A stretch of DNA of 64,000 nucleotides from Ignavibacteriales bacterium (GTDB taxonomy: Bacteria > Bacteroidota > Ignavibacteria > Ignavibacteriales > Melioribacteraceae). The notes beneath the pieces are model-generated. The model searched no databases. It was not told where the DNA came from and saw only the letters and a list, made by a program, of their open reading frames with translations. A program made the position numbers and the translations under genes. Each line of letters opens with the position of its first letter. The stretch's first letter is position 1. This document shows positions 1-64,000 of the stretch, piece after piece. The stretch covers positions 124,001 to 188,000 of the forward strand of contig JAIOYW010000008.1 in assembly GCA_021740915.1 (NCBI GenBank). Reading direction: 5' to 3'.

Positions 1-165
1 GGGCAAATGCCTTTCTTTAACATGCGAATACCGTGATATTACGAATCGTTGCGGGATATACATATAAAATTACAACTTATATTCCCGTTATATACAATAG
101 GTATAGCGGGAAGTTATGCACAATAAAAACAGAGAGACCGCGTCAAACACAAAAAAGAATGTACA
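1..165. other. Left edge with degenerate palindromes; possible remnant of an attC right arm
   Basis: No gene is visible before the esterase start at 166. Two imperfect inverted repeats are visible: CGGGATATA (about 51-59) against TATATTCCCG (about 77-86), and CCCGTTATA against GTATAGCGGG just after. A GTTATGCAC at about 113-121 resembles the terminal GTTATGTGC of the attC-like site at 1054-1188. If this is the end of an upstream attC, the esterase would be a complete cassette. The stretch is cut by the window edge, so this is weak. Confidence 0.25.
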
Positions 166-1044
166 ATGAAAAAAACAATTTTATTTATTACAGTTTTAAT
201 AACCATTTTGACTGGTTGTGGAAAAGATGATAATAGTAACAATTCAGATTCCTGTTATTCAAATACAAATGCACAGACTTTAGTTCATGACGGTCTTAAT
301 AGAGAATATATATTGTATATACCTAACTCCTATGATGGGACATCTGCTGTTCCATTAATGTTAAACTTTCATGGGTTTGGTGGTAGTGCAAGTGATTACA
401 TGCAAGATGCAGATATGCGCTCATTGGCAGAATCAGACACCTTTATTTTGGTCTATCCCCAAGGTAGTTGTTTAGATGGATCTTCTCACTGGAATGCTTG
501 TCCAAATGGTGGAGATAATAAAAGCAATGCTGATGATTTTGGATTTGTTGAATCAATGATTAATGAGATTTCATCGCAATATAATATAGATATTGAAAGA
601 ATTTATGCTGCGGGGTACTCAAACGGTGGTATGATGGCATATGGACTTGCGAACTATAAAAGTGAATTAATTGCTGCGGTAGCCTCTGTTTCGGGCGTTA
701 TGTTAGATTGTGTTGGGCCGACAAGTCATCCAATGCCAGTGGTGCATCTTCACGGAACCTCTGATGGTGTTCTTCCCTATAATGGGAGTAGTGACTGGAA
801 CTCTGCCCAAAGCACATTGGACCATTGGATTAATTTCAATAATACAGTTTTAACCCCAACCGTAACAAGTGACAACAATATTGAACATTATGTTTATGAT
901 CAAGGAGATAGCTCAGTTTCTGTTGAGCATTACAAATATATTGGTGGAGACCATGTTTGGTTTAGCGCAAATTTTCAAGGTCAGAACACATCTGAATTGG
1001 TTTGGAATTTTGTGTCACGATATAACATAAATGGATTGAGATAA
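166..1044 (+). CDS. Secreted lipoprotein esterase of the PHB-depolymerase/LpqC-like family
   Basis: A 292-aa alpha/beta hydrolase. The N-terminus is a lipoprotein signal peptide with lipobox LTGC (Cys18), so the mature enzyme should be membrane anchored. The nucleophile elbow GYSNGG places the catalytic Ser at residue 152. HGFGGSASDY near residue 65 fits the oxyanion-hole strand. The acid is probably the Asp of HGTSDGVLPY (about residue 200) and the base His263 in GGDHVW. Family members hydrolyse polyhydroxyalkanoate oligomers, feruloyl esters or acetyl-xylan; the substrate cannot be read from the sequence. It stands alone, followed at once by an attC-like palindrome, so it may be a mobile gene cassette. 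The start at ATG 166 gives a clean signal peptide. Confidence 0.8.
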   Translation: MKKTILFITVLITILTGCGKDDNSNNSDSCYSNTNAQTLVHDGLNREYILYIPNSYDGTSAVPLMLNFHGFGGSASDYMQDADMRSLAESDTFILVYPQGSCLDGSSHWNACPNGGDNKSNADDFGFVESMINEISSQYNIDIERIYAAGYSNGGMMAYGLANYKSELIAAVASVSGVMLDCVGPTSHPMPVVHLHGTSDGVLPYNGSSDWNSAQSTLDHWINFNNTVLTPTVTSDNNIEHYVYDQGDSSVSVEHYKYIGGDHVWFSANFQGQNTSELVWNFVSRYNINGLR

Positions 1045-1053
1045 AGAATAAAA

Positions 1054-1188
1054 GTGCATAACAATGTATATAAAAAATAGGCGAGTTTGTGCTGAAATCA
1101 AAGTTTTTGGTTCGTATCAGACTTTGTGCTGAACCGAAAGTTTCGTGCTTCGTAATCGCCTACTTTTCATATACTAAACGTTATGTGC
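1054..1188 (+). mobile_element. attC-like recombination site (integron cassette end)
   Basis: A 135-bp imperfect palindrome. The left arm begins GTGCATAAC (1054-1062), then TGTATATA and TAGGCG (1078-1083). The right arm runs CGCCTA (1157-1162), CATATAC, and ends CGTTATGTGC (1179-1188). The arms pair over about 30 nt with mismatches and unpaired bases, and the loop holds further short repeats (TTTGTGCTGAA twice; GGTTC against GAACC). A long imperfect hairpin with AAC/GTT core ends just downstream of a single gene is the layout of integron attC sites. The cores deviate from the classical RYYYAAC/GTTRRRY, and no integrase is visible in the window. Confidence 0.55.
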
Positions 1189-1280
1189 AAGCGGAGAAAA
1201 GACAACGACACAGCAAATTGACAATGAAAATTGAATATTAAACTTGGAATGAAAAACGAAACTGACAGACAAATAACCCG

Positions 1281-1460
1281 ACCTGTCTGCCGACCAGGCA
1301 GGCACTCATTGCCGACCCGAATGTGTTTTAATTTTTTTTACCCACCGCACAGAAATTTTGAAATTCTTCCGACCCACATTGCACACATTGGCAAGTCGCA
1401 CGAGCCAACGCTGATACCAAAGCTTTGTCAAAGAGTGCAATCTTGCCGACACACAAAGAA
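1281..1460. repeat. Left copy of the inverted repeat bracketing the defence operon
   Basis: This stretch is partly matched by the reverse complement of 10180-10360. Shared blocks are GTGTTTTAATTTTTT (1323-1337), AAATTTTGAAATTCT (about 1353-1367) and ACA..TTGGCAAG (about 1384-1395). It also contains a hairpin: ATTGCACACATTGGCAAG (from about 1378) against AGCTTTGTCAAAGAGTGCAAT (ending about 1441). GTCTGCC...GGCAGGC (about 1284-1302) is a further palindrome. No convincing gene lies between 1189 and 1497; a short open frame at 1231-1485 runs through these palindromes and looks non-coding. Confidence 0.6.
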
Positions 1461-1497
1461 GTACTTTATTTACAATTCTGATTAAACCAAAAGCAAT

Positions 1498-4400
1498 ATG
1501 CTATTAGATAATAAAACCAAGACAGAAGACAGCGAATTTTACAAAGTATTCGACTTCATTAAAAACTATACAGAAAAAGGCGGACTTGACATTGTTACCG
1601 GATTTTTTTCGATTTATGCTTTGGCATTAATGAAGGATGATGTAAATCAAGCTGAGAAATTCAGGCTGATTTTGGGAAACCTTATGCAAGAAGAATCTCA
1701 ACTAAACAAAACTATTGACTTGCTTAATGGAGACCCAAGTATTACAAGTACATTTACTTTAAGTGCTTCGGCTCAAAAAGCAGTTGAATTTTTGAAACAG
1801 GAAAAAGTTTTAGTTAAAACAATTCAAAGGAATTTCTGTCACGCAAAGGCATACATCTATAACGACAAAGACACAAGAAAAAACTTTCATATAATTGGCA
1901 GCTCTAACTTGACAGATGCCGGACTTGGAATTAAAGACAGTAGCAATATTGAATTAAACACCGCTTCAACAGGTAACGACAACGATTATAAGGAAATAAA
2001 AAAATGGTTCAAACATCAATGGGATAATATTGCACAGGAAAAAATTGAGCTTCCTGATAAATCTAAAGTTGATGTAAAAAAACATTTGATAGAACTTATT
2101 ACAAACCTTTGGAAACCTTGGGAGCCAATTGATTTATATTATAAAGTCCTTTACGAATTATTCAAAGACGATTTACTTGCCCTTTCGACTGATGCCGAAT
2201 TTAAACGTGAAATTGCACATTTAGAGGAAACAATTATTTATAAAACTTTATTCCCTTACCAACAAAAAGGTGCAATCAGTCTGATTAAAATGCTTCAAAA
2301 GTTTAACGGAGCAATTCTTGCCGATGCAGTTGGTTTGGGTAAAACCTGGACTGCTTTGGCTGTAATGAAATATTTTGAAACCAAAGGATATACAGTAGTT
2401 TTATTTTGCCCTAAAAAGCTACGGATTAATTGGGAGCAATACCAATCTCACCGAGGTTCAAGGTTTGAAAAAGATGAGCTTGAATACTTTGTCAGAAACC
2501 ATACTGACCTGCAAGACGAAAGACTATCTACCGGTTATCCTGACTTCCCACTTATTAAGATTCAAAGGAAACAAAAACTGCTTATCGTTATTGATGAAAG
2601 CCACAATTTACGGAATGACAAATCTTCTCGTTACAAATTTTTAGTTGATAATGTTTTAATGCCCGAAAGGATTAAACGAGATGTAAAGGTTTTGCACCTG
2701 TCAGCAACACCCATCAACAACAAATTGATGGACATTAGGAATCAGTTTAAATTGATGACCAAAGGACAAGATGATGGTTTTAAGGAAACTGATTTGGAAA
2801 TTGAAAGTTTGGAAAATATTTTCCGGAATGCTCAAAAGGATTTTGGAGAATGGACAAGTCTTGACAATAGAAAAATTGCTGACTTTATAAGTAAACTTCC
2901 TTTAAAATTTGAGAAATTAACGGATGCTCTCATTGTTGCAAGAACGAGAAAACTAATTGAAAGCGAGTTTGGGGAAATGAATTTCCCGAAAAAAGGAGAC
3001 CCAATAAACAACTATATCACGCCTGACAAGATTGGGAACTTAAAATCATTTGACGATATACTGAATTCTTTGCGGGTAAACCTGACTGCTTATCGCCCAT
3101 CGGAATACATCAAAGACTTGAAAATTGAAAGTGTTTTGGAAAACCCGAAACAACGTGAAAAGTTTTTGGTCAAAATGATGTATATCCTATTAATGAAGCG
3201 ACTTGAATCAAGCTGGTATTCATTCAAACTTACAGTTGAAAATATCTTGAACCATCACACGAATGCTTTAGAAAAGGTAGAGAAATTCATTAAGACGAAA
3301 CAAGATACAACCATTGAAAGCGAACTAACTGGCGAAGAACAGGAAGAAATTGAAGAAACAGCAGCAGAGATTGATGGAGAAAACGAAGAGCCAATTACAC
3401 TTGGAAAGAAGAATCCAATTGCATTATCATCAATAACTAAGATTGACCTTTTCAAAAAGCATCTTGAAGCAGACATTGTAAAACTTAAAAAGCTAAAGGA
3501 AAACCTTGATAATTTTGAAAAGGATTTCAATGAGAAAAAGACCAACGACCCGAAATTAGATAAACTCATTGAACACATAAAAACAAAACAAAAGGGAGAA
3601 AACAAAAAAATATTAATTTTTACCGTATTCAAAGACACTGCAAAATTCTTATACGATAAACTGAAAGAAAATAAAATTGCTAACCTTGCCTATGTTTCCG
3701 GCTCAATCAGTGAAACAATAGACGGTTATACAGGCGAAAAATTTGAAATCATACTTGAACGATTTGCCCCTTTCACCAAACTCTACAACGAAAAAGAATG
3801 GAGTGAACTTTACGAAAAGGCAAATCTTGGAGATGAATTTAAGGAGGGAGATAAATGGAAAGTATCTTATGAAAAGTGGCTTGAAATTATTAGAAAACAC
3901 GATAAAAATACTCTAAAAAAAATTGAAGCTCCAATTAATATTCTTATTGCAACCGATTGTTTAAGCGAAGGACAGAACTTGCAGGACTGCGACACAGTTG
4001 TTAATTACGATATTCACTGGAATCCGGTTCGCCTGATACAACGAATGGGGCGTATTGACCGACTTGGTTCTCCGAATAAATTAATTTACGGAATAAATTT
4101 TTGGCCCGGGAAAAATTATGAAGATTATTTACGATTGAAATCAAGAGTTGAAAACCGTATGGCTTTGATGAGTGTTGTTGGTACTGAACTGGACGACAAT
4201 CTTACACCGGAATTTCAGAAAATGGTTGAAGACAATCCTTTGTTGCCAAAACAAGCTCAAAAAATGCTTGACCAGTTACAGATAACTTGGGATGATATAG
4301 AAGTAAACGATGAAACACTTGGCTTAAATGACTTGTCGCTTGAGCAATTCAGGCAGGAATTGTTTGAGTTTTTCAAAAAGAATGAGGAGTTTTTCAAGCA

Positions 4401-4872
4401 AATTCCAAATGGCGTTTTTACAGGTTTCAAATTTAAACCAAACAAAAAATGGAAGGAGTTACCCGATAGCGTTGTAGCTGTACTTGGTTATCCAAAACGA
4501 CCTGATGAAGTTACAAACCACGTTTACGAGGAAATTCATCTACTGCATCAATCTTTTGATGATAAAGGTAAAGGCGTTTTATTAAACAACAATCAGGAAA
4601 TTCTTGCTTTGTTGCGACATCACAAACTGGAAATTCGATATGTGCCAAAGCAAATTGAAAATTCCGATAAAGACATTATTCAAAAATTATCCGACTCTGT
4701 TTCCCATTGGGTTAAATCGCAAGCAATACCTGTAGCCGTGAACCAAATTCAGAATATGTTTACTGGCGACATAACACCAAAGAAAATTTCACCGGAACAA
4801 AAGAAACTTGAAGATAAGTTTAAACTTGAAAATTTTGATTTAATAAACTGGTTTGTAATATCAAATAAGTAA
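1498..4872 (+). CDS. PLD-nuclease / superfamily 2 helicase fusion, restriction-defence type
   Basis: A 1124-aa two-part protein. Residues 1 to about 190 hold one phospholipase-D-type HKD motif: HAK at 115-117 and GSSN at 134-137. A single HKD per chain implies that the active site forms by dimerisation, as in BfiI-type nucleases. From about residue 250 a SNF2/SF2 helicase follows: Walker A around ADAVGLGKT with Lys282, DESH at 366-369, motif III SATP near 402, and QRMGRIDR at 848-855 as motif VI. Residues 600-720 include a charged, coiled-coil-like acidic stretch. The gene lies 7 nt upstream of the KilA-N gene, and the operon ends with an adenine methyltransferase. The inferred role is the ATP-dependent translocase/nuclease of an R-M-like defence module; PLD/helicase/methylase combinations are known in NgoAVII/CglI-type and DISARM-type systems. 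The exact class is unknown. Confidence 0.8.
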   Translation: MLLDNKTKTEDSEFYKVFDFIKNYTEKGGLDIVTGFFSIYALALMKDDVNQAEKFRLILGNLMQEESQLNKTIDLLNGDPSITSTFTLSASAQKAVEFLKQEKVLVKTIQRNFCHAKAYIYNDKDTRKNFHIIGSSNLTDAGLGIKDSSNIELNTASTGNDNDYKEIKKWFKHQWDNIAQEKIELPDKSKVDVKKHLIELITNLWKPWEPIDLYYKVLYELFKDDLLALSTDAEFKREIAHLEETIIYKTLFPYQQKGAISLIKMLQKFNGAILADAVGLGKTWTALAVMKYFETKGYTVVLFCPKKLRINWEQYQSHRGSRFEKDELEYFVRNHTDLQDERLSTGYPDFPLIKIQRKQKLLIVIDESHNLRNDKSSRYKFLVDNVLMPERIKRDVKVLHLSATPINNKLMDIRNQFKLMTKGQDDGFKETDLEIESLENIFRNAQKDFGEWTSLDNRKIADFISKLPLKFEKLTDALIVARTRKLIESEFGEMNFPKKGDPINNYITPDKIGNLKSFDDILNSLRVNLTAYRPSEYIKDLKIESVLENPKQREKFLVKMMYILLMKRLESSWYSFKLTVENILNHHTNALEKVEKFIKTKQDTTIESELTGEEQEEIEETAAEIDGENEEPITLGKKNPIALSSITKIDLFKKHLEADIVKLKKLKENLDNFEKDFNEKKTNDPKLDKLIEHIKTKQKGENKKILIFTVFKDTAKFLYDKLKENKIANLAYVSGSISETIDGYTGEKFEIILERFAPFTKLYNEKEWSELYEKANLGDEFKEGDKWKVSYEKWLEIIRKHDKNTLKKIEAPINILIATDCLSEGQNLQDCDTVVNYDIHWNPVRLIQRMGRIDRLGSPNKLIYGINFWPGKNYEDYLRLKSRVENRMALMSVVGTELDDNLTPEFQKMVEDNPLLPKQAQKMLDQLQITWDDIEVNDETLGLNDLSLEQFRQELFEFFKKNEEFFKQIPNGVFTGFKFKPNKKWKELPDSVVAVLGYPKRPDEVTNHVYEEIHLLHQSFDDKGKGVLLNNNQEILALLRHHKLEIRYVPKQIENSDKDIIQKLSDSVSHWVKSQAIPVAVNQIQNMFTGDITPKKISPEQKKLEDKFKLENFDLINWFVISNK

Positions 4873-4879
4873 ACTTAAT

Positions 4880-5698
4880 ATGGCACAAAAAAGGAAAATA
4901 AAAGTCATACAAACTGAGATAACCATAATTTTTAAAGACAATATTGACTACATCAGTTTAACTGATATGACAATGAATTTTAATGAAGGCAGCGGGCTGA
5001 TCGGTAAGTGGATTACTAACAAAAACACATTGGAATACCTTGGTACATGGGAAAAAATCAATAACCCTGATTTTAATTACCCCGAATTCGGGGTAATTGA
5101 AAATGAGGCTGGCGTTAACCGTTTCATTATGTCTGTCGGGCAATGGATTGAAAGAACAAATTCAATAGGAATGTTAGTAAAACAGGGAAGATATGGTGGA
5201 ACATTCGCCCATAAAGATATTGCTTTTCACTTTGCAATGTGGCTTAGTCCGGAGTTTCAGATCTATTTGGTTAATGAATTCCAACGACTTAAAGCAGACG
5301 AAAATGACCGTCTAAAACTTGAATGGAATCTGCAACGAACTTTAGCCAAAGTAAATTATCGAATACATACCGATGCAATTAAAGAAAATCTTATCCCAAA
5401 AGAACTTTCAAAAACTGAAATACAATTTGTATATGCCGATGAAGCCGATATGTTGAATATGGCTTTGTTTGGAATAACTGCCAAACAATGGCGCGATGCA
5501 AATCCTGATACGGAAGGAAATATAAGAGACTATGCAACTATAGAACAACTGGTAGTATTATCAAATTTAGAAAGCGTTAATGCCGTTTTGATTCATCAGG
5601 GTTTATCTCAACCCGAACGATTAAAACAACTTAATAAAACTGCTATTCAGCAAATGAAATCCCTTGTTAACAATTTAAATGTAAGAAAATTAAAATAG
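4880..5698 (+). CDS. KilA-N domain protein in the defence operon
   Basis: A 272-aa protein whose first 115 residues match the KilA-N fold: ISLTDM near 25, the WITNKNTLEYLGTWE block, NEAGVNRF, and the closing block GGTFAHKDIAFHFAMWLSPE followed by YLVNEFQRLK. KilA-N is a DNA-binding domain common in phages and in genes beside restriction systems. The C-terminal half is a charged helical domain (YADEADMLNMALFG, then ATIEQLVVLSNLES) often found with this KilA-N type. It sits 7 nt after the helicase gene and 7 nt before the methyltransferase gene, so the three are very likely co-transcribed. A regulatory or DNA-recruitment role is inference. A perfect 24-bp palindrome lies inside the gene. Confidence 0.75.
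   Translation: MAQKRKIKVIQTEITIIFKDNIDYISLTDMTMNFNEGSGLIGKWITNKNTLEYLGTWEKINNPDFNYPEFGVIENEAGVNRFIMSVGQWIERTNSIGMLVKQGRYGGTFAHKDIAFHFAMWLSPEFQIYLVNEFQRLKADENDRLKLEWNLQRTLAKVNYRIHTDAIKENLIPKELSKTEIQFVYADEADMLNMALFGITAKQWRDANPDTEGNIRDYATIEQLVVLSNLESVNAVLIHQGLSQPERLKQLNKTAIQQMKSLVNNLNVRKLK
5075..5098. repeat. Perfect 24-bp palindrome inside the KilA-N gene
   Basis: The half-site AATTACCCCGAA is followed directly by its reverse complement TTCGGGGTAATT, with no spacer. It encodes NYPEFGVI in the KilA-N domain. As far as I know the family, the protein aligns through here without a gap, so this is probably not an inserted element. It could be an operator-like site or chance. Confidence 0.7.
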
Positions 5699-5705
5699 TT
5701 GAATT

Positions 5706-8700
5706 ATGAATCTAAATATATTCAATACTAATAATCTTTTTGAAGCAGCAACTAATCTTTTTCAGCAATTAGGTATTAAACTCAATTCAAATACTGCTGA
5801 AGCATTGCCTACAAAGGATTTATTGAAAAGCTTTTACAAAGATAACGAGGTTTTTAATTCTATTAAAAGTACCTATTTTATTGGTATTATTGACGATTCG
5901 GTGTTTCAGGCAACCGGAATGCCTGCCCGTTCCGCAGGCGGGTTTGATGTAAATTACAGCATAAAAGAAGCATTGCAACAAGGCGATAAAAACTACGATG
6001 GGCTTATGCTTTTCGCTTTGGAACTGACGAAGAAACCGACACGAACTGAAATATCTGAAATTACAAGGGCATTTAACCGCATAAGCCAAAAAATGCCGGT
6101 AGCGTTGGTATTAAAATATGCTATAGAAAAAGAAGCAGTCATTTCAATTGCTATAAGTGAACGATTCAAATATCTGCAAAACTGGAGGCAAGGAGAAAAA
6201 GCAGGTAAAGTTATTATCCTGAGAGATATTTTCACGAGCAACACACACGCAGGGCATAAACGTATATTGCTTGATCTTGTGAAACCGGCAGGAGTTACAA
6301 ACTATGCACAGCTTCACGCACAATGGTTAGAAGTGCTTGATGTAAACATTCTGAACAAAAAATTCTTTCAGGAGCTTGCCAACTGGTATTTCTGGGCAAT
6401 GGATAAAGTGCAATTTCCTGACGATATTGAGAAAAAGAAAGATGTACGAAACGCCACAAACCTGATTCGCCTTATTACTCGGGTAATTTTTATATGGTTC
6501 ATCAAAGAGAAACACCTTGTTCCGGCTTCATTGTTCAATGAAAAATATCTTGAAGATATTTTAAAGGATTTTCAGAAAAACAAAAAGTCATGCAATTATT
6601 ATCAGGCAATCCTGCAAAACTTGTTTTTTGGTACGCTTAATCAAAAAATGGATGAAAGAGATTTTGCAGAAGACCACAATCGTACAAACAAACTTGACCA
6701 AGGTATAAAAAACAAATATCGCTATCCGGATAAATTCAATATTTCCAAAAAAGAGATTATTGATTTATTCAAAGACATCCCATTTCTGAATGGTGGTTTG
6801 TTCGATTGCCTTGATAAGTTTGATGAAGAAAAACTTGAAAAGGGAAAGAAAGAACAAATATTTGTTGATGGGTTTACCCGCCTTGATGGCAAACAAGCCA
6901 TTGTCCCCGATTATTTGTTTTTTGGAGAAGAGGTTGAAGTTGATTTAACAGAGTATTACGACCCAGAAGCGAAAAAGCCAATTATTAAAAAAGTAAATGG
7001 ATTGTTTCATATTCTAAATAGTTTCAAATTTACAGTAGCTGAAAACACACCAATAGAAGAAGAAATTGCCCTTGACCCTGAATTGTTGGGCAAAGTGTTT
7101 GAAAACCTGCTGGCAAGTTATAACCCCGAAACTAAAACAACTGCACGAAAACAAACCGGAAGCTTTTATACGCTCCGTGAGATTGTCAATTATATGGTTG
7201 ATGAATCATTGATTGAATACCTGAAAAGTGTCGTGAGCATCCCTGCTCACGAATTAAATCAAAAGCAAGATGCTTTTGAAACCTTTGAAACTTTTTTCAA
7301 TCCCCACAACGAGATACAAGTTCACATTGGAAATCTTCCACATTGGCAGCAGGAAAATGTATGGTACTTTGTAACATTCAGGTTAGCCGATTCTATCCCT
7401 GCCGAAGTTGCTGAACAAATTAAAGCAGAAAGGGAAATCTGGCTTAAAAATAACAAAAAGAATGAAAAAGGTGAATACACAAAAGAACAGATAAAAGAAT
7501 ACTACCACCTTTTTTCCGACAGAATAGAACAGCTTCTGAATAACGGCAGGGGCAGTTGTGTCCTTAAAAATCCTGACATTTCTAAAATTGTTGCGGATGC
7601 TTTGAATCATTTTAATAATCAAAGATATGTGTTAGATGAATGGGTAATAATGCCTAATCATGTGCATATTCTTTTCAAACCTTTAGGTGAGAATAAGCTA
7701 CCTGATATTCTCCATTCGTGGAAATCTTTTACAGCCAATGAAATTAATAAGGTAACCGGCAATAAAGGTCAGTTATGGATGCACGAATCTTATGACCATA
7801 TTGTAGGAAATGAAAATGCTTTACATGCAATAAGAAATTATATCAGACAAAATCCTGTGAAGGCTAATTTGAAGGAGGGAGAGTATTTATTAAGCAGAAG
7901 CAGGGATGCTTCTGATACACTGACCAAAAGCAGGGATGCTTCCGGAACTTTTGAGGCTCGTTTGAGGGATTTGTTTTCATACAATGACGAAGGCAATCCT
8001 CTTAATTCAAAAGAAACCGATGAACTTATTGAGGCAATAAATAATGCGAAAATACTTGATCCTGCCTGCGGTTCGGGTGCTTTCCCGATGGGTGTTTTAC
8101 ATAAAATGGTGCATTTACTCCAAAAACTCGACCCCGGTAATGTGAAATGGAAAGCACAACAAAAAGAAAAAATCATTGGAAATCAGATTAAAGAACTCGA
8201 AAAAGATAAAAAAGCCATAGCCGGTTTAAGCGATAAAGCTGTTCGCGAAAAAGCGATTCAGGCGGTGGATGAACGTTTGAAAGAAATTGATGAAATTTTT
8301 GAAAGTAAAAACAATTTTGACGACTACGCCCGTAAACTCTACCTCATTGAAAACTGCATTTATGGCATAGACATACAGCCCATTGCCGTTCAGATTTCAA
8401 AACTCCGCTTCTTTATTTCATTGATAATTGACCAAAAAGTACATCCATCATCTTTGATGGATGAAAATAAAAACCCAGCATCCCTATTGGATGGTAAACC
8501 GAAAGAAAACAGAGGTATCCGCCCATTACCAAACCTTGAAACGAAGTTTGTGGCAGCCAATACGCTGATAAGTTTGGAAATACCAACAACCGATTTATTT
8601 TCTGAAAACAACCCCATTAAACTTTTGCAAGAGCAACTTAAAGCCACACGACACGAATATTTTAATGCGAAAACAAGAAAAGACAAGCTTCATTTACAAC

Positions 8701-10166
8701 AGCAGGATAAAGAACTTCGCAAAAAAATTGCGGCTCAGATAAGCGATACCTTAATAAACAAAAAACAAGAAGAAATCAAAAGCCTCGAAAAGCAATTATC
8801 CGATGCAAAAAAGAAACTGGTTCAAATAGAAACCGGACCCGAACAAAAGGAAAGCTTTGAAAGCACAAATATTTTCGGTGAAACTGAAACCACAGTTATT
8901 GATAAAAAGAAAGAAAAAATAAAAGCCCAGAAAAGCACTATTTCATTTATTGAAAAACAAATAAACTCAATGAAAGCAGCCGATAACAAAGATGCCATAC
9001 AAAAAGTTGCCCAACAGATTTCATCTTTCGACCCTTACGACCAAAACCACTTTGCCAACTGGTTTGAACCCGAATGGATGTTTGGATTAGTGCCACAAAA
9101 TGGCGATACCGGTGTTTTTGATATTGTGATTGGAAATCCGCCTTATATTAGAAAAACACAATTAAATGATGTTTTTAAAAAATACATAGATGATCATTAT
9201 TTTTCTGCATACAAGCAATATGATATCTATATTTTCTTTAATGAATTTTCATTAAATATTTTAAAAGTTAATGGTGTTTTTACCTTTATTCAACCCAACA
9301 AATTTTTATCCGCTGAATATGGTAATAAACTTTGCTGTTTATTAAAGAATAATACAACCATCTTGTTAATCTGGAATGTGTCTTTAGATGGCGTGTTTGA
9401 AGCGTCAGTATATCCATATGTATATCTATTTAAGAAAAAATCAATTAACAATAAAATAACTTCAAAGACTTTTAATCTTTTAGAATACGCAGTAAAACTA
9501 ATAGGATTTGATAACTTTAAAACTTCATATTCAATAATAAATAAAATTCAATCTAAATCAATACTAATTAAAGAGGTTGCCAAAACAATAAAAAGAGGCT
9601 TAGCGAATACTAAAGTTAATTTTTACGACAGAGGAAAATATAGTGGCATAAAATCCACTCAAATAAATAAAGCATATATTAAACCAATTGCTAACACAAA
9701 ATTTAATTATGTTGTAAAATCTGAAGAAAAAGCTAAAGAAATTGAGTTTTCTAAAAAATTATTCCTCTTGCCCCGAACCGTTTTAAAAATAAGAGCAACT
9801 TATAAAGATAAAACCGACCACATTTTAGATAGGATATATTATTTTGAAAATAATAATATGAACTATGATGACGATTTTATTCTTGGAATATTAAATTCAA
9901 AACTTACAACTTATTACTATGAACAATTATATGGAAGTACTAAAATTGGCGGTGGTTATATAGACTTAAAGGGAAATCAGATTGAAAATTTACCAATTCC
10001 AAAAATTTCTAAGCACGAGCAACAATCAATTTCTTTAATTGTGAAAGAAATTATCAAAAAACCTAATGCAAACTCTTCAAAACTTGAAAAGCAAATAGAC
10101 GATTTGGTTTACAAGCTATATGATTTAACAGAAGAAGAAATAAAAATAATTGAAGGCAATGAATAG
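5706..10166 (+). CDS. Eco57I/type IIG-like adenine-N6 DNA methyltransferase with an internal RAYT transposase domain
   Basis: A 1486-aa protein. The N-terminal region (1 to about 450) is the long domain usual in Eco57I-like enzymes. PELLGKVFENLL and KQTGSFYTLREIVNYMVDES (about 460-500) lead into the catalytic domain. SAM motif I DPACGSG starts at residue 785, GIDIQPIAVQISKLRF follows, and motif IV NPPY starts at Asn1144, as in N6-adenine methylases. The C-terminus has a target-recognition region ending in a LEKQIDDLVYKLYDL helix. No clear PD-ExK nuclease motif was identified. Residues of about 510-750 do not belong to this family: they form a full HUH/Y1 transposase inserted between LIEYLK and LRDLFSY. 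Without it the protein would be near the usual ~1240 aa. Smaller in-frame palindromes occur at 5921 and 8442. Whether methylation survives is unknown. Confidence 0.85.
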   Translation: MNLNIFNTNNLFEAATNLFQQLGIKLNSNTAEALPTKDLLKSFYKDNEVFNSIKSTYFIGIIDDSVFQATGMPARSAGGFDVNYSIKEALQQGDKNYDGLMLFALELTKKPTRTEISEITRAFNRISQKMPVALVLKYAIEKEAVISIAISERFKYLQNWRQGEKAGKVIILRDIFTSNTHAGHKRILLDLVKPAGVTNYAQLHAQWLEVLDVNILNKKFFQELANWYFWAMDKVQFPDDIEKKKDVRNATNLIRLITRVIFIWFIKEKHLVPASLFNEKYLEDILKDFQKNKKSCNYYQAILQNLFFGTLNQKMDERDFAEDHNRTNKLDQGIKNKYRYPDKFNISKKEIIDLFKDIPFLNGGLFDCLDKFDEEKLEKGKKEQIFVDGFTRLDGKQAIVPDYLFFGEEVEVDLTEYYDPEAKKPIIKKVNGLFHILNSFKFTVAENTPIEEEIALDPELLGKVFENLLASYNPETKTTARKQTGSFYTLREIVNYMVDESLIEYLKSVVSIPAHELNQKQDAFETFETFFNPHNEIQVHIGNLPHWQQENVWYFVTFRLADSIPAEVAEQIKAEREIWLKNNKKNEKGEYTKEQIKEYYHLFSDRIEQLLNNGRGSCVLKNPDISKIVADALNHFNNQRYVLDEWVIMPNHVHILFKPLGENKLPDILHSWKSFTANEINKVTGNKGQLWMHESYDHIVGNENALHAIRNYIRQNPVKANLKEGEYLLSRSRDASDTLTKSRDASGTFEARLRDLFSYNDEGNPLNSKETDELIEAINNAKILDPACGSGAFPMGVLHKMVHLLQKLDPGNVKWKAQQKEKIIGNQIKELEKDKKAIAGLSDKAVREKAIQAVDERLKEIDEIFESKNNFDDYARKLYLIENCIYGIDIQPIAVQISKLRFFISLIIDQKVHPSSLMDENKNPASLLDGKPKENRGIRPLPNLETKFVAANTLISLEIPTTDLFSENNPIKLLQEQLKATRHEYFNAKTRKDKLHLQQQDKELRKKIAAQISDTLINKKQEEIKSLEKQLSDAKKKLVQIETGPEQKESFESTNIFGETETTVIDKKKEKIKAQKSTISFIEKQINSMKAADNKDAIQKVAQQISSFDPYDQNHFANWFEPEWMFGLVPQNGDTGVFDIVIGNPPYIRKTQLNDVFKKYIDDHYFSAYKQYDIYIFFNEFSLNILKVNGVFTFIQPNKFLSAEYGNKLCCLLKNNTTILLIWNVSLDGVFEASVYPYVYLFKKKSINNKITSKTFNLLEYAVKLIGFDNFKTSYSIINKIQSKSILIKEVAKTIKRGLANTKVNFYDRGKYSGIKSTQINKAYIKPIANTKFNYVVKSEEKAKEIEFSKKLFLLPRTVLKIRATYKDKTDHILDRIYYFENNNMNYDDDFILGILNSKLTTYYYEQLYGSTKIGGGYIDLKGNQIENLPIPKISKHEQQSISLIVKEIIKKPNANSSKLEKQIDDLVYKLYDLTEEEIKIIEGNE
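5921..5939 (+). repeat. In-frame palindrome GCCTGC/GCAGGC in the methyltransferase gene
   Basis: GCCTGC, a 7-nt loop and GCAGGC encode part of MPARSAGG at about residues 71-78, a low-complexity turn within an otherwise ordinary N-terminal domain. The GC-rich block stands out from its AT-rich surroundings and resembles GTCTGCC...GGCAGGC at about 1284-1302, so it may be a member of a small dispersed palindrome family inserted in frame. Confidence 0.45.
7232..7277. repeat. Left REP-like hairpins flanking the RAYT
   Basis: Two perfect hairpins lie in tandem: CGTGAGCA-tccc-TGCTCACG (7232-7251) and AAAAGCA-aga-TGCTTTT (7261-7277). The core GAGCATCCCTGCTC is the reverse complement of the GCAGGGATGC core at the right end of the transposase insertion, so the two ends are in inverted orientation, as in REP/BIME elements mobilised by RAYTs. 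Confidence 0.75.
7896..7941. repeat. Right REP-like hairpins flanking the RAYT
   Basis: AGAAGCA-ggga-TGCTTCT (7896-7913) and AAGCA-ggga-TGCTT (7928-7941) form two direct copies sharing AGCAGGGATGCTTC with a short spacer. They are translated as SRDASDT and SRDASGT. The core is inverted relative to the left hairpin at 7232-7251. Confidence 0.75.
8442..8463 (+). repeat. In-frame palindrome CATCCATCA/TGATGGATG in the methyltransferase gene
   Basis: A perfect 9-bp stem with a 4-nt loop, followed by a second weaker hairpin GCATCC-ctatt-GGATGG near 8478-8492. Together they encode HPSSLMDENKNPASLLDGK, just before the conserved GIRPLPNLETKFVAANTL block. The weak hairpin carries AGCATCCCT, shared with the RAYT-flanking hairpins, so it may be a degenerate REP inserted in frame. 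Confidence 0.5.
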
Positions 10167-10179
10167 CTCAGGCAGCAGC

Positions 10180-10360
10180 CACACATCCCGATTTTTATCG
10201 GGATCAAGCCCCACAAGCCCAAGCTCAAACCAAAGCTTGCCAAAGAGTGTGTCTGCCCCAACCCAGAGAGAATTTCAAAATTTTTCTCCCCCTCTTTAAA
10301 GAAAAAATTAAAACACGCCAATCCGCCAGCAGTCGGACAGGCACACGGCGACACAGACAG
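10180..10360. repeat. Right copy of the inverted repeat bracketing the defence operon
   Basis: The reverse complement of this stretch shares ordered blocks with 1281-1460: GTGTTTTAATTTTTT, AAATTTTGAAATTCT and TTGGCAAG. It also holds CATCCCGAT-ttt-ATCGGGAT (about 10186-10204) and AAGCTCAAACCAAAGCTT. The outer arms GGCAGCAGCCACACA and TGTGTCTGCC can pair. The copy lies immediately downstream of the methyltransferase stop and abuts a broken lipoprotein gene on its other side. Confidence 0.6.
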
Positions 10361-10368
10361 AAAAGAAA

Positions 10369-10870
10369 ATGAAACGAATGACAAGAATTTACATTTTCCT
10401 TATAGGATTTTCAATTTAAGTTCCTGCAAAGTATCTAAATACGAATACGCTTTTATTTCTGACAGGGGCGGTAATCTGGATGTTTATATTTCAACTTCGG
10501 GTGACCAGCCGCTTAATATTACCAACGACAAATATGTTGACTACGGAATCAAATGGAGCCCGGACGGAAATTTCATCCTTTTCGCTAAACACGTAAACAA
10601 ACAATACGACCTTTTTTTCCAATTTAAGCAGTATAATTTATACAATGAGCCTGGATGGCAGCTACATCACACAATTAACTTCCGACACATTAGATAACAG
10701 ATAGCCACGCTGGACTCCGGCCGGAATATATTGCCTGTACCCGTGCAGCAGAAAATTCTGACATTTGGCTGATGGAGAAAAACGTAGAAAATAAAAGGCA
10801 ATATGTTACATCATCAAAACGTGACGAAATACTTGAATTTAAACCGACGAGAAAGGAAAACGCCGAATAA
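10369..10870 (+). pseudogene. Broken PD40/TolB-like beta-propeller lipoprotein
   Basis: ATG at 10369 opens MKRMTRIYIFLIGFSI, a signal peptide, then a stop. In a shifted frame from about 10416 it continues LSSCKVSKYEYAF (a lipobox) and ISDRGGNLDVYIS, then IKWSPDGNFILFAKH, the repeat signature of PD40/TolB propellers. Near 10625 the frame shifts again to IYTMSLDGSYITQLTSDT, then come an in-frame stop, PRWTPAGIY, another shift and SDIWLMEK, ending at the TAA at 10868-10870. At least three frame disruptions in about 500 bp show that this is dead. Its 5 prime end abuts the right repeat of the defence island. From 10871 to 11263 I see no gene. Confidence 0.75.
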
Positions 10871-11263
10871 CAGTCGTCTAACTCAATGGCGGGTGAAGTT
10901 ATAAATCGAAGGGAAGCGCCGGGAATCCGCCGCTGTTCCAAGCCGCAAACTGTTGGGCGGCATTAGTAACCTCAGGCAACATTGCCACATCCCTTCGGTA
11001 TCTTATTCTTTTCCGATACTATTTTCCTGCTACACACAATAATAACGGCAAATAACAATGTGTTTAATGCATTGCTCATGTAGTCCTGAGATTTATAATA
11101 ATTTTGATCATTTCCGCATTTTATCAGTTTTTGTTAGAGCCGCGCCTTATGTACTAAACTTTACAGAAAAGGCGGACAATATTTGCACAGTTCAATAATT
11201 CTATTATAATAGATCAAAATAATATCAATCACAGAATTTTTTGCAGAATAAACTGGCTAAGGA

Positions 11264-12685
11264 ATGAGCATCATAGATATAATTATTTTTATTGTTTACT
11301 TCGCTTTAATGTTAAGTGTAGGTGTTTATTTTTATATCAAAAACAAAAACATTGAGGATTACTATGTTGGCGGACGCTCAATGGGCAGCTGGCATATTGG
11401 ATTATCTGTTGTTGCTACTGATGTTGGGGGCGGATTTTCCATTGGTTTGGGAGGTTTAGGTTTTGCAATAGGAATAGCTGGTTCCTGGATGCTTTTTACC
11501 GGCTTAATCGGTGCATGGATAAGTGCAGTATTGCTGATTCCAACAATCAGCAGACTTTCAGCAAAACACAAGTTCTATACTTTTCCTCAAATATTCGAAC
11601 ATTTTTATAACAGTAAAGTTGCTTTTATTGCAGGAATTATTTCGGCTGTTGGTTATATAGGTTTTACAAGCTCTCAACTTCTGGCAGGCGCCAAATTAGC
11701 ATCGGCAACTTTTATTGAAATTGATTTACAAACCGCTTTAATAATTATGGGTGCAATTGCTGTCGTTTATACCGGAATCGGAGGCTTAAAAGCTGTCATT
11801 TACACGGACACAATACAATGGATTATTTTAATGGCGGGTTTGATACTTGTCGGTATTCCATTTGCCTATGTGGGAATTGGAGGAATGGAGGCTATTAAAT
11901 CGACACTTGGCCCCGAATTTTTATCAATTACAAATGTGAGATGGCAGGATATTGTAAATTGGTCGGTAACTATCATTCCAATCTGGTTTGTTGGTATGAC
12001 ATTATATCAGAGAATTTATGCTTCAAAAAACGAGAAACAAGCTAAAAAAGCATGGTTTATTGCGGGCTTGTTCGAGTGGCCGTTAATGTCATTTATGGGT
12101 GTTACATTGGGTTTATTCTCTCGTGTTGCTTTTGAAAATAATATGTTTGCTGAGTTAGGCTATGCAGCCGGAACTGCGTTAGATGCGGAAATGGGTTTAC
12201 CGATATTGCTAAACACCATATTGCCGGCCGGATTGATGGGGCTGATGATCTCAGCCTACTTTTCGGCTATTCTTTCAACTGCAGACAGTTGTTTAATGGC
12301 AGCTTCCGGCAATGTTCAAACAGATTTATTTGATAAACTTTTTAATTTTAATGGAAACACTAAATCCCGACTCCTCTTTTCTCAGGTGATAACATTAGTT
12401 ATCGGGATATTTGCTTTGTTTTTAGCTTCGTATATGACAAATGTTCTAAGATTGATGTTGTACTCGTATGCATTTATGGTCTCAGGTTTATTTGTGCCTG
12501 TGTTAGCGGCATTATTCACGAAAAAACCTGATTCAGGTGCTGCAATAGCAGCTATGTTAGCCGGTGGTGTAACTACGGTCAGTTTGGTTGTGTCAAACTT
12601 ACCGCTGCCGTTTGATTTAGATGCTAATGTTTTTGGAATTACAAGTTCGTTTGTTATATACGCAATTGTTAGTAAGTTAAAATGA
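11264..12685 (+). CDS. Sodium:solute symporter family transporter
   Basis: A 473-aa polytopic membrane protein with about 12-13 hydrophobic segments. The N-terminal block NIEDYYVGGRSMGSWHIGLSVVATDVGGG is split here only by description: YYVGGRSMG starts near residue 31, and the following glycine-rich helix is typical of the SSS family (PutP/PanF-like). The middle ILSTADSCLMAASGNVQTD motif is the family signature near residue 340. It should use the sodium gradient to import a small solute. Its stop overlaps the ATG of the M20 peptidase remnant (ATGA), and racemases follow, so an amino acid or peptide substrate is plausible. The substrate is inference only. Confidence 0.85.
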   Translation: MSIIDIIIFIVYFALMLSVGVYFYIKNKNIEDYYVGGRSMGSWHIGLSVVATDVGGGFSIGLGGLGFAIGIAGSWMLFTGLIGAWISAVLLIPTISRLSAKHKFYTFPQIFEHFYNSKVAFIAGIISAVGYIGFTSSQLLAGAKLASATFIEIDLQTALIIMGAIAVVYTGIGGLKAVIYTDTIQWIILMAGLILVGIPFAYVGIGGMEAIKSTLGPEFLSITNVRWQDIVNWSVTIIPIWFVGMTLYQRIYASKNEKQAKKAWFIAGLFEWPLMSFMGVTLGLFSRVAFENNMFAELGYAAGTALDAEMGLPILLNTILPAGLMGLMISAYFSAILSTADSCLMAASGNVQTDLFDKLFNFNGNTKSRLLFSQVITLVIGIFALFLASYMTNVLRLMLYSYAFMVSGLFVPVLAALFTKKPDSGAAIAAMLAGGVTTVSLVVSNLPLPFDLDANVFGITSSFVIYAIVSKLK

Positions 12686-13191
12686 ACGACGAATTAATAA
12701 AATTTAGACATTTATTACATCAATGCCCGAAATTGGTTAATGATGAGATTGAGACTTCAAAACGCATTTCCAATTTTATGGATAATTACAAGCCTGATAA
12801 AGTTATTTATATTTCTAAAACGGGAAAATTATTTGTTTTTGATAGTAAAGAAGTTGTGTCAACAACTGTTTTTAGAGCAGATAATTCTGGAGATTATGAG
12901 GCAGGAAAAATTGGGAATTAGTATTGAATACTCGGAGGTTTTTCCGGCTTTATTTAATAATGAAGAGTGTCTAAATTTAATAAAGCAATCTGCACAGTTA
13001 AACAAATATGATTTTGTAGAGATAGAAAGACTATTTAAATGGTCAGAAGATTTTGGATATTATACTGAAAAAAACAATGCAGGGTTTTTCGGTTTAGTTT
13101 CTGGTAAAAATTATGCTGCACTCAATAATCCGGATTTTGATTTCCTGACCAGATAATTGAAACAGGAATAAACCTGTTTTATGAAACATAG
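12682..13191 (+). pseudogene. M20-family amidohydrolase/peptidase, internally deleted and frameshifted
   Basis: The 5 prime part (12682-12921) encodes LIKFRHLLHQCPKLVNDEIETS and VFRAD, the N-terminus of N-acyl-amino-acid amidohydrolases (M20D). It then jumps, in another frame from about 12905, to the family's C-terminal end: EYSEVFPALFNNEECL, FKWSEDFGYYTEK and GFFGLVSGKN. About 240 codons, including the metal-binding core, are missing at the junction. A second one-base shift near 13140 restores PDQIIETGINLFYET, ending at the TAG at 13189-13191. Start and upstream stop overlap as ATGA, so it was once coupled to the symporter. It is dead as a peptidase. Confidence 0.8.
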
Positions 13192-13310
13192 AAATTAATA
13201 TACACAGATGGCGGCAAAGTCGCCGATGATTGCTGTCGGATTTTGGCGATAGTAAAAAATTTTTGTTATAATAAGCCGGGATTTAAGCAGCAATACTATA
13301 AGGAGAAAAA

Positions 13311-13754
13311 ATGTTACAAATTGAAAGAATTAACAAAAGCAATGAATTTACAAGAATAAGCAGAGAAGAATTTGTAAATTTCTTATTCACCCATCTTGAT
13401 AAATTTGGAGACCCTAAAGAACATATTAATAAGTGCCTGGATTATGCTTTCTCAGAAAACACTGCAGAAGGCGGCTTTGCATTAGCAGCTTATTACGAGG
13501 AGAAATTAGTTGGAGCATTAATTATGAACAACACTGGTATGAGCGGGTATATTCCTGAAAACATTCTTGTTTATATCGCTGTTGATTCATCCTACCGGGG
13601 GAAAGGTATCGGACGGCAAATTGTAGAACGCTCGTTTAAAGAAGCTAAAGGAAATATTAAATTACACGTGGAATACGATAATCCTGCAAAACGATTATAC
13701 GAACGATTAGGATTTACGACAAAATATGCTGAAATGAGATATGAGAACAAATAA
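13311..13754 (+). CDS. GNAT-family N-acetyltransferase
   Basis: A 147-aa single-domain acetyltransferase. The acetyl-CoA pyrophosphate-binding motif A is visible as VDSSYRGKGIGRQIVERS (about residues 86-103), and the C-terminal motif B is NPAKRLYERLGFTTKYAEM. SD AAGGAG (about 13300) lies correctly before the ATG at 13311. It sits between the symporter/M20 remnant and two PLP racemases. In comparable clusters, GNATs acetylate amino acids or dipeptides; the substrate here is unknown. Confidence 0.85.
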   Translation: MLQIERINKSNEFTRISREEFVNFLFTHLDKFGDPKEHINKCLDYAFSENTAEGGFALAAYYEEKLVGALIMNNTGMSGYIPENILVYIAVDSSYRGKGIGRQIVERSFKEAKGNIKLHVEYDNPAKRLYERLGFTTKYAEMRYENK

Positions 13755-13783
13755 AACAGAAAATTCAATTACAAAAAAATAAA

Positions 13784-14884
13784 ATGGCTGAATTACAAAT
13801 AAATATTGCTAAGATAAAAAAGAATATTAGTGTGCTGAGTAGTTATTTAAAAGCAAATAATATTAAGTGGAGTTTAATAACCAAAGTTTTTTCAGGAGAT
13901 AAAGAGTTTATGAAACTAATACTGACTCCTGAAATAATTAAAGATATTCATTCAGTTGGAGACTCCCGTTTATCAAGCTTAAAAAAATTAAAAGAACTAA
14001 ATGGTGCACTGAAGACAATTTATATAAAACCACCGCCACAGGCTTATGTAGATGATGTAGTAAAATATGCTGATATATCATTAAACTCATCATTTCAAAC
14101 AATTACTGCACTGAATAAATCGGCAAAAACACAAAATAAAATCCATGAAATTATTATAATGGTTGAACTTGGCGAGTTAAGAGAAGGCGTAAATAGAGAT
14201 GACTTATCAAGTTTTTATGAAAAAGTATTTGATTTGTCAAACATTAAAGTTGTCGGGCTGGGCAGTAATTTAGGTTGTATGTATGGTGTTGAGCCAACTT
14301 ACGATAAACTTATGCAATTAAATTTTTATAAAGAGCTTATTGAGGCAAAATACGGCGGAAAGTTAGACCTTGTTTCAGGCGGCAGTTCAATAACGCTTCC
14401 TTTAATAGAAAATGGTACTATTCCTAAAGATATTAATCATTTTAGAATTGGAGAGGCTGTTTTTTTTGGTACGAGTCCCTTAAAAAATGAAAGGTTTCTG
14501 GATTTATCCATAGATATTTTTAATTTCTACTCACAAATTATTGAATTGGAAGAAAAAGATATTGTTCCGGACGGAATAATAAACAATGCAAGCATTGGAC
14601 ATTCTGCGGATTTTAAAGAAGACGACATCGGACAATCTACATATAAAGCAATTTTGGATTTTGGACTTTTAGATGTTGATAGACAAGGATTAGAGGTTGA
14701 TGATAAAGACATTAAATTTGTTGGTATTACTTCAGATATGACTGTGATTGATATTGGAGATAATAAAAATGATAAAGGAGAAATAAAATATCGTGTTGGA
14801 GATATGCTTTGTTTAGAGCCAAACTACATAGCAGTTGCCAGGCTATTAAACTCTAAATTTATTGAAAAAAAATTTATTACTTAG
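13784..14884 (+). CDS. Alanine/ornithine racemase-family PLP enzyme (Orr/YhfX-like)
   Basis: A 366-aa fold-type III PLP enzyme. The cofactor lysine is probably in SLITKVFSGD (about residue 33), replacing the AVIKANAYG context of true alanine racemases. VELGELREGVNRDDL (about 128-142), GLGSNLGCMYG (about 164-174), LVSGGSSITLPL and HFRIGEAVFFGT follow the arrangement of ornithine-racemase-like proteins. It should interconvert L- and D-forms of an amino acid such as ornithine; the specificity is inferred from the family. It lies 29 nt after the GNAT gene. A second, classical alanine racemase lies 600 bp downstream. Confidence 0.75.
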   Translation: MAELQINIAKIKKNISVLSSYLKANNIKWSLITKVFSGDKEFMKLILTPEIIKDIHSVGDSRLSSLKKLKELNGALKTIYIKPPPQAYVDDVVKYADISLNSSFQTITALNKSAKTQNKIHEIIIMVELGELREGVNRDDLSSFYEKVFDLSNIKVVGLGSNLGCMYGVEPTYDKLMQLNFYKELIEAKYGGKLDLVSGGSSITLPLIENGTIPKDINHFRIGEAVFFGTSPLKNERFLDLSIDIFNFYSQIIELEEKDIVPDGIINNASIGHSADFKEDDIGQSTYKAILDFGLLDVDRQGLEVDDKDIKFVGITSDMTVIDIGDNKNDKGEIKYRVGDMLCLEPNYIAVARLLNSKFIEKKFIT

Positions 14885-15484
14885 CACGTGGAAATTAAAA
14901 AAGCTACTAACAGAATACAGAATTATTTTTGCAGATGTTTCACCTTTTAATTTCAACGGAAAAAATGTTTGTAATTGGGTTTAACGGCAAATGATTCAGA
15001 ATTAAAAACATCAAAGTATTAATACAAAGCTTTTGTCAGATTCAAGCAATAATAAAATTGATAAACACGAAAAACAAATAGCTCTTGGCAGTTGTGGAAA
15101 AAACAGTTATTTCTGAACTAATAAATAGAGCGCTACTCATTGATTCAAAAACAATACTGGCTATGGCGATTACAGCCCGAGAATTTTTCTTAAACAAGTT
15201 ATTGACGCCCAAAAATTTTGTTCACTTTTGGGGAATCTGGTAAAAATTTCTATAAAAAATAAAAGTTGGAGGTATAATAAAAAAGGTGAAATTTTTGCAC
15301 TGATTGGCAACCCGAAAGCAAACGACAATTTTTCGCCACACCTGCATTCTCAATATTTTTTAGATTTAATAGGAATCAGGGTAATTACCCCGGCGTTTCA
15401 TCAAAAGCTGACAAAGATAAAGTGTTTAAGATTTGTCCTGATCCTTTACCGATGTTCAATCATTCACTGAATATATAAATAAAA
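14885..15484 (+). other. 600-bp stretch without an intact gene; probable decayed coding sequence
   Basis: No complete gene is seen. Protein-like fragments appear in changing frames, for example YGDYSPRIFLKQVIDAQKF near 15160 and GEIFALIGNPKANDNFSPHL near 15290, interrupted by stops and shifts. An open frame at 15228-15470 covers only part of this and lacks a ribosome site. The original family was not recognised. It lies between two racemase genes and was probably part of the same operon. A 12-bp palindrome GGGTAATTACCC is present near 15378. Confidence 0.5.
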
Positions 15485-16639
15485 ATGGCAAGTACATCAA
15501 AAATTACAATAAAGTCAGATGCAATTAAACAAAATGTAAATTTTGTTAAATCTCTTATAGGCACTTCAACCATACTATCGGCTGTAATAAAAGGCAATGC
15601 TTATGGTCATGGAATACCGGTAATGGTTAAAACATTCGAAAGCGCAGGCATCAATCATTTTTCGGTGTATTCATCTCCGGAAGCAAAAGATGCTTTTAAG
15701 GCAAAATCGTCAAATTCAACCATTATGATAATGGGAATTATTTGTGTGAATGATTATCAGTGGGTTGTTGAGAATAATATCGAGTTCTATGTTTCAACCT
15801 TAGATGTGTTGGAAAAAGCGATACATTATTCAAAAAAAGCAGGCGTAAAATCACATATTCATATTGATGTTGAAACCGGAATGAACAGAACCGGTATAGT
15901 TTTTGAAAATTTGAAAAAAGTTGTATCAGTAATTAATTCAAATATAGATTGTTTGGAAATAATTGGAATAACGTCACATTTTGCTGGAGCTGAAAGTATT
16001 GCCAATCATATTAGAATAAAAAAACAATTTTCTGTTTTTAAGAAAAGAGTAAAATACTTTGAAAAAAACAATATAATTCCAAGAATATTACATATTGCAA
16101 GTTCTGCCGCCACAATTAACTATCCGGATTCACGTTTAGATTTGGTAAGAGTTGGTATCCTTCTTTATGGTTATTGGCCGACAAAGGAAACATTTATACA
16201 TTATATTCACAGGCGAAAGGATAAGTCTGATCCTATCAAAAGAGCAATGACATGGTGTTCAAATGTAATTTTAATTAAGGTTATTCCGGAAAGTGAATTT
16301 ATTGGTTACGGTCTTAGTTTTCAAGCACAACACCAAATGAAAATTATGATCGTACCTGTCGGTTATTCAAATGGATACAGCCGATCGTTGAGTAATTTGG
16401 GACATGTTATTGTTAAAGGGCGCAAAGCTCCTATTGTTGGAAGTGTAAATATGAATATGATTATCTGCGATATTACAAATATTGAAAATGTGCAGATAGG
16501 AGATGAAGTTGTTTTAATTGGGAAACAAGGTGATCAGGAAATATCTTTTTCTTCGTTCGCAGAAATGAATAATTCATTAAATTATGAAATTTTAGCGCGT
16601 TTACCGGAAAATATCCAGCGTTGCTTAGACGATAAATAA
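15485..16639 (+). CDS. alr: Alanine racemase
   Basis: A 384-aa PLP enzyme that interconverts L- and D-alanine, the latter for peptidoglycan. The cofactor Lys is in AVIKGNAYGHG (about residue 36). DVETGMNRTGI (about 129), SSAATINYPDSRLDLVRVGILLYG (substrate/cofactor loop, described in two blocks) and IGYGLSF (catalytic Tyr, about 279) all match. VPVGYSNGYSR and VGSVNMNMIICDIT complete the C-terminal domain. The length fits the family. In this accessory context it may serve D-amino-acid use rather than wall synthesis; no second copy is visible to judge. It is AT-rich like the preceding genes. Confidence 0.85.
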   Translation: MASTSKITIKSDAIKQNVNFVKSLIGTSTILSAVIKGNAYGHGIPVMVKTFESAGINHFSVYSSPEAKDAFKAKSSNSTIMIMGIICVNDYQWVVENNIEFYVSTLDVLEKAIHYSKKAGVKSHIHIDVETGMNRTGIVFENLKKVVSVINSNIDCLEIIGITSHFAGAESIANHIRIKKQFSVFKKRVKYFEKNNIIPRILHIASSAATINYPDSRLDLVRVGILLYGYWPTKETFIHYIHRRKDKSDPIKRAMTWCSNVILIKVIPESEFIGYGLSFQAQHQMKIMIVPVGYSNGYSRSLSNLGHVIVKGRKAPIVGSVNMNMIICDITNIENVQIGDEVVLIGKQGDQEISFSSFAEMNNSLNYEILARLPENIQRCLDDK

Positions 16640-17576
16640 AACCCTGCCCGGAACAAACCAATTAAAAATAAGGCATTTCACTATTGATTTTACGGCTTGT
16701 GGCAATTTGAACTCCATCTCATATGGAATAATTACTCTTCCCAAACACCAGCATTTTTATAGCCAGCTATCGAACCCAATTCAGGACTTCCATAATAAGC
16801 ACAGTGCAATTTTATATCAAAACAACAATGTTTCCTTGAAATGCAGCCTTTTACATTAAATGAAAATTGGACTGAAAACATTGCGAAAAAATTATTTAAC
16901 ATAAGTAAAGTTCAGGCAAACCTGTATCCGGTAAGGAATACAAATTCCCTTATAAATAGATTGCAGAAAGCGGGTAATGAAATGCCGTCTTTATATGATA
17001 GGCATAAAAACAGATAAAAATGAGAAATCAAATATTAAAAGGAACCGTTAACTTGAGCCGGAAAAATATGAGGTGTAGAAAATGCATCAGGATTTAATGA
17101 CATTCCGGATGTTGTGTTAGTATTGTCACTATTCAATTCATTTTAAATCTGACAAACCCCAATTCATTGCCGACTAATTAAAAATGGAGTTGCCCCGAAA
17201 TTCAGCGAACATATTACAGTTCGTAGCATTACTTATGCAAAGAAAACAGTCTCTCCTGTTTCTTAGGAAAATTTATCCGCACTGATTAATAATAATCCAC
17301 TTCACTCCCGGTTTTTAGTAGAATCATTACGAAATGGGTTAATCCGTATTTCAGGCATTGATGCTGAAGTATATGTTATTCCGGTTATTAAGCAGTTATT
17401 GAATTACGCGGCGGGTTTTTTTTGTTAATAAGCCCGAATTATTAAAAAAATATTTGCTTCTTAATCGTAAAATTTTTTATTTTAAAATATAGATAGCAGT
17501 ATCTTTTATAATGGACATCTTGTCTTAATTAATATAGATAAATATTAGTCTAACCTATTAATAAGTAGGGGAAATT
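16640..17576 (+). other. Long stretch without an intact gene; probable gene remnants
   Basis: No intact frame is found over about 930 bp. Protein-like pieces occur in different frames, for example NISKVQANLYPVRNTNSLIN near 16890 and NPLHSRFLVESLRNGLIRIS followed by GIDAEVYVIPVIKQLLNYAA near 17295-17410. They are broken by stops. I do not recognise the family. Together with 14885-15484 and the two pseudogenes it marks 10.4-17.6 kb as a zone of decay. Confidence 0.45.
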
Positions 17577-19022
17577 ATGTCTTTACGTAGATCGCTTTTT
17601 ATCAGTATGGCTGTTATCTTTTTCTTTGCATCATCATCTCGGATAATTTCACAAAACAACTCTCAAAAAGCTGAATTAACAAAACAGCGTGGAATACTCA
17701 CACCAAGTTCGGAAATTTTGCTGATTGATTCTTTCACCGACGGCGACCTTACAACGGATCCTGCCTGGAATGGTGACCGAACTGCATTTCAGATCGTTAC
17801 CGACAGCGACGTAAGTACCGGAGCAACAGGTTCTTATACACTTCGATTAAATGCTCCGGCGAGTTCCCAGACAGAATACCTAAGCACTCAGATCACCTCA
17901 ATGGCTTCAACTGATGGACATAGCTGGTCTTTCTGGATAGGCAGAAGAAGTTTGGCATATTCATCTACCAATAATGTCAGAATATGGCTCTGGGCAAATG
18001 CAAGTAATTTAGAATCGTCAACAGTTGACGGATATGCAGTACTTATCGGAGATAATACCGATAACGATGAAATCCGGCTTTCTAAGATTGATAATGGAAC
18101 TCTCACACATCTGATATTAAGTTCTACTTCAATTACAAACGATTTAACTGATATAGGCATTTTAATCAGGGTGACCAGAACAAATGACGGTGTCTGGAAT
18201 TTATACAGTTCAGCCGTGCCTTCAACATCCGGAAGCGGAGCAGTTGCAGGTGATCTGCCATCGGCTGCGAACACACCAAACAATCTTGGCAGTGTTACGG
18301 ATTTGACGTATTCGATTACTGATGGTGGTTACGTTGGGGTAGCCATAACACACACAACATCCGCATCTGCAATCTCAGCATTTGAATTCGATCAGTTCTA
18401 TTTTGACAGGAGTTCCGATTCACAGCTTCCTGTTGAACTGATAACTTTTAACGCTTCAATATCCGGCAGGGCTGTCGATCTGCGGTGGGAAACAGCGACA
18501 GAAGTAAATAATTACGGATTCGAGTTGCTCCGTTCATATTCACCCTCCGGCGAAATTCCACTTCCTTCTGAATACTGGGAAAAGATTGCATTTATGCCCG
18601 GTCACGGAAATTCAAATTCTCCGCAATATTATTTATATAAAGATAAAAACCCTCCGGCAGTTAATCTGATTTACCGCCTTAAGCAGATAGATACCGATGG
18701 AAATTTTGAATATTCGGATAATGTTCTTGTCGATATGTCGGAACAGGAACCGCTGCCCGGTAAGTATCACCTGGCGCAGAACTATCCCAATCCATTCAAT
18801 CCTGCGACCAAAATAAAATTCAGCCTGCCTGAAAATTCTTTTGTTCAGATCATCGTGTATAATGTGCTGGGAGAAATAGCTGCAACACCACTGAATCAGA
18901 CAATGCCGGCGGGCTCCCATGAGATCAGTTTTGACGGCTCCGCACTTGAAAGCGGCGTTTATGTTTATGAGCTGAGAGCCGGCTCTTTCACTTCCGCAAA
19001 AAAAATGCTGCTCATTAAGTAA
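17577..19022 (+). CDS. Secreted protein with T9SS type A sorting domain
   Basis: A 481-aa protein. Residues 1 to about 26 are a signal peptide (MSLRRSLFISMAVIFFFASS). The middle (about 45-285) is a beta-rich, Ser/Thr/Asp-rich lectin/LamG-like region without a recognised catalytic motif. The linker LPVELITFNASISGRAVDLRWETATE is the usual pre-CTD beta domain, here in abbreviated reading (LPVELITF near 291). The C-terminal 80 residues are a T9SS sorting domain: QNYPNPFNPATKIKFSLPE and a closing SGVYVYELRAG...KKMLLIK. It is probably exported by Sec, then by T9SS, and attached to the cell surface. A GGGG ribosome site precedes the ATG. A terminator follows at 19063. Confidence 0.85.
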   Translation: MSLRRSLFISMAVIFFFASSSRIISQNNSQKAELTKQRGILTPSSEILLIDSFTDGDLTTDPAWNGDRTAFQIVTDSDVSTGATGSYTLRLNAPASSQTEYLSTQITSMASTDGHSWSFWIGRRSLAYSSTNNVRIWLWANASNLESSTVDGYAVLIGDNTDNDEIRLSKIDNGTLTHLILSSTSITNDLTDIGILIRVTRTNDGVWNLYSSAVPSTSGSGAVAGDLPSAANTPNNLGSVTDLTYSITDGGYVGVAITHTTSASAISAFEFDQFYFDRSSDSQLPVELITFNASISGRAVDLRWETATEVNNYGFELLRSYSPSGEIPLPSEYWEKIAFMPGHGNSNSPQYYLYKDKNPPAVNLIYRLKQIDTDGNFEYSDNVLVDMSEQEPLPGKYHLAQNYPNPFNPATKIKFSLPENSFVQIIVYNVLGEIAATPLNQTMPAGSHEISFDGSALESGVYVYELRAGSFTSAKKMLLIK

Positions 19023-19062
19023 AAACGCCGGTATCCCTTAGGCAGCAGTTCGGCTGATATTC

Positions 19063-19110
19063 ATTCCCGGGGCAGTGCGCAGATATTTTCGCACAGCCAC
19101 GGGAATTTTT
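19063..19110 (+). terminator. Rho-independent terminator after the T9SS cargo gene
   Basis: Stem ATTCCCG (19063-19069) pairs with CGGGAAT (19100-19106), with an inner GTGCG/CGCAC helix. A TTTTTGT tract follows. Confidence 0.7.
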
Positions 19111-19280
19111 GTATAAAACAACTGTTCCGCAGCACCTATTTTCACTTTTATGAATCTTATATATATATGAATATTTGCGGCTTACTAAGTCCTGCGAAAT
19201 ATTCCTGCTGATTTTGAACCGAAAAGTAAAAATCTCCGTTTAATATTCAGCCCTTCATTTAATTCCCTATACGGAGAAAC

Positions 19281-21764
19281 ATGCAAAAACTAATTATTCT
19301 TATCCTTTTAATCTCAATTGAGATTTTTGGGCAGGCGGAAAAAGAAAATAAACCCGGCAGAGCAAGTTCTCCCGCCGACGGCAGAATTTTCGGAACCGTA
19401 ATAGATTCCCTTTCCAGCAGACCGATTGAATACTCAAACGTGTCTGTGTTCAGAATAAAAGACACATCTCTTGTTACCGGGGGTATTTCGAATACCGAAG
19501 GTAATTTCGAACTTACACGGCTGCTCCCGGGAGCATATTTTGTAAAAGTGTCATTCATAGGCTATCACGATTATAAGATTGACAGCCTTTTTATCAGACC
19601 GGGAAAAACCGATCTTGATCTCGGCAGGATTTTCCTCTCCTCCGGAGCGGTCAACCTTGATGAAATTGTTGTGAAGTCAGAAAAAGAAATGGTTAATTAC
19701 ACTCTCGATAAAAAAGTAATTAACGTTGAGCAGAATATTGCATCTTCAGGCGGGACAGCCCTCGATGTGCTGCAGAATGTACCATCGCTTACGGTGGATG
19801 TCGATGGAGCCGTGTATCTCAGAGGAAGCAGCACGATTACTTTTTTGATTGACGGGAAACCTTCAACACTCGGCGGAACTAATACCGATGTTCTCACTCA
19901 GATACCCGCCAGTTCAATTGAATCAATTGAGCTTGTTACAAATCCCTCGGCAAAATATGACGCTGAAGGAACAGCCGGTATAATTAATATTATTCTGAAG
20001 AAAAAGCAGGATGCCGGTTATAACGGCAATCTTTCACTTAATGCCGGGACAAAAGATAAATACAATATCTCTGCAAGCGGAAATCTCCGGGAAGGTGATT
20101 TTAACTTTTACGGCAATTACGATGCAAGACTCAATAAATCCTTAAGTACAGGTACAACTGCCCGTAATAATTTTACAGGTGTTTCATCACTTATCAGGCA
20201 GGATTTTAACTCGCTTTTCGACTTCAACATGCATAATTTCGGAATTGGCACGGACTATTTCCCCGATAACAGGAATACAATTTCTCTCTCGCTGAAATAC
20301 CGGCTGATGAAATTCGGCGGAGGCAGCGATCTTGGAAACCGGACATTCGATCAGGCGGGGACACTCCTATCATTCACGGACCGTTCCAGTGATTCGGAGA
20401 GGGATGTTGATGCCGTGAGCTCAACGCTTTCTTATAAATATGTTTTTGAAAAGCGGAAGCAGGAATTAACAGCCGATCTTATTTATAATGATTTCGGATC
20501 CGGCAGAACAGAAGATATTTCACAGAATTACTTCACGAGTCCTTCAATCGCATCATCTGAGCTTTTTCAGAAAACGAATTCCGATAATAGCTCCAGGATG
20601 CTTACAATTCAGTCTGATTATTTTACAAGCCCGGATGATAAAAGCAAAATTGAAACAGGATTTCGTGTTTCAATGCGCGAGCAGACTTCGGCAAATTCGT
20701 ATTATGATTTTATGCCCGCCAGTAATTCCTGGGCATTTAATAACGCTTTATGGAACCAATTCGATTATAAAGAAAACATTAATGCTGTTTACGGCACATA
20801 TACTGGTGAATTTTCTGGAATCGGCTATTCTGCCGGATTGCGGGCTGAACAGCTTAACGTGAAGGCTTCTTTTATTAATACGGGAACTGAAACCCGAAAT
20901 AGCGACATCGGATTTTTTCCGTCGGCATATCTATCCTATAAATTCAGTCCGGTTGACGAAATTTTACTGAATTACAGCCGGAGAGTGGACAGACCCTCAG
21001 GCAGGGAACTCAATCCATTTGTTGATATTAGCGATTCCCTCAATATCCGGGCGGGAAATCCGAATCTTCAGCCGCAGTATATCAATTCTCTTGAATTCGG
21101 GTATTCCACAATGTCGGGGAAAACCTCCTATTCGGCAACGCTGTTTTATAAGGAGACAAACGATCTGATTGCCGTGACTACCAAACTGCTTAGTTCCGGC
21201 GCTACATTCACCACATACGAAAATATCGCCTATCTGCAATCTTATGGACTTGAATTGCTGAACACTCTGCCCATCAACGATTGGTGGAGGCTTAATTCAA
21301 ATCTGTCGTTTTTCCGTACAAATATCACCGGAAACGGGAGTAATTTCAATGATGTGTCTGCCGATTCCTGGACGCTCAAGATTAATTCGGGTATGACAAT
21401 CTGGGAAGATATACAGCTTCAGATAATCGGAAATTACAATTCTCCAAGCTATTCTGCGTCAATGGGCTGGGGAAGAACAATGGTTTCGGGGCAGACAAAA
21501 ATTGACGGTTTTTATTTTGTCGATCTTGCCCTGCGGAAGGATTTTATGCAGAGGAAATTGTCGGTGACACTCCGATTTACTGATCTTTTCAATTCCAGAA
21601 GTTTTAATTCTCAGACTGACGGAACTGATTTCTCAAGTTTAAGCAGAAGGGTCAGCGATTCGCAGATTGCTTATCTTGGGATCAGCTATAATTTCAGCAG
21701 TGGTAAAATTGAGAGCGAACGCAAAAGAAGACCGGACGAATCACAGGATATGGATATGTTCTAA
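19281..21764 (+). CDS. TonB-dependent receptor / outer-membrane beta-barrel protein
   Basis: An 827-aa protein with a short signal peptide (MQKLIILILLISIEIFGQ). A carboxypeptidase-regulatory-like domain follows at about 35-115 (GRIFGTVIDSLSSRPIEYSN, then GNFELTRLLPGAYFVKVSFIG). The plug domain is at about 120-220 (NVLQNVPSLTVDVDGAVYLRG, read from two adjoining blocks, and IDGKPSTLGG). The rest alternates aromatic beta-strands typical of a 22-strand barrel of the OMP_b-brl_3 type. It should import a ligand using TonB energy; the ligand is unknown. No SusD partner is nearby. The gene is convergent with the Omp28-like gene, with a strong shared hairpin between them. Confidence 0.85.
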   Translation: MQKLIILILLISIEIFGQAEKENKPGRASSPADGRIFGTVIDSLSSRPIEYSNVSVFRIKDTSLVTGGISNTEGNFELTRLLPGAYFVKVSFIGYHDYKIDSLFIRPGKTDLDLGRIFLSSGAVNLDEIVVKSEKEMVNYTLDKKVINVEQNIASSGGTALDVLQNVPSLTVDVDGAVYLRGSSTITFLIDGKPSTLGGTNTDVLTQIPASSIESIELVTNPSAKYDAEGTAGIINIILKKKQDAGYNGNLSLNAGTKDKYNISASGNLREGDFNFYGNYDARLNKSLSTGTTARNNFTGVSSLIRQDFNSLFDFNMHNFGIGTDYFPDNRNTISLSLKYRLMKFGGGSDLGNRTFDQAGTLLSFTDRSSDSERDVDAVSSTLSYKYVFEKRKQELTADLIYNDFGSGRTEDISQNYFTSPSIASSELFQKTNSDNSSRMLTIQSDYFTSPDDKSKIETGFRVSMREQTSANSYYDFMPASNSWAFNNALWNQFDYKENINAVYGTYTGEFSGIGYSAGLRAEQLNVKASFINTGTETRNSDIGFFPSAYLSYKFSPVDEILLNYSRRVDRPSGRELNPFVDISDSLNIRAGNPNLQPQYINSLEFGYSTMSGKTSYSATLFYKETNDLIAVTTKLLSSGATFTTYENIAYLQSYGLELLNTLPINDWWRLNSNLSFFRTNITGNGSNFNDVSADSWTLKINSGMTIWEDIQLQIIGNYNSPSYSASMGWGRTMVSGQTKIDGFYFVDLALRKDFMQRKLSVTLRFTDLFNSRSFNSQTDGTDFSSLSRRVSDSQIAYLGISYNFSSGKIESERKRRPDESQDMDMF

Positions 21765-21777
21765 GACTTGAATTTCT

Positions 21778-21837
21778 GTAAAAGGAACACAGCAAAATCA
21801 CTAACTATTATTAATCTTTTTACTGTGTTCCTTTTAC
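21778..21837. terminator. Bidirectional terminator between convergent genes
   Basis: GTAAAAGGAACACAG (21778-21792) pairs perfectly over 15 bp with CTGTGTTCCTTTTAC (21823-21837). The loop is 30 nt. T-rich and A-rich flanks allow termination in both directions. Confidence 0.7.
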
Positions 21838-21845
21838 TATAAGTT

Positions 21846-23540
21846 TTATCGGAGCAGCATCATTTTACGTACAGCGCTTAACGATCCATTCAGGCGTAAT
21901 GAATAAAAATATACTCCGCTTGCAATATCTCCGGCATCGAATGTCACTCTATGCCCGCCGGCTTCCTGTTTTCCCCTGACAAGATCAGCAACTTCATTTC
22001 CCATTACATCAAATACCTTTAGGCTGACTGTCCCTGCTTCCGGGATTTCATAATAAATAGCAGTGGTTGGATTAAAAGGATTCGGGTAATTCTGTGAAAG
22101 TAAAAACGTTTTCGGAGCAACTCCTTCCTTTACCGAGCTAACAAAATCAACAGAAACAGTATCGCCATACCACGATGAAGTTTTTTCATTAACGGCTTTA
22201 ACCCGGTACCAGATCTTTTCGGGATTGGTTACCCCGAAATCAGTGTAGCTTTCAGAATTTGCCGCAAGGGTTTCTATCACTTTGAATTTGACTTTTCCGC
22301 CCGAGAATGTCCCGCGCTCAATCTGATAGCCGGTTTCTTGACCGGAATTATCCTTCCAGGTTATATATGGCTGGGGAATAAGAGTCGCCTCAAGTTCGGT
22401 TACGTCGTAAAGTTTAACCGTGAAAGATTTAACGGTGCTGAAGCCGTAATTTGCAGTGTCATTGTAAAGTTCAACACGCCAGTATGCTATGCTGCCTTCC
22501 TCAAGAGAATCGAGCGCATATTCGCTTACAAGAAGATCGCCTGCTGAAACGGAGGTCGTTGCGAAAAGAGAGTCGGTACTCATTTCGAATCTGTAATACT
22601 TCGCGGCGGCGGCATCGGACCAGGCAATGACAGGATTCAGTTCAATTGATGAAGCTCCTTTCATCGGATATCGCGCTGCTATTATGTAAGGATTAGCAAC
22701 ATAACTGCCCCTTGAAGCATTAAGTATCTCTTTGTTTTGTTCGTTCTGTACGTAAGCGAGTGTAAAAATCGAAGAATCAACCCAGGTTACCGGAACAGCG
22801 TAAGTATAAACAAAAGTGTAGCTGCCCTGCGCCGGATTAATTGTTATACCGGAGAGATCGGGGTAAGCTTTTCTGAAGACATTTTCGAACTCCTTTTCTC
22901 CGTTATTCCCCGGAGGTGATGCGTATTCTATCAATTCTTCAACCGCCGCCACTTTTAGTTTATAATTGCCGGCAGGGAGATCAGAAGGAATATCAACAGT
23001 AATTGTGCTGCGAACGCTGTCGTCCTCAAGCCGCTCATCATTAACTGTAATTCCGAGAGCAACTGCGGAGCTAATCCTCTGCTGGAAAGGTGTCTGCAGC
23101 AGGTTATGGCTGAAAGGATAGATATCCCGGTAAATTCCGTCAATACAAAGGTAAGGAACGTAATTAATAGAATAGTAATTAATCCATTGAGTGTTTTGTG
23201 TTACGTTTGCCTTATACATCGGATCAGTATTTCCTGGCCACCAGGCATGATAAGTTATAAGCAGAACAGAATCACCCTGCTGTTCCAGAAATGATTTCAG
23301 AAAAGGGTTTTCCCCTGCACAGCTTGGGCAGGATGAATTTGTCCCCTCTTCGAAAAGGACTCTTTTCTGCATCGGGTTTTTATCAGGGACATAATCCGCC
23401 CGCGGCATCTGCCGGATGCTGAATCCTTCTGCCTGGTTATCTTCAATATATATATCTTCCAGCATACTCCGCATCGAACGCTCCTGCGCCGATACAAAAA
23501 CCGTCAGAAGAAAAACTAAAAACAGTATTCTCTTTAACAT
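21846..23540 (-). CDS. Omp28-like thioredoxin-fold protein with fibronectin-like domain and T9SS sorting domain
   Basis: A 564-aa protein from the ATG at 23540, which gives a proper signal peptide (MLKRILFLVFLLTVFVSAQE); an upstream in-frame ATG at 23669 would add 43 unlikely residues. Residues 60-270 resemble Omp28-type surface thioredoxin folds. The motif EEGTNSSCPSC has Cys71 and Cys74, so a CxxC redox site is present. A fibronectin-III-like region (about 390-465) follows. The C-terminus is a T9SS sorting domain (SQNYPNPFNPTTAIYYEIPE, ending SAVRKMMLLR). Inferred role: a secreted or surface thiol-redox or adhesion protein. It is convergent with the TonB receptor. Confidence 0.8.
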   Translation of the reverse strand: MLKRILFLVFLLTVFVSAQERSMRSMLEDIYIEDNQAEGFSIRQMPRADYVPDKNPMQKRVLFEEGTNSSCPSCAGENPFLKSFLEQQGDSVLLITYHAWWPGNTDPMYKANVTQNTQWINYYSINYVPYLCIDGIYRDIYPFSHNLLQTPFQQRISSAVALGITVNDERLEDDSVRSTITVDIPSDLPAGNYKLKVAAVEELIEYASPPGNNGEKEFENVFRKAYPDLSGITINPAQGSYTFVYTYAVPVTWVDSSIFTLAYVQNEQNKEILNASRGSYVANPYIIAARYPMKGASSIELNPVIAWSDAAAAKYYRFEMSTDSLFATTSVSAGDLLVSEYALDSLEEGSIAYWRVELYNDTANYGFSTVKSFTVKLYDVTELEATLIPQPYITWKDNSGQETGYQIERGTFSGGKVKFKVIETLAANSESYTDFGVTNPEKIWYRVKAVNEKTSSWYGDTVSVDFVSSVKEGVAPKTFLLSQNYPNPFNPTTAIYYEIPEAGTVSLKVFDVMGNEVADLVRGKQEAGGHRVTFDAGDIASGVYFYSLRLNGSLSAVRKMMLLR

Positions 23541-23641
23541 ATTGCTGCCATTTAAGTTGTTGATTGATGTGAACGGAAAAATAAGGAAAAAATGTGAATG
23601 CAGGGATATGAATGAAGTAAAGAATTTTGCCATGGATTCCC

Positions 23642-24577
23642 TCACCCCTTCACATATTCCTTCGCCCATTCCAGGGTTTCAGTAATTCTCTGCTCCATTG
23701 GTGTATAAGTCAGACCGAAAGTTTTTTCCATAAGTGAGCTGTCCATCACAAATGGGGAAGTGAACTCATAAAGCATTTCGATAACTTCTTTGGCGCCTTT
23801 ATCAAATAATCCGATCAGAGAGAGAATCAATTTACCGGCTGCCATACCCTTTACTTTATATCCAAGTTGAGCAGAAAGGATATCGAGCAATTGCTGCCCG
23901 GTATAAGCCGCACCTGAAGGCACATGCCAGGCTTTTCCAAGGGCGCGTTCATCGGTTCCGGCAGTTGCCAGCGCATACCCGAAATCCTTTACGTAAGTGA
24001 AAGTGTGGGGCTGTATGAGACTGCCGAGCATATTTACTGGTTTTCGTTTTACTGCTGCAGCAAAAATCATTTTGCCGTTAATTTGTTCCCAGGGTCCGAA
24101 GAAATCAGAACCGCGAACTGAAGCCGCTCGTATTTTGCCTGAAGAATGTGCGGAAAAAAGTGTTTCTGTCATTTTTCCACGAACCTCTCCTTTCCGGGAA
24201 CAGGGATTGAAAGAGGTGGTTTCAGTCATAGGAACGCCATTAGTATCCCCGTACATATAAAGGTTTTCAGCAGCAATAAGTTTAGCTCCTGCATTTGCAG
24301 CAGCTTCAATCACCGAATTCTGCAAAGCCGGAAATTCCTGTGCCCAGTGGTGATAAGCGGGCTGTGCGCATTGGTATATTGATTCGGCTCCATCAGTCAG
24401 AGGAACAATTTCATCTTTATTCATAATGTCCGCCGCAACTAACTCTGCGCCCCCGGGCGGATCGGTCATTGTTCCTTTCCTGCTGATCATCCTGACGCGA
24501 CAGCCCTTTTTAAGAAGTGATTCGGCCGTATATCTGCCGAGAGGACCCATTCCGAAAATCACATGCAGATTGTTCAT
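23642..24577 (-). CDS. NAD-dependent epimerase/dehydratase (extended SDR)
   Basis: A 311-aa Rossmann-fold protein. The nucleotide-binding motif reads VIFGMGPLGRYTAESLL near the N-terminus, GxGxxG-like. YMYGDTNGVPMTETT (about residue 107) includes a candidate catalytic Tyr in a YxYG context. SFNPCSRKGEVRGKMTE follows in place of the canonical YxxxK, and GSDFFGPW is a conserved substrate-domain motif. The ATG at 24577 gives the expected start beside the beta-alpha-beta fold; an ATG 60 nt upstream would add an unrelated tail. The product is probably an NAD(P)-dependent sugar or steroid-like dehydrogenase; the substrate is unknown. It lies 176 nt after the permease gene. Confidence 0.75.
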   Translation of the reverse strand: MNNLHVIFGMGPLGRYTAESLLKKGCRVRMISRKGTMTDPPGGAELVAADIMNKDEIVPLTDGAESIYQCAQPAYHHWAQEFPALQNSVIEAAANAGAKLIAAENLYMYGDTNGVPMTETTSFNPCSRKGEVRGKMTETLFSAHSSGKIRAASVRGSDFFGPWEQINGKMIFAAAVKRKPVNMLGSLIQPHTFTYVKDFGYALATAGTDERALGKAWHVPSGAAYTGQQLLDILSAQLGYKVKGMAAGKLILSLIGLFDKGAKEVIEMLYEFTSPFVMDSSLMEKTFGLTYTPMEQRITETLEWAKEYVKG

Positions 24578-24753
24578 TTTTACCCCGGATTTTTCTTTCT
24601 GATAGTCATGCAAAATATTTTTAACGTTATAAAACAAATATAAAAAACAAAATCATAAGCTGGGCTGGTCTATCTTCCGGAGAAGTTGGTTAATCTGGAG
24701 TTTAAGATTTAATAGCAAACCCCTATGGCTTGTCAGTCAAAGATGAAAGGATA

Positions 24754-25764
24754 TCAAAACCAGTTGAAATTTTTCCGAAGAAGATAGATAAAAACGGGGG
24801 CGCCGAAAACGGCAGTTACTGCGCCAACGGGTATCTCGGCGGGGGCAAGGATAGTCCTCGAAATAAGATCGGCAGCAATAAGGAAAACTGCTCCGGCAAA
24901 AAACGAAAAAGGGATAACCACGCGGTTGTCATATCCGTAAATCATACGGCAGACATGAGGAATTATGAGTCCGACAAAACCGATAATGCCGCTGACTGAA
25001 ACAAGAATTCCGACAAGAAAACTGGAAAGAAGATACGCCGTTATTTTTAATTTGCGGGGATTGAGCCCCAGACTTTTTGCCTGATCATCGCCCAGGGATA
25101 AAATATTAAACTGATACGAGAATAGAGAAAGTATTACGGAAACAGCAATGCTAAGGGGGAAAATGTATCTGACGGCATCGCGGTCAGCAAGGCTGAGGCT
25201 GCCGGTGAGCCAGAATAGGATATTGCGAAGGGAATCGTTCATAAGATTCATAAGAAGCAGGATAGCAGCAGCAAAAAAAGCGCCTGCCATAACTCCGGTA
25301 AGCAGCAGTCTGTTTGGGTCAATTTCCCCGAAACGCGAACTGAGGAAAAGCACAAGTAGTATTACAACAGATGCGCCGGCGAATGACATTATCTGCGGTA
25401 TAGGAAAGGCAAGACCCAGCCAGAAAGCCAGCACAACTCCGAAAGTTCCGCCGCTCGAAACACCAAGTATATATGGCTCAGCCAAAGGGTTAAGCACAAT
25501 AGCCTGGAATACTGCGCCTGCGACCGAAAGCCCTCCGCCCACAGCAATTGCAAGCAGTATCCTTGGAAGCCTTATATCGAGAATCACAGGGTACTCAATT
25601 CCTCCGGGCGGAAAAGTGCCCGTAAGGATTTGCAATAAATCAGAAAAACTTATTGAGACTGCACCAATTGAGAGAGCAGCAAAGAAAAACACTAACAGGA
25701 TAAACAAATTAATTAAAAGGTAAAGCGAGAATCTTTTCAGGAGCACTTCTGAATTTCCTGCCAC
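24754..25764 (-). CDS. FecCD/BtuC-family ABC transporter permease
   Basis: A 336-aa membrane protein with about nine to ten hydrophobic helices. Family motifs are RLPRILLAIAVGGGLSVAG (about 68-86), NPLAEPYILGVSSGG (about 92-106) and GIIGFVGLIIPHVCRMIYG (about 257-275), the last contacting the ATPase. Such permeases import cobalamin, haem or ferric siderophores. The start overlaps the end of obg by 28 nt, which is unusual and suggests translational coupling. No ATPase (FecE/BtuD) or binding protein lies next to it, so it is an orphan component here or works with subunits encoded elsewhere. Confidence 0.85.
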   Translation of the reverse strand: MAGNSEVLLKRFSLYLLINLFILLVFFFAALSIGAVSISFSDLLQILTGTFPPGGIEYPVILDIRLPRILLAIAVGGGLSVAGAVFQAIVLNPLAEPYILGVSSGGTFGVVLAFWLGLAFPIPQIMSFAGASVVILLVLFLSSRFGEIDPNRLLLTGVMAGAFFAAAILLLMNLMNDSLRNILFWLTGSLSLADRDAVRYIFPLSIAVSVILSLFSYQFNILSLGDDQAKSLGLNPRKLKITAYLLSSFLVGILVSVSGIIGFVGLIIPHVCRMIYGYDNRVVIPFSFFAGAVFLIAADLISRTILAPAEIPVGAVTAVFGAPVFIYLLRKNFNWF

Positions 25765-26729
25765 AGCTCATCAAGCAAACCGGAGATTCCTTCCCCTGAA
25801 ACTGCCGAGATAATAAAAACTTTTCCTTTATAACCGCCAAGTTTCAGTTTCGATAATTTTTTCTTCAAATCATCATCAGCAAGGTCACTTTTGGTAATTG
25901 CAACATAACGCGGTTTTTTGCTCAGTTCCTTGCTGTAATTCGCAAGCTCTTTTTCAAGTACTTTATAAGTGTCTTTTATATCTTCAGTCAGGGATTCGAT
26001 CATAACGAGAAGTATTTTTGTCCTTTCAATATGACGGAGGAATTGCAGCCCGAGTCCTTTCCCTTCATGTGCGCCTTCAATAATGCCGGGAATATCAGCC
26101 ATGACAAAGCTTTTATATTCTTTATAATTTACAATCCCGAGGTTCGGAACAAGGGTTGTAAAAGGATAATCCGCAATCTTCGGTTTTGCACGGGAAATGG
26201 AAGAAATCAGAGTGGATTTGCCGGCATTGGGAAGCCCTACAAGTCCCACATCGGCAATTAGTTTGAGTTCAAGTGCAATGCTGAATTCCTGTCCCGCTCT
26301 TCCGGTCTCGGCATATCTGGGTGCACGGTTTGTCGGTGTGGTAAAATTGGCGTTTCCTTTGCCTCCTCTTCCACCCTTTGCTGCCGTGAATTCAATTCCG
26401 GGTTCGTTCAGGTCGGCAATAATTTCTTCTGATTCAGTGTCTTTGAGCATAGTGCCCACAGGGACATCAATATAGAGTGTTTCCCCGTTTTTGCCGTCTT
26501 TCAGTGAACTTCCGCCTTTAGCCCCATCGCCGGCTTCATAAATCTTTTTGTATCTGAGGTCAAGAAGAGTAGTAAGCTGCGGGTTTGTTCTGAAAATAAT
26601 ATCTCCGCCTTGGCCGCCATTTCCGCCTGCCGGTCCTCCCTTGGGCACGTATTTCTCCCTTCTGAACGCGACCATTCCATCGCCGCCCTTTCCCGAGCGG
26701 ATCGTAATCTCAACATAATCTATAAACAT
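25737..26729 (-). CDS. obg: GTPase Obg/CgtA
   Basis: A 330-aa ribosome-associated GTPase. The N-terminal glycine-rich Obg fold is clear: EITIRSGKGGDGMVAFRREK and GGNGGQGGDIIF. The G domain begins with GLPNAGKSTLIS (G1, about residue 166), then the switch regions with DYPFTTLVPNLG, ADIPGIIEGAHEGKGLG (G3), and TKSD (G4, about 283). SAVSGEGI is G5. It lacks the extended C-terminal domain of some Obg proteins, which is common. It lies 6 nt downstream of a hypothetical gene and overlaps the permease gene. Confidence 0.93.
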   Translation of the reverse strand: MFIDYVEITIRSGKGGDGMVAFRREKYVPKGGPAGGNGGQGGDIIFRTNPQLTTLLDLRYKKIYEAGDGAKGGSSLKDGKNGETLYIDVPVGTMLKDTESEEIIADLNEPGIEFTAAKGGRGGKGNANFTTPTNRAPRYAETGRAGQEFSIALELKLIADVGLVGLPNAGKSTLISSISRAKPKIADYPFTTLVPNLGIVNYKEYKSFVMADIPGIIEGAHEGKGLGLQFLRHIERTKILLVMIESLTEDIKDTYKVLEKELANYSKELSKKPRYVAITKSDLADDDLKKKLSKLKLGGYKGKVFIISAVSGEGISGLLDELWQEIQKCS

Positions 26730-26735
26730 AAAATC

Positions 26736-28124
26736 CTAAATGTAATATTCTGCAATCAATGATTTGAATGATTCGGCTTCTTTGGATTTATGACTGATTC
26801 CGTTCCTCTGGAAAACTTTTTCGAGCAAATCAAGGACATCGCTTTCTGATCTGCATTCGGAAACGGCGTCTATTGTGTTCTCAAAATCTTCCATGTCATA
26901 GTCAAAAATAGCCTGTATAAAGCGGTGAATCCGTTTATCGGCAAGCAGTTTTTCATGGTCAATAAGCGGGGCTCTAAGGTTTTTGATAACCCTGAACTCA
27001 GAGGGTGTTTCCTCCGGTTCCTGATTATCCGGTGTTTCGTTATCGGAGTTATCAATGACTGATTCCTCAAAATCTTCCGGAGAATTTTCACCGGAATCCA
27101 CTGTATCCTCGAAATCATCGTCGGCATCAATCTCAGAAGTATCCGGAACACTCTCGGAAAGCGGCATTTCATCAATCTCATCTAGCGCTTTATCCGAAGG
27201 CAGTTCCGTAAGGTAATACTCTGAGTCGTCTTCCTGATCATCTCCGAAAATTTCAGTTCCGGCAGGTGTTTCCGGCATCGGACGTTCTTCTGCTTTGCTC
27301 CGTTCTGCCATCGGCATGTTTTTATTGGCGGAAATTGATTTGAGAATATCCTGCAGGATATCGCTTTTTTCAGGCACCGCTTTATTAACTGCGGAAATCA
27401 ATTCTTCTTTCGAAACAGGCAGATCGGGGTTTTTACCAAATTCTCTGTTAATGGCATCATAATGGTGCTTCAGGTTTTTCTCTTCAAGAAAAAGCAGCAT
27501 ATAACGCGGACTTGTTTTACCAGCTTCGGCTGTCCGGTACGAATAAAATCCGCCCATTGCATCGGCAGCATTTTCAATTATTATTAAAGGATCGGACTCG
27601 ACAGTGAGTTTATCAATCTGTTCAATAAGATTGACGAATTGCTCCTTCTCGTAAAAACTTATTTTTTTTCTTTCCAGGTACGATGTAATTGTTTTTTTGA
27701 AATACGGGTACCATGAAAGGTGATCGAGCAGCCTGAGGATTTCTTCCGAGGATTTTTTTTCTTCATCAAAAACAAAATTAACAAGTGTTTTTCTCGGCAG
27801 GCAGATGTAATTTGAAAGAATAAAACATGCAGTATAGAGCTGCCGGGCAATATCTTTTAATGCGTATTTTTTGCCTGACTTAAGCTTTTCACTTAAACCC
27901 TCTAGTTGAGATAGAATTTCCTGATCGGAATAATTAAAATAGGAGTTTTCGATCAGGCGCTGACGATCCCTGAATATCAGATATTCAATGCTGGCTGAAA
28001 TAAACTGTTTAATTGCCGGATGCATATCAAGTGCCATAAGACTTTCGTATGAGAAATACGGCCCGAGATTCTTCAGCAATTTGAGATTATCGTCGTAAAT
28101 TCTTTTTATTTCCTGATTCAGCAT
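26736..28124 (-). CDS. Hypothetical protein with acidic linker, upstream of obg
   Basis: A 462-aa protein that I do not recognise. Residues 1 to about 265 are helical and mostly soluble (LNQEIKRIYDDNLKLLKNLG at the start; ILSNYICLPRKTLVNFVFDE near 115). Residues of about 280-370 are a strongly acidic, low-complexity linker (EDDSEYYLTELPSDKALDE; DADDDFEDTVDSGE). The last 80 residues form another helical segment (RIHRFIQAIFDYDMEDFENT). There is no signal peptide or membrane helix. It is the first gene of a tight unit with obg (6-nt gap). A cytoplasmic scaffold or adaptor role is only a guess. Confidence 0.65.
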   Translation of the reverse strand: MLNQEIKRIYDDNLKLLKNLGPYFSYESLMALDMHPAIKQFISASIEYLIFRDRQRLIENSYFNYSDQEILSQLEGLSEKLKSGKKYALKDIARQLYTACFILSNYICLPRKTLVNFVFDEEKKSSEEILRLLDHLSWYPYFKKTITSYLERKKISFYEKEQFVNLIEQIDKLTVESDPLIIIENAADAMGGFYSYRTAEAGKTSPRYMLLFLEEKNLKHHYDAINREFGKNPDLPVSKEELISAVNKAVPEKSDILQDILKSISANKNMPMAERSKAEERPMPETPAGTEIFGDDQEDDSEYYLTELPSDKALDEIDEMPLSESVPDTSEIDADDDFEDTVDSGENSPEDFEESVIDNSDNETPDNQEPEETPSEFRVIKNLRAPLIDHEKLLADKRIHRFIQAIFDYDMEDFENTIDAVSECRSESDVLDLLEKVFQRNGISHKSKEAESFKSLIAEYYI

Positions 28125-28262
28125 TTTTATTTTTTAAACAATCAATCGTTTGCACTAATTAACAAATTTAATTCAATTTTTCAAAACTATCTAATTGAAA
28201 AGTGAAATAGATGGTAACAGAGTGTAAAAAGATCAGAAATCACACTCCTTCTGCTGGCACAC

Positions 28263-28293
28263 AAAAAAAGAGGCTGCCCTTCTAAGACAGCCT
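28263..28293 (-). terminator. Rho-independent terminator of the sdhCAB operon
   Basis: Read on the minus strand: AGGCTG, an 11-nt loop region, CAGCCT, then CTTTTTTT. It lies just downstream of the sdhB stop. The rest of 28125-28320 shows no gene. Confidence 0.8.
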
Positions 28294-28320
28294 TCAATAA
28301 ATTGAAAATAAAACCGGGTA

Positions 28321-29088
28321 CTAATCCAAATTATGTGATTTAACTTTTGCCTTAATATATTCCCGGTTCAGGCGGGCGATGTTTTTCACGGAGATGCCTT
28401 TTGGACACTCGGCTTCGCATGCGTAAGTATTTGAACAGGCACCGAATCCTTCTTCATCCATAACTTTGATCATTTTCTCGACTCGCTGATACCGTTCAGG
28501 CTGACCCTGGGGCAGCAGTGCAAACTGCGAAACCTTAGCGCTAACGAACAGCATTGCCGAAGAGTTCTTACATGCTGCAACACATGCCCCGCAGCCGATA
28601 CAAGCCGCTGCATCGAATGCAAAGGACGAAATTTCTTTCGGTATGGGAATTTCATTTGCATCAGGCACTCCCCCGGTATTGATAGAAATAAAACCGCCGG
28701 CATGCATTATTCTGTCGAGTGCGGAGCGGTCAACCATCAGATCCTTAATAACGGGAAATGTATTTGCCCTGAAGGGCTCAACGTAAACTGTATCGCCATC
28801 CTTAAAATGCCTCATGTGAAGCTGACAGGTTGCAATACGTGAAAGAGGTCCGTGAGGCAGTCCATTGATAACAAGCCCGCATGTTCCGCAAATACCTTCA
28901 CGGCAGTCGCTCTCAAAAGTGACAGGCTCCTTATTCGAACGTTCAAGAGAATCGTTCAGATCATCAAGTATCTCAAGAAATGATGAATCAGGGGAAACAG
29001 AGACTTTATATTCCTGGAATTTGCCTTTAACATCGGGTCCGGACTGTTTCCAGATCATTAATTTCAGGTTTAATTTATGTTCGCTCAT
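28321..29088 (-). CDS. sdhB: Succinate dehydrogenase/fumarate reductase iron-sulfur subunit
   Basis: A 255-aa subunit that passes electrons between FAD and quinone/haem. The [2Fe-2S] ligands are in CREGICGTCG (about residues 62-71) with the distal Cys in ATCQLHM. CIGCGACVAACK (about 163-174) and CEAECPKG (about 229-236) hold the [4Fe-4S]/[3Fe-4S] cysteines. The ATG overlaps the sdhA stop by one base (TAATG), so translation is coupled. It is the last gene of sdhCAB, with a terminator directly after. The direction of the reaction in vivo (oxidase or fumarate reductase) cannot be read. Confidence 0.93.
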   Translation of the reverse strand: MSEHKLNLKLMIWKQSGPDVKGKFQEYKVSVSPDSSFLEILDDLNDSLERSNKEPVTFESDCREGICGTCGLVINGLPHGPLSRIATCQLHMRHFKDGDTVYVEPFRANTFPVIKDLMVDRSALDRIMHAGGFISINTGGVPDANEIPIPKEISSFAFDAAACIGCGACVAACKNSSAMLFVSAKVSQFALLPQGQPERYQRVEKMIKVMDEEGFGACSNTYACEAECPKGISVKNIARLNREYIKAKVKSHNLD

Positions 29089-30998
29089 TATTTATAACTC
29101 CTGGTCGCGAATTTTACATATTCATATTTGAGGTTTTCTTTATGGAGATCCCATTTCCCGTCTTCCTTAAATTCCCAGGCGGAAACAAAAGCAAATTCCT
29201 CGTCATTTCTGAGTGCTTCGCCTTCTTCAGTCTGGTATTCTTCGCGGAAATGTGCGCCGCAGGATTCTTCGCGGGCGAGCGCATCCACAGCCATCAGTTC
29301 GCCGAGTTCAAGATAATCAATAACGCGTCCTGCTCTTTCGAGACACTGATTAACACCTTCACCGCTGCCGACAACGTTGACATCCTTATAAAATTCAGAC
29401 CTGAGTTCCCTGATCTCACCGATCCCTTCTTCAAGTCCTTTTTTATTTCGCGCCATTCCAACTTTATTCCACATAATCCTGCCTAATTTTTTGTGGAATT
29501 CGTCAACTGTTTTGCCGCCCTTTATTGAGAGTAGCTGTTTAATTCTATCCTGAACTTCGGATACAGTATTGTTGTATTCAGCATGATCAGTTCCGATAAG
29601 AGCCGGTTTTTCACCTGCAAAATAATTGCCGATTGTATAAGGAATAACAAAATAACCATCGGCAAGACCCTGCATAAGTGCGCTTGCTCCGAGCCTGTTG
29701 GCTCCGTGATCTGAGAAGTTTGCTTCCCCAAGCACAAAAAGACCAGGAACAGAGCTCATCAGATTATAATCAACCCAGAGACCGCCCATCGTATAGTGTG
29801 GAGCAGGATAAATTCTCATAGGTACGCTGTATGGATTTTCGCCTGTAATAGTTTCGTAAATCTCGAAAAGGTTGCCATAACGCTCTTCGATAACATTTTT
29901 CCCGAGGCGTTTAATCGAATCGGAGAAGTCGAGATAAACCGATTCTGTTCCTCTTGCACCTCGTCCTTCATCTACAACCTCTTTGGCGCTCCTCGATGAA
30001 ATATCTCTTGGAGAGAGGTTTCCGAATGATGGATATTTTCTTTCAAGATAATAATCCCTTTCGTTTTCAGGGATGTCGTTTGGATTACGCATATCTGCTA
30101 CTTTGCTTGAAACCCAGATCCTGCCGTCATTTCGGAGGCTTTCGCTCATAAGAGTGAGTTTCGACTGGTTTTCACCATGAAGCGGAAGGCACGTAGGATG
30201 TATCTGCGTAAAACAAGGATTCCCGAAAAATGCCCCTTTCCTGTGCGCCCGCCAGATTGATGTTGTATTACACATCATTGCGTTCGTTGAGAGGAAAAAC
30301 ACGTTCGAATATCCACCTGTTGCCAGAACAACAGCGTGTGCACTGTGACGCTCTATTTCACCTGTTATCATATTCCTGACAACAACACCGCTTGCCACTC
30401 CGTCAACTACTACTACATCGAGCATCTCTCTTCTCGTAAGGGATTCCACGGCACCTTTTCCAATCTGACGGCTGAGTGCACTATAGGCTCCGAGGAGAAG
30501 CTGCTGACCGGTTTGCCCGCGGGCATAAAATGTTCTTGAAACCTGTGCGCCGCCGAAAGAACGGTTATCCAGAAGTCCGCCGTAATCACGGGCAAAAGGC
30601 ACACCTTGTGCCACGCATTGATCGATAATATTGTTGCTTACTTCAGCAAGCCTGTGCACATTCGCTTCGCGTGCACGGAAATCTCCGCCTTTTACTGTAT
30701 CATAGAATAACCGGTAAACCGAATCGCCATCATTCTGATAATTTTTTGCTGCATTAATTCCTCCCTGCGCTGCGATGCTATGCGCCCGGCGGGGACTGTC
30801 GTGGTATGTAATAACTTTTACTTTGTAGCCAAGCTCTGCCAGTGTGGCGGCAGCCGAGGCGCCTGCAAGTCCGCTGCCTACAACAATAACACTGAATTTA
30901 CGTTTGTTGGCAGGATTGACTAATTTCATGTTGAATTTGTGATTTGTCCATTTTTCGGCAATATTGCCTTCAGGAACTTTTGAATCTAAACGGACCAT
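29088..30998 (-). CDS. sdhA: Succinate dehydrogenase/fumarate reductase flavoprotein subunit
   Basis: A 636-aa catalytic subunit that interconverts succinate and fumarate. FAD binding is shown by [20 protein letters not shown] (about residues 37-56). [20 protein letters not shown] carries the histidyl-FAD attachment region (about 73-92). Active-site blocks are [21 protein letters not shown] and [32 protein letters not shown] lies near the FAD C-terminal helix. The layout is that of the type-B enzymes of Bacteroidota and epsilonproteobacteria. Both ends overlap neighbours by one base (TAATG junctions). Confidence 0.94.
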
Positions 30999-31654
30999 TA
31001 TTGACCTCCTAATAAAAAGTAAACGGGCATAGAGGCAAAACCTACTGCCATTAAAATGGCATATAATGTTCCCGCTTTCTGGATAAATGGAAAGTATTTA
31101 ACATGATTCCATCCGAATGTCTGAAATGCACTTTGGAACCCATGATTAAGGTGGAATCCTAAAAGCGCCATAGCAACAATATAGAACCCGGAATATACAG
31201 GATCCTGGAATGATGTTTTAACCAGGTTAAACAGATCTACTTCGTGACCTTCAGTAATTACGGTGTACCAGTAACTACGCAGATGAATAACAAGAAAAAT
31301 AAATGTAATACTTCCCGTATAAACCATAGTACGCGAGAATATTGAACTCCCTTTCGAAGGGGTATTGATCTTGTATTTTTCAGACCGGGCACTCCGGTTT
31401 AACCACCATAATCTTACTCCCTGAATAATATGAAGTAGGAAACCAAGTCCAAGCCCTATCTCAAGTATTGGGATTACAGGGAGGCTTCGTAGTGTTGATG
31501 AGTAATTATTAAACGCAAGTCCGCCGTCATTTTTAAAAAGAGCAAGATTGCCTGCGAGGTGAATCATTAAAAAAAGGATTAGAAACAATCCGGTGAGCGC
31601 CATCAGGATCTTTTTCCCGATGGAGGAGTCGAGACTCCGGAAGAACCAACTCAT
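30998..31654 (-). CDS. sdhC: Succinate dehydrogenase cytochrome b subunit (type B)
   Basis: A 218-aa membrane anchor with five hydrophobic segments, typical of the single-chain diheme cytochrome b558 of type-B enzymes. Candidate haem-ligand histidines are in [13 protein letters not shown] (about 31), [15 protein letters not shown] (about 74), [11 protein letters not shown] (about 122) and [18 protein letters not shown] (about 167-171). A GGAGG-like site precedes the ATG. It is the first gene of sdhCAB. The 359-bp gap upstream (31655-32013) is shared with a divergent gene and should hold both promoters. Confidence 0.9.
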
Positions 31655-31951
31655 TAATGTCCTCCAGTTTTGAGTAATATTTTAGGTTATTAACATAGTG
31701 TATCATAGCTGAAAAAATAAGAGTTCTTGAAGTAAATAACAAAGAAAAATATTTTATGCTTCCATATAATTTGGCTGCTGTGATGAAAAATTAAATTTGA
31801 TAGTCGTTTTGACAATCAAAAAAGTTGGTGTTTAGACATTTTAATAACTTATTGATTCGGGAATTAACAGCCTGAGATAGTGAAAGCCGGGTTTAATCCG
31901 GAATTTTCAAAGATTTATCGGGTGTTTTCAGACATTCGTCTAATTTTTGTA

Positions 31952-31979
31952 TTTGCGCCGGTCCTATTAGATATGTTTG
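31952..31979 (+). promoter_or_regulatory. Possible Bacteroidota-type promoter in the 31655-32013 gap
   Basis: TATGTTTG (31972-31979) fits the TAnnTTTG -7 element of Bacteroidota, with TTG at 31952-31954 about 17 nt before it, which is slightly short. It lies 34 nt before the ATG at 32014. No gene or strong hairpin is seen in the rest of this 359-bp divergent gap. Confidence 0.25.
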
Positions 31980-32013
31980 TTTCAGTTATTTAATTATTCA
32001 TGGAACTGAGAAA

Positions 32014-32442
32014 ATGTCACTTACAGAACTTGCTTTTACTATGCTGCTATCATTAGGGGCACTCGTGCTAACACTGATTGTTATTTCGTTTTATGCCTCG
32101 AAGAGAAAAAACAGGAATGCAGTTCCGGTTCACCTCAGGCAGTATGCTCCGGTTGTTCCTGCCAAAGTTTTAAGTGTAAACAATAATGTGATGAAAAATA
32201 CTGCTAAGGTATCAACAGCAAAAAAAGTTGAAACCAGATTACAGAGCAGAAATATGACAACAAAAGCGCCTGCTTCTTCCAGCCCTAAATATTCTGCACA
32301 AAGTGTAAGGATTGGAACTTCAAACCGTTCAACAGAAATGAAAAATTATCCAGCATTCAAAAGAGAAAAACTTGTTATTCTCAATCAGCCGGAACGTTAT
32401 CAGGTGCTAAATAAAAACATAAATGAACTTACATTTGCTTAA
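32014..32442 (+). CDS. Hypothetical small membrane protein with basic tail
   Basis: A 142-aa protein that I do not recognise. One membrane segment is clear at about 7-29 (FTMLLSLGALVLTLIVISFY), followed by KRKNR. The rest is a basic, Ser/Thr/Lys-rich tail without obvious domain motifs, so it probably faces the cytoplasm. It is a stand-alone gene with its own strong terminator. Coding is supported by the membrane segment and by the terminator placed 23 nt after the stop. Confidence 0.6.
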   Translation: MSLTELAFTMLLSLGALVLTLIVISFYASKRKNRNAVPVHLRQYAPVVPAKVLSVNNNVMKNTAKVSTAKKVETRLQSRNMTTKAPASSSPKYSAQSVRIGTSNRSTEMKNYPAFKREKLVILNQPERYQVLNKNINELTFA

Positions 32443-32465
32443 TGCTCTGATTCAAAATTTGCTTA

Positions 32466-32498
32466 TAAAAAGGATTCCGCAGGGAATCCTTTTTTTTT
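32466..32498 (+). terminator. Rho-independent terminator
   Basis: AAGGATTCC, loop GCAG, GGAATCCTT, then a run of T. A perfect 9-bp stem, extended by A/T pairs. Confidence 0.9.
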
Positions 32499-32584
32499 AT
32501 ATTTCATCTAATTCAAATAATTATTTTACATTATTAAATCAATATTAATACGCACATAAGTATTAGAAAATTATGGAGAATCAG

Positions 32585-33529
32585 ATGTCCTCAAACCATC
32601 ACAAAGTTCTTATTATTGGATCAGGTCCTGCCGGATTAACAGCGGCTCTTTACACAGCGCGGGCAAATCTGAGCCCCGTAATCTACGAAGGGAATCAGCC
32701 CGGCGGACAGCTTACAATCACAACCGAAGTTGAAAATTATCCGGGATTCGAGCATGGAATCCAGGGTCCCGAATTAATGGATATTATAAGAAAACAGGCT
32801 CACCGCTTTGGCGCAAAAAGTGTTTATGAAGAGATCAGAGAAGTTGATTTCAGTGTAAGACCATTTGTTCTTAAAACTTATGATAAAACACTTACCGCTG
32901 ATGCTGTAATTATCTCGACGGGTGCTTCTGCAAAATTACTCGGCATTGAAAGTGAAAAAAATTATATGGGCTATGGAGTTTCAGCTTGCGCAACATGTGA
33001 TGGATTTTTCTATCGCGGGTTAAAAGTGCTTGTAGTCGGGGGCGGAGATACTGCATTGGAAGAAGCTAACTTCCTTACAAGATTTGCTTCCGAAGTAACC
33101 GTTATTCACAGGAGAGACGAGTTCAGGGCTTCAAAGATAATGCACGAAAGAGCGCTGAAAAATCCAAAGATTAAAATGGTAACCAACGCTGTAATTGACG
33201 AAGTTCTTGGTAAAGAGGAATTTGGCAGAAAAACGGTAACAGGCGCCAGGCTTAAAGATACCAAAACAGGTGAATTACGGGACATTGAAGCCGATGGCAT
33301 TTTTATTGCTATTGGTCATCAGCCGAATACATCTGTATTCCAGGGAAAACTCGACATGGATGAGAGCGGATACCTCCTCGTGAAACCCGGCTCGACATAT
33401 ACTAAAATTGAAGGTGTTTTTGCTGCGGGAGATGTAACTGATAAAACATACCGTCAGGCAATAACTGCTGCCGGTTCAGGCTGCATGGCTGCTCTCGACG
33501 CAGAGCGCTGGCTTGAAAGTCAGGAATAG
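32585..33529 (+). CDS. trxB: Thioredoxin-disulfide reductase
   Basis: A 314-aa flavoenzyme that uses NADPH to reduce thioredoxin. FAD binding: [20 protein letters not shown] near the N-terminus. The redox pair is in SACATCDG (Cys135 and Cys138). NADPH binding: [18 protein letters not shown] (about 153-170), with HRRDEFRAS giving the 2-prime-phosphate arginines. [20 protein letters not shown] is the C-terminal FAD motif. An ATG at 32573 is in frame, but its GGAG (32575-32578) lies 6 nt before the ATG at 32585, which is therefore the better start. Confidence 0.93.
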
Positions 33530-33542
33530 TTCCCGAATAATT

Positions 33543-33579
33543 CTTATCAATGGTCAATGCTTAATTGACCATTGATAAG
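33543..33579 (+). terminator. Perfect 16-bp hairpin after trxB
   Basis: CTTATCAATGGTCAAT (33543-33558), loop GCTTA, and its exact reverse complement (33564-33579). Only a weak T-tract follows, so it may be a terminator or an mRNA-stabilising structure. The rest of 33580-33827 shows no gene. Confidence 0.6.
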
Positions 33580-33827
33580 TTATTAATTTTTGAAGAATTG
33601 CTTTACACTCTTTCATAATTCCCCTCTTGAAAGAGGAACCAATCTTACCTATTTTAATTACTATTAAGATTTTATTGATCCCGTGTCACTTTAGTTCTTT
33701 TTCAGGTGCACATGTAGTAATCCCCGGGCTTGATCTTATTCTCCGGGAATTGCAAAAATTTCCAGCCTGAGACCGGGTCTCTGTGTATTAAAAATTCTTG
33801 CACTTTAATATTTAAGACGAGGTGTTT

Positions 33828-34244
33828 ATGTTCAGAACTATCTTATTACCGCAGAATCGCAAAAGAACAATTATCTTTTTTTCATTATTTCTGGTGCTTA
33901 TGATTGCTGCCGGTATTATCGGGTTGAATGATAATCCACCGGGGATATTTCTTGCTTACTTTTCCGCAGCATCATTTGTGCTTATCTTCGTACATTACTG
34001 GAAATCTCCCATTCAATTTTTAAAATTGATGGGATATTCAGCCGTTCTTTTTGTGCTGACTGTTCTGATACATAATTTTGGTGAGGTTCTTGCAGTGAGT
34101 GTATCGGAAATGTGGCTGCTGCATGGAATTCTCGTTGCAATCCACGTGTCGGCTTTCCTTATCGCCGTCCTTTTGTGCCCTTCGGCTATCTTAATCGGAG
34201 CAATTGGCGCCGTGATAACTTCGCTTAAAAAGAGCAGTCGTTAA
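33828..34244 (+). CDS. Small membrane protein, function unknown
   Basis: A 138-aa protein with four hydrophobic segments (about 16-35, 41-60, 65-85 and 95-125). Examples are FSLFLVLMIAAGIIGL and LKLMGYSAVLFVLTVLIHNF. No catalytic motif is seen. The SD GAGG (33819-33822) is 5 nt before the ATG at 33828; a GTG six bases upstream overlaps that SD and is a poorer start. I do not recognise the family. Confidence 0.6.
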   Translation: MFRTILLPQNRKRTIIFFSLFLVLMIAAGIIGLNDNPPGIFLAYFSAASFVLIFVHYWKSPIQFLKLMGYSAVLFVLTVLIHNFGEVLAVSVSEMWLLHGILVAIHVSAFLIAVLLCPSAILIGAIGAVITSLKKSSR

Positions 34245-34426
34245 ACTTATTTCCGGTCTTTGTTTTTATTATTCCGGCTCTTACTTTTTCCGCGTGATCC
34301 GGGTTCTAAAAACGACATATAACTTAAGGCCTGTTCCAAAGGTTTTGATATGATCATTTTTAGACTAAAACTAAATTCTATATTTTAACTTACAGAAAAG
34401 TAACAATCAATCAGAGATGAGTTAAA

Positions 34427-35404
34427 ATGCCGGAAGGGATTATTAAATGGGGGATTATCGGATGCGGAGACGTTGCCGAAGTTAAAAGTGGCCCCGCTTT
34501 TTCAATCGTTGCCGGTTCGAAACTTCATGCGGTGATGAGAAGAAACCCTGATCTTGCTGAAGACTATGCGCAAAGGCATAATGTCCCACGCTGGTATTCA
34601 AATGCTGAAGCGCTGATAAATGACCCCGAAGTTAATGCCGTTTATGTCGCAACTCCTCCTTCATCACATAAGCAATATACCCTGATGGCAGCCGCAGCCG
34701 GTAAACCTGTTTACTGTGAAAAGCCTATGTCAGTATCCTATCGGGATTGTCAGGAAATGATAGAGGGGTGCAGAAAAGCTGATGTGCCTATTTATGTCGC
34801 CTATTACAGGCGGGCGCTCACAAAATTTCTTAAAATAAAAGAGATGCTGAATTCGGGAATCATCGGCAATATCCGCACGGTGACTGTCAGGTTCTTGAGG
34901 AGACCATCATCTATCGATCTGGATGGGAAAGCAAACTGGCGAACTGATCCGTCAATTTCGGGGGGCGGATATTTTATTGATCTTGCTTCGCATCAGATTG
35001 ATATACTCCAGTTTTTTCTTGGTGGAATATCAGTCGTTAAAGGACTTACTGCCAACCTGGCAAAACTTTACGCCGCTGAGGATACTGTCAGCGCTGTTTT
35101 TAGATTTGAAAATGGTGTGACAGGAGCCGGAATCTGGAGTTTTTCGTCCTCCGGTGATAGTGATATTACAGAAATTACCGGGGATAAAGGGACACTTAGT
35201 TACGCAACTTTCGGTAATTCTCCGATAATGATAAATAATGAATTCAACAGCGAAGAAGTTATGATCTCCAATCCGGTTAATATCCAGCTTCCAATGATAA
35301 CTATCATAACGGAACAGATCAGGAAAGACCCGGGTTTTTCTGGCAACTATGAAAGCGCCGCAAGTGTAAATAAATTAATTGATTCTATATATGGGCTTAA
35401 CTAA
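34427..35404 (+). CDS. Gfo/Idh/MocA-family oxidoreductase
   Basis: A 325-aa NAD(P)-dependent dehydrogenase. The Rossmann N-terminus reads WGIIGCGDVAEVKSGPAF. VNAVYVATPPSSHKQYTL (about 68-85) and the EKP motif (YCEKPMSVSY, about 99) are hallmarks; the Lys of EKP is catalytic in the family. GGGYFIDLASHQIDILQFFLGG (about 177-198), here cited from two adjoining pieces, carries the conserved Asp and His of the substrate site. The substrate is probably a sugar, inositol or sugar derivative. It is followed after 16 nt by a CBM9-like gene, which fits carbohydrate metabolism. Confidence 0.88.
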   Translation: MPEGIIKWGIIGCGDVAEVKSGPAFSIVAGSKLHAVMRRNPDLAEDYAQRHNVPRWYSNAEALINDPEVNAVYVATPPSSHKQYTLMAAAAGKPVYCEKPMSVSYRDCQEMIEGCRKADVPIYVAYYRRALTKFLKIKEMLNSGIIGNIRTVTVRFLRRPSSIDLDGKANWRTDPSISGGGYFIDLASHQIDILQFFLGGISVVKGLTANLAKLYAAEDTVSAVFRFENGVTGAGIWSFSSSGDSDITEITGDKGTLSYATFGNSPIMINNEFNSEEVMISNPVNIQLPMITIITEQIRKDPGFSGNYESAASVNKLIDSIYGLN

Positions 35405-35420
35405 TAACTCTGTTAATATT

Positions 35421-36080
35421 ATGAAAAGATACTATATCAATAAGAACTCTGATGGTTTTTCGAAATTAATCGGGAAGCGAGGCAATTTTTCTGAGTTTCA
35501 CTCAATTGAATTGAACGAATATATGGGTGAAAAACCGGCGCACTTTCCCAGTGTAACCCTGATAGGTGTTTATACAGTTTCCTCCGTTATTCTGAGATTT
35601 GATGTTGCAGATAGATTTGTAGTAGCCCGTGCGGAAAAACATCGTCATTCAGTTTGGGAAGATAGCTGTGTTGAATTTTTTTTCACTCCGGGCACTGATC
35701 TTTCAAAAGGGTATTTTAATTTTGAAATTAATTGCACAGGCAAAATTTATTTCCAGCATCAATTAATAAAAGGTATCGGAAAGAAGAATATAGCTGATGT
35801 TGACATTGAAAAAATACGGGTTGACTCTTCTCTTCAGGGAATTATCGATCCGGAGATTTCAGATCTGTTAAACTGGAATATTACCGTTGAGATACCATAT
35901 GATATTTTGAAAAAGTACGCTGAAGTCATAGACCCGGCGTCTGGTGTTATCTGGAGAGGAAATTTTCAGAAATGTGCAGATAAATGCTCACACCCACATT
36001 GGCTAACCTGGAATAAAATCGACTCTCCAAAGCCGAATTTTCATCTGCCGGAATTTTTTGGAGAATTGTATTTTAACTGA
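35421..36080 (+). CDS. CBM9-like carbohydrate-binding domain protein
   Basis: A 219-aa beta-rich protein. The central signature RFDVADRFVVARAEKHRHSV, followed by WEDSCVEFFFTPG and GYFNFEINCTGKIYF, matches the CBM9/DOMON-like family often found as single-domain proteins in Bacteroidota. WRGNFQKCADKCSHPHWLTW is typical of its C-terminal end. The ATG at 35421 is preferred; the frame opens 42 nt earlier, inside the previous gene. No signal peptide is seen. The inferred role is recognition or handling of sugars together with the preceding oxidoreductase. Confidence 0.75.
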   Translation: MKRYYINKNSDGFSKLIGKRGNFSEFHSIELNEYMGEKPAHFPSVTLIGVYTVSSVILRFDVADRFVVARAEKHRHSVWEDSCVEFFFTPGTDLSKGYFNFEINCTGKIYFQHQLIKGIGKKNIADVDIEKIRVDSSLQGIIDPEISDLLNWNITVEIPYDILKKYAEVIDPASGVIWRGNFQKCADKCSHPHWLTWNKIDSPKPNFHLPEFFGELYFN

Positions 36081-36091
36081 TCGCAAATAAA

Positions 36092-36196
36092 GACTGCATA
36101 AGGCATAAAAGTAATTCTCATCTTTATGTTGAGAGTCTGATCATCAATCAGGTTAACCTGGTTGTGCTGATGAATTCTTTCATGTCTTATGCAGTC
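36092..36196. repeat. Large imperfect palindrome between convergent genes
   Basis: The outer arms GACTGCATAAG (36092-36102) and CTTATGCAGTC (36186-36196) are exactly complementary, and pairing continues with mismatches through GCATAAAAG/CTTTCATG. A second palindrome CAGGTTAACCTG (36149-36160) sits inside, flanked by CATCA/TGATG. It could act as a bidirectional terminator for the genes ending at 36080 and 36204, but there is no T-tract. Confidence 0.6.
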
Positions 36197-36203
36197 GGAA
36201 AAT

Positions 36204-36566
36204 TTAATCTGAGGTCCCGTTTGATTGTTTTTCCTCATGTTTTTTTCCGTAGAAAAATGCCGCAATAAATCCTATACCTATGAAACTGATAATCAGGAAA
36301 GGCATCCATTCATCAACTGATGTGAGATTTTCCATCATAAACCCAAGTCCTAAGCCCAATCCGAAAAAGAATATAACAATCCCGGTTTTGAGCATCAGAG
36401 TACCCTGACTTTTATGCTGGTATAACAGCTTAATTTCATCAGTGCCAATTCCTCTTTCAATCAGCATCATTCGCTCCCTGGAGCGCAGATAAAGGAACAG
36501 AGCGATCACAATTCCGGTAGAAAGTATTGAAAGAAGCGGGATGAATAAAACGATAACGTTTTCCAT
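36204..36566 (-). CDS. DUF6249-like small membrane protein
   Basis: A 120-aa protein from the ATG at 36566, which has an ideal AGGAG site; a longer frame to 36635 adds an unlikely 23 residues. There are three membrane segments: about 2-22 (ENVIVLFIPLLSILSTGIVI), 55-75 (GIVIFFFGLGLGLGFMM) and 85-105. Between the first two lies RSRERMMLIERGIGTDEI, the recognisable motif of this family (DUF6249). The family often neighbours ECF sigma factors, and a sigma factor lies divergently 140 bp away. The function is unknown. Confidence 0.75.
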   Translation of the reverse strand: MENVIVLFIPLLSILSTGIVIALFLYLRSRERMMLIERGIGTDEIKLLYQHKSQGTLMLKTGIVIFFFGLGLGLGFMMENLTSVDEWMPFLIISFIGIGFIAAFFYGKKHEEKQSNGTSD

Positions 36567-36706
36567 AGTAACTCCTGTTTGTTGTTTATTACTTATGACA
36601 GGTATTTTTGCAAATTGGTTACAAAAACGGGGCATTTTTTTATTAAAAAATATATTCTAAGATTTATTGCTCCTGCTGTAACCTTTTTGCGGTTTTTCAG
36701 GTCTAA

Positions 36707-37288
36707 ATGTATGCCATGAAAAGTATCACTGATTTACAGATAATAGATTCAGTCCTGAAAGGAAACACAAACGATTATGCGATGCTGATCACACGATACA
36801 AGCATAAGGGATTCACACTCCTGAACCGTTTGCTCAGGAACAGAGAGGACGCAGAGGAGGTTTTACAAGATGCATTTCTTAAAGCGTTTAATGCTCTGCC
36901 ATATTTCAGGAAGGATTCAAAATTTTCGACATGGTTCTACCGTATTGTTTATAATGCAGGGATATCATTTATAGCTAAAAATAAAAAGATGATTACCTGG
37001 GATAATGAAAGTATTGAGAATGTTGAGATTGCAGATTTTGAGTCCCTGCCCGGCTTCTCGAAACCAGAGACCGGAAATGTCGCATTATATAAAGTTCTTG
37101 ATATGCTGCCGGTCCGTAATGGTGTTATCCTGATCTTGTTTTATGTCGATGGATTAAGTGTTCCTGAAATAGCCGGGGTGACCGGATTAACTGAACAAAA
37201 CGTCAAAGTCATTTTACACAGGTCAAGGCATATATTAAAGAAGATGATTATGGGAAATAAACTCCTGAAGGAGGTTTTCTATGCATGA
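36707..37288 (+). CDS. ECF-type RNA polymerase sigma factor
   Basis: A 193-aa sigma-70-family protein. Region 2 reads RNREDAEEVLQDAFLKAFNA (about 44-63), then FSTWFYRIVYNAGISF, which melts the -10 region. Region 4 reads ILFYVDGLSVPEIAGVTGLT (about 145-164), followed by EQNVKVILHRSR for -35 recognition. The start is uncertain: ATG 36707 and ATG 36716 are both possible, and neither has a clear SD. The next gene overlaps by 8 nt and encodes a one-helix membrane protein, the usual anti-sigma layout. Confidence 0.85.
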   Translation: MYAMKSITDLQIIDSVLKGNTNDYAMLITRYKHKGFTLLNRLLRNREDAEEVLQDAFLKAFNALPYFRKDSKFSTWFYRIVYNAGISFIAKNKKMITWDNESIENVEIADFESLPGFSKPETGNVALYKVLDMLPVRNGVILILFYVDGLSVPEIAGVTGLTEQNVKVILHRSRHILKKMIMGNKLLKEVFYA

Positions 37289-37796
37289 AAAATTTGAATT
37301 TCTGCTCAATAAACTTGCCGATGAAGGTCTCATTTCTGCTGAAAAATCAGAATTGCAGACTTTCCTTTTAGATGATTCGAATCGTGCTGCCAGAGATGCG
37401 TTTTTGAAAGTTCACGAGAGTCTGAGGAATCTTCAGCCTGAAGAGACAAGTTTTGATTTTGAAAAAACACTGCTTTCACGGATCGGCATCCGAAAAAAAC
37501 CCTCTGCATCAGCAGGAAAAATTGTTATGATGATTATTGCTCTCTTTCTTTTCGGGATATTTGCCATTACATTTTATTTTACTGAGAATTCCGGAATGAG
37601 TTCACCAAATTTTAGTATCCCATTTATTAATAATATTAATTTCGAAGAATTATTTGCGGGCATTTCATACCCAAAATTTCTGTTTGAGAGCAGTTATTCA
37701 TTATTATTTGGAGGGGGGTTAACCTTAATCCTTCTTATTGCCACTGTTTTTATTTTTCAGGGGCACCGGGAGTTCAGGAGCCGGATTAAATCATGA
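37281..37796 (+). CDS. Putative membrane anti-sigma factor
   Basis: A 171-aa protein. Residues 1-75 form a cytoplasmic helical domain (HEKFEFLLNKLADEGLISAE). There is one membrane helix at about 79-99 (VMMIIALFLFGIFAITFYF) and a second hydrophobic segment near 143-162. No zinc-binding HxxxCxxC motif is seen, so it is not a ZAS-type anti-sigma. The role is inferred from its overlap with the sigma gene and its topology. It ends 3 nt before a convergent gene. Confidence 0.6.
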   Translation: MHEKFEFLLNKLADEGLISAEKSELQTFLLDDSNRAARDAFLKVHESLRNLQPEETSFDFEKTLLSRIGIRKKPSASAGKIVMMIIALFLFGIFAITFYFTENSGMSSPNFSIPFINNINFEELFAGISYPKFLFESSYSLLFGGGLTLILLIATVFIFQGHREFRSRIKS

Positions 37797-37799
37797 TGC

Positions 37800-38456
37800 T
37801 CACTGGCTCTGAGTGAAAAAATTCTCGCCGTTATCTTTGACGTGTATCTGAAGAATTCCGGCTCGCACCAGATTGATCAGAGATCTGGATGCTCTTCTCA
37901 GGGAAACGTTTGCTTTTTCCGAAAGCTCTGAGGCTGTAATAAATTCCTTATTTTCAAGATAGGTAAACACAGCTTTTTCTATTTTGCCGACATTATAATT
38001 TGTGAGAGAGGTTCTGCCGGTAGTTGTCTGAAGAATCTTGATCATTTCCTTTCCTGCAAGAACACTCTTATCGGATGTACGAACATATACCTGAGCAGTA
38101 TTGATATCAATGCCGGCATTGTAATCGTTTATTCTTAGCGGTTTGTTATTTGATTCCTGAACGTAAACCAAAACAATTTCTTTTCCTTCGATTTCGAAAT
38201 ATGTTGTTTCAATTGTCGGGGGTGGGATTATGTAATCTCTTAATGTTTCTTCGATAAGTGCAGCTACTTCTTTTTCGCTTTGTACACCGCAAATACTTCG
38301 GTCATCATTAATTCCGAATAAAAGATATCCGCCTTTTGTATTGGCAAAAGCAATTATTTCCTTTGCGATTTTCTGGTGTGAAGAAAATCTCTGCTTAAAT
38401 TCAATATAAGGTCCTTCACCTTCTTCAATCATTTCAAGCAATTTTTTTCTTGTCAT
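37800..38456 (-). CDS. AlbA/Schlafen ATP-binding-domain protein with C-terminal winged helix
   Basis: A 218-aa protein. Residues 10-110 match the divergent AlbA_2/AAA-4 domain: EGPYIEFKQRF (about 13), IAKEIIAFANTKGGYLLFGI (about 30-49) and DDRSICGVQSEKEV. The last 60 residues (VFTYLENKEFITASELSEKA) resemble a winged helix-turn-helix. Such proteins are usually transcriptional regulators or nucleic-acid-binding factors. It lies 18 nt after the TPR lipoprotein and ends the secA-P-II-TPR run. The target is unknown. Confidence 0.78.
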   Translation of the reverse strand: MTRKKLLEMIEEGEGPYIEFKQRFSSHQKIAKEIIAFANTKGGYLLFGINDDRSICGVQSEKEVAALIEETLRDYIIPPPTIETTYFEIEGKEIVLVYVQESNNKPLRINDYNAGIDINTAQVYVRTSDKSVLAGKEMIKILQTTTGRTSLTNYNVGKIEKAVFTYLENKEFITASELSEKANVSLRRASRSLINLVRAGILQIHVKDNGENFFTQSQ

Positions 38457-38474
38457 ACCGGCAATGCTGGATTT

Positions 38475-40658
38475 TCAGGAATCAGCAAAAAATGAATTAA
38501 TATTGAAAATTGTCCTGGGCACAAGAGCTTCAGGAAGAAAAGAAATTCCGGGGTTGTCCTGAGATTGCGAAGAATCGGGAACTTCATCCTGTTCGAGCTG
38601 AAACCCGGAAGGCTGAACACCATTATTAAGGCTATCCGGAACTACCTGTAGTGAATCTTTTGAAACTTCGTTCGGGGCTGATTTTGCCTGTTCGGCTGCA
38701 GCAATTGAATCGACAATAGCCTGTTTTGCCTTTTCAATCTGAGCGAGAGAGTCGGCAATTTTTTTCTGAGCCGCTTTTACAGAATCCTCCAGTCTTTTCC
38801 TTTCCTGTCTGTAAACATTCAGTTTAGGCAGAACACTCCTTGCGTAATCTGTGGTCTGGTATTTTGAAGTTAACGAGTCGTAATACGCAGCCGCTGAATC
38901 CGGTTGTTTCAGTTCGTTCTCATATAAATACCCTATTGTATATAGTGAACGGGCAGCGAGATTTGATTTGGTGTGTTCCTGATATATCTGGAAATAGGTA
39001 GCAATTGCTTCAGGGTAGTTTTTATCTATCATGAGTGCTTCGGCAGCACGATATTTAACCGCAGCGGGGTCTGCTGAAATCTCTATCGTTTCTTTGCCCA
39101 GTTTTTTTGCGGCTTCATTTGCAAGAGGATCGAACCGGTAATTAGAATATACAATACTGAAAAGTGAATCAGCCTTTTGCTGATTACCGACGGTAAGATA
39201 ATATGTGCCAAAAGTATAATAGAACTTAGGCTTAAAATTCAGAACTGAATCCTCTTCAGCTATTCGCAAATAATATTTGTAAGCCGAATCCGGCACATTC
39301 AACTCAGTGAGAAAAAGATTGCCGAGTTCGAAGCGGGATTTAAGGACAAGACTCTTCAAAGAATCAGCAGTCAGAGTCGGCATCATTGGTTTAATAAGCT
39401 GTTTCTTTTTAACCGGGGGCTGCTCTGCGGGTTCGTTCTGCAATTTCCATGTTTTCGATGTGTCCTGAAAAATCCGTTCTTCATATAATAGAGAATCTGC
39501 TGTAAAGATAGCCGGATCGGTTACATAATAGTATGAAGATGTATTTTTTTGGTAATCCACCGAAAGGGTAATATATTTATTCAACAATTCGGACTTTTTC
39601 TTCGCCTGCTCTTTTCTAATAGGTTCCATCTGGCTGGCAAGTGATTTATCGTAATAAAACAACGCCGAATCATAATTGTTGTAATATTTGTCCCATATCT
39701 CGCCCTTTAGGAAAGCAGCCTCTCCGGCGCTTGCGGTGCGTTTGTAAGTCGTATCAATTACCGTAAACTCCTGCATCGCTTTTTCAATATCACCCTGCTC
39801 GTAGTGAATAAGGGCTATCTCATAGTCTATCAGATCGTATTTGTCAGAATTCTTTTTGTCTGAACGCAATTCCTCGAGTAATTCCATGCTTTCATCGGTT
39901 TTCTTCAGCAGTTTCCGTAACCTCGCATTTTCAATCTTACTGTTAAATTCAACTTCATAAACGGGTTCGTAATTCGAAACTTCAGCGAAAGCAAGTGCTG
40001 CATTTTCAGTGTCCCCCTGCAGCAGATGAAGTTTTCCAATCTGGTAAGCTGTTTCAGCCTTAAGTTCGGGGTCATCTGTCAGATCAATCAACTGGCGTGC
40101 GTAATCAATGGCAGTAACATAGTTTTCCCTGTTGATCAGATAACTCACCTGAGTGATTGCAGCTTCAGCACCAATCTCAGGTCGTTCCCGCAGAAGTGCA
40201 GATTTTTTAAGTTCCTCAAGTATGTTAAAACCGACTTCAAAATTTCGCAGCTGGAGTTCGGTTTTACCAAGCCAAAGCTGACTTTCAAGAGCATATGGAC
40301 TATTTTCTCTTGCGGCAAGTTCACTGAATTTTCTAAATGCCTTTGAGTATTCTTTTTGATAGTAAAAGGATTTCCCAATCATAAGGAGTGCATCATCAAC
40401 ATAGCCTGATTCCGAGTGGAATTGCAGGATTTTTGAACATTTCTCGATCACTTTATTTAATTGCTGCTTCAGGTTCTGAGGCATATCGATCTGCCGGAAT
40501 TCAAACCTGTCCTTTATCTGAAGAGCCATTTGTTCTTCGACGTCATCGAAAATTTTCGAGGCATTAAAATAAATGTTAAAATATGTTGTGAAATTTTCCC
40601 AGACACTACAGGATGAAACGATAAGCGCCAGAAGGATAATAATTGTTTTCCTGTTCAT
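38475..40658 (-). CDS. TPR-repeat lipoprotein, possible SprE/PorW-like T9SS accessory protein
   Basis: A 727-aa protein. The lipoprotein signal peptide ends at Cys17 (LIVSSCS), followed by TTYFNIYFNASKIFDDVE. Tetratricopeptide-type helical repeats cover about 60-340 (DALLMIGKSFYYQKEYSKAF and similar) and 470-610. A coiled-coil, Ala/Lys-rich segment (about 615-665) and an acidic tail follow. The Cys-then-FNIYFN start and the TPR layout resemble the gliding/T9SS lipoprotein SprE (PorW). With T9SS cargo in this window that would fit, but it is not proven. It lies 14 nt after the P-II gene. Confidence 0.7.
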   Translation of the reverse strand: MNRKTIIILLALIVSSCSVWENFTTYFNIYFNASKIFDDVEEQMALQIKDRFEFRQIDMPQNLKQQLNKVIEKCSKILQFHSESGYVDDALLMIGKSFYYQKEYSKAFRKFSELAARENSPYALESQLWLGKTELQLRNFEVGFNILEELKKSALLRERPEIGAEAAITQVSYLINRENYVTAIDYARQLIDLTDDPELKAETAYQIGKLHLLQGDTENAALAFAEVSNYEPVYEVEFNSKIENARLRKLLKKTDESMELLEELRSDKKNSDKYDLIDYEIALIHYEQGDIEKAMQEFTVIDTTYKRTASAGEAAFLKGEIWDKYYNNYDSALFYYDKSLASQMEPIRKEQAKKKSELLNKYITLSVDYQKNTSSYYYVTDPAIFTADSLLYEERIFQDTSKTWKLQNEPAEQPPVKKKQLIKPMMPTLTADSLKSLVLKSRFELGNLFLTELNVPDSAYKYYLRIAEEDSVLNFKPKFYYTFGTYYLTVGNQQKADSLFSIVYSNYRFDPLANEAAKKLGKETIEISADPAAVKYRAAEALMIDKNYPEAIATYFQIYQEHTKSNLAARSLYTIGYLYENELKQPDSAAAYYDSLTSKYQTTDYARSVLPKLNVYRQERKRLEDSVKAAQKKIADSLAQIEKAKQAIVDSIAAAEQAKSAPNEVSKDSLQVVPDSLNNGVQPSGFQLEQDEVPDSSQSQDNPGISFLPEALVPRTIFNINSFFADS

Positions 40659-40672
40659 TTTACCTTTTCTGA

Positions 40673-44094
<3,422 letters not shown>

Positions 44095-44495
44095 CCAATT
44101 CTCCGTTTTTTCCAAATTTTAAAGTTAATAAAGCCATGCCTAAAATCAAAAATGGAACCCTGGGGCTCTTTGAAAGGACATTGCAAATCTAATCTTAAAT
44201 CAGATATTAAACTATTACAAATTATTTACCCTGATTTGTTCCACTGACGGCCATTTTCTTAACCATTTCCCACATTAGTGATTTGGGGCGAAAAGCAATT
44301 TCTAATGATTGACATTACAGTTATTATTATCCAGGTAAAACTTTCTGGTTCATATACGCCTCAAATAATAAGCTGTATTGTGTTAAAGCTCCGCTAATGA
44401 CCTGAAGATATGTTGCCTATTTTCGAGCAGGGAGATTTTGTCTGAAGAGTCAGATTCTATATATTTTGATCATTGAATAATGAATTGGAACGATT
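44095..44495. other. Divergent intergenic region upstream of secA and the amidotransferase gene
   Basis: No gene and no strong hairpin are seen in about 400 bp. It should contain the promoters of secA (minus strand) and the gene at 44496 (plus strand), but no confident promoter match was found. Confidence 0.5.
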
Positions 44496-45338
44496 TTGGG
44501 ACAGAATAATATTAAAGTTGCGATAATTGACCTTTACAATGGTGAAAAAAACGAAGGGATGAGGTGTATTCAGGATATTATCAAAGAAACCGATGCAAAA
44601 CACAACGAATTTAAAGTTGTTTATGATATTTATGACACACGTTTAAAAGTGGAAATACCGGATAAAAGTTATGATATTTTTATATCCAGCGGAGGTCCCG
44701 GCGACCCCTTCGATGGAGAAGGTAAAGAATGGGAACGAAAATACTTTGCTCTGCTCGATACTCTCTGTGCTCATAATCAAAATGACAATCCTGAAAAGAA
44801 GTATCTTTTCTTTATCTGTCATTCTTATCAAATAATGGTCCGATATTTTAAGCTTGGAACCGTCAACAGAAGAAACTCAAAATCTTTTGGTATTATGCCG
44901 GTGCATCATACGGACGCAGGATTTAATGATCCTATCATAAAATTGCTTCCCGAACCTTTTTATGCCGCAGATTTCAGAGAATTTCAGACGGTTCAGCCAA
45001 ATGCTGCCAAATTGAAAGAAATCGGGGCGAAAGTTTTATGCCTTGAAAAGATAAGACCCGATGTTGACTATGAGAGAGCAATGATGGCAATCCGTATATC
45101 AGATGAAATTATGGGAACACAATTCCATCCGGAAGCTGACCACCAGAGTATGGATTACCACTTCAGGCAACCCGAGCGAAGAGAACATGTTGTTTCTAAA
45201 TATGGCGAGAAAAAGTACTTTGAAATGCTTGAACTCCTTGATGACCCGATGGCAGTGCCCTTTACAAGAAAAATTGTTTTACCCGAGTTCCTCAGCATAG
45301 CTGTTGACAAACTGCGTCCGGAATATTCGAAGTGCTGA
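44496..45338 (+). CDS. Class I glutamine amidotransferase-like protein (GMP-synthase type)
   Basis: A 280-aa protein with a type 1 glutamine amidotransferase fold. DIFISSGGPGDPFDGEG (about 60-76) is the N-terminal loop. The nucleophile Cys is in LFFICHSYQIMVRYF (about residue 110), replacing the usual C-x-G-x-Q by CHSYQ. The catalytic His is in GTQFHPEADHQ (about 207). The start is TTG at 44496 with GGAA 5 nt upstream; an in-frame stop lies 15 nt upstream and no in-frame ATG exists between, while the nearby ATG at 44480 is in another frame. No synthetase domain is attached, so it may act as a stand-alone hydrolase. The substrate is unknown. Confidence 0.75.
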   Translation: MGQNNIKVAIIDLYNGEKNEGMRCIQDIIKETDAKHNEFKVVYDIYDTRLKVEIPDKSYDIFISSGGPGDPFDGEGKEWERKYFALLDTLCAHNQNDNPEKKYLFFICHSYQIMVRYFKLGTVNRRNSKSFGIMPVHHTDAGFNDPIIKLLPEPFYAADFREFQTVQPNAAKLKEIGAKVLCLEKIRPDVDYERAMMAIRISDEIMGTQFHPEADHQSMDYHFRQPERREHVVSKYGEKKYFEMLELLDDPMAVPFTRKIVLPEFLSIAVDKLRPEYSKC

Positions 45339-45388
45339 CTCATTCATCACGAGTAAAATCCCTGAGGATAATTTCGAAAGAAGAAATT

Positions 45389-45428
45389 GACGGTCGTCTC
45401 AGGCGGCGGCCGTTTCACTTGTTTTTTT
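45389..45428 (+). terminator. Probable terminator after the amidotransferase gene
   Basis: ACGGTCGTC (45390-45398) pairs, with G-T wobbles, with GGCGGCCGT (45404-45412). TTTCACTTGTTTTTTT follows. Confidence 0.55.
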
Positions 45429-45463
45429 CTAACTGACCACAAATATTCCCACCCAATTTTTAT

Positions 45464-45496
45464 TTTGACATTTTACGATAAATTATTTTATATTTG
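45464..45496 (+). promoter_or_regulatory. Candidate Bacteroidota-type promoter (TTTG ... TAnnTTTG)
   Basis: TTTG (45464-45467) and TATATTTG (45489-45496) are separated by 21 nt, as in the Bacteroidota vegetative consensus. It lies about 200 nt upstream of the beta-helix gene at 45701. The remainder of 45339-45700 shows no gene. Confidence 0.4.
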
Positions 45497-45700
45497 TATC
45501 GGAATAACTGGTTCAGCGAATGCTATACATCCATTCCGGGAATCAAAAAGGATACAGAAGTATAATATTCGCCGTTTTCCGTTCTTATAACATTGTTTTG
45601 ATTAGTTGTCCACATAGATTAATAATTCCGGCATTATAGGAATTATAGAATGAAGATCCAACTATTAAAAATGGGACTCAGCACACTACGGAGAAATGTT

Positions 45701-47662
45701 ATGATAAAATATTTGACGGTTATTCTTATTCTTTCCTCAAATTTAGTTTTCGCACAAATAACGAGAACTGTCGGTTCATCCGGAGCTGACTTCACCTCCA
45801 TAAGCGATGCAATGACTGTGTCCGGCACCGGCGACATAATCCAGGTAATTGATGCAGTACATACCGAACAGGATATCCAGATCAATAAGGATATCACTAT
45901 TGAAGGACTGGGAATGACTAATACAATTATTCAGGCATCAGATTCTTATAAAACAGCAACCAACAGGGTTTTTTCGGTAGCAATCGGTTTTACGGCAACA
46001 ATCAGAAATTGTACGATCCGATATGGATACCTGGTCGGGGGCAGTGCCGGCAGCGGACCGAGCAAAGGCGGCGGCATTTTTAATGGGCATATTCTTACTC
46101 TCTCAAATGTTAAACTGATCGACAATTGGGTTGAGGGCAATTCTTCAAATCCAAGTGCCTACGGCGGGGGTATTTATAACAATAATATTCTTACAGTCGA
46201 AAATTGTGTCATTTCCGGCAATACCGCAAAAACTTATGCTTTAATTTACCAATCCGGGTACGGGGGTGGACTTGCCTCAAATGGTGGAACATCGACAACA
46301 ATTACAAATTCAACAATTTCATCAAATAATGCACTCGGAGCTGATGCTGCAAATATTTATGCATCCGGTGGCGGAATCTACATCTCTCAGACAAATAGTG
46401 CTGTTCTATCGATGAGCGGATGCACTGTGTCAGGAAATCAGGCAAATTCCAGACTGGCGATGGGCGGCGGATTGAGTTTTGTGAACGCTGCTTCGAATAT
46501 GTTTATTTCGAATTGTACGTTCAGTGGAAATTTAGCCACAGGAGGAGCCTCCGGTTCAGGTCTCGGAGGCGGAATATACGCCGGGGTTTACAGTACAGTT
46601 ATATCGTTCTTTTTCCAGAACTGCACTATTGCCGATAATACAGCAACGACAGCCGGCGGGGGAGTATGGTCGGAATATCCCAGTACCAGGGCTTTACGTT
46701 ACAGGAACTGTCTGATTGCAGACAATACAAGTCCGGTTGGCCCGGATATTAAGGGGCAGATTTTTTCGTTCGGGTATAATCTCATTGAATCAACAGACGG
46801 CTGGTCCACTGATTATGTCGGAGGGATAACTAGTGCCGGAAATATTTATAATACCGACCCACAACTTTCAGCCCTGGCAGAGAATAATTCATTATATAAT
46901 ACATATACTCATCATATTGCTTCAACAAGTCCTGCAAGGGACGCCGGTACTTCATCGGGTGCGCCAGCAACTGATCAGCGCGGAGCAGACAGGAACGGTA
47001 CAGTTGATATTGGAGCCTATGAGTATTGGGGTGACGATGCTCCACTGCCGGTTGAGCTCATTTCATTTACTGCACAAACCGAAGGACAGACAGTGATCGT
47101 GAATTGGCGGACGGAGACCGAGGAGAATAATTATGGATTTGAAATACTCAAAAGAAATAATAATTATGACCTGAAAATATTACACATGGAAAATCCTGAG
47201 CAATGGGCTTCCCTTGGTTTTGTGCCCGGAAGCGGATACTCTAACTCACCCAAAAGCTACAGTTTTTCAGATCTGAATCCGGGAGAAGGAATCCTATATT
47301 ACTGTCTTAAGCAGATTGATACCGATGGGCAATTTGAGTTTTCGGATGTTATTTCAATCTATAAAAATTCGGAATCTGTTTTGACCAGTGATTTCATCCT
47401 CGAGCAGAATTATCCCAATCCATTTAATCCGTTTACAACTATAAAGATTGTATTGCCGGCAGATTGCCAGGTAGAATTGACGGTTCATTCAGTTACCGGA
47501 GAAAAAGTCGCTGATTTAGCCAATGGCTTTTTCGCAGCAGGGCACCATATCTTTGAACTTAATGCATCAAGCCTGACAAGCGGAGTATATTTCTACCTCC
47601 TTAGCGCTAAAAGTTTTGGCGAAAGTTATTCCCAAACGAAAAAACTTGTAATCCTCCGCTGA
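45701..47662 (+). CDS. Secreted right-handed beta-helix protein with T9SS sorting domain
   Basis: A 653-aa protein. The ATG at 45701 has GGAG upstream and starts a clear signal peptide (MIKYLTVILILSSNLVFAQ); the upstream ATG at 45650 would bury it. Residues 40-400 show repeating beta-helix coils, for example GGGIYNNNILTVENCVISGN, GGGIYISQTNSAVLSMSGCT and GGGLSFVNAASNMFISNCTF. DQRGADRNGTVDIGAYEY (about 440) is the choice-of-anchor Q motif. LPVELISFTAQTEGQ and the C-terminal LEQNYPNPFNPFTTIKIVLP domain complete the T9SS cargo layout. It may be a surface adhesin or polysaccharide-binding protein. No lyase residues were identified. Confidence 0.82.
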   Translation: MIKYLTVILILSSNLVFAQITRTVGSSGADFTSISDAMTVSGTGDIIQVIDAVHTEQDIQINKDITIEGLGMTNTIIQASDSYKTATNRVFSVAIGFTATIRNCTIRYGYLVGGSAGSGPSKGGGIFNGHILTLSNVKLIDNWVEGNSSNPSAYGGGIYNNNILTVENCVISGNTAKTYALIYQSGYGGGLASNGGTSTTITNSTISSNNALGADAANIYASGGGIYISQTNSAVLSMSGCTVSGNQANSRLAMGGGLSFVNAASNMFISNCTFSGNLATGGASGSGLGGGIYAGVYSTVISFFFQNCTIADNTATTAGGGVWSEYPSTRALRYRNCLIADNTSPVGPDIKGQIFSFGYNLIESTDGWSTDYVGGITSAGNIYNTDPQLSALAENNSLYNTYTHHIASTSPARDAGTSSGAPATDQRGADRNGTVDIGAYEYWGDDAPLPVELISFTAQTEGQTVIVNWRTETEENNYGFEILKRNNNYDLKILHMENPEQWASLGFVPGSGYSNSPKSYSFSDLNPGEGILYYCLKQIDTDGQFEFSDVISIYKNSESVLTSDFILEQNYPNPFNPFTTIKIVLPADCQVELTVHSVTGEKVADLANGFFAAGHHIFELNASSLTSGVYFYLLSAKSFGESYSQTKKLVILR

Positions 47663-47678
47663 AAAGTAATGCATGAAA

Positions 47679-47705
47679 GCTCATCTTAACATGAGCGGTT
47701 TTCGT
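47679..47705 (+). terminator. Probable terminator after the beta-helix gene
   Basis: GCTCAT (47679-47684), loop CTTAAC, ATGAGC (47691-47696), then GGTTTTCG. A short but perfect stem with a modest T-tract. Confidence 0.5.
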
Positions 47706-47843
47706 TGCATGCTCATTTTATTTGCTTGCGTGATAAGAGTTTTTCCAGTAAAAGATTCGAATGTCCGGGCATTTTTGTAATTATTTTGAGTTTAATATAT
47801 TGCAATGTTCATAAAACAGTTATCCTAAAAACAGGGAGATTTT

Positions 47844-48287
47844 ATGGAGTCAGATTTGATTAGATGGTACACATGGATACTCATATCCTTAGTTCTCTTC
47901 ATCTTTGAAATCTTTGCCCCGGGGTTTATTTTGGCAAGTCTCGGTATCGGTGCAATCGTTGCCGGAATAGTTGCTTCAACAGGGCTCTCGCTTATATGGC
48001 AAATACTATTTTTTGCACTTGGTTCATTCGCTGCATTTCTTGGAATAAAACCCTTCTATAATCGTTTCCTGAAAAAGTTTGATGAAGACAGAATTACCGG
48101 AATTCGCGGATACATTGGTAAAACCTGTGTCGTGACCGAAAGAGTTGCGGGCAGTTATTCACCCGGCAGAGTGAAAGTTATGGGTGAGACATGGAAAGCT
48201 GTTTGCGCTGAAGGTTCGGTTTTTGAGGAGGGAGAATCTGCTGTTATTGAAAAAGTTGAAGATCTAACTTTATTCATAAATAAATAA
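47844..48287 (+). CDS. NfeD-like membrane protein
   Basis: A 147-aa protein with hydrophobic helices at about 8-28, 30-48 and 53-70 (LVLFIFEIFAPGFILASLGIG; PGF is conserved). A C-terminal OB-fold beta domain follows at about 85-147 (GKTCVVTERVAGSYSPGRVK). NfeD-like proteins pair with stomatin/SPFH proteins and help organise membrane microdomains. The SPFH partner starts 11 nt after the stop. An AGGGAG site precedes the ATG. Confidence 0.88.
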   Translation: MESDLIRWYTWILISLVLFIFEIFAPGFILASLGIGAIVAGIVASTGLSLIWQILFFALGSFAAFLGIKPFYNRFLKKFDEDRITGIRGYIGKTCVVTERVAGSYSPGRVKVMGETWKAVCAEGSVFEEGESAVIEKVEDLTLFINK

Positions 48288-48298
48288 TTGGAGATTAA

Positions 48299-49279
48299 AT
48301 GGAACCGGGATTGATCATCATTATTTTTATAGCATTATTTGTAATTATCTTCGTTTCCTCTGGATTTAAAATTGTTCAGCAGGCTGAAACAATAGTTATT
48401 GAAAGACTGGGAAGATACAACAGAACTCTTGAAAGCGGTATTAATATTATTGTTCCTCTATTCGATAAACCCCGTCCAATTATCTGGCGATATAAGACAC
48501 AGGATGTTTCCGGTAAACAGTACGTAAGAAATGTTACGAATATTAAAATTGACCTACGCGAACAGGTTTACGATTTTCCAAGTCAGAATGTAATCACCAA
48601 GGACAACGTTTCAATAAGAATTGATGCACTTCTATATTTCCAGATAGTTGACCCGGTAAAAGCAATATATGAAATCGCAAATTTGCCGGATGCCATTGAG
48701 AAGCTTACACAAACCACACTCAGGAATGTTATCGGCGAACTCGATCTGGACGAATGTCTTGTATCCAGAGACACAATAAACAGTAAACTTCGTGCAATCC
48801 TTGACGATGCTTCAGAGAAATGGGGTGTTAAGGTTAACCGTGTTGAACTTCAGGACATCACTCCCCCACGTGATATTCAGGAGGCGATGGAGAAGCAGAT
48901 GAGAGCCGAACGGGATAGGCGCGCCGCAATTCTTAAAGCAGAGGGTGATAAACGTTCTAAAATTCTTGAAGCTGAAGGGATGAAGGAATCTGAAATTAAC
49001 GTTGCGCAGGGAATCAGACAGGCAGCAATCCTGAAGGCCGAGGGTGAAGCAGAAGCGAGGATTAAAGTCGCAACAGCAGAAGCAGAGGGTATTAGGCTGA
49101 TAGCTGATGCGGTAAGAGGAGAAAAGGGCGATCCTGTTAATTACGTGATTGCTGTCCGATATATTGACACTCTCAAGGCTATGGTCTCCGGAAAGGATAA
49201 TAAGGTCGTTTACCTGCCATACGAAGCCACATCCGTTCTTGCTTCTCTTGGTGGAATAAAAGACCTACTGAAGAATTGA
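48299..49279 (+). CDS. SPFH/Band 7 (stomatin-like) protein
   Basis: A 326-aa protein. One N-terminal membrane helix (about 3-22) precedes the Band 7 domain: QAETIVIERLGRYNRTLESG (about 29-48), DLREQVYDFPSQNVITKDNV, and DECLVSRDTINSKLRAILDD. A long charged coiled coil with AEGDKRSKILEAEGMKESEI and repeated AEG units (about 210-270) drives oligomerisation. It is like QmcA/stomatin, which form ring-shaped membrane scaffolds and modulate proteases or lipid domains. It is co-transcribed with the NfeD-like gene. Confidence 0.9.
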   Translation: MEPGLIIIIFIALFVIIFVSSGFKIVQQAETIVIERLGRYNRTLESGINIIVPLFDKPRPIIWRYKTQDVSGKQYVRNVTNIKIDLREQVYDFPSQNVITKDNVSIRIDALLYFQIVDPVKAIYEIANLPDAIEKLTQTTLRNVIGELDLDECLVSRDTINSKLRAILDDASEKWGVKVNRVELQDITPPRDIQEAMEKQMRAERDRRAAILKAEGDKRSKILEAEGMKESEINVAQGIRQAAILKAEGEAEARIKVATAEAEGIRLIADAVRGEKGDPVNYVIAVRYIDTLKAMVSGKDNKVVYLPYEATSVLASLGGIKDLLKN

Positions 49280-49460
49280 GCTCCCTTTAAATTTCAGGTA
49301 TGCGGTACTTTTACTACTCCGGGAATTGAACGGTAGCATCTGCAAGGCGATAATGCAGCAATCTTTTCTTTGTTTCGCTTGTTTTTGCCTTGTGTGCTTT
49401 GTGGTTATTTTTTTGCCGCAAGGAGAAAGAAGAATTTTCACGAAGGGAAAGAGTGTTTAA

Positions 49461-50663
49461 TTAGTCAGTATCAGTAATACTTTCGCCGGCTAATTCAGCA
49501 AGTTTTCGGATAATTCCTTCGAGAACGATGTCCGGGCAAGAAGCCCCGCCATTAACAATAACCTTGTACTCTCTGCCCGGCTTCATAAATAATTTAGAAA
49601 TGGTCTCATCTTTGACTTCAAGGTCATAATGTTTAATGCTCATATCCGGCATTACAGAAGCGGCATCCCTCACAAAATAAACGGGCATTCTTTTTTTCAG
49701 TATCTTTATCAGACCAATCGTATTTGAACTGTTATACCCCCCTGCAACAACCGCAAAATCAGCCCCGGAATCAAGAAGATTTACTGCGGCAGTCTGATTG
49801 TCGTTCGTAGCGTAACAGAGGGTATCTCGAGTATCCGCAAAATGATCCTTCAGGTTTTCGTTTCCATATTTTTCAATCAGCACATTTTTAAGATATTCCG
49901 CAATTTCCTGAGTTTCTCCTGCGATCATTGTCGTCTGATTCACAATTCCAATCTTCTCAAGGTGGATTGCCGGGTCGAATCCATCCGAATACCTGTCCTT
50001 AAAATATTCCATAAATTCATCCGGGGACAGCTTATCCATAATAAAGGCAGATAGTATTTTTGCCTCCCCGAGATCGGTAATCATTAATGCAGGCCCCGAT
50101 AACGCTGCTCTTGAAAAAGTTGATCTGGTTTCTTCATGCTTAGGTTTTCCGTGTACGATAACTGAATAACCTTTTGTCCCAATCTCCTGCGATCTGTTCC
50201 ACACTTTTACAACAAAGGGACATACTGTATCGTATCCCTCGGTCCTTATTCCAATATCAGCGAGTTTCTGAATTATCTCCGGCGAAGTGCCGAATGCAGG
50301 AAGAATTACAATGTCCTCCGATTTAAGGTTTTCCCAGGCAATATAATTATTGCCATACGTGTCCAATATAAATTCGATTCCATTATCCTTCAGATCCCTG
50401 TTGACATCCGGATTGTGTATCATCTCGCTCAGGAGATAAATCTTTTTTCCAGGATTTTCATTAAGTACTTTGTAAGCAATTTCAATAGCGTTTTCAACTC
50501 CATAACAAAATCCAAAATGCCGGGGCAGAAGTATTTTCAGTTTACCGAAGCTGAGTACTGAGGGGGTAAAATCTTTTTTCCTCGGATCAGAGACTTTTCG
50601 GCTCTCTTTTATCCGCGTAATAAGGTCACTTTTAAAAGCTACTGGAATCTCAAATTTTTTCAT
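49461..50663 (-). CDS. ispH: 4-hydroxy-3-methylbut-2-enyl diphosphate reductase
   Basis: A 400-aa [4Fe-4S] enzyme of the MEP isoprenoid pathway that makes IPP and DMAPP. Conserved cysteines are Cys53 (FGFCYGVENA), Cys148 (TVCPF) and a C-terminal one in GGASCPDIVLEG (about 377). YATNDNQTAA and VAGGYNSSNT (about 285-320) are active-site blocks. At 400 residues it is longer than the E. coli type (about 316) and matches the long form known in other phyla, with an extended N-terminus. The upstream gap to 49280 contains a hairpin-prone stretch (CTTTGTGG ... CCGCAAGG, about 49389-49422), like dispersed repeats seen in this phylum. Confidence 0.92.
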   Translation of the reverse strand: MKKFEIPVAFKSDLITRIKESRKVSDPRKKDFTPSVLSFGKLKILLPRHFGFCYGVENAIEIAYKVLNENPGKKIYLLSEMIHNPDVNRDLKDNGIEFILDTYGNNYIAWENLKSEDIVILPAFGTSPEIIQKLADIGIRTEGYDTVCPFVVKVWNRSQEIGTKGYSVIVHGKPKHEETRSTFSRAALSGPALMITDLGEAKILSAFIMDKLSPDEFMEYFKDRYSDGFDPAIHLEKIGIVNQTTMIAGETQEIAEYLKNVLIEKYGNENLKDHFADTRDTLCYATNDNQTAAVNLLDSGADFAVVAGGYNSSNTIGLIKILKKRMPVYFVRDAASVMPDMSIKHYDLEVKDETISKLFMKPGREYKVIVNGGASCPDIVLEGIIRKLAELAGESITDTD

Positions 50664-50723
50664 TCAATCTATTTTCTTTCTTCTTCATAGAATAGTCCGG
50701 AAGTGAATAAGCAAGTGGATATG

Positions 50724-52814
50724 TTATTTTTCCCTTCGAAGTTCTTTAATAACAATTTCGATATCTTCGGTTGGAAGACTGCATGCAAAGTCCCGGCAAA
50801 AATAAAACTTATTGCTGTTTTCAGGAAGTTTTATATCAGCCAGATGCGGAATAAGTTTTGTTAATTCCTTAGTATTTTCAGGGTTAAGTAATGTGAATAC
50901 GGCACCCGGAGAATAAATTGTATGTAATTCGGATAGAATTTTCATTGAACTCTCAACTGAATCACCGGCAATAACTATATTGCTTCCGTCTTCAACATAA
51001 TGACTGAACGCGAGTAAAGAGTAAACAAATGCTGAAGGTGATTTCGAGATCACTTCTGAAAAAAACGCAACATGTTTTTCGATAGCATCCCTGTAACTAA
51101 TGTCTCCTGTAATTTTCCATAAAAAAATGAGGTTCATAAGCGCCACAGAATTCCCGCACGGATAAGCGCCATCGTATATCTCTTTTTTTCTAAGCAGAAT
51201 TTTCTCTCCCTGTGAAGAAACATGGAAGTATCCGCCATTTTCTGAATCAAGGAATTCGGCATCCTGCATTTTCTGAAGACTGATAGCTTTTTCCAGGTAA
51301 GCCGGGTTAAATGTCAATTCGTAAACAGAGATCAAAGCTCTGATCATCCAGGTATAATCATCAAGCACTGCTGGGATTCTATTTCCATTAATCACGCCAG
51401 TATGAATTAACATGCCATCGGCAGTTACCATATTTTCCAGAATAAATTTCACTGATTTTTCAGCGATCTGTTTCAGATTTTTATCGGAGAATACAGCGGC
51501 TGCTTTTGCAAAACTTGTAATAGTCATTCCATTCCAGTCAGTCAGTATCTTCGTGTCCTTCAACGGCGCCACGCGGCTTTTCCGAATTCCATATAATCTT
51601 GCAAATATCTCAGATGTCTTTTCATTAATACGGGATTCGTCCAACCCATATTCAAGAGAGTATTCCTGAATTGTCTTAATGAGGTGTGGAATATTTGCTG
51701 CGGTTGCTGCACCGGTAGCTTCTTCCTGAAAATTCCCCTCGGTCTTTATATTGAATAAAAGTTTGAAAAGATCAGAATCTTCCTTGTTTAATATGGAGTC
51801 TATTTCCTGTTCACTCCAGATATAGAACTTACCTTCCGCACCTTCGCTATCAGCATCCTCCGCTGAATAAAAAGCGCCTTCCGGAGAATACATGTCTCTA
51901 ATCAGATAGCCCGATATCTCATAGGCTGTCTGTTTCCATCTCTCCTCACGAGTTGCAGAATAAGTTTCAGTATAAGCCGAAAGCAGCATAGCCTGGTCAT
52001 ACAGCATCTTTTCAAAATGGGGTAAAAGCCATTGTCTGTCTGTAGAGTATCGATGAAATCCGAATCCAATATGATCCCAGATCCCTCCTTTCCTCATTTC
52101 AGTTAAAGTTTTCACCGTCATTTCAAGGGCCAGATGTCTCCCGCTATCACGCCAGTATTTAAGTAGAAAAAGGAAATTTTGCGGAGAAGGGAACTTGGGA
52201 GATTGACTGAAACCACCGAATTTTGCATCAAATCTTTGTTCAAATGAATCAAACAAATTATCAAGAACACCCGGATCAAGGTACTCGCCGGCTTTTGTAT
52301 TTGAAATCTCTTCAAGATATTCGGTTATTTTATCGGCGGATTCGAAAACTTCAGATCTCTTTTCTTTCCAGACGTCATTGATTTGTGCAATCAAATTTTT
52401 GAGGCCGATCCTTCCATATTTACTTTCCTTTGGAAAATAAGTCCCACAAAAAAAAGGTTTTTTATCCGGGGTCAAAATAACTGTCAGAGGCCAACCACCA
52501 TGCCCAGTCATAATCTGACAAACCGACATATAAACATGGTCAATATCAGGTCTCTCTTCTCTGTCAACCTTAACGGAGATAAAGGAATTGTTCATAAGTT
52601 CTGCAACTTCAATATCCTCAAAGGATTCCCTCTCCATAACATGACACCAGTGGCATGTTGAATAACCTATTGAAAGAAAAACAGGGCGGTCTAGTTCTTT
52701 TGCGCGCGAAAACGCCTCCATACCCCAGGGAAACCAGTCCACAGGATTATGGGCATGTTGTAAGAGATATTGACTTTTTTCGTTTATCAACCGGTTTGTT
52801 TTGCTTTCGTCCAT
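50724..52814 (-). CDS. Thioredoxin-domain protein of the YyaL/SSP411 (DUF255) family
   Basis: A 696-aa protein. The N-terminal thioredoxin-like domain has [20 protein letters not shown] with Cys54 and Cys57, followed by [16 protein letters not shown]. The rest (about 200-690) is a six-hairpin-glycosidase-like (alpha/alpha) barrel region: [40 protein letters not shown] and [10 protein letters not shown]. The family is widespread (human SPATA20), but the reaction is not established. It lies 60 nt from the ispH start on the same strand. SD and start are ordinary. Confidence 0.88.
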
Positions 52815-52929
52815 TAAATTTTTACCTGATCTGTAAGAATTATATACCTTTAACTTTAAACATATAATCGAAGTTCATAATTTCGTATAATTCAATATAT
52901 TATAAAAACACTATGGATACGACCCAATA

Positions 52930-54396
52930 ATGAAAAAAAATGTTCTTTGTTTACTGTTTCTGGCGGCTACTGTGCATTTTGCCCAGGATCATAGTTTGGA
53001 GGCATCTCCGGAAAATTTAAAACAAACAGTTGAATATCTTGCTTCTCCCGAATTGACAGGGAGACTGGCTGGCTCGGAAGGATATAATATCGCTTCTGAA
53101 TTTGCTGCGGGGAAAATGAAGGATTATGGACTTTTGCCACTTTTTGATGATGGATATTTTCAAAGATTTAATCTTGAATCGAACAAAATTAATTCAGCAT
53201 CGCTATTAATAACAACTCAAGCCGGCAAGGTAAAAAGTTATAATGTTGGCGATGGTTTTGTATGCCGCGGATTTACCGGACGCGGAAAAGTGGAGGGAGA
53301 AACTGTATTTGCCGGTTATGGGATTTCAATGCCAGAGTCAGGATACGATGACTATTCCGGGCTTGATGTAAAAGGGAAAATAGTTATTATTTTCAAATAT
53401 AATCCTGCCTGGAGTATTGAAGGAATAAAATTCCCTCCCGGAACCCCAAGGCAGAAATCCAAAACGGCTAATGCGAAAGGAGCCCTTGGCATAATTATGG
53501 TTTCACTGCCGAACGATAAAAATCCTCAGAAAACAATTGGCAGCGTAATGGCGGGCGAAGGCGAACAGTTAATCGATTTCCCTCAGATACACGCCGATAT
53601 TGATCTCGTGAATGATCTTTTAGAAGGATGTGGATATGATCTCAAGACATTACAGACTATCATTGATTCAACCAAAAAACCCTTTCCTGTCGGACTTCAA
53701 TCCAGGGCTATGATAAATGTGGATTCGGAGTATTTTCCAGATGCACTTTCGCAGAATATTGCTGGGATGATCAGAGGAAATGACCCGATTCTTCAGAATC
53801 AATATATTATTTTAGGCGCGCACCTCGATCATGTTGGAAAACAAGGTGATATTTATTTCCCCGGCGCTAATGATAATGCATCGGGATCAGCCGCTCTGCT
53901 CGAAGCCGCCAAAATCCTTTCCGGGAATAAAAGTCTTAAGCGGTCTGTTATTTTTGTTCTTTTCACGGCAGAGGAATCGGGGCTGTTCGGCTCGGATTAT
54001 TTTGCTGCGCACCTGCCTGTTGACACATCCTCAATTGTTGCAATGATTAATATGGACTGCATCGGACACGGTGACAGTCTGCAGATTGGCGGGGGAAAAT
54101 CATCCAATGGTCTCTGGTCTGTTATCAGTAAGCTTGATTCTGAGTCCGACAATATAATGGTATCCTCTACATGGGCTGGCGGTGGTGCAGATTCAGAGCC
54201 GTTTTTCAGGGCTGGGCTTCCAACGGCCTATTTTGTGACAACCAAAAGCTATACTCATCTTCACTGTTTGACCGACACTCCGGAGACTTTGAATTACGAT
54301 TTGCTATCGCGAATTACTTCTCTGGCAGCCAGAACAGTTCAGCATCTTGCTGCAGCGTCTTCTCTTCCGGTATTAAAAACGGGAGGATCCCGTTGA
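52930..54396 (+). CDS. Secreted M28-family zinc peptidase with PA domain
   Basis: A 488-aa protein with signal peptide MKKNVLCLLFLAATVHFAQ. A protease-associated domain lies at about 120-215. The M28 catalytic domain carries the zinc ligands: His in LGAHLDHVGK (about 299), Asp in GANDNASGSAALLE (about 316), Glu-Glu in TAEESGLFGS (about 348-349), Asp in INMDCIGHG (about 377), and His in KSYTHLHCLTDTPE (about 453). It should be an aminopeptidase acting outside the cytoplasm. Its stop overlaps the TTG start of the DUF1611 gene (TTGA). Confidence 0.9.
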   Translation: MKKNVLCLLFLAATVHFAQDHSLEASPENLKQTVEYLASPELTGRLAGSEGYNIASEFAAGKMKDYGLLPLFDDGYFQRFNLESNKINSASLLITTQAGKVKSYNVGDGFVCRGFTGRGKVEGETVFAGYGISMPESGYDDYSGLDVKGKIVIIFKYNPAWSIEGIKFPPGTPRQKSKTANAKGALGIIMVSLPNDKNPQKTIGSVMAGEGEQLIDFPQIHADIDLVNDLLEGCGYDLKTLQTIIDSTKKPFPVGLQSRAMINVDSEYFPDALSQNIAGMIRGNDPILQNQYIILGAHLDHVGKQGDIYFPGANDNASGSAALLEAAKILSGNKSLKRSVIFVLFTAEESGLFGSDYFAAHLPVDTSSIVAMINMDCIGHGDSLQIGGGKSSNGLWSVISKLDSESDNIMVSSTWAGGGADSEPFFRAGLPTAYFVTTKSYTHLHCLTDTPETLNYDLLSRITSLAARTVQHLAAASSLPVLKTGGSR

Positions 54397-55448
54397 AAAG
54401 GAAAATGATTCTGCTTACAGAGGGGTATTCTGATCCCCATCCTGCTAAAACTGCAAGAAACCTTATAATCTATAAACGGGAAGAAGTTGCGGCTGTTTTC
54501 GATCGCAAGAATGCAGGAATAATGGCATCTGAATTACTCGGGGCTGGTGAGGATGTTCCGGTGATAGGATCGTTTGAAGATTTTCCGGATGCAGACACAC
54601 TTGTAATTGGTGTTGCAACAGCCGGAGGAAAGATTCCTGAAAATATGATGGAGATAATTTTTGAAGCTGTTCGCAGAGGATTAAATGTTGTATCCGGGCT
54701 TCACGATTTTGTTTCAGATAACAACGAATTAAGAGAAATAGCCCGGAAGAATGGCGTAACTTTAACAGATATAAGAAAAAATTCTGAAAAAGAGGTTACC
54801 ACAAGAAAAAATATAAATCCGGACTGTTTTCGGGTTTTGACTGTTGGCAATGACTGCGGAATCGGAAAGATGGTTGTTGCGCTGGAAATTGCCAACGACT
54901 TAAAAAGAAGTGGATATGATGCGAAATTTGCAGCAACAGGGCAAACAGGCATCCTTATTGAGAACGGAGGGATCCCGATTGATGCAGTAGTCGGTGATTT
55001 CCTGAACGGTTCAGCGGAGAGGCTGGTAAGGCTTAATCAGGAACATGATATTATGATTATTGAAGGGCAGGCAAGCATCACTCACCCAAGATATTCTTCG
55101 GTATCTTTAGGATTACTTCACGGTTCAATGCCCCAGGCGCTGATAATGTGCTATGAAATGGGCAGAGATTATGTGAGGGGGTTTGAAAACATAAAGATAC
55201 CTCCGCTAACAGAGATTATTAGATTTAATGAGATCGCTGCTTCCTTTATGTATCCGGCTAAAGTTATTGGAGTTGCGATCAACAGCAGAAAATATTCCGG
55301 CAAAGACGCAGACGCCGAAAAAGAAAGAATATCCAACGAAACCGGGCTCCCTGCGTGTGATGTAATAAGACATGGTCCGCAGGTTCTCTCAGAAGCCGTT
55401 ATTTACCATAGAGAAAAATATCGTGAGGAAGAGATTTTATTAGTCTGA
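54393..55448 (+). CDS. DUF1611 P-loop protein (DgcN-like)
   Basis: A 351-aa protein from TTG 54393, which has GGAGG 6 nt upstream and overlaps the peptidase stop as TTGA; the ATG at 54405 is a fallback. The N-terminal Rossmann-like domain (about 1-130) contains LVIGVATAGGKIPENM. The C-terminal P-loop is the variant VGNDCGIGKMVVALEIANDL (about 150-169), then IIEGQASITHPRYSSVSLGL. This is the DUF1611 family. Some members (DgcN) N-acetylate D-glutamate, and many neighbour dipeptide epimerases. Here the partner is a peptidase, so a role in peptide or D-amino-acid use is likely but unproven. Confidence 0.82.
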   Translation: MKRKMILLTEGYSDPHPAKTARNLIIYKREEVAAVFDRKNAGIMASELLGAGEDVPVIGSFEDFPDADTLVIGVATAGGKIPENMMEIIFEAVRRGLNVVSGLHDFVSDNNELREIARKNGVTLTDIRKNSEKEVTTRKNINPDCFRVLTVGNDCGIGKMVVALEIANDLKRSGYDAKFAATGQTGILIENGGIPIDAVVGDFLNGSAERLVRLNQEHDIMIIEGQASITHPRYSSVSLGLLHGSMPQALIMCYEMGRDYVRGFENIKIPPLTEIIRFNEIAASFMYPAKVIGVAINSRKYSGKDADAEKERISNETGLPACDVIRHGPQVLSEAVIYHREKYREEEILLV

Positions 55449-55549
55449 GCAGGAATTATTTAATTTAATTTTATATTTTACTATAGTTGTTTTTGCTGCT
55501 GGCATTTTGTGTCATCGTGATAAAATATTTATTAACAGGCCGAGGGGTT

Positions 55550-56185
55550 ATGTCAGATGCATTTGATAAAATGTACGAGAATGGTTTATCACTGTATGAT
55601 AATGGTGATTATGTAACCGCAGTAAATTACTTCTTTAATGCTTATCAAATAAACCCCGGGCATATTGACTGCATTGGTTTTCTTGCTGATTGCCTTTTTA
55701 AGCTTGAAGCATTGGAAGACTCACTGAAATTCTACAATATGCTCATCGAACAAAATATTCGCGATCCATTCATTTTTTTTAGAATTGGTCTGATTCTTCA
55801 AAAGAAAGCCTATGAAACAAAGAACAAAACCTATCATCAGCGGGCTATCAAATCGCTTGAGACAGCTATTCAGATGAATCCGGAGTACACGGATGCTTAT
55901 TATGAAATCGGCAGGGAGTTTTACGAACTCGGAGACCACCAGGATGCTTATGAAGCTTTTCAGGCAGTACTCAGGCAAGACAACACACATGCTGCCGCAT
56001 GCTCAGGGATTGGCGATATTTTTCTTGGCCGGGGGGATACGAGATCAGCAATTGAATGGTATAAAAAAGGTGTTGCTGTTAATAAATCGTATAAACCGGT
56101 AATCACAAAACTCGTCGATATTTACCTCTCCCAGGGGGATATAATGAAAGCACATGAATATTGGCAGCTTCTGGGCGAAAAGTAA
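55550..56185 (+). CDS. Tetratricopeptide repeat protein
   Basis: A 211-aa soluble protein with four to five TPR units: MYENGLSLYDNGDYVTAVNY (about 8), YQINPGHIDCIGFLADCLFK, AIQMNPEYTDAYYEIGREFY (about 107) and DNTHAAACSGIGDIFLGRGD (about 142). The ATG at 55550 has GAGGGG upstream; the frame opens 63 nt earlier with a hydrophobic stretch, and that earlier start would give a membrane anchor. A protein-interaction scaffold; no partner can be named. It is convergent with the FAH-family gene (16-nt gap). Confidence 0.75.
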   Translation: MSDAFDKMYENGLSLYDNGDYVTAVNYFFNAYQINPGHIDCIGFLADCLFKLEALEDSLKFYNMLIEQNIRDPFIFFRIGLILQKKAYETKNKTYHQRAIKSLETAIQMNPEYTDAYYEIGREFYELGDHQDAYEAFQAVLRQDNTHAAACSGIGDIFLGRGDTRSAIEWYKKGVAVNKSYKPVITKLVDIYLSQGDIMKAHEYWQLLGEK

Positions 56186-56201
56186 AACTCTTTTATGAAT
56201 T

Positions 56202-56822
56202 TCAGACGACTTTCACTGTGATTTCCCCGATGTTTTCGATGGATGCCTCCAGAATATCACCGCGTTTCACCCTGCCAACTCCGGCGGGTGTCCCTGTAAA
56301 AAGGAGATCGCCCTTTTCAATTTTCATTTTTTCGGCAATTCCCTGAACCAAATGTGCCGGCTTATGCAGCATAAGGCTAAGTTTTGCAGATTGTCGGATA
56401 TTCCCATTCACTTTTAATTCGATTGTCTCATTCAGAGAAAGTTTATAATCCTTTTTCATCCTGAATTCCGAAACCACAGCGGACGTGTCAAAACATTTGG
56501 CGAGTGTCCATGGAGCGCCCTTCGATTTTAATTTATCCTGGACATCCCGTAAAGTCATATCCAGACCAACGGCATACCCAATAATGGCATCCTCAGCTTC
56601 TTCGAGTGAAACATTTTTAATGTCTTTGCCAATAAGAAGAACAAGTTCAACTTCGTGATGCAGTTCTTCACCAAAATCAGGGTGAATTATCTCATCGCCT
56701 GAATTAATAAGCGAGCTTGACGGCTTTAGAAAAACCAGCGGGAAAGGTGGTATTTCGTTCCCCAATTCTTTGGCATGTTCAGCATAATTTCTTCCGAAAC
56801 AGACAATCTTTCCAGGTCTCAT
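56202..56822 (-). CDS. Fumarylacetoacetate hydrolase-family protein
   Basis: A 206-aa protein of the FAH superfamily (FAHD1-like, single domain). KIVCFGRNYAEHAKELGNE is the N-terminal substrate region. The metal-binding acidic cluster is in ELHHEVELVLLIGK (about residues 53-66) and in the Asp of VGLDMTLRDVQDKLK (about 89-103). FTGTPAGVGRVKRGD is the C-terminal signature. Family activities include oxaloacetate decarboxylation, acylpyruvate hydrolysis and related C-C cleavage. The substrate is unknown. It lies 19 nt after the AddB-like gene on the same strand. Confidence 0.87.
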   Translation of the reverse strand: MRPGKIVCFGRNYAEHAKELGNEIPPFPLVFLKPSSSLINSGDEIIHPDFGEELHHEVELVLLIGKDIKNVSLEEAEDAIIGYAVGLDMTLRDVQDKLKSKGAPWTLAKCFDTSAVVSEFRMKKDYKLSLNETIELKVNGNIRQSAKLSLMLHKPAHLVQGIAEKMKIEKGDLLFTGTPAGVGRVKRGDILEASIENIGEITVKVV

Positions 56823-56841
56823 AATTATTTGTCCTATATTT

Positions 56842-59800
56842 TTAATTTTCCAGTTCTTTTATTCGACATACGGTTTTGTACCCACAGTATTTACAGATTG
56901 TGCCTTCAGGGTTTTTAATTCCTGTCAGATGAAATTTCCCATCCGAAATGTTTTCAACTGCTCCTGATATTTTTGAGAAAAAGTATTCATACCAGTCGCC
57001 CGATTCGCCCTTATAATCAGGGATATTCCTTGCATGAAAGCCAAATTCCTCTGCATTATATTTCAGTGAATAGAAACCAAAAGAGCCTTCTGCATCAAGG
57101 CCATTCTTTTCCTTAAGCAATTTGCCGGCAACAGCAGCATACAGAGGAAGCTGAATATATTTCAATTCATTTATTTCACGCTGTGTTTTCATATATCCGG
57201 TTTTATAATCAACAATTCTGAAGCCACCATTACTTTTTTTCAAATCAATCCGGTCTATTTTTCCTCTAAATTTCACACCACCAATTTCGATTGGTTCAGA
57301 TGAATAAAGTTGAGTGTCAGTCCTGTTGCGCGACAATCGTCCGAAGGCAACCTCAAAATATGATGGGATAAATTCTGAATCATTACGCTCAGTTTCAATA
57401 AATTTGTATAAAAGGGAGTTTTTCCGCTCGCCTTTATATCCGAATATTTTTTCCGAATCCCCGAAATTCAAGATACGATCAAATTTTTTCTCATCTGCAA
57501 CTTCATAAGCAATCGCAAAAATGTAATCGATTGCTTTTTTAAAGACGTCCTCACTGCATCCGCCTAAAATGATAGATTCTGCCCTCAACTTTTCTGATAA
57601 TCTGAATAGAATTTCATGAAGCAGGTCGCCGTATTCTTTCGGTTCAAATTCCTCTTTCGGATCCTCCGGAGTCTCTACCCGCAGAACATACTGCATAAAA
57701 TACTTGAAAGGACAATTTAAATACATTTCCAGAGCTGTTATACTGAATTGCTTCTCTACTTCTTTATAGCCGGGCTCCGGAAAGGTATAACCGGTAAATG
57801 GACTTACCACATTTAATCCATTTTTTCTGTCAAGGAATGCCGAGACAATTTTTTCCTCTGAAAGGAGGGCAGGATTTTTATGATCGAATGTTTGCTTTGA
57901 AGATTGATAAAGCTGCTTATCCTTATCAGTGAAAATATATTGATCAGGAAGTGTGAATTCAGTTACCTCAAAGATTTCCAGAAGCTCTTTAAGAAACCCG
58001 GACTCAGTCAGTGATCGCTTTCCGTCATTAATGGGTCTGGAAAGATGCAGGCTTTTTTTCCAGCTTGAGAGGAGCTGATAAAAATGATATCTTTGATCCT
58101 GAAGATGCCGTCTTTCGTTCCGTTTGAGGGTTTCGGGACTAAAAAGTTCCGGAGAATATCTTGCTGGAAAGTCACCATCGGTGAGTCCGCCGATAAATAA
58201 ATGATCAAATTCGAGTCCTCTAATCTCGTCAGGCGCAGTGATTAACACCCCATAACCCGGCTCTTCCTTTACGTTATGTCTTGTTCTTCTTGCGATTGTC
58301 CTGATAACATCGAGATAGAAACTGAAATTGTGTTTTATTCCGGTATTATCTTCTGATTCGAGAAGACTGAGGCTTTCATCAAGAATATCGAGGAATGCTG
58401 AAAGTCCCCGAATATTTAATTCAGTTGTCAGCCTGTCATGTGAAAATACTGATTTGTGCAGATCAAGGTTTTTTATAAGTCCGTGGATAGCCTCTTTGAA
58501 TTCCAGCGGTGAAAGGCTGCCATTAAATACATTCGTAAGATTCGCTAAATAATTTACATCCCGCAGTGCTTTCTTTAATCGTTTTTCCTTTCTCTCCCGA
58601 TCCTCGGGGGCATAAGCGGGATCTTCTTTGACCGCTGCGATCGCTTCCCGAATTTTCCTCGTCCAGATATCCGCACCAGCAGTAATTCTTAATTCCTTTG
58701 CAGTCAGAATCAGATTCCGCCGGTCAATATTCTCACTATTGATCAATCCATGATGCAGAAATCGCATTACTGATTTATAGTAAAAATTATCGTTGAACAT
58801 TTCAAGGGCATTGAGAATTGCTTTTACGGGAGGACATGTCTCAACCGACTGCCGGTCTGTAAGATTAAAGGGTATTCCATATTCATCGAATAATTCTCTT
58901 ATCAGAGGCGAATATTTCCCGATATTATTAAATACAACACAGATTTCATCTGGATTTACTTGACCGGCAGCCAGCATTAGTTTTATTTTTCCGCAAATAG
59001 TGCTGACCTCCGAGTAACGATCGTTTTGTTTTAGTATAAATATTTTATCGGCAAATGATTTGTTCTTTATTCCGGATCCTGAATTAAATAATGATTCTTT
59101 TAGGAATGAGTTGAAAGTTCTGAGAGTATGTGGCACACTTTCCGAAATCTTCTCGAAACCAGCCCTGTTCAGTCTCTGGTAACAATCGTTAAGATGAGAA
59201 AAAAGAGTGTGATTATTGCTGAAATAATCGAAATTTAATGAAAGTTCAACGTTGGGAACGAGAGACATTTTCTGAATAATTACGGTCTCGGGCGAAGAAA
59301 ATTCATCGAAACCGATTATCATTATATACCGCACATTCGCATAAGACTGCCTGAATATTGAATGAAAAGAATCATCAGGTATATTGATCAGTCTGTGATA
59401 AACATCGCCGATTTCATAATTGCCCGCATTCCGCGTTCTTATTATATAGTCATTATATAACGCCTGGTAATCAGAAAATTTATTTTTCAGTGACTCATGC
59501 CGGATACTTTCCGCCTCTTTTGAAAGATCAGCGGGACTTATATCATTCCTTTTCAGTTCGTAAAAAATTCTTCGGATCTTTTCCAGTGTTCCCGAAGGAT
59601 AAAATTCACGAAACCCTGAAAATGTTCGTAGTTTGAGAGTTTTAAGGCCTTGTTCAATTAAAAAATAAGAAACACCATCACTCAGATTCCTGAAGGAAGT
59701 GTGTCTTTTTAGTAAACCGGTCGAAATTGTTTCGATTGTCTCGATTTCTATATTCGGAAAATCTCCCGGGCGCAGAGTCGCGATGATCTCTCTTTTGAGC

Positions 59801-59922
59801 GACCGCATTTTTCTGCGGGTTGGAACAATAAAAAGAATCTCATCAGGACGGGCAGTCTCCCATAAGAGTTTGCTCCATAGATCAATTGAGGTTTTACTCT
59901 GTCCTTCCCTCGCGAGGATCAT
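56842..59922 (-). CDS. AddB/RexB-like PD-(D/E)XK nuclease of double-strand break repair
   Basis: A 1026-aa protein. The N-terminal third resembles the inactivated helicase domains of AddB (ILFIVPTRRKMRSLKREIIA near 30). GVLITAPDEIRGLEFDHLFI (about 553-572) is a helicase-like motif. The nuclease domain is C-terminal: FSITALEMYLNCPFKYFMQY (about 715), then GKIDRIDLKKSNGGFRIVDYKTG with the D...DYK catalytic core (cited in two pieces; IVDYKTG near 911). CKYCGYKTVCR near the end, with the upstream Cys, gives a [4Fe-4S]-type set as in AddB. No AddA/UvrD-like partner is in the window. Its ATG overlaps the CYTH gene stop (ATGA). Confidence 0.8.
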   Translation of the reverse strand: MILAREGQSKTSIDLWSKLLWETARPDEILFIVPTRRKMRSLKREIIATLRPGDFPNIEIETIETISTGLLKRHTSFRNLSDGVSYFLIEQGLKTLKLRTFSGFREFYPSGTLEKIRRIFYELKRNDISPADLSKEAESIRHESLKNKFSDYQALYNDYIIRTRNAGNYEIGDVYHRLINIPDDSFHSIFRQSYANVRYIMIIGFDEFSSPETVIIQKMSLVPNVELSLNFDYFSNNHTLFSHLNDCYQRLNRAGFEKISESVPHTLRTFNSFLKESLFNSGSGIKNKSFADKIFILKQNDRYSEVSTICGKIKLMLAAGQVNPDEICVVFNNIGKYSPLIRELFDEYGIPFNLTDRQSVETCPPVKAILNALEMFNDNFYYKSVMRFLHHGLINSENIDRRNLILTAKELRITAGADIWTRKIREAIAAVKEDPAYAPEDRERKEKRLKKALRDVNYLANLTNVFNGSLSPLEFKEAIHGLIKNLDLHKSVFSHDRLTTELNIRGLSAFLDILDESLSLLESEDNTGIKHNFSFYLDVIRTIARRTRHNVKEEPGYGVLITAPDEIRGLEFDHLFIGGLTDGDFPARYSPELFSPETLKRNERRHLQDQRYHFYQLLSSWKKSLHLSRPINDGKRSLTESGFLKELLEIFEVTEFTLPDQYIFTDKDKQLYQSSKQTFDHKNPALLSEEKIVSAFLDRKNGLNVVSPFTGYTFPEPGYKEVEKQFSITALEMYLNCPFKYFMQYVLRVETPEDPKEEFEPKEYGDLLHEILFRLSEKLRAESIILGGCSEDVFKKAIDYIFAIAYEVADEKKFDRILNFGDSEKIFGYKGERKNSLLYKFIETERNDSEFIPSYFEVAFGRLSRNRTDTQLYSSEPIEIGGVKFRGKIDRIDLKKSNGGFRIVDYKTGYMKTQREINELKYIQLPLYAAVAGKLLKEKNGLDAEGSFGFYSLKYNAEEFGFHARNIPDYKGESGDWYEYFFSKISGAVENISDGKFHLTGIKNPEGTICKYCGYKTVCRIKELEN

Positions 59923-60431
59923 TTAGCTATCTCCCCCGTAGAAATGATCAGATCTCTATATGAGAGTCTTAATTCCTCAAAATCACGAAGTCTCAGAAGA
60001 TCGTAAACCTCTTTAAATTGTTTCTCATAGAATTGGGGCTCTTCATCCCCTGTTACAGTCTCAAGTTCAAGAAAATCACCAAGCTTCTCGACTTTATCAA
60101 GATGGATTCTTGTGTTCTTGTAAATCCAGAGTTCACGCGTTTTATTTACCACAGCTTCTGTTTCAAAAATTCTTTCTAAAAAGTAGCGTGAAACAGGCTC
60201 CAATTTGAGAATATTATATTCACTCTCTCTTTTTGAAGCTGTTTCATCCCTTTTATAGAATATCAACTCGGCGTTTTCACCATAAATTCGTAGTTTAAGC
60301 AGCCCGGCATCATGCTTAAAGTAAATATCTTCCTGATTGAGAAGGCCAAAAAAAACTGCCCCGGATTTCCGGATTTTTTCTGAAATATCAGTTCCTACTC
60401 CAAGCCTTACTTTAATCTCGATATTTTTCAT
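59919..60431 (-). CDS. CYTH-domain protein (class IV adenylate cyclase/triphosphatase-like)
   Basis: A 170-aa single-domain protein. It starts NIEIKVRL, the family's N-terminal metal/phosphate-binding strand. Further tunnel residues are in DIYFKHDAGLLKLRIYGENA, ELIFYKRDE and DFLELETVTG (about 118-128), the ExE-type pair. CYTH enzymes hydrolyse or cyclise triphosphates (adenylate cyclase IV, thiamine triphosphatase, inorganic triphosphatase). The activity here is not predictable. Four-base overlaps (ATGA) link it to the methyltransferase before it and the nuclease after it. Confidence 0.8.
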   Translation of the reverse strand: MKNIEIKVRLGVGTDISEKIRKSGAVFFGLLNQEDIYFKHDAGLLKLRIYGENAELIFYKRDETASKRESEYNILKLEPVSRYFLERIFETEAVVNKTRELWIYKNTRIHLDKVEKLGDFLELETVTGDEEPQFYEKQFKEVYDLLRLRDFEELRLSYRDLIISTGEIAK

Positions 60432-61033
60432 TTTTTCCTCACTAATTCAAGAAGAACTTCTCGCCCTTTACGCGGTTTCACTGATTCAATATTACGAGAA
60501 AAATACACAAGTTTCATGGTGTTTTTTGCAATATTGTAAAAAGTGGAAAGATCAATTGCAAATGGCGGTCCGCCCTCTCTTCCATCAACCGGAAAAAGCA
60601 CTGAGACCAGTCTGCCGCCAGGCTTCAGAAATCCCGGGATAATTTTGATTGCACGTTCCAGGTTAGCCGGATCCAGTGAGCAAAAAGTCACATATTCATA
60701 TATCAAATCGTATTTTCTGTGATGTGATGGCGGATCAAGAAGAAAGTCATCTCCTGAAAATTCGATATTGACTCCTTCCTTAGCCGAGAGTAATCGAGCC
60801 GAATTTATTGCTTCTGCTGAAAAATCAAGTGCAGTGACCATGTATCCGGCCTTGGCGGCATAAATTGCATCAAAGCCCTTGCCTGCGCCAAGCACTAAAA
60901 CTTTAATTCCTGCCGGAAATTTTTTAGATTCAAGAAATCGAACAAAAACCGGATTTGGACTGTTTAAATTCCATCGATCTTTGTTCTCTTCATATAATTT
61001 ATCCCAATAATCAGGTGATGAGACAGAGTTCGT
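60428..61033 (-). CDS. TPMT-like class I SAM-dependent methyltransferase with apparent ACG start
   Basis: A 201-aa protein if initiated at ACG 61033. The N-terminal NSVSSPDYWDKLYEENKDRW and LNSPNPVFVRFLESKKFPAG are the usual opening of the thiopurine/thiol methyltransferase-like family. SAM motif I is VLVLGAGKGFDAIYAAKAG, then VTALDFSAEAI and LIYEYVTFCSL. In this frame there is no ATG, GTG or TTG between the upstream stop (61078-61076) and this family N-terminus. AAAGG (61045-61041) lies 7 nt before ACG, as for a normal start whose T was changed to C. The first canonical start, GTG 60895, would remove 46 residues and cut into motif I. Confidence 0.75.
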   Translation of the reverse strand, partial: TNSVSSPDYWDKLYEENKDRWNLNSPNPVFVRFLESKKFPAGIKVLVLGAGKGFDAIYAAKAGYMVTALDFSAEAINSARLLSAKEGVNIEFSGDDFLLDPPSHHRKYDLIYEYVTFCSLDPANLERAIKIIPGFLKPGGRLVSVLFPVDGREGGPPFAIDLSTFYNIAKNTMKLVYFSRNIESVKPRKGREVLLELVRKK

Positions 61034-61104
61034 AAAGATACCTTTATTTTTATCTTGATAATTAATACAGATTAATTAATTTGAGTATAAAAACTTACTA
61101 AACT

Positions 61105-61755
61105 ATGAATAAAATGAAAAATTTTCTTGTTATCCCTATACTTTTTCTGAGTACTATTGTTTCAGGGCAGAAAATAGGCGAACTGGCACCTGAACAGCCA
61201 TCAGAAATATTCCCTTCAAACTCATGGGGTGTTGATCTGATGTTCGGTGAAGGAGGATTTGGACTCGGCACCTTTCTAAGGAAAAGTTTTAGTGAGGATT
61301 TTAAGGGCTTCGTTGATTTCTCTTTTTCTGAATCCAAGGATGATAAAGAAGTCGAATATATCGATTATTTCGGGCAGACTTACGTATTTGGAAAAGTGAA
61401 CAGAGTTTTTCTGCTACCTCTTAATTTTGGAATTCAGTACAGGCTATTCCGTAAGTCGGTGACCGATAATCTCAGACCATATTTATGTCTGGCAGTCGGC
61501 CCAAATTTTATTATGACCACCCCCTACGAGAAAGAATTTTTTAATGCTTTCGGGCAGGCAAAAATAAAATACGCTTTGGGCGGATATATAGGATTTGGGG
61601 CTGATTTTGGACTTAGTAAAAGTAATCTGCTTGGTCTTAATATCAGGTATTCTTATGCTCACCTTTTTGATAAGGGTGTTGAAAATCTTCAGAATTCTTT
61701 CAGATCAAATCTTGCTCATCTTTACATTACACTTAATATAGGTATAATGTATTGA
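61105..61755 (+). CDS. Outer-membrane beta-barrel protein, function unknown
   Basis: A 216-aa protein with a signal peptide (KNFLVIPILFLSTIVSGQ) starting at ATG 61105. The mature part is rich in alternating aromatic and glycine strands (GVDLMFGEGGFGLGTFLRKS; LNFGIQYRLFRKSV; YALGGYIGFGADFGLSKSN) and ends in a strand with terminal Tyr (TLNIGIMY), as expected for a small 8-strand outer-membrane barrel. No enzyme motif is seen. It is divergent from the TPMT-like gene; the 71 bp between them must hold both control regions. Confidence 0.72.
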   Translation: MNKMKNFLVIPILFLSTIVSGQKIGELAPEQPSEIFPSNSWGVDLMFGEGGFGLGTFLRKSFSEDFKGFVDFSFSESKDDKEVEYIDYFGQTYVFGKVNRVFLLPLNFGIQYRLFRKSVTDNLRPYLCLAVGPNFIMTTPYEKEFFNAFGQAKIKYALGGYIGFGADFGLSKSNLLGLNIRYSYAHLFDKGVENLQNSFRSNLAHLYITLNIGIMY

Positions 61756-62073
61756 TGTCTCGCAGAAGAGAGTATTAATTCCGTCTATTCTATTTTTAAT
61801 AGTGAATCCTGAAAAAATTATTATCATCATTCATGAAAAATTTTAATCAGTTTCATTTATCATGAATCAAAGAATGGCGTCCGGAAGAGTTATCAATTTG
61901 TTACGTGTTGGAATCATGTTAATTAATTTCCGGGATTGCAGAATAAATTAAATAGCAGCCTAACCCAGATCTGGCATTTAACAGGTCATCTCAGAGGTGA
62001 AATAGCCGGTAAATTTTTCCGGGAAAACATATTTGCTTACTCGTTATATTCATCAGGAAAGATATAATATTTT
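61756..62073. other. Intergenic stretch without a gene
   Basis: About 320 bp with no open frame of interest and no clear terminator after the barrel gene. Nothing was recognised here; the hairpin that follows it is listed separately. Confidence 0.5.
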
Positions 62074-62101
62074 TCGCAATGTTCTTTATATAACATTGCG
62101 A
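62074..62101 (+). promoter_or_regulatory. Hairpin in the leader of the NAD(P)-binding protein gene
   Basis: TCGCAATGTT (62074-62083), an 8-nt A/T loop, and AACATTGCGA (62092-62101) form a perfect 10-bp stem. It ends about 14 nt before the SD region (AGGTG) and 23 nt before the TTG start at 62125. It could be an operator, an attenuator or an upstream terminator; there is no T-tract. Confidence 0.5.
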
Positions 62102-62124
62102 GTTCAAATAATTTTAGGTGAAAA

Positions 62125-62781
62125 TTGAAAACCGCAATATTACTTGGCAGCACGGGTCTTGTTGGCTCGGAATTGTTAAAAATCCTGATTGCCGATCCGG
62201 ATTTTGAAAAAATCTTATTGTTCGGCAGAAGAACAGCAGGATTTTATTCTGATAAAGTAACTGAATATCTAATCGATTTTGACAAGCCTGAATTGTGGTC
62301 GAAGAAAGTGAAAGGGGATGTTGTGTTTTCGGCATTCGGGACAACTATTAAAAAGGCAGGTGGCAAGGTAAATCAGTTTAAGATAGATTATACATATCAG
62401 TATTCTTTTGCCAATGCCGCAGCAAAAAATGGGGTGCCCTTCCTGGTCCTGGTTTCCTCAATGGGCGCTTCTGAAAACTCATCAAATTTCTATCTCAGCA
62501 TGAAAGGGAAACTTGATGCCGACATCGAGGTTCTGCCTTTTTCTAAAACCGCAATTATTCGTCCGGGCATTCTTGACGGCAAACGGAAAGAGAAAAGGAT
62601 TTTGGAGAAAGCCGGGATTGAAATCGGCAAACTCATTACCATGTTGCCCGGATTAAAAAAGTACAAACCAATTCCTGCGGAGGTTGTTGCACTTTCAATG
62701 GTAAATATCTTCAAAACCGGTTTCGTTGAAAAAGCCAAAATAGTCGAATCCTCTCATCTTTTCAAAATTGCAGGGAAATAG
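62125..62781 (+). CDS. NAD(P)-binding Rossmann protein (HTATIP2/atypical SDR-like)
   Basis: A 218-aa protein. The TTG start at 62125 follows AGGTG at about 62116 and directly precedes the nucleotide-binding motif ILLGSTGLVGSELLKILIAD. VVFSAFGTTIKKAGGK (about 69-84), FLVLVSSMGASENS (about 112-125) and IIRPGILDGKRKEKRI (about 149-164) match atypical SDR proteins related to human HTATIP2/CC3. The usual YxxxK is present only as a YLSMKGK variant near 130. The function is unknown. Its stop shares one base with the GTG of the next gene. Confidence 0.82.
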   Translation: MKTAILLGSTGLVGSELLKILIADPDFEKILLFGRRTAGFYSDKVTEYLIDFDKPELWSKKVKGDVVFSAFGTTIKKAGGKVNQFKIDYTYQYSFANAAAKNGVPFLVLVSSMGASENSSNFYLSMKGKLDADIEVLPFSKTAIIRPGILDGKRKEKRILEKAGIEIGKLITMLPGLKKYKPIPAEVVALSMVNIFKTGFVEKAKIVESSHLFKIAGK

Positions 62782-63866
62782 TGAATAAAAACATATCATT
62801 TGCTGTTCAAACACAATTCAAAGGTAAAAAGCAGAAAGCCTCATCAATATTTTTCAGGTTATTTCCTCAGACAGGAAATCCTGATAATATCCCATTAAAA
62901 CAAAGGTTTCAAAACCCTGTCCCGACTTTTATGGAAATGTCGCCATTAAAAATGCTCAGGATTCTTATTAAATTTTTACGAGGCAATAAGTATGGGCAGC
63001 CGGAATCAGGGCTTAAAACCCAATCCTTTGCAGCAGCAGATTTTATCCTTTCCGCCCAGGATAAACCCTCTCTCGTTTGGTTTGGTCACTCCTCACTCCT
63101 TTTAGGACTGAATGGAAAGATCATACTTATTGATCCCGTGTTCTCAAAGAGAGCGAGTCTGTTCTCATTCATGGGCCCGAAACAATTTCCATATGAAAAC
63201 AACTATTCGGTTGAAGATATGCCTGAACCCGATATTGTTCTTCTGACACATGATCATTATGACCATCTTGATTATCAGACCATATTAAAACTTCGGGAAA
63301 CACGGGCAAGATTCTTCGTCCCGCGGGGAGTTGAAGCTCATTTGCTTGCATGGGGAATTGAGGATTCCAGGTTAAGTGTATTCTCCTGGTGGCAGGAAAC
63401 TGTAGAGATAGGACTGGGTTTTGTATTTGTTCCTTCGAGACATTTCTCCGGAAGAAAATTTAATGATCGTTTTAGTGCTTTGTGGGGCGGCTGGGTTGTC
63501 AGATCAGATTCCCATTCATTTTATTTTGGCGGTGATTCGGGTTATTTCCCGGGTTTCGAAGAAATCGGCAAAAGATATGGTCCCTTCGATTTTGCCGCAC
63601 TTGAGTGCGGGCAGTATAATGAAGACTGGCACGATATTCATATGATGCCTGAAGAAACAGTACAAGCGGCTATTGATACCCGCAGTGTGAAATTTATGCC
63701 GGTCCACTGGGGCAAATTTAAACTTGCACTCCATTCATGGGATGATCCGGTTAAAAGAGTGACTTCTGAAGCGAAAAGGCTTTCAGTTAATATTGTTGTC
63801 CCTGAAATTGGAGAAATTTTCAATCCTATGGAATATAATTTAATTTCAGATTGGTGGCTCAGATAA
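62781..63866 (+). CDS. Metallo-beta-lactamase-fold hydrolase (NAPE-PLD/UlaG-like)
   Basis: A 361-aa protein that starts at GTG 62781, overlapping the previous TAG by one base. The zinc site is LLTHDHYDHLDYQTI (HxHxDH, about residues 155-160), with further ligands in SRHFSGRKFNDRF (His, about 221), FGGDSGYFPGFEEIG (Asp, about 252) and MPVHWGKFKLALHSW (His, about 312). The N-terminal 90 residues and the FVPSRHFSGR block resemble N-acyl-phosphatidylethanolamine phospholipase D-type enzymes, so a phospholipid substrate is possible. It is coupled to the NAD(P)-binding gene. No gene is seen from 63867 to the window end. Confidence 0.85.
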   Translation: MNKNISFAVQTQFKGKKQKASSIFFRLFPQTGNPDNIPLKQRFQNPVPTFMEMSPLKMLRILIKFLRGNKYGQPESGLKTQSFAAADFILSAQDKPSLVWFGHSSLLLGLNGKIILIDPVFSKRASLFSFMGPKQFPYENNYSVEDMPEPDIVLLTHDHYDHLDYQTILKLRETRARFFVPRGVEAHLLAWGIEDSRLSVFSWWQETVEIGLGFVFVPSRHFSGRKFNDRFSALWGGWVVRSDSHSFYFGGDSGYFPGFEEIGKRYGPFDFAALECGQYNEDWHDIHMMPEETVQAAIDTRSVKFMPVHWGKFKLALHSWDDPVKRVTSEAKRLSVNIVVPEIGEIFNPMEYNLISDWWLR

Positions 63867-64000
63867 ATTATTTATCGCTCAGACTTTTTTTAGGATCAGT
63901 AATCGTTTTTTTAGACTATTTTTGCAAATGACAATTGTATAAAATCCAGATTTCCTTTGGGTTTTCTTGATTTATACAGAATATTATGATAATTTTATTT

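Follow-up and report, generated by a model that had tools for sequence, protein, structure and literature searches.

The 64,000-nucleotide stretch of Ignavibacteriales DNA analysed here (the window) harbours a methyltransferase gene in which a complete REP-associated tyrosine transposase (RAYT) is carried in frame, and this insert is not a one-off. It is probably an in-frame REP/RAYT element (a 'REPtron') that resides inside host proteins, intein-like but non-splicing, and spreads among host genes.

Positions 5706-10166 of the plus strand were called as a single uninterrupted ORF of 1486 aa. A Pfam scan of the whole chain matched Eco57I (aa 883-1231, E 4e-30), TaqI_C (aa 1340-1431, E 4e-9), Y1_Tnp (aa 637-716) and MmeI_Mtase, which were all the families found, and it recognised no endonuclease domain of the methylase. 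PADLOC reported a type IIG restriction-methyltransferase (3.4e-50), and the chain has the features of this Eco57I-like type, with motifs I (DPACGSGAF) and IV (NPPY) together with the Eco57I and TaqI_C domains. The methylase fold was matched to PglX, CamA, M.BseCI and BsaXI. The predicted structure of the methylase core plus insert (mean pLDDT 69, pTM 0.58) was too weak for domain packing to be read from it. The features of the region are as follows.

1498-4872 (+): PLD and SNF2 helicase gene upstream, in an operon-like array; HKD+Snf2 in PADLOC (ORF call, PADLOC, Pfam)
4880-5698 (+): KilA-N domain gene, 7 nt upstream of the fused ORF; PDC-S22 in PADLOC (ORF call, PADLOC, Pfam)
5706-10166 (+): fused ORF of 1486 aa, Eco57I-like type IIG-type adenine methyltransferase with in-frame RAYT (ORF call, PADLOC, Pfam)
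7164-7190 (+): methylase motif X region FYTLREIV, with Leu490 (codon 7173-7175) in place of the near-invariant Pro of FYTP (sequence, alignment)
7227-7952 (+): inserted element, REP hairpin to REP hairpin, host frame open throughout, edges accurate to about 10 nt either way (filled versus empty methylases, inverted repeat)
7231-7252 (+): left REP-type hairpin TCGTGAGCA-TCCC-TGCTCACGA, 5' tag GTGTC, translated within SVVSIPAHE (sequence, REP alignment, folding z -8.2)
7293-7865 (+): RAYT core, aa 530-720, TnpA-REP fold (alignment, model, Foldseek, VIA-align, profile search)
7659-7667 (+): HUH motif codons His652-Val-His654 (invariant histidines in alignment)
7839-7853 (+): catalytic Tyr712 to Asn716 (YIRQN), start of the RAYT signature YIRQNP (alignment; matches YIYINP of 4er8)
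7895-7918 (-): right REP-type hairpin 1 including its tag GTATC, opposite orientation, translated as SRDASDT (inverted repeat, REP alignment, folding)
7925-7948 (-): right REP-type hairpin 2 including its tag GTTCC, opposite orientation, translated as SRDASGT (inverted repeat, REP alignment, folding)
8058-8084 (+): methylase motif I DPACGSGAF, the first conserved motif 3' of the insert (sequence, alignment)
9135-9146 (+): methylase motif IV NPPY (alignment)

The insert separates motif X from motif I; it occupies a short loop that follows a segment ending in YMVDESLIEYLK and precedes RLRDLFSY. An earlier sequence-only reading had described a complete RAYT within the methylase frame with both junctions open, and the ORF with its Eco57I, TaqI_C and Y1_Tnp domains bears this out. 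Its limits for the insert, 7232-7945, were right to within a few codons; with the REP hairpins the element is slightly longer, at about 7227-7952. His652, His654 and Tyr712 are located where that reading had placed them. As Leu490 replaces a motif X proline that is near-invariant among relatives, the window's own methylase may be weakened or impaired. The tightly packed genes for the PLD-SNF2 helicase, the KilA-N protein and the IIG-type methylase (1498-10166) resemble a defence operon.

The identity of the insert as a RAYT, complete and in frame, was confirmed by several comparisons. Its HUH motif is NHVH, and both histidines, with the Tyr and Asn of YIRQNP, were invariant in an alignment of 12 members. 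A PDB profile search with the insert ranked TnpA-REP 4er8 first (E 1.5e-4). The predicted RAYT model (pLDDT 76.8) had 4er8 as its sole Foldseek match under 0.001 (E 2.2e-4), and its VIA-align superposition on 4er8 gave Z 11.6 and rmsd 2.5 over 118 aligned residues. In this comparison 4er8 scored level with the IS608 transposases (Z 11-12), and unrelated rows reached Z 8.8 at most. The RAYT is under purifying selection, with dN/dS values of 0.06-0.16 where dS was unsaturated and could be estimated. The embedded RAYT is apparently a working DNA-nicking transposase. In one of the other methylases with an insert (L142) the catalytic Tyr is replaced by His, so some copies are decaying. In 7 of 13 filled methylases (those with the insert), the interval from the insertion site to the start of the RAYT core contained no in-frame ATG, GTG or TTG, and the transposase can therefore be produced there only as part of the fusion. 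The window insert has one in-frame GTG in this interval, so that separate initiation is formally possible for this copy.

The left REP hairpin and the right ones are inverted with respect to each other, and all are translated in the fusion (peptides SIPA and SRDAS). Among 34 REP units from the methylase inserts, the tag 5' of the hairpin was GTNYC, with the G, T and C each present in 33 units. Folding of five REP units as single-stranded DNA gave z values of -2.1 to -8.2. The window's genome has a single copy of the RAYT element and no dispersed REP family; the sole exact REP match elsewhere in it lies within an unrelated gene and looks coincidental. Dispersal of REPs across the host genomes was likewise rejected, since matches in a 10-mer search exceeded the control, yet most of the 20 sites inspected were ordinary coding sequence. 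The sites that stood out were the known insert sites, an array (L222) and an in-frame copy (L240). The array, in the L080 genome (G521:C5:19864-20054), comprises six REP-like units with a spacing of about 36 nt, apparently outside recognised genes. The in-frame copy is in the L083 genome (G524:C716, about 1185), in the adjoining SNF2 helicase gene (VPEASLL), and REPs thus seem to spread within the operon.

Several REP-like or palindrome-like sequences were observed at other places in these genes. Three REP units (L081:6229-6312) and one (L080:6229-6240) are in frame within the RAYT itself, upstream of HUH. The L089 methylase ORF (5302-8904) encodes a REP-like peptide, SPSKDASDTL, in its C-terminal (specificity) half, away from the RAYT insert. 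The methylase loops of L035 and L079 contain short palindrome-like peptides (SAEASAKAE and PPAERAG), in the same loop region and from different repeat families. In L087 (F. branchiophilum) the methylase's own repeat peptide, SSFQLEA, occurs again at its C-terminus near 8790, up to the stop codon. The empty methylase (without the insert) L220 contains a candidate REP scar, NEDASVTL.

A scan of 84,980 species, with one genome each and the RAYT as query, placed the nearest relatives (57-76% identity) in L078-L087 and L089, where every RAYT is in the same methylase family and in the same place, after YMVDESL..YL(K). Whole-genome searches added four more filled methylases (L142, L171, L174 and L244); the site in L174 is shifted by several residues relative to the others, which suggests at least one separate insertion event. 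Empty methylases were common. In G067 the N-terminal part of the methylase is 72% identical, with nothing but a short loop at the insert site. Motif X and motif I were 56-96 residues apart in empty methylases, against about 283-377 when the insert was present. The phylum and order samples contained 30 distinct genomes with a close methylase, of which 4 were filled. The search for homologues with and without the insert, proposed in the sequence-only reading, returned both kinds, and that reading proved incomplete in that the insertion is not unique: the same insert occupies the same site in many methylases, and its relatives occur in unrelated proteins. Neither the whole protein nor the RAYT alignment found a relative among viral contigs; the element had no match in phage records and only two distant matches among plasmids, so there is no sign of carriage by phages or plasmids.

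Assembly or annotation artefact is a very improbable explanation. Most of the relatives are metagenome-assembled genomes, which would favour it. However, the same junctions, with frames fully open, were found in many independent and divergent assemblies as well as in L087, an isolate grown in culture (Flavobacterium branchiophilum NBRC 15030). Because of these open junctions, and because insert-free methylases exist, a chance or assembly artefact was dismissed, and the assembly junction or frame break that the sequence-only reading had named as a way to undo the fusion is contradicted.

A tree of the methylase N-flank was built from 36 genes, 14 filled and 22 empty; this set is enriched for filled genes, many having been fetched via the RAYT. 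The filled state required 10 changes on this tree, five of them forced by well-supported branches, and showed no excess clustering, since 129 of 500 shuffles gave a value as low. A single clade of filled methylases was rejected (p-AU 9e-49), and the methylase tree thereby rejects an old, vertically inherited domain. The methylase-embedded RAYTs formed one clade save for one free-standing member (L088), and here a single clade was not rejected (p 0.10). The RAYT data rejected L078 and L080 as sisters (p 1e-4), the window with L083 (p 0.0045) and the window with L083 and L079 (p 0.009), and the N-flank data rejected the window with L078 and L089 (p 2.5e-8); these p-values are only guides, as the groups were picked after the trees were seen.

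Pairwise comparisons were made across the junctions. L078 and L080 share 92% identity in the N-flank, 84% in the C-flank and 76% in the RAYT, and in a sliding comparison their identity falls near the insert edges and then recovers. L079 and L080 are 85% identical in the RAYT and 58% and 53% identical in the flanks. For L080 and L081, dS was 0.23 in the RAYT versus 0.62 and 1.03 in the flanks; synonymous distances are free of protein constraint, and this result agrees with the tree conflict. The conflict between the RAYT and methylase trees, together with the change in synonymous distance at the junctions, shows that the RAYT is transferred separately from the gene that hosts it. The sequence-only reading had held that many methylases sharing the domain at one site would make it an old domain. 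Many do share the site, but the patchy distribution and the tree conflict indicate recurrent or horizontal insertion instead. No recent insertion pair (the same strain with and without the insert) was found.

Relatives of the RAYT were also found inside other host proteins. In an even phylum sample of 395 genomes, the eight best RAYT matches were all in frames of 468-1487 aa, and the weaker matches among those listed were all in frames of about 170-270 aa. All eight hosts are genes of DNA modification or restriction: two encode IIG methylases, three encode HsdR and three encode DUF1156 methylases, among which the insert occupies two different sites. The phylum to which Pontiellaceae strain B12227 (G530) belongs gave 131 listed RAYT matches, 42 of them in frames of at least 400 aa; fourteen of the 42 were checked by Pfam and all fourteen had host domains in the same frame. 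These hosts were HsdR (one at the site known from the 395-genome sample and one at another), a IIG methylase with the insert where the window's methylase has it, radical-SAM/B12 proteins (two sites), HypF, PriA, adenosine deaminase, mevalonate diphosphate decarboxylase, a PLP decarboxylase, a NUDIX protein, and fumarase and glucuronyl esterase, both C-terminal. Some of the host proteins carrying RAYT relatives are essential. Three genomes were searched for PriA; each has a single PriA gene, in which an in-frame RAYT lies between the 3'-DNA-binding domain and the following part; as it is the sole PriA found in each genome, PriA with its guest is presumably functional.

The mechanism that we consider probable would be as follows. 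Translation would run through the element from the left REP to the right one and add a domain to a permissive methylase loop, so that the host enzyme is extended and not disrupted, and it would probably stay active with the guest inside. The host gene would provide the promoter, start and stop for the embedded RAYT. The HUH/Tyr domain may recognise its own REP hairpins as single-stranded DNA and then nick them, which would let the element, or the stretch of methylase gene carrying it, spread horizontally to the same loop of other methylases, much as inteins with homing nucleases do, minus the protein splicing. The DNA step might be transposition, or recombination stimulated by nicking through the conserved host flanks. 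The transmitted form would be an open hairpin-to-hairpin cassette, persisting at loop positions in which a host protein can accommodate an extra domain. Such a guest would benefit from restriction-modification genes, which are large and pass from one species to another. It is also possible, though doubtful, that there is a general class of start-less and stop-less REP/RAYT cassettes that live only as translated guests and home actively to permissive loops in restriction-modification and essential genes, perhaps via a DNA-binding host (methylase, HsdR, PriA) that reaches single-stranded or cognate DNA.

The sharp exchange at the junctions can also be explained by ordinary recombination between conserved motifs, and the RAYT might then be a passive passenger, inserted long ago by rare events, its transposase idle, and moving only when methylase segments recombine at these motifs. 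The two highly conserved motifs flanking the insert would be good recombination substrates, type IIG genes are mosaic, with a C-terminal specificity part that is also strongly variable, and L142 has lost the catalytic Tyr. This explanation is nevertheless unlikely, as dN/dS is 0.06-0.16, HUH and Tyr are invariant in almost all copies, and independent insertions occurred in other genes and sites (two each in HsdR, DUF1156 and radical SAM). The conserved catalytic residues and purifying selection would also be expected if the restriction-modification enzyme had taken on the RAYT as a functional domain, with the HUH/Tyr site of the RAYT nicking or binding DNA in aid of restriction, repair or specificity; the lack of an independent start codon in half of the inserts, and the location of all eight embedded RAYTs of the even phylum sample in methylase or restriction genes, point the same way. 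However, most family methylases are without the insert (only 4 of 30 genomes having the methylase are filled), its presence is scattered, the RAYT swaps independently of the enzyme, and PriA, HypF, mevalonate decarboxylase and other unrelated hosts are left unexplained. Recruitment is accordingly judged quite improbable, and nothing points in particular to a fused nicking and methylation activity. A mobile in-frame guest remains the preferred reading.

The usual view of RAYTs is of domesticated transposases, free-standing and single-copy, and how they spread is difficult to account for. In-frame RAYTs, repeated at fixed sites and switching between divergent hosts, suggest a route for the persistence and spread of a transposase, by hitch-hiking on mobile or indispensable genes. 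They also form a natural collection of domain-insertion fusions that seem to be tolerated even when PriA is single-copy, and they offer a case in which homing by a single-strand HUH nuclease can be tested directly. No description of host genes with an in-frame RAYT or other HUH transposase was found in the literature searched, mostly outside subscription journals and preprints, in keeping with the sequence-only reading, which knew of no characterised example of a RAYT in a methylase.

The insert resembles the RAYT/TnpA-REP proteins (Quentin et al. 2018, PMC6006769) in its HUH and YIxxNP motifs, TnpA-REP fold, single copy and inverted REP hairpins at the ends, and its Tyr motif YIRQNP fits RAYT subclass 2.7, YI[LR][NQ]NP (PMC6006769). 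Unlike those RAYTs it is not free-standing; it is made as part of a host protein, lacks its own stop codon and often its own start, and its REP tag is GTNYC, whereas the canonical RAYT guide tag is GT[AG]G (PMC6006769). That survey discarded RAYT proteins that were longer than expected, taking them for fused genes or faulty annotation (PMC6006769), and large surveys may have filtered out proteins such as these. HUH nicking of single-stranded REP by TnpA-REP is known (PMC8266576), and in-frame REPs have been described within RAYT genes of subclass 2.4 (PMC6006769) and, as short elements, within genes (Di Nocera et al. 2013, PMC3733652). These intragenic REPs (PMC3733652) and the Rickettsia palindromic elements are likewise palindromes in frame, translated in proteins and tolerated in loops, but they are short and non-autonomous, whereas here a whole transposase is embedded too. 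Among type IIG (Eco57I-like) enzymes, PglX/BrxX and CamA, which share the methylase motifs and the Eco57I and TaqI_C domains, the fusion differs in the RAYT between motif X and motif I, in having no recognised nuclease domain and in adjoining a PLD-SNF2 helicase gene. Inteins with homing endonucleases are also in-frame guests at fixed sites of conserved genes, with a patchy distribution, horizontal spread and a nuclease domain, and the same-site patchy spread in conserved genes was found here. A Hint splicing domain was absent from the Pfam scan of the whole chain, with no sign of splicing; in contrast to inteins, the guest apparently stays part of the mature protein, and its nuclease is of the single-strand HUH/Tyr type.
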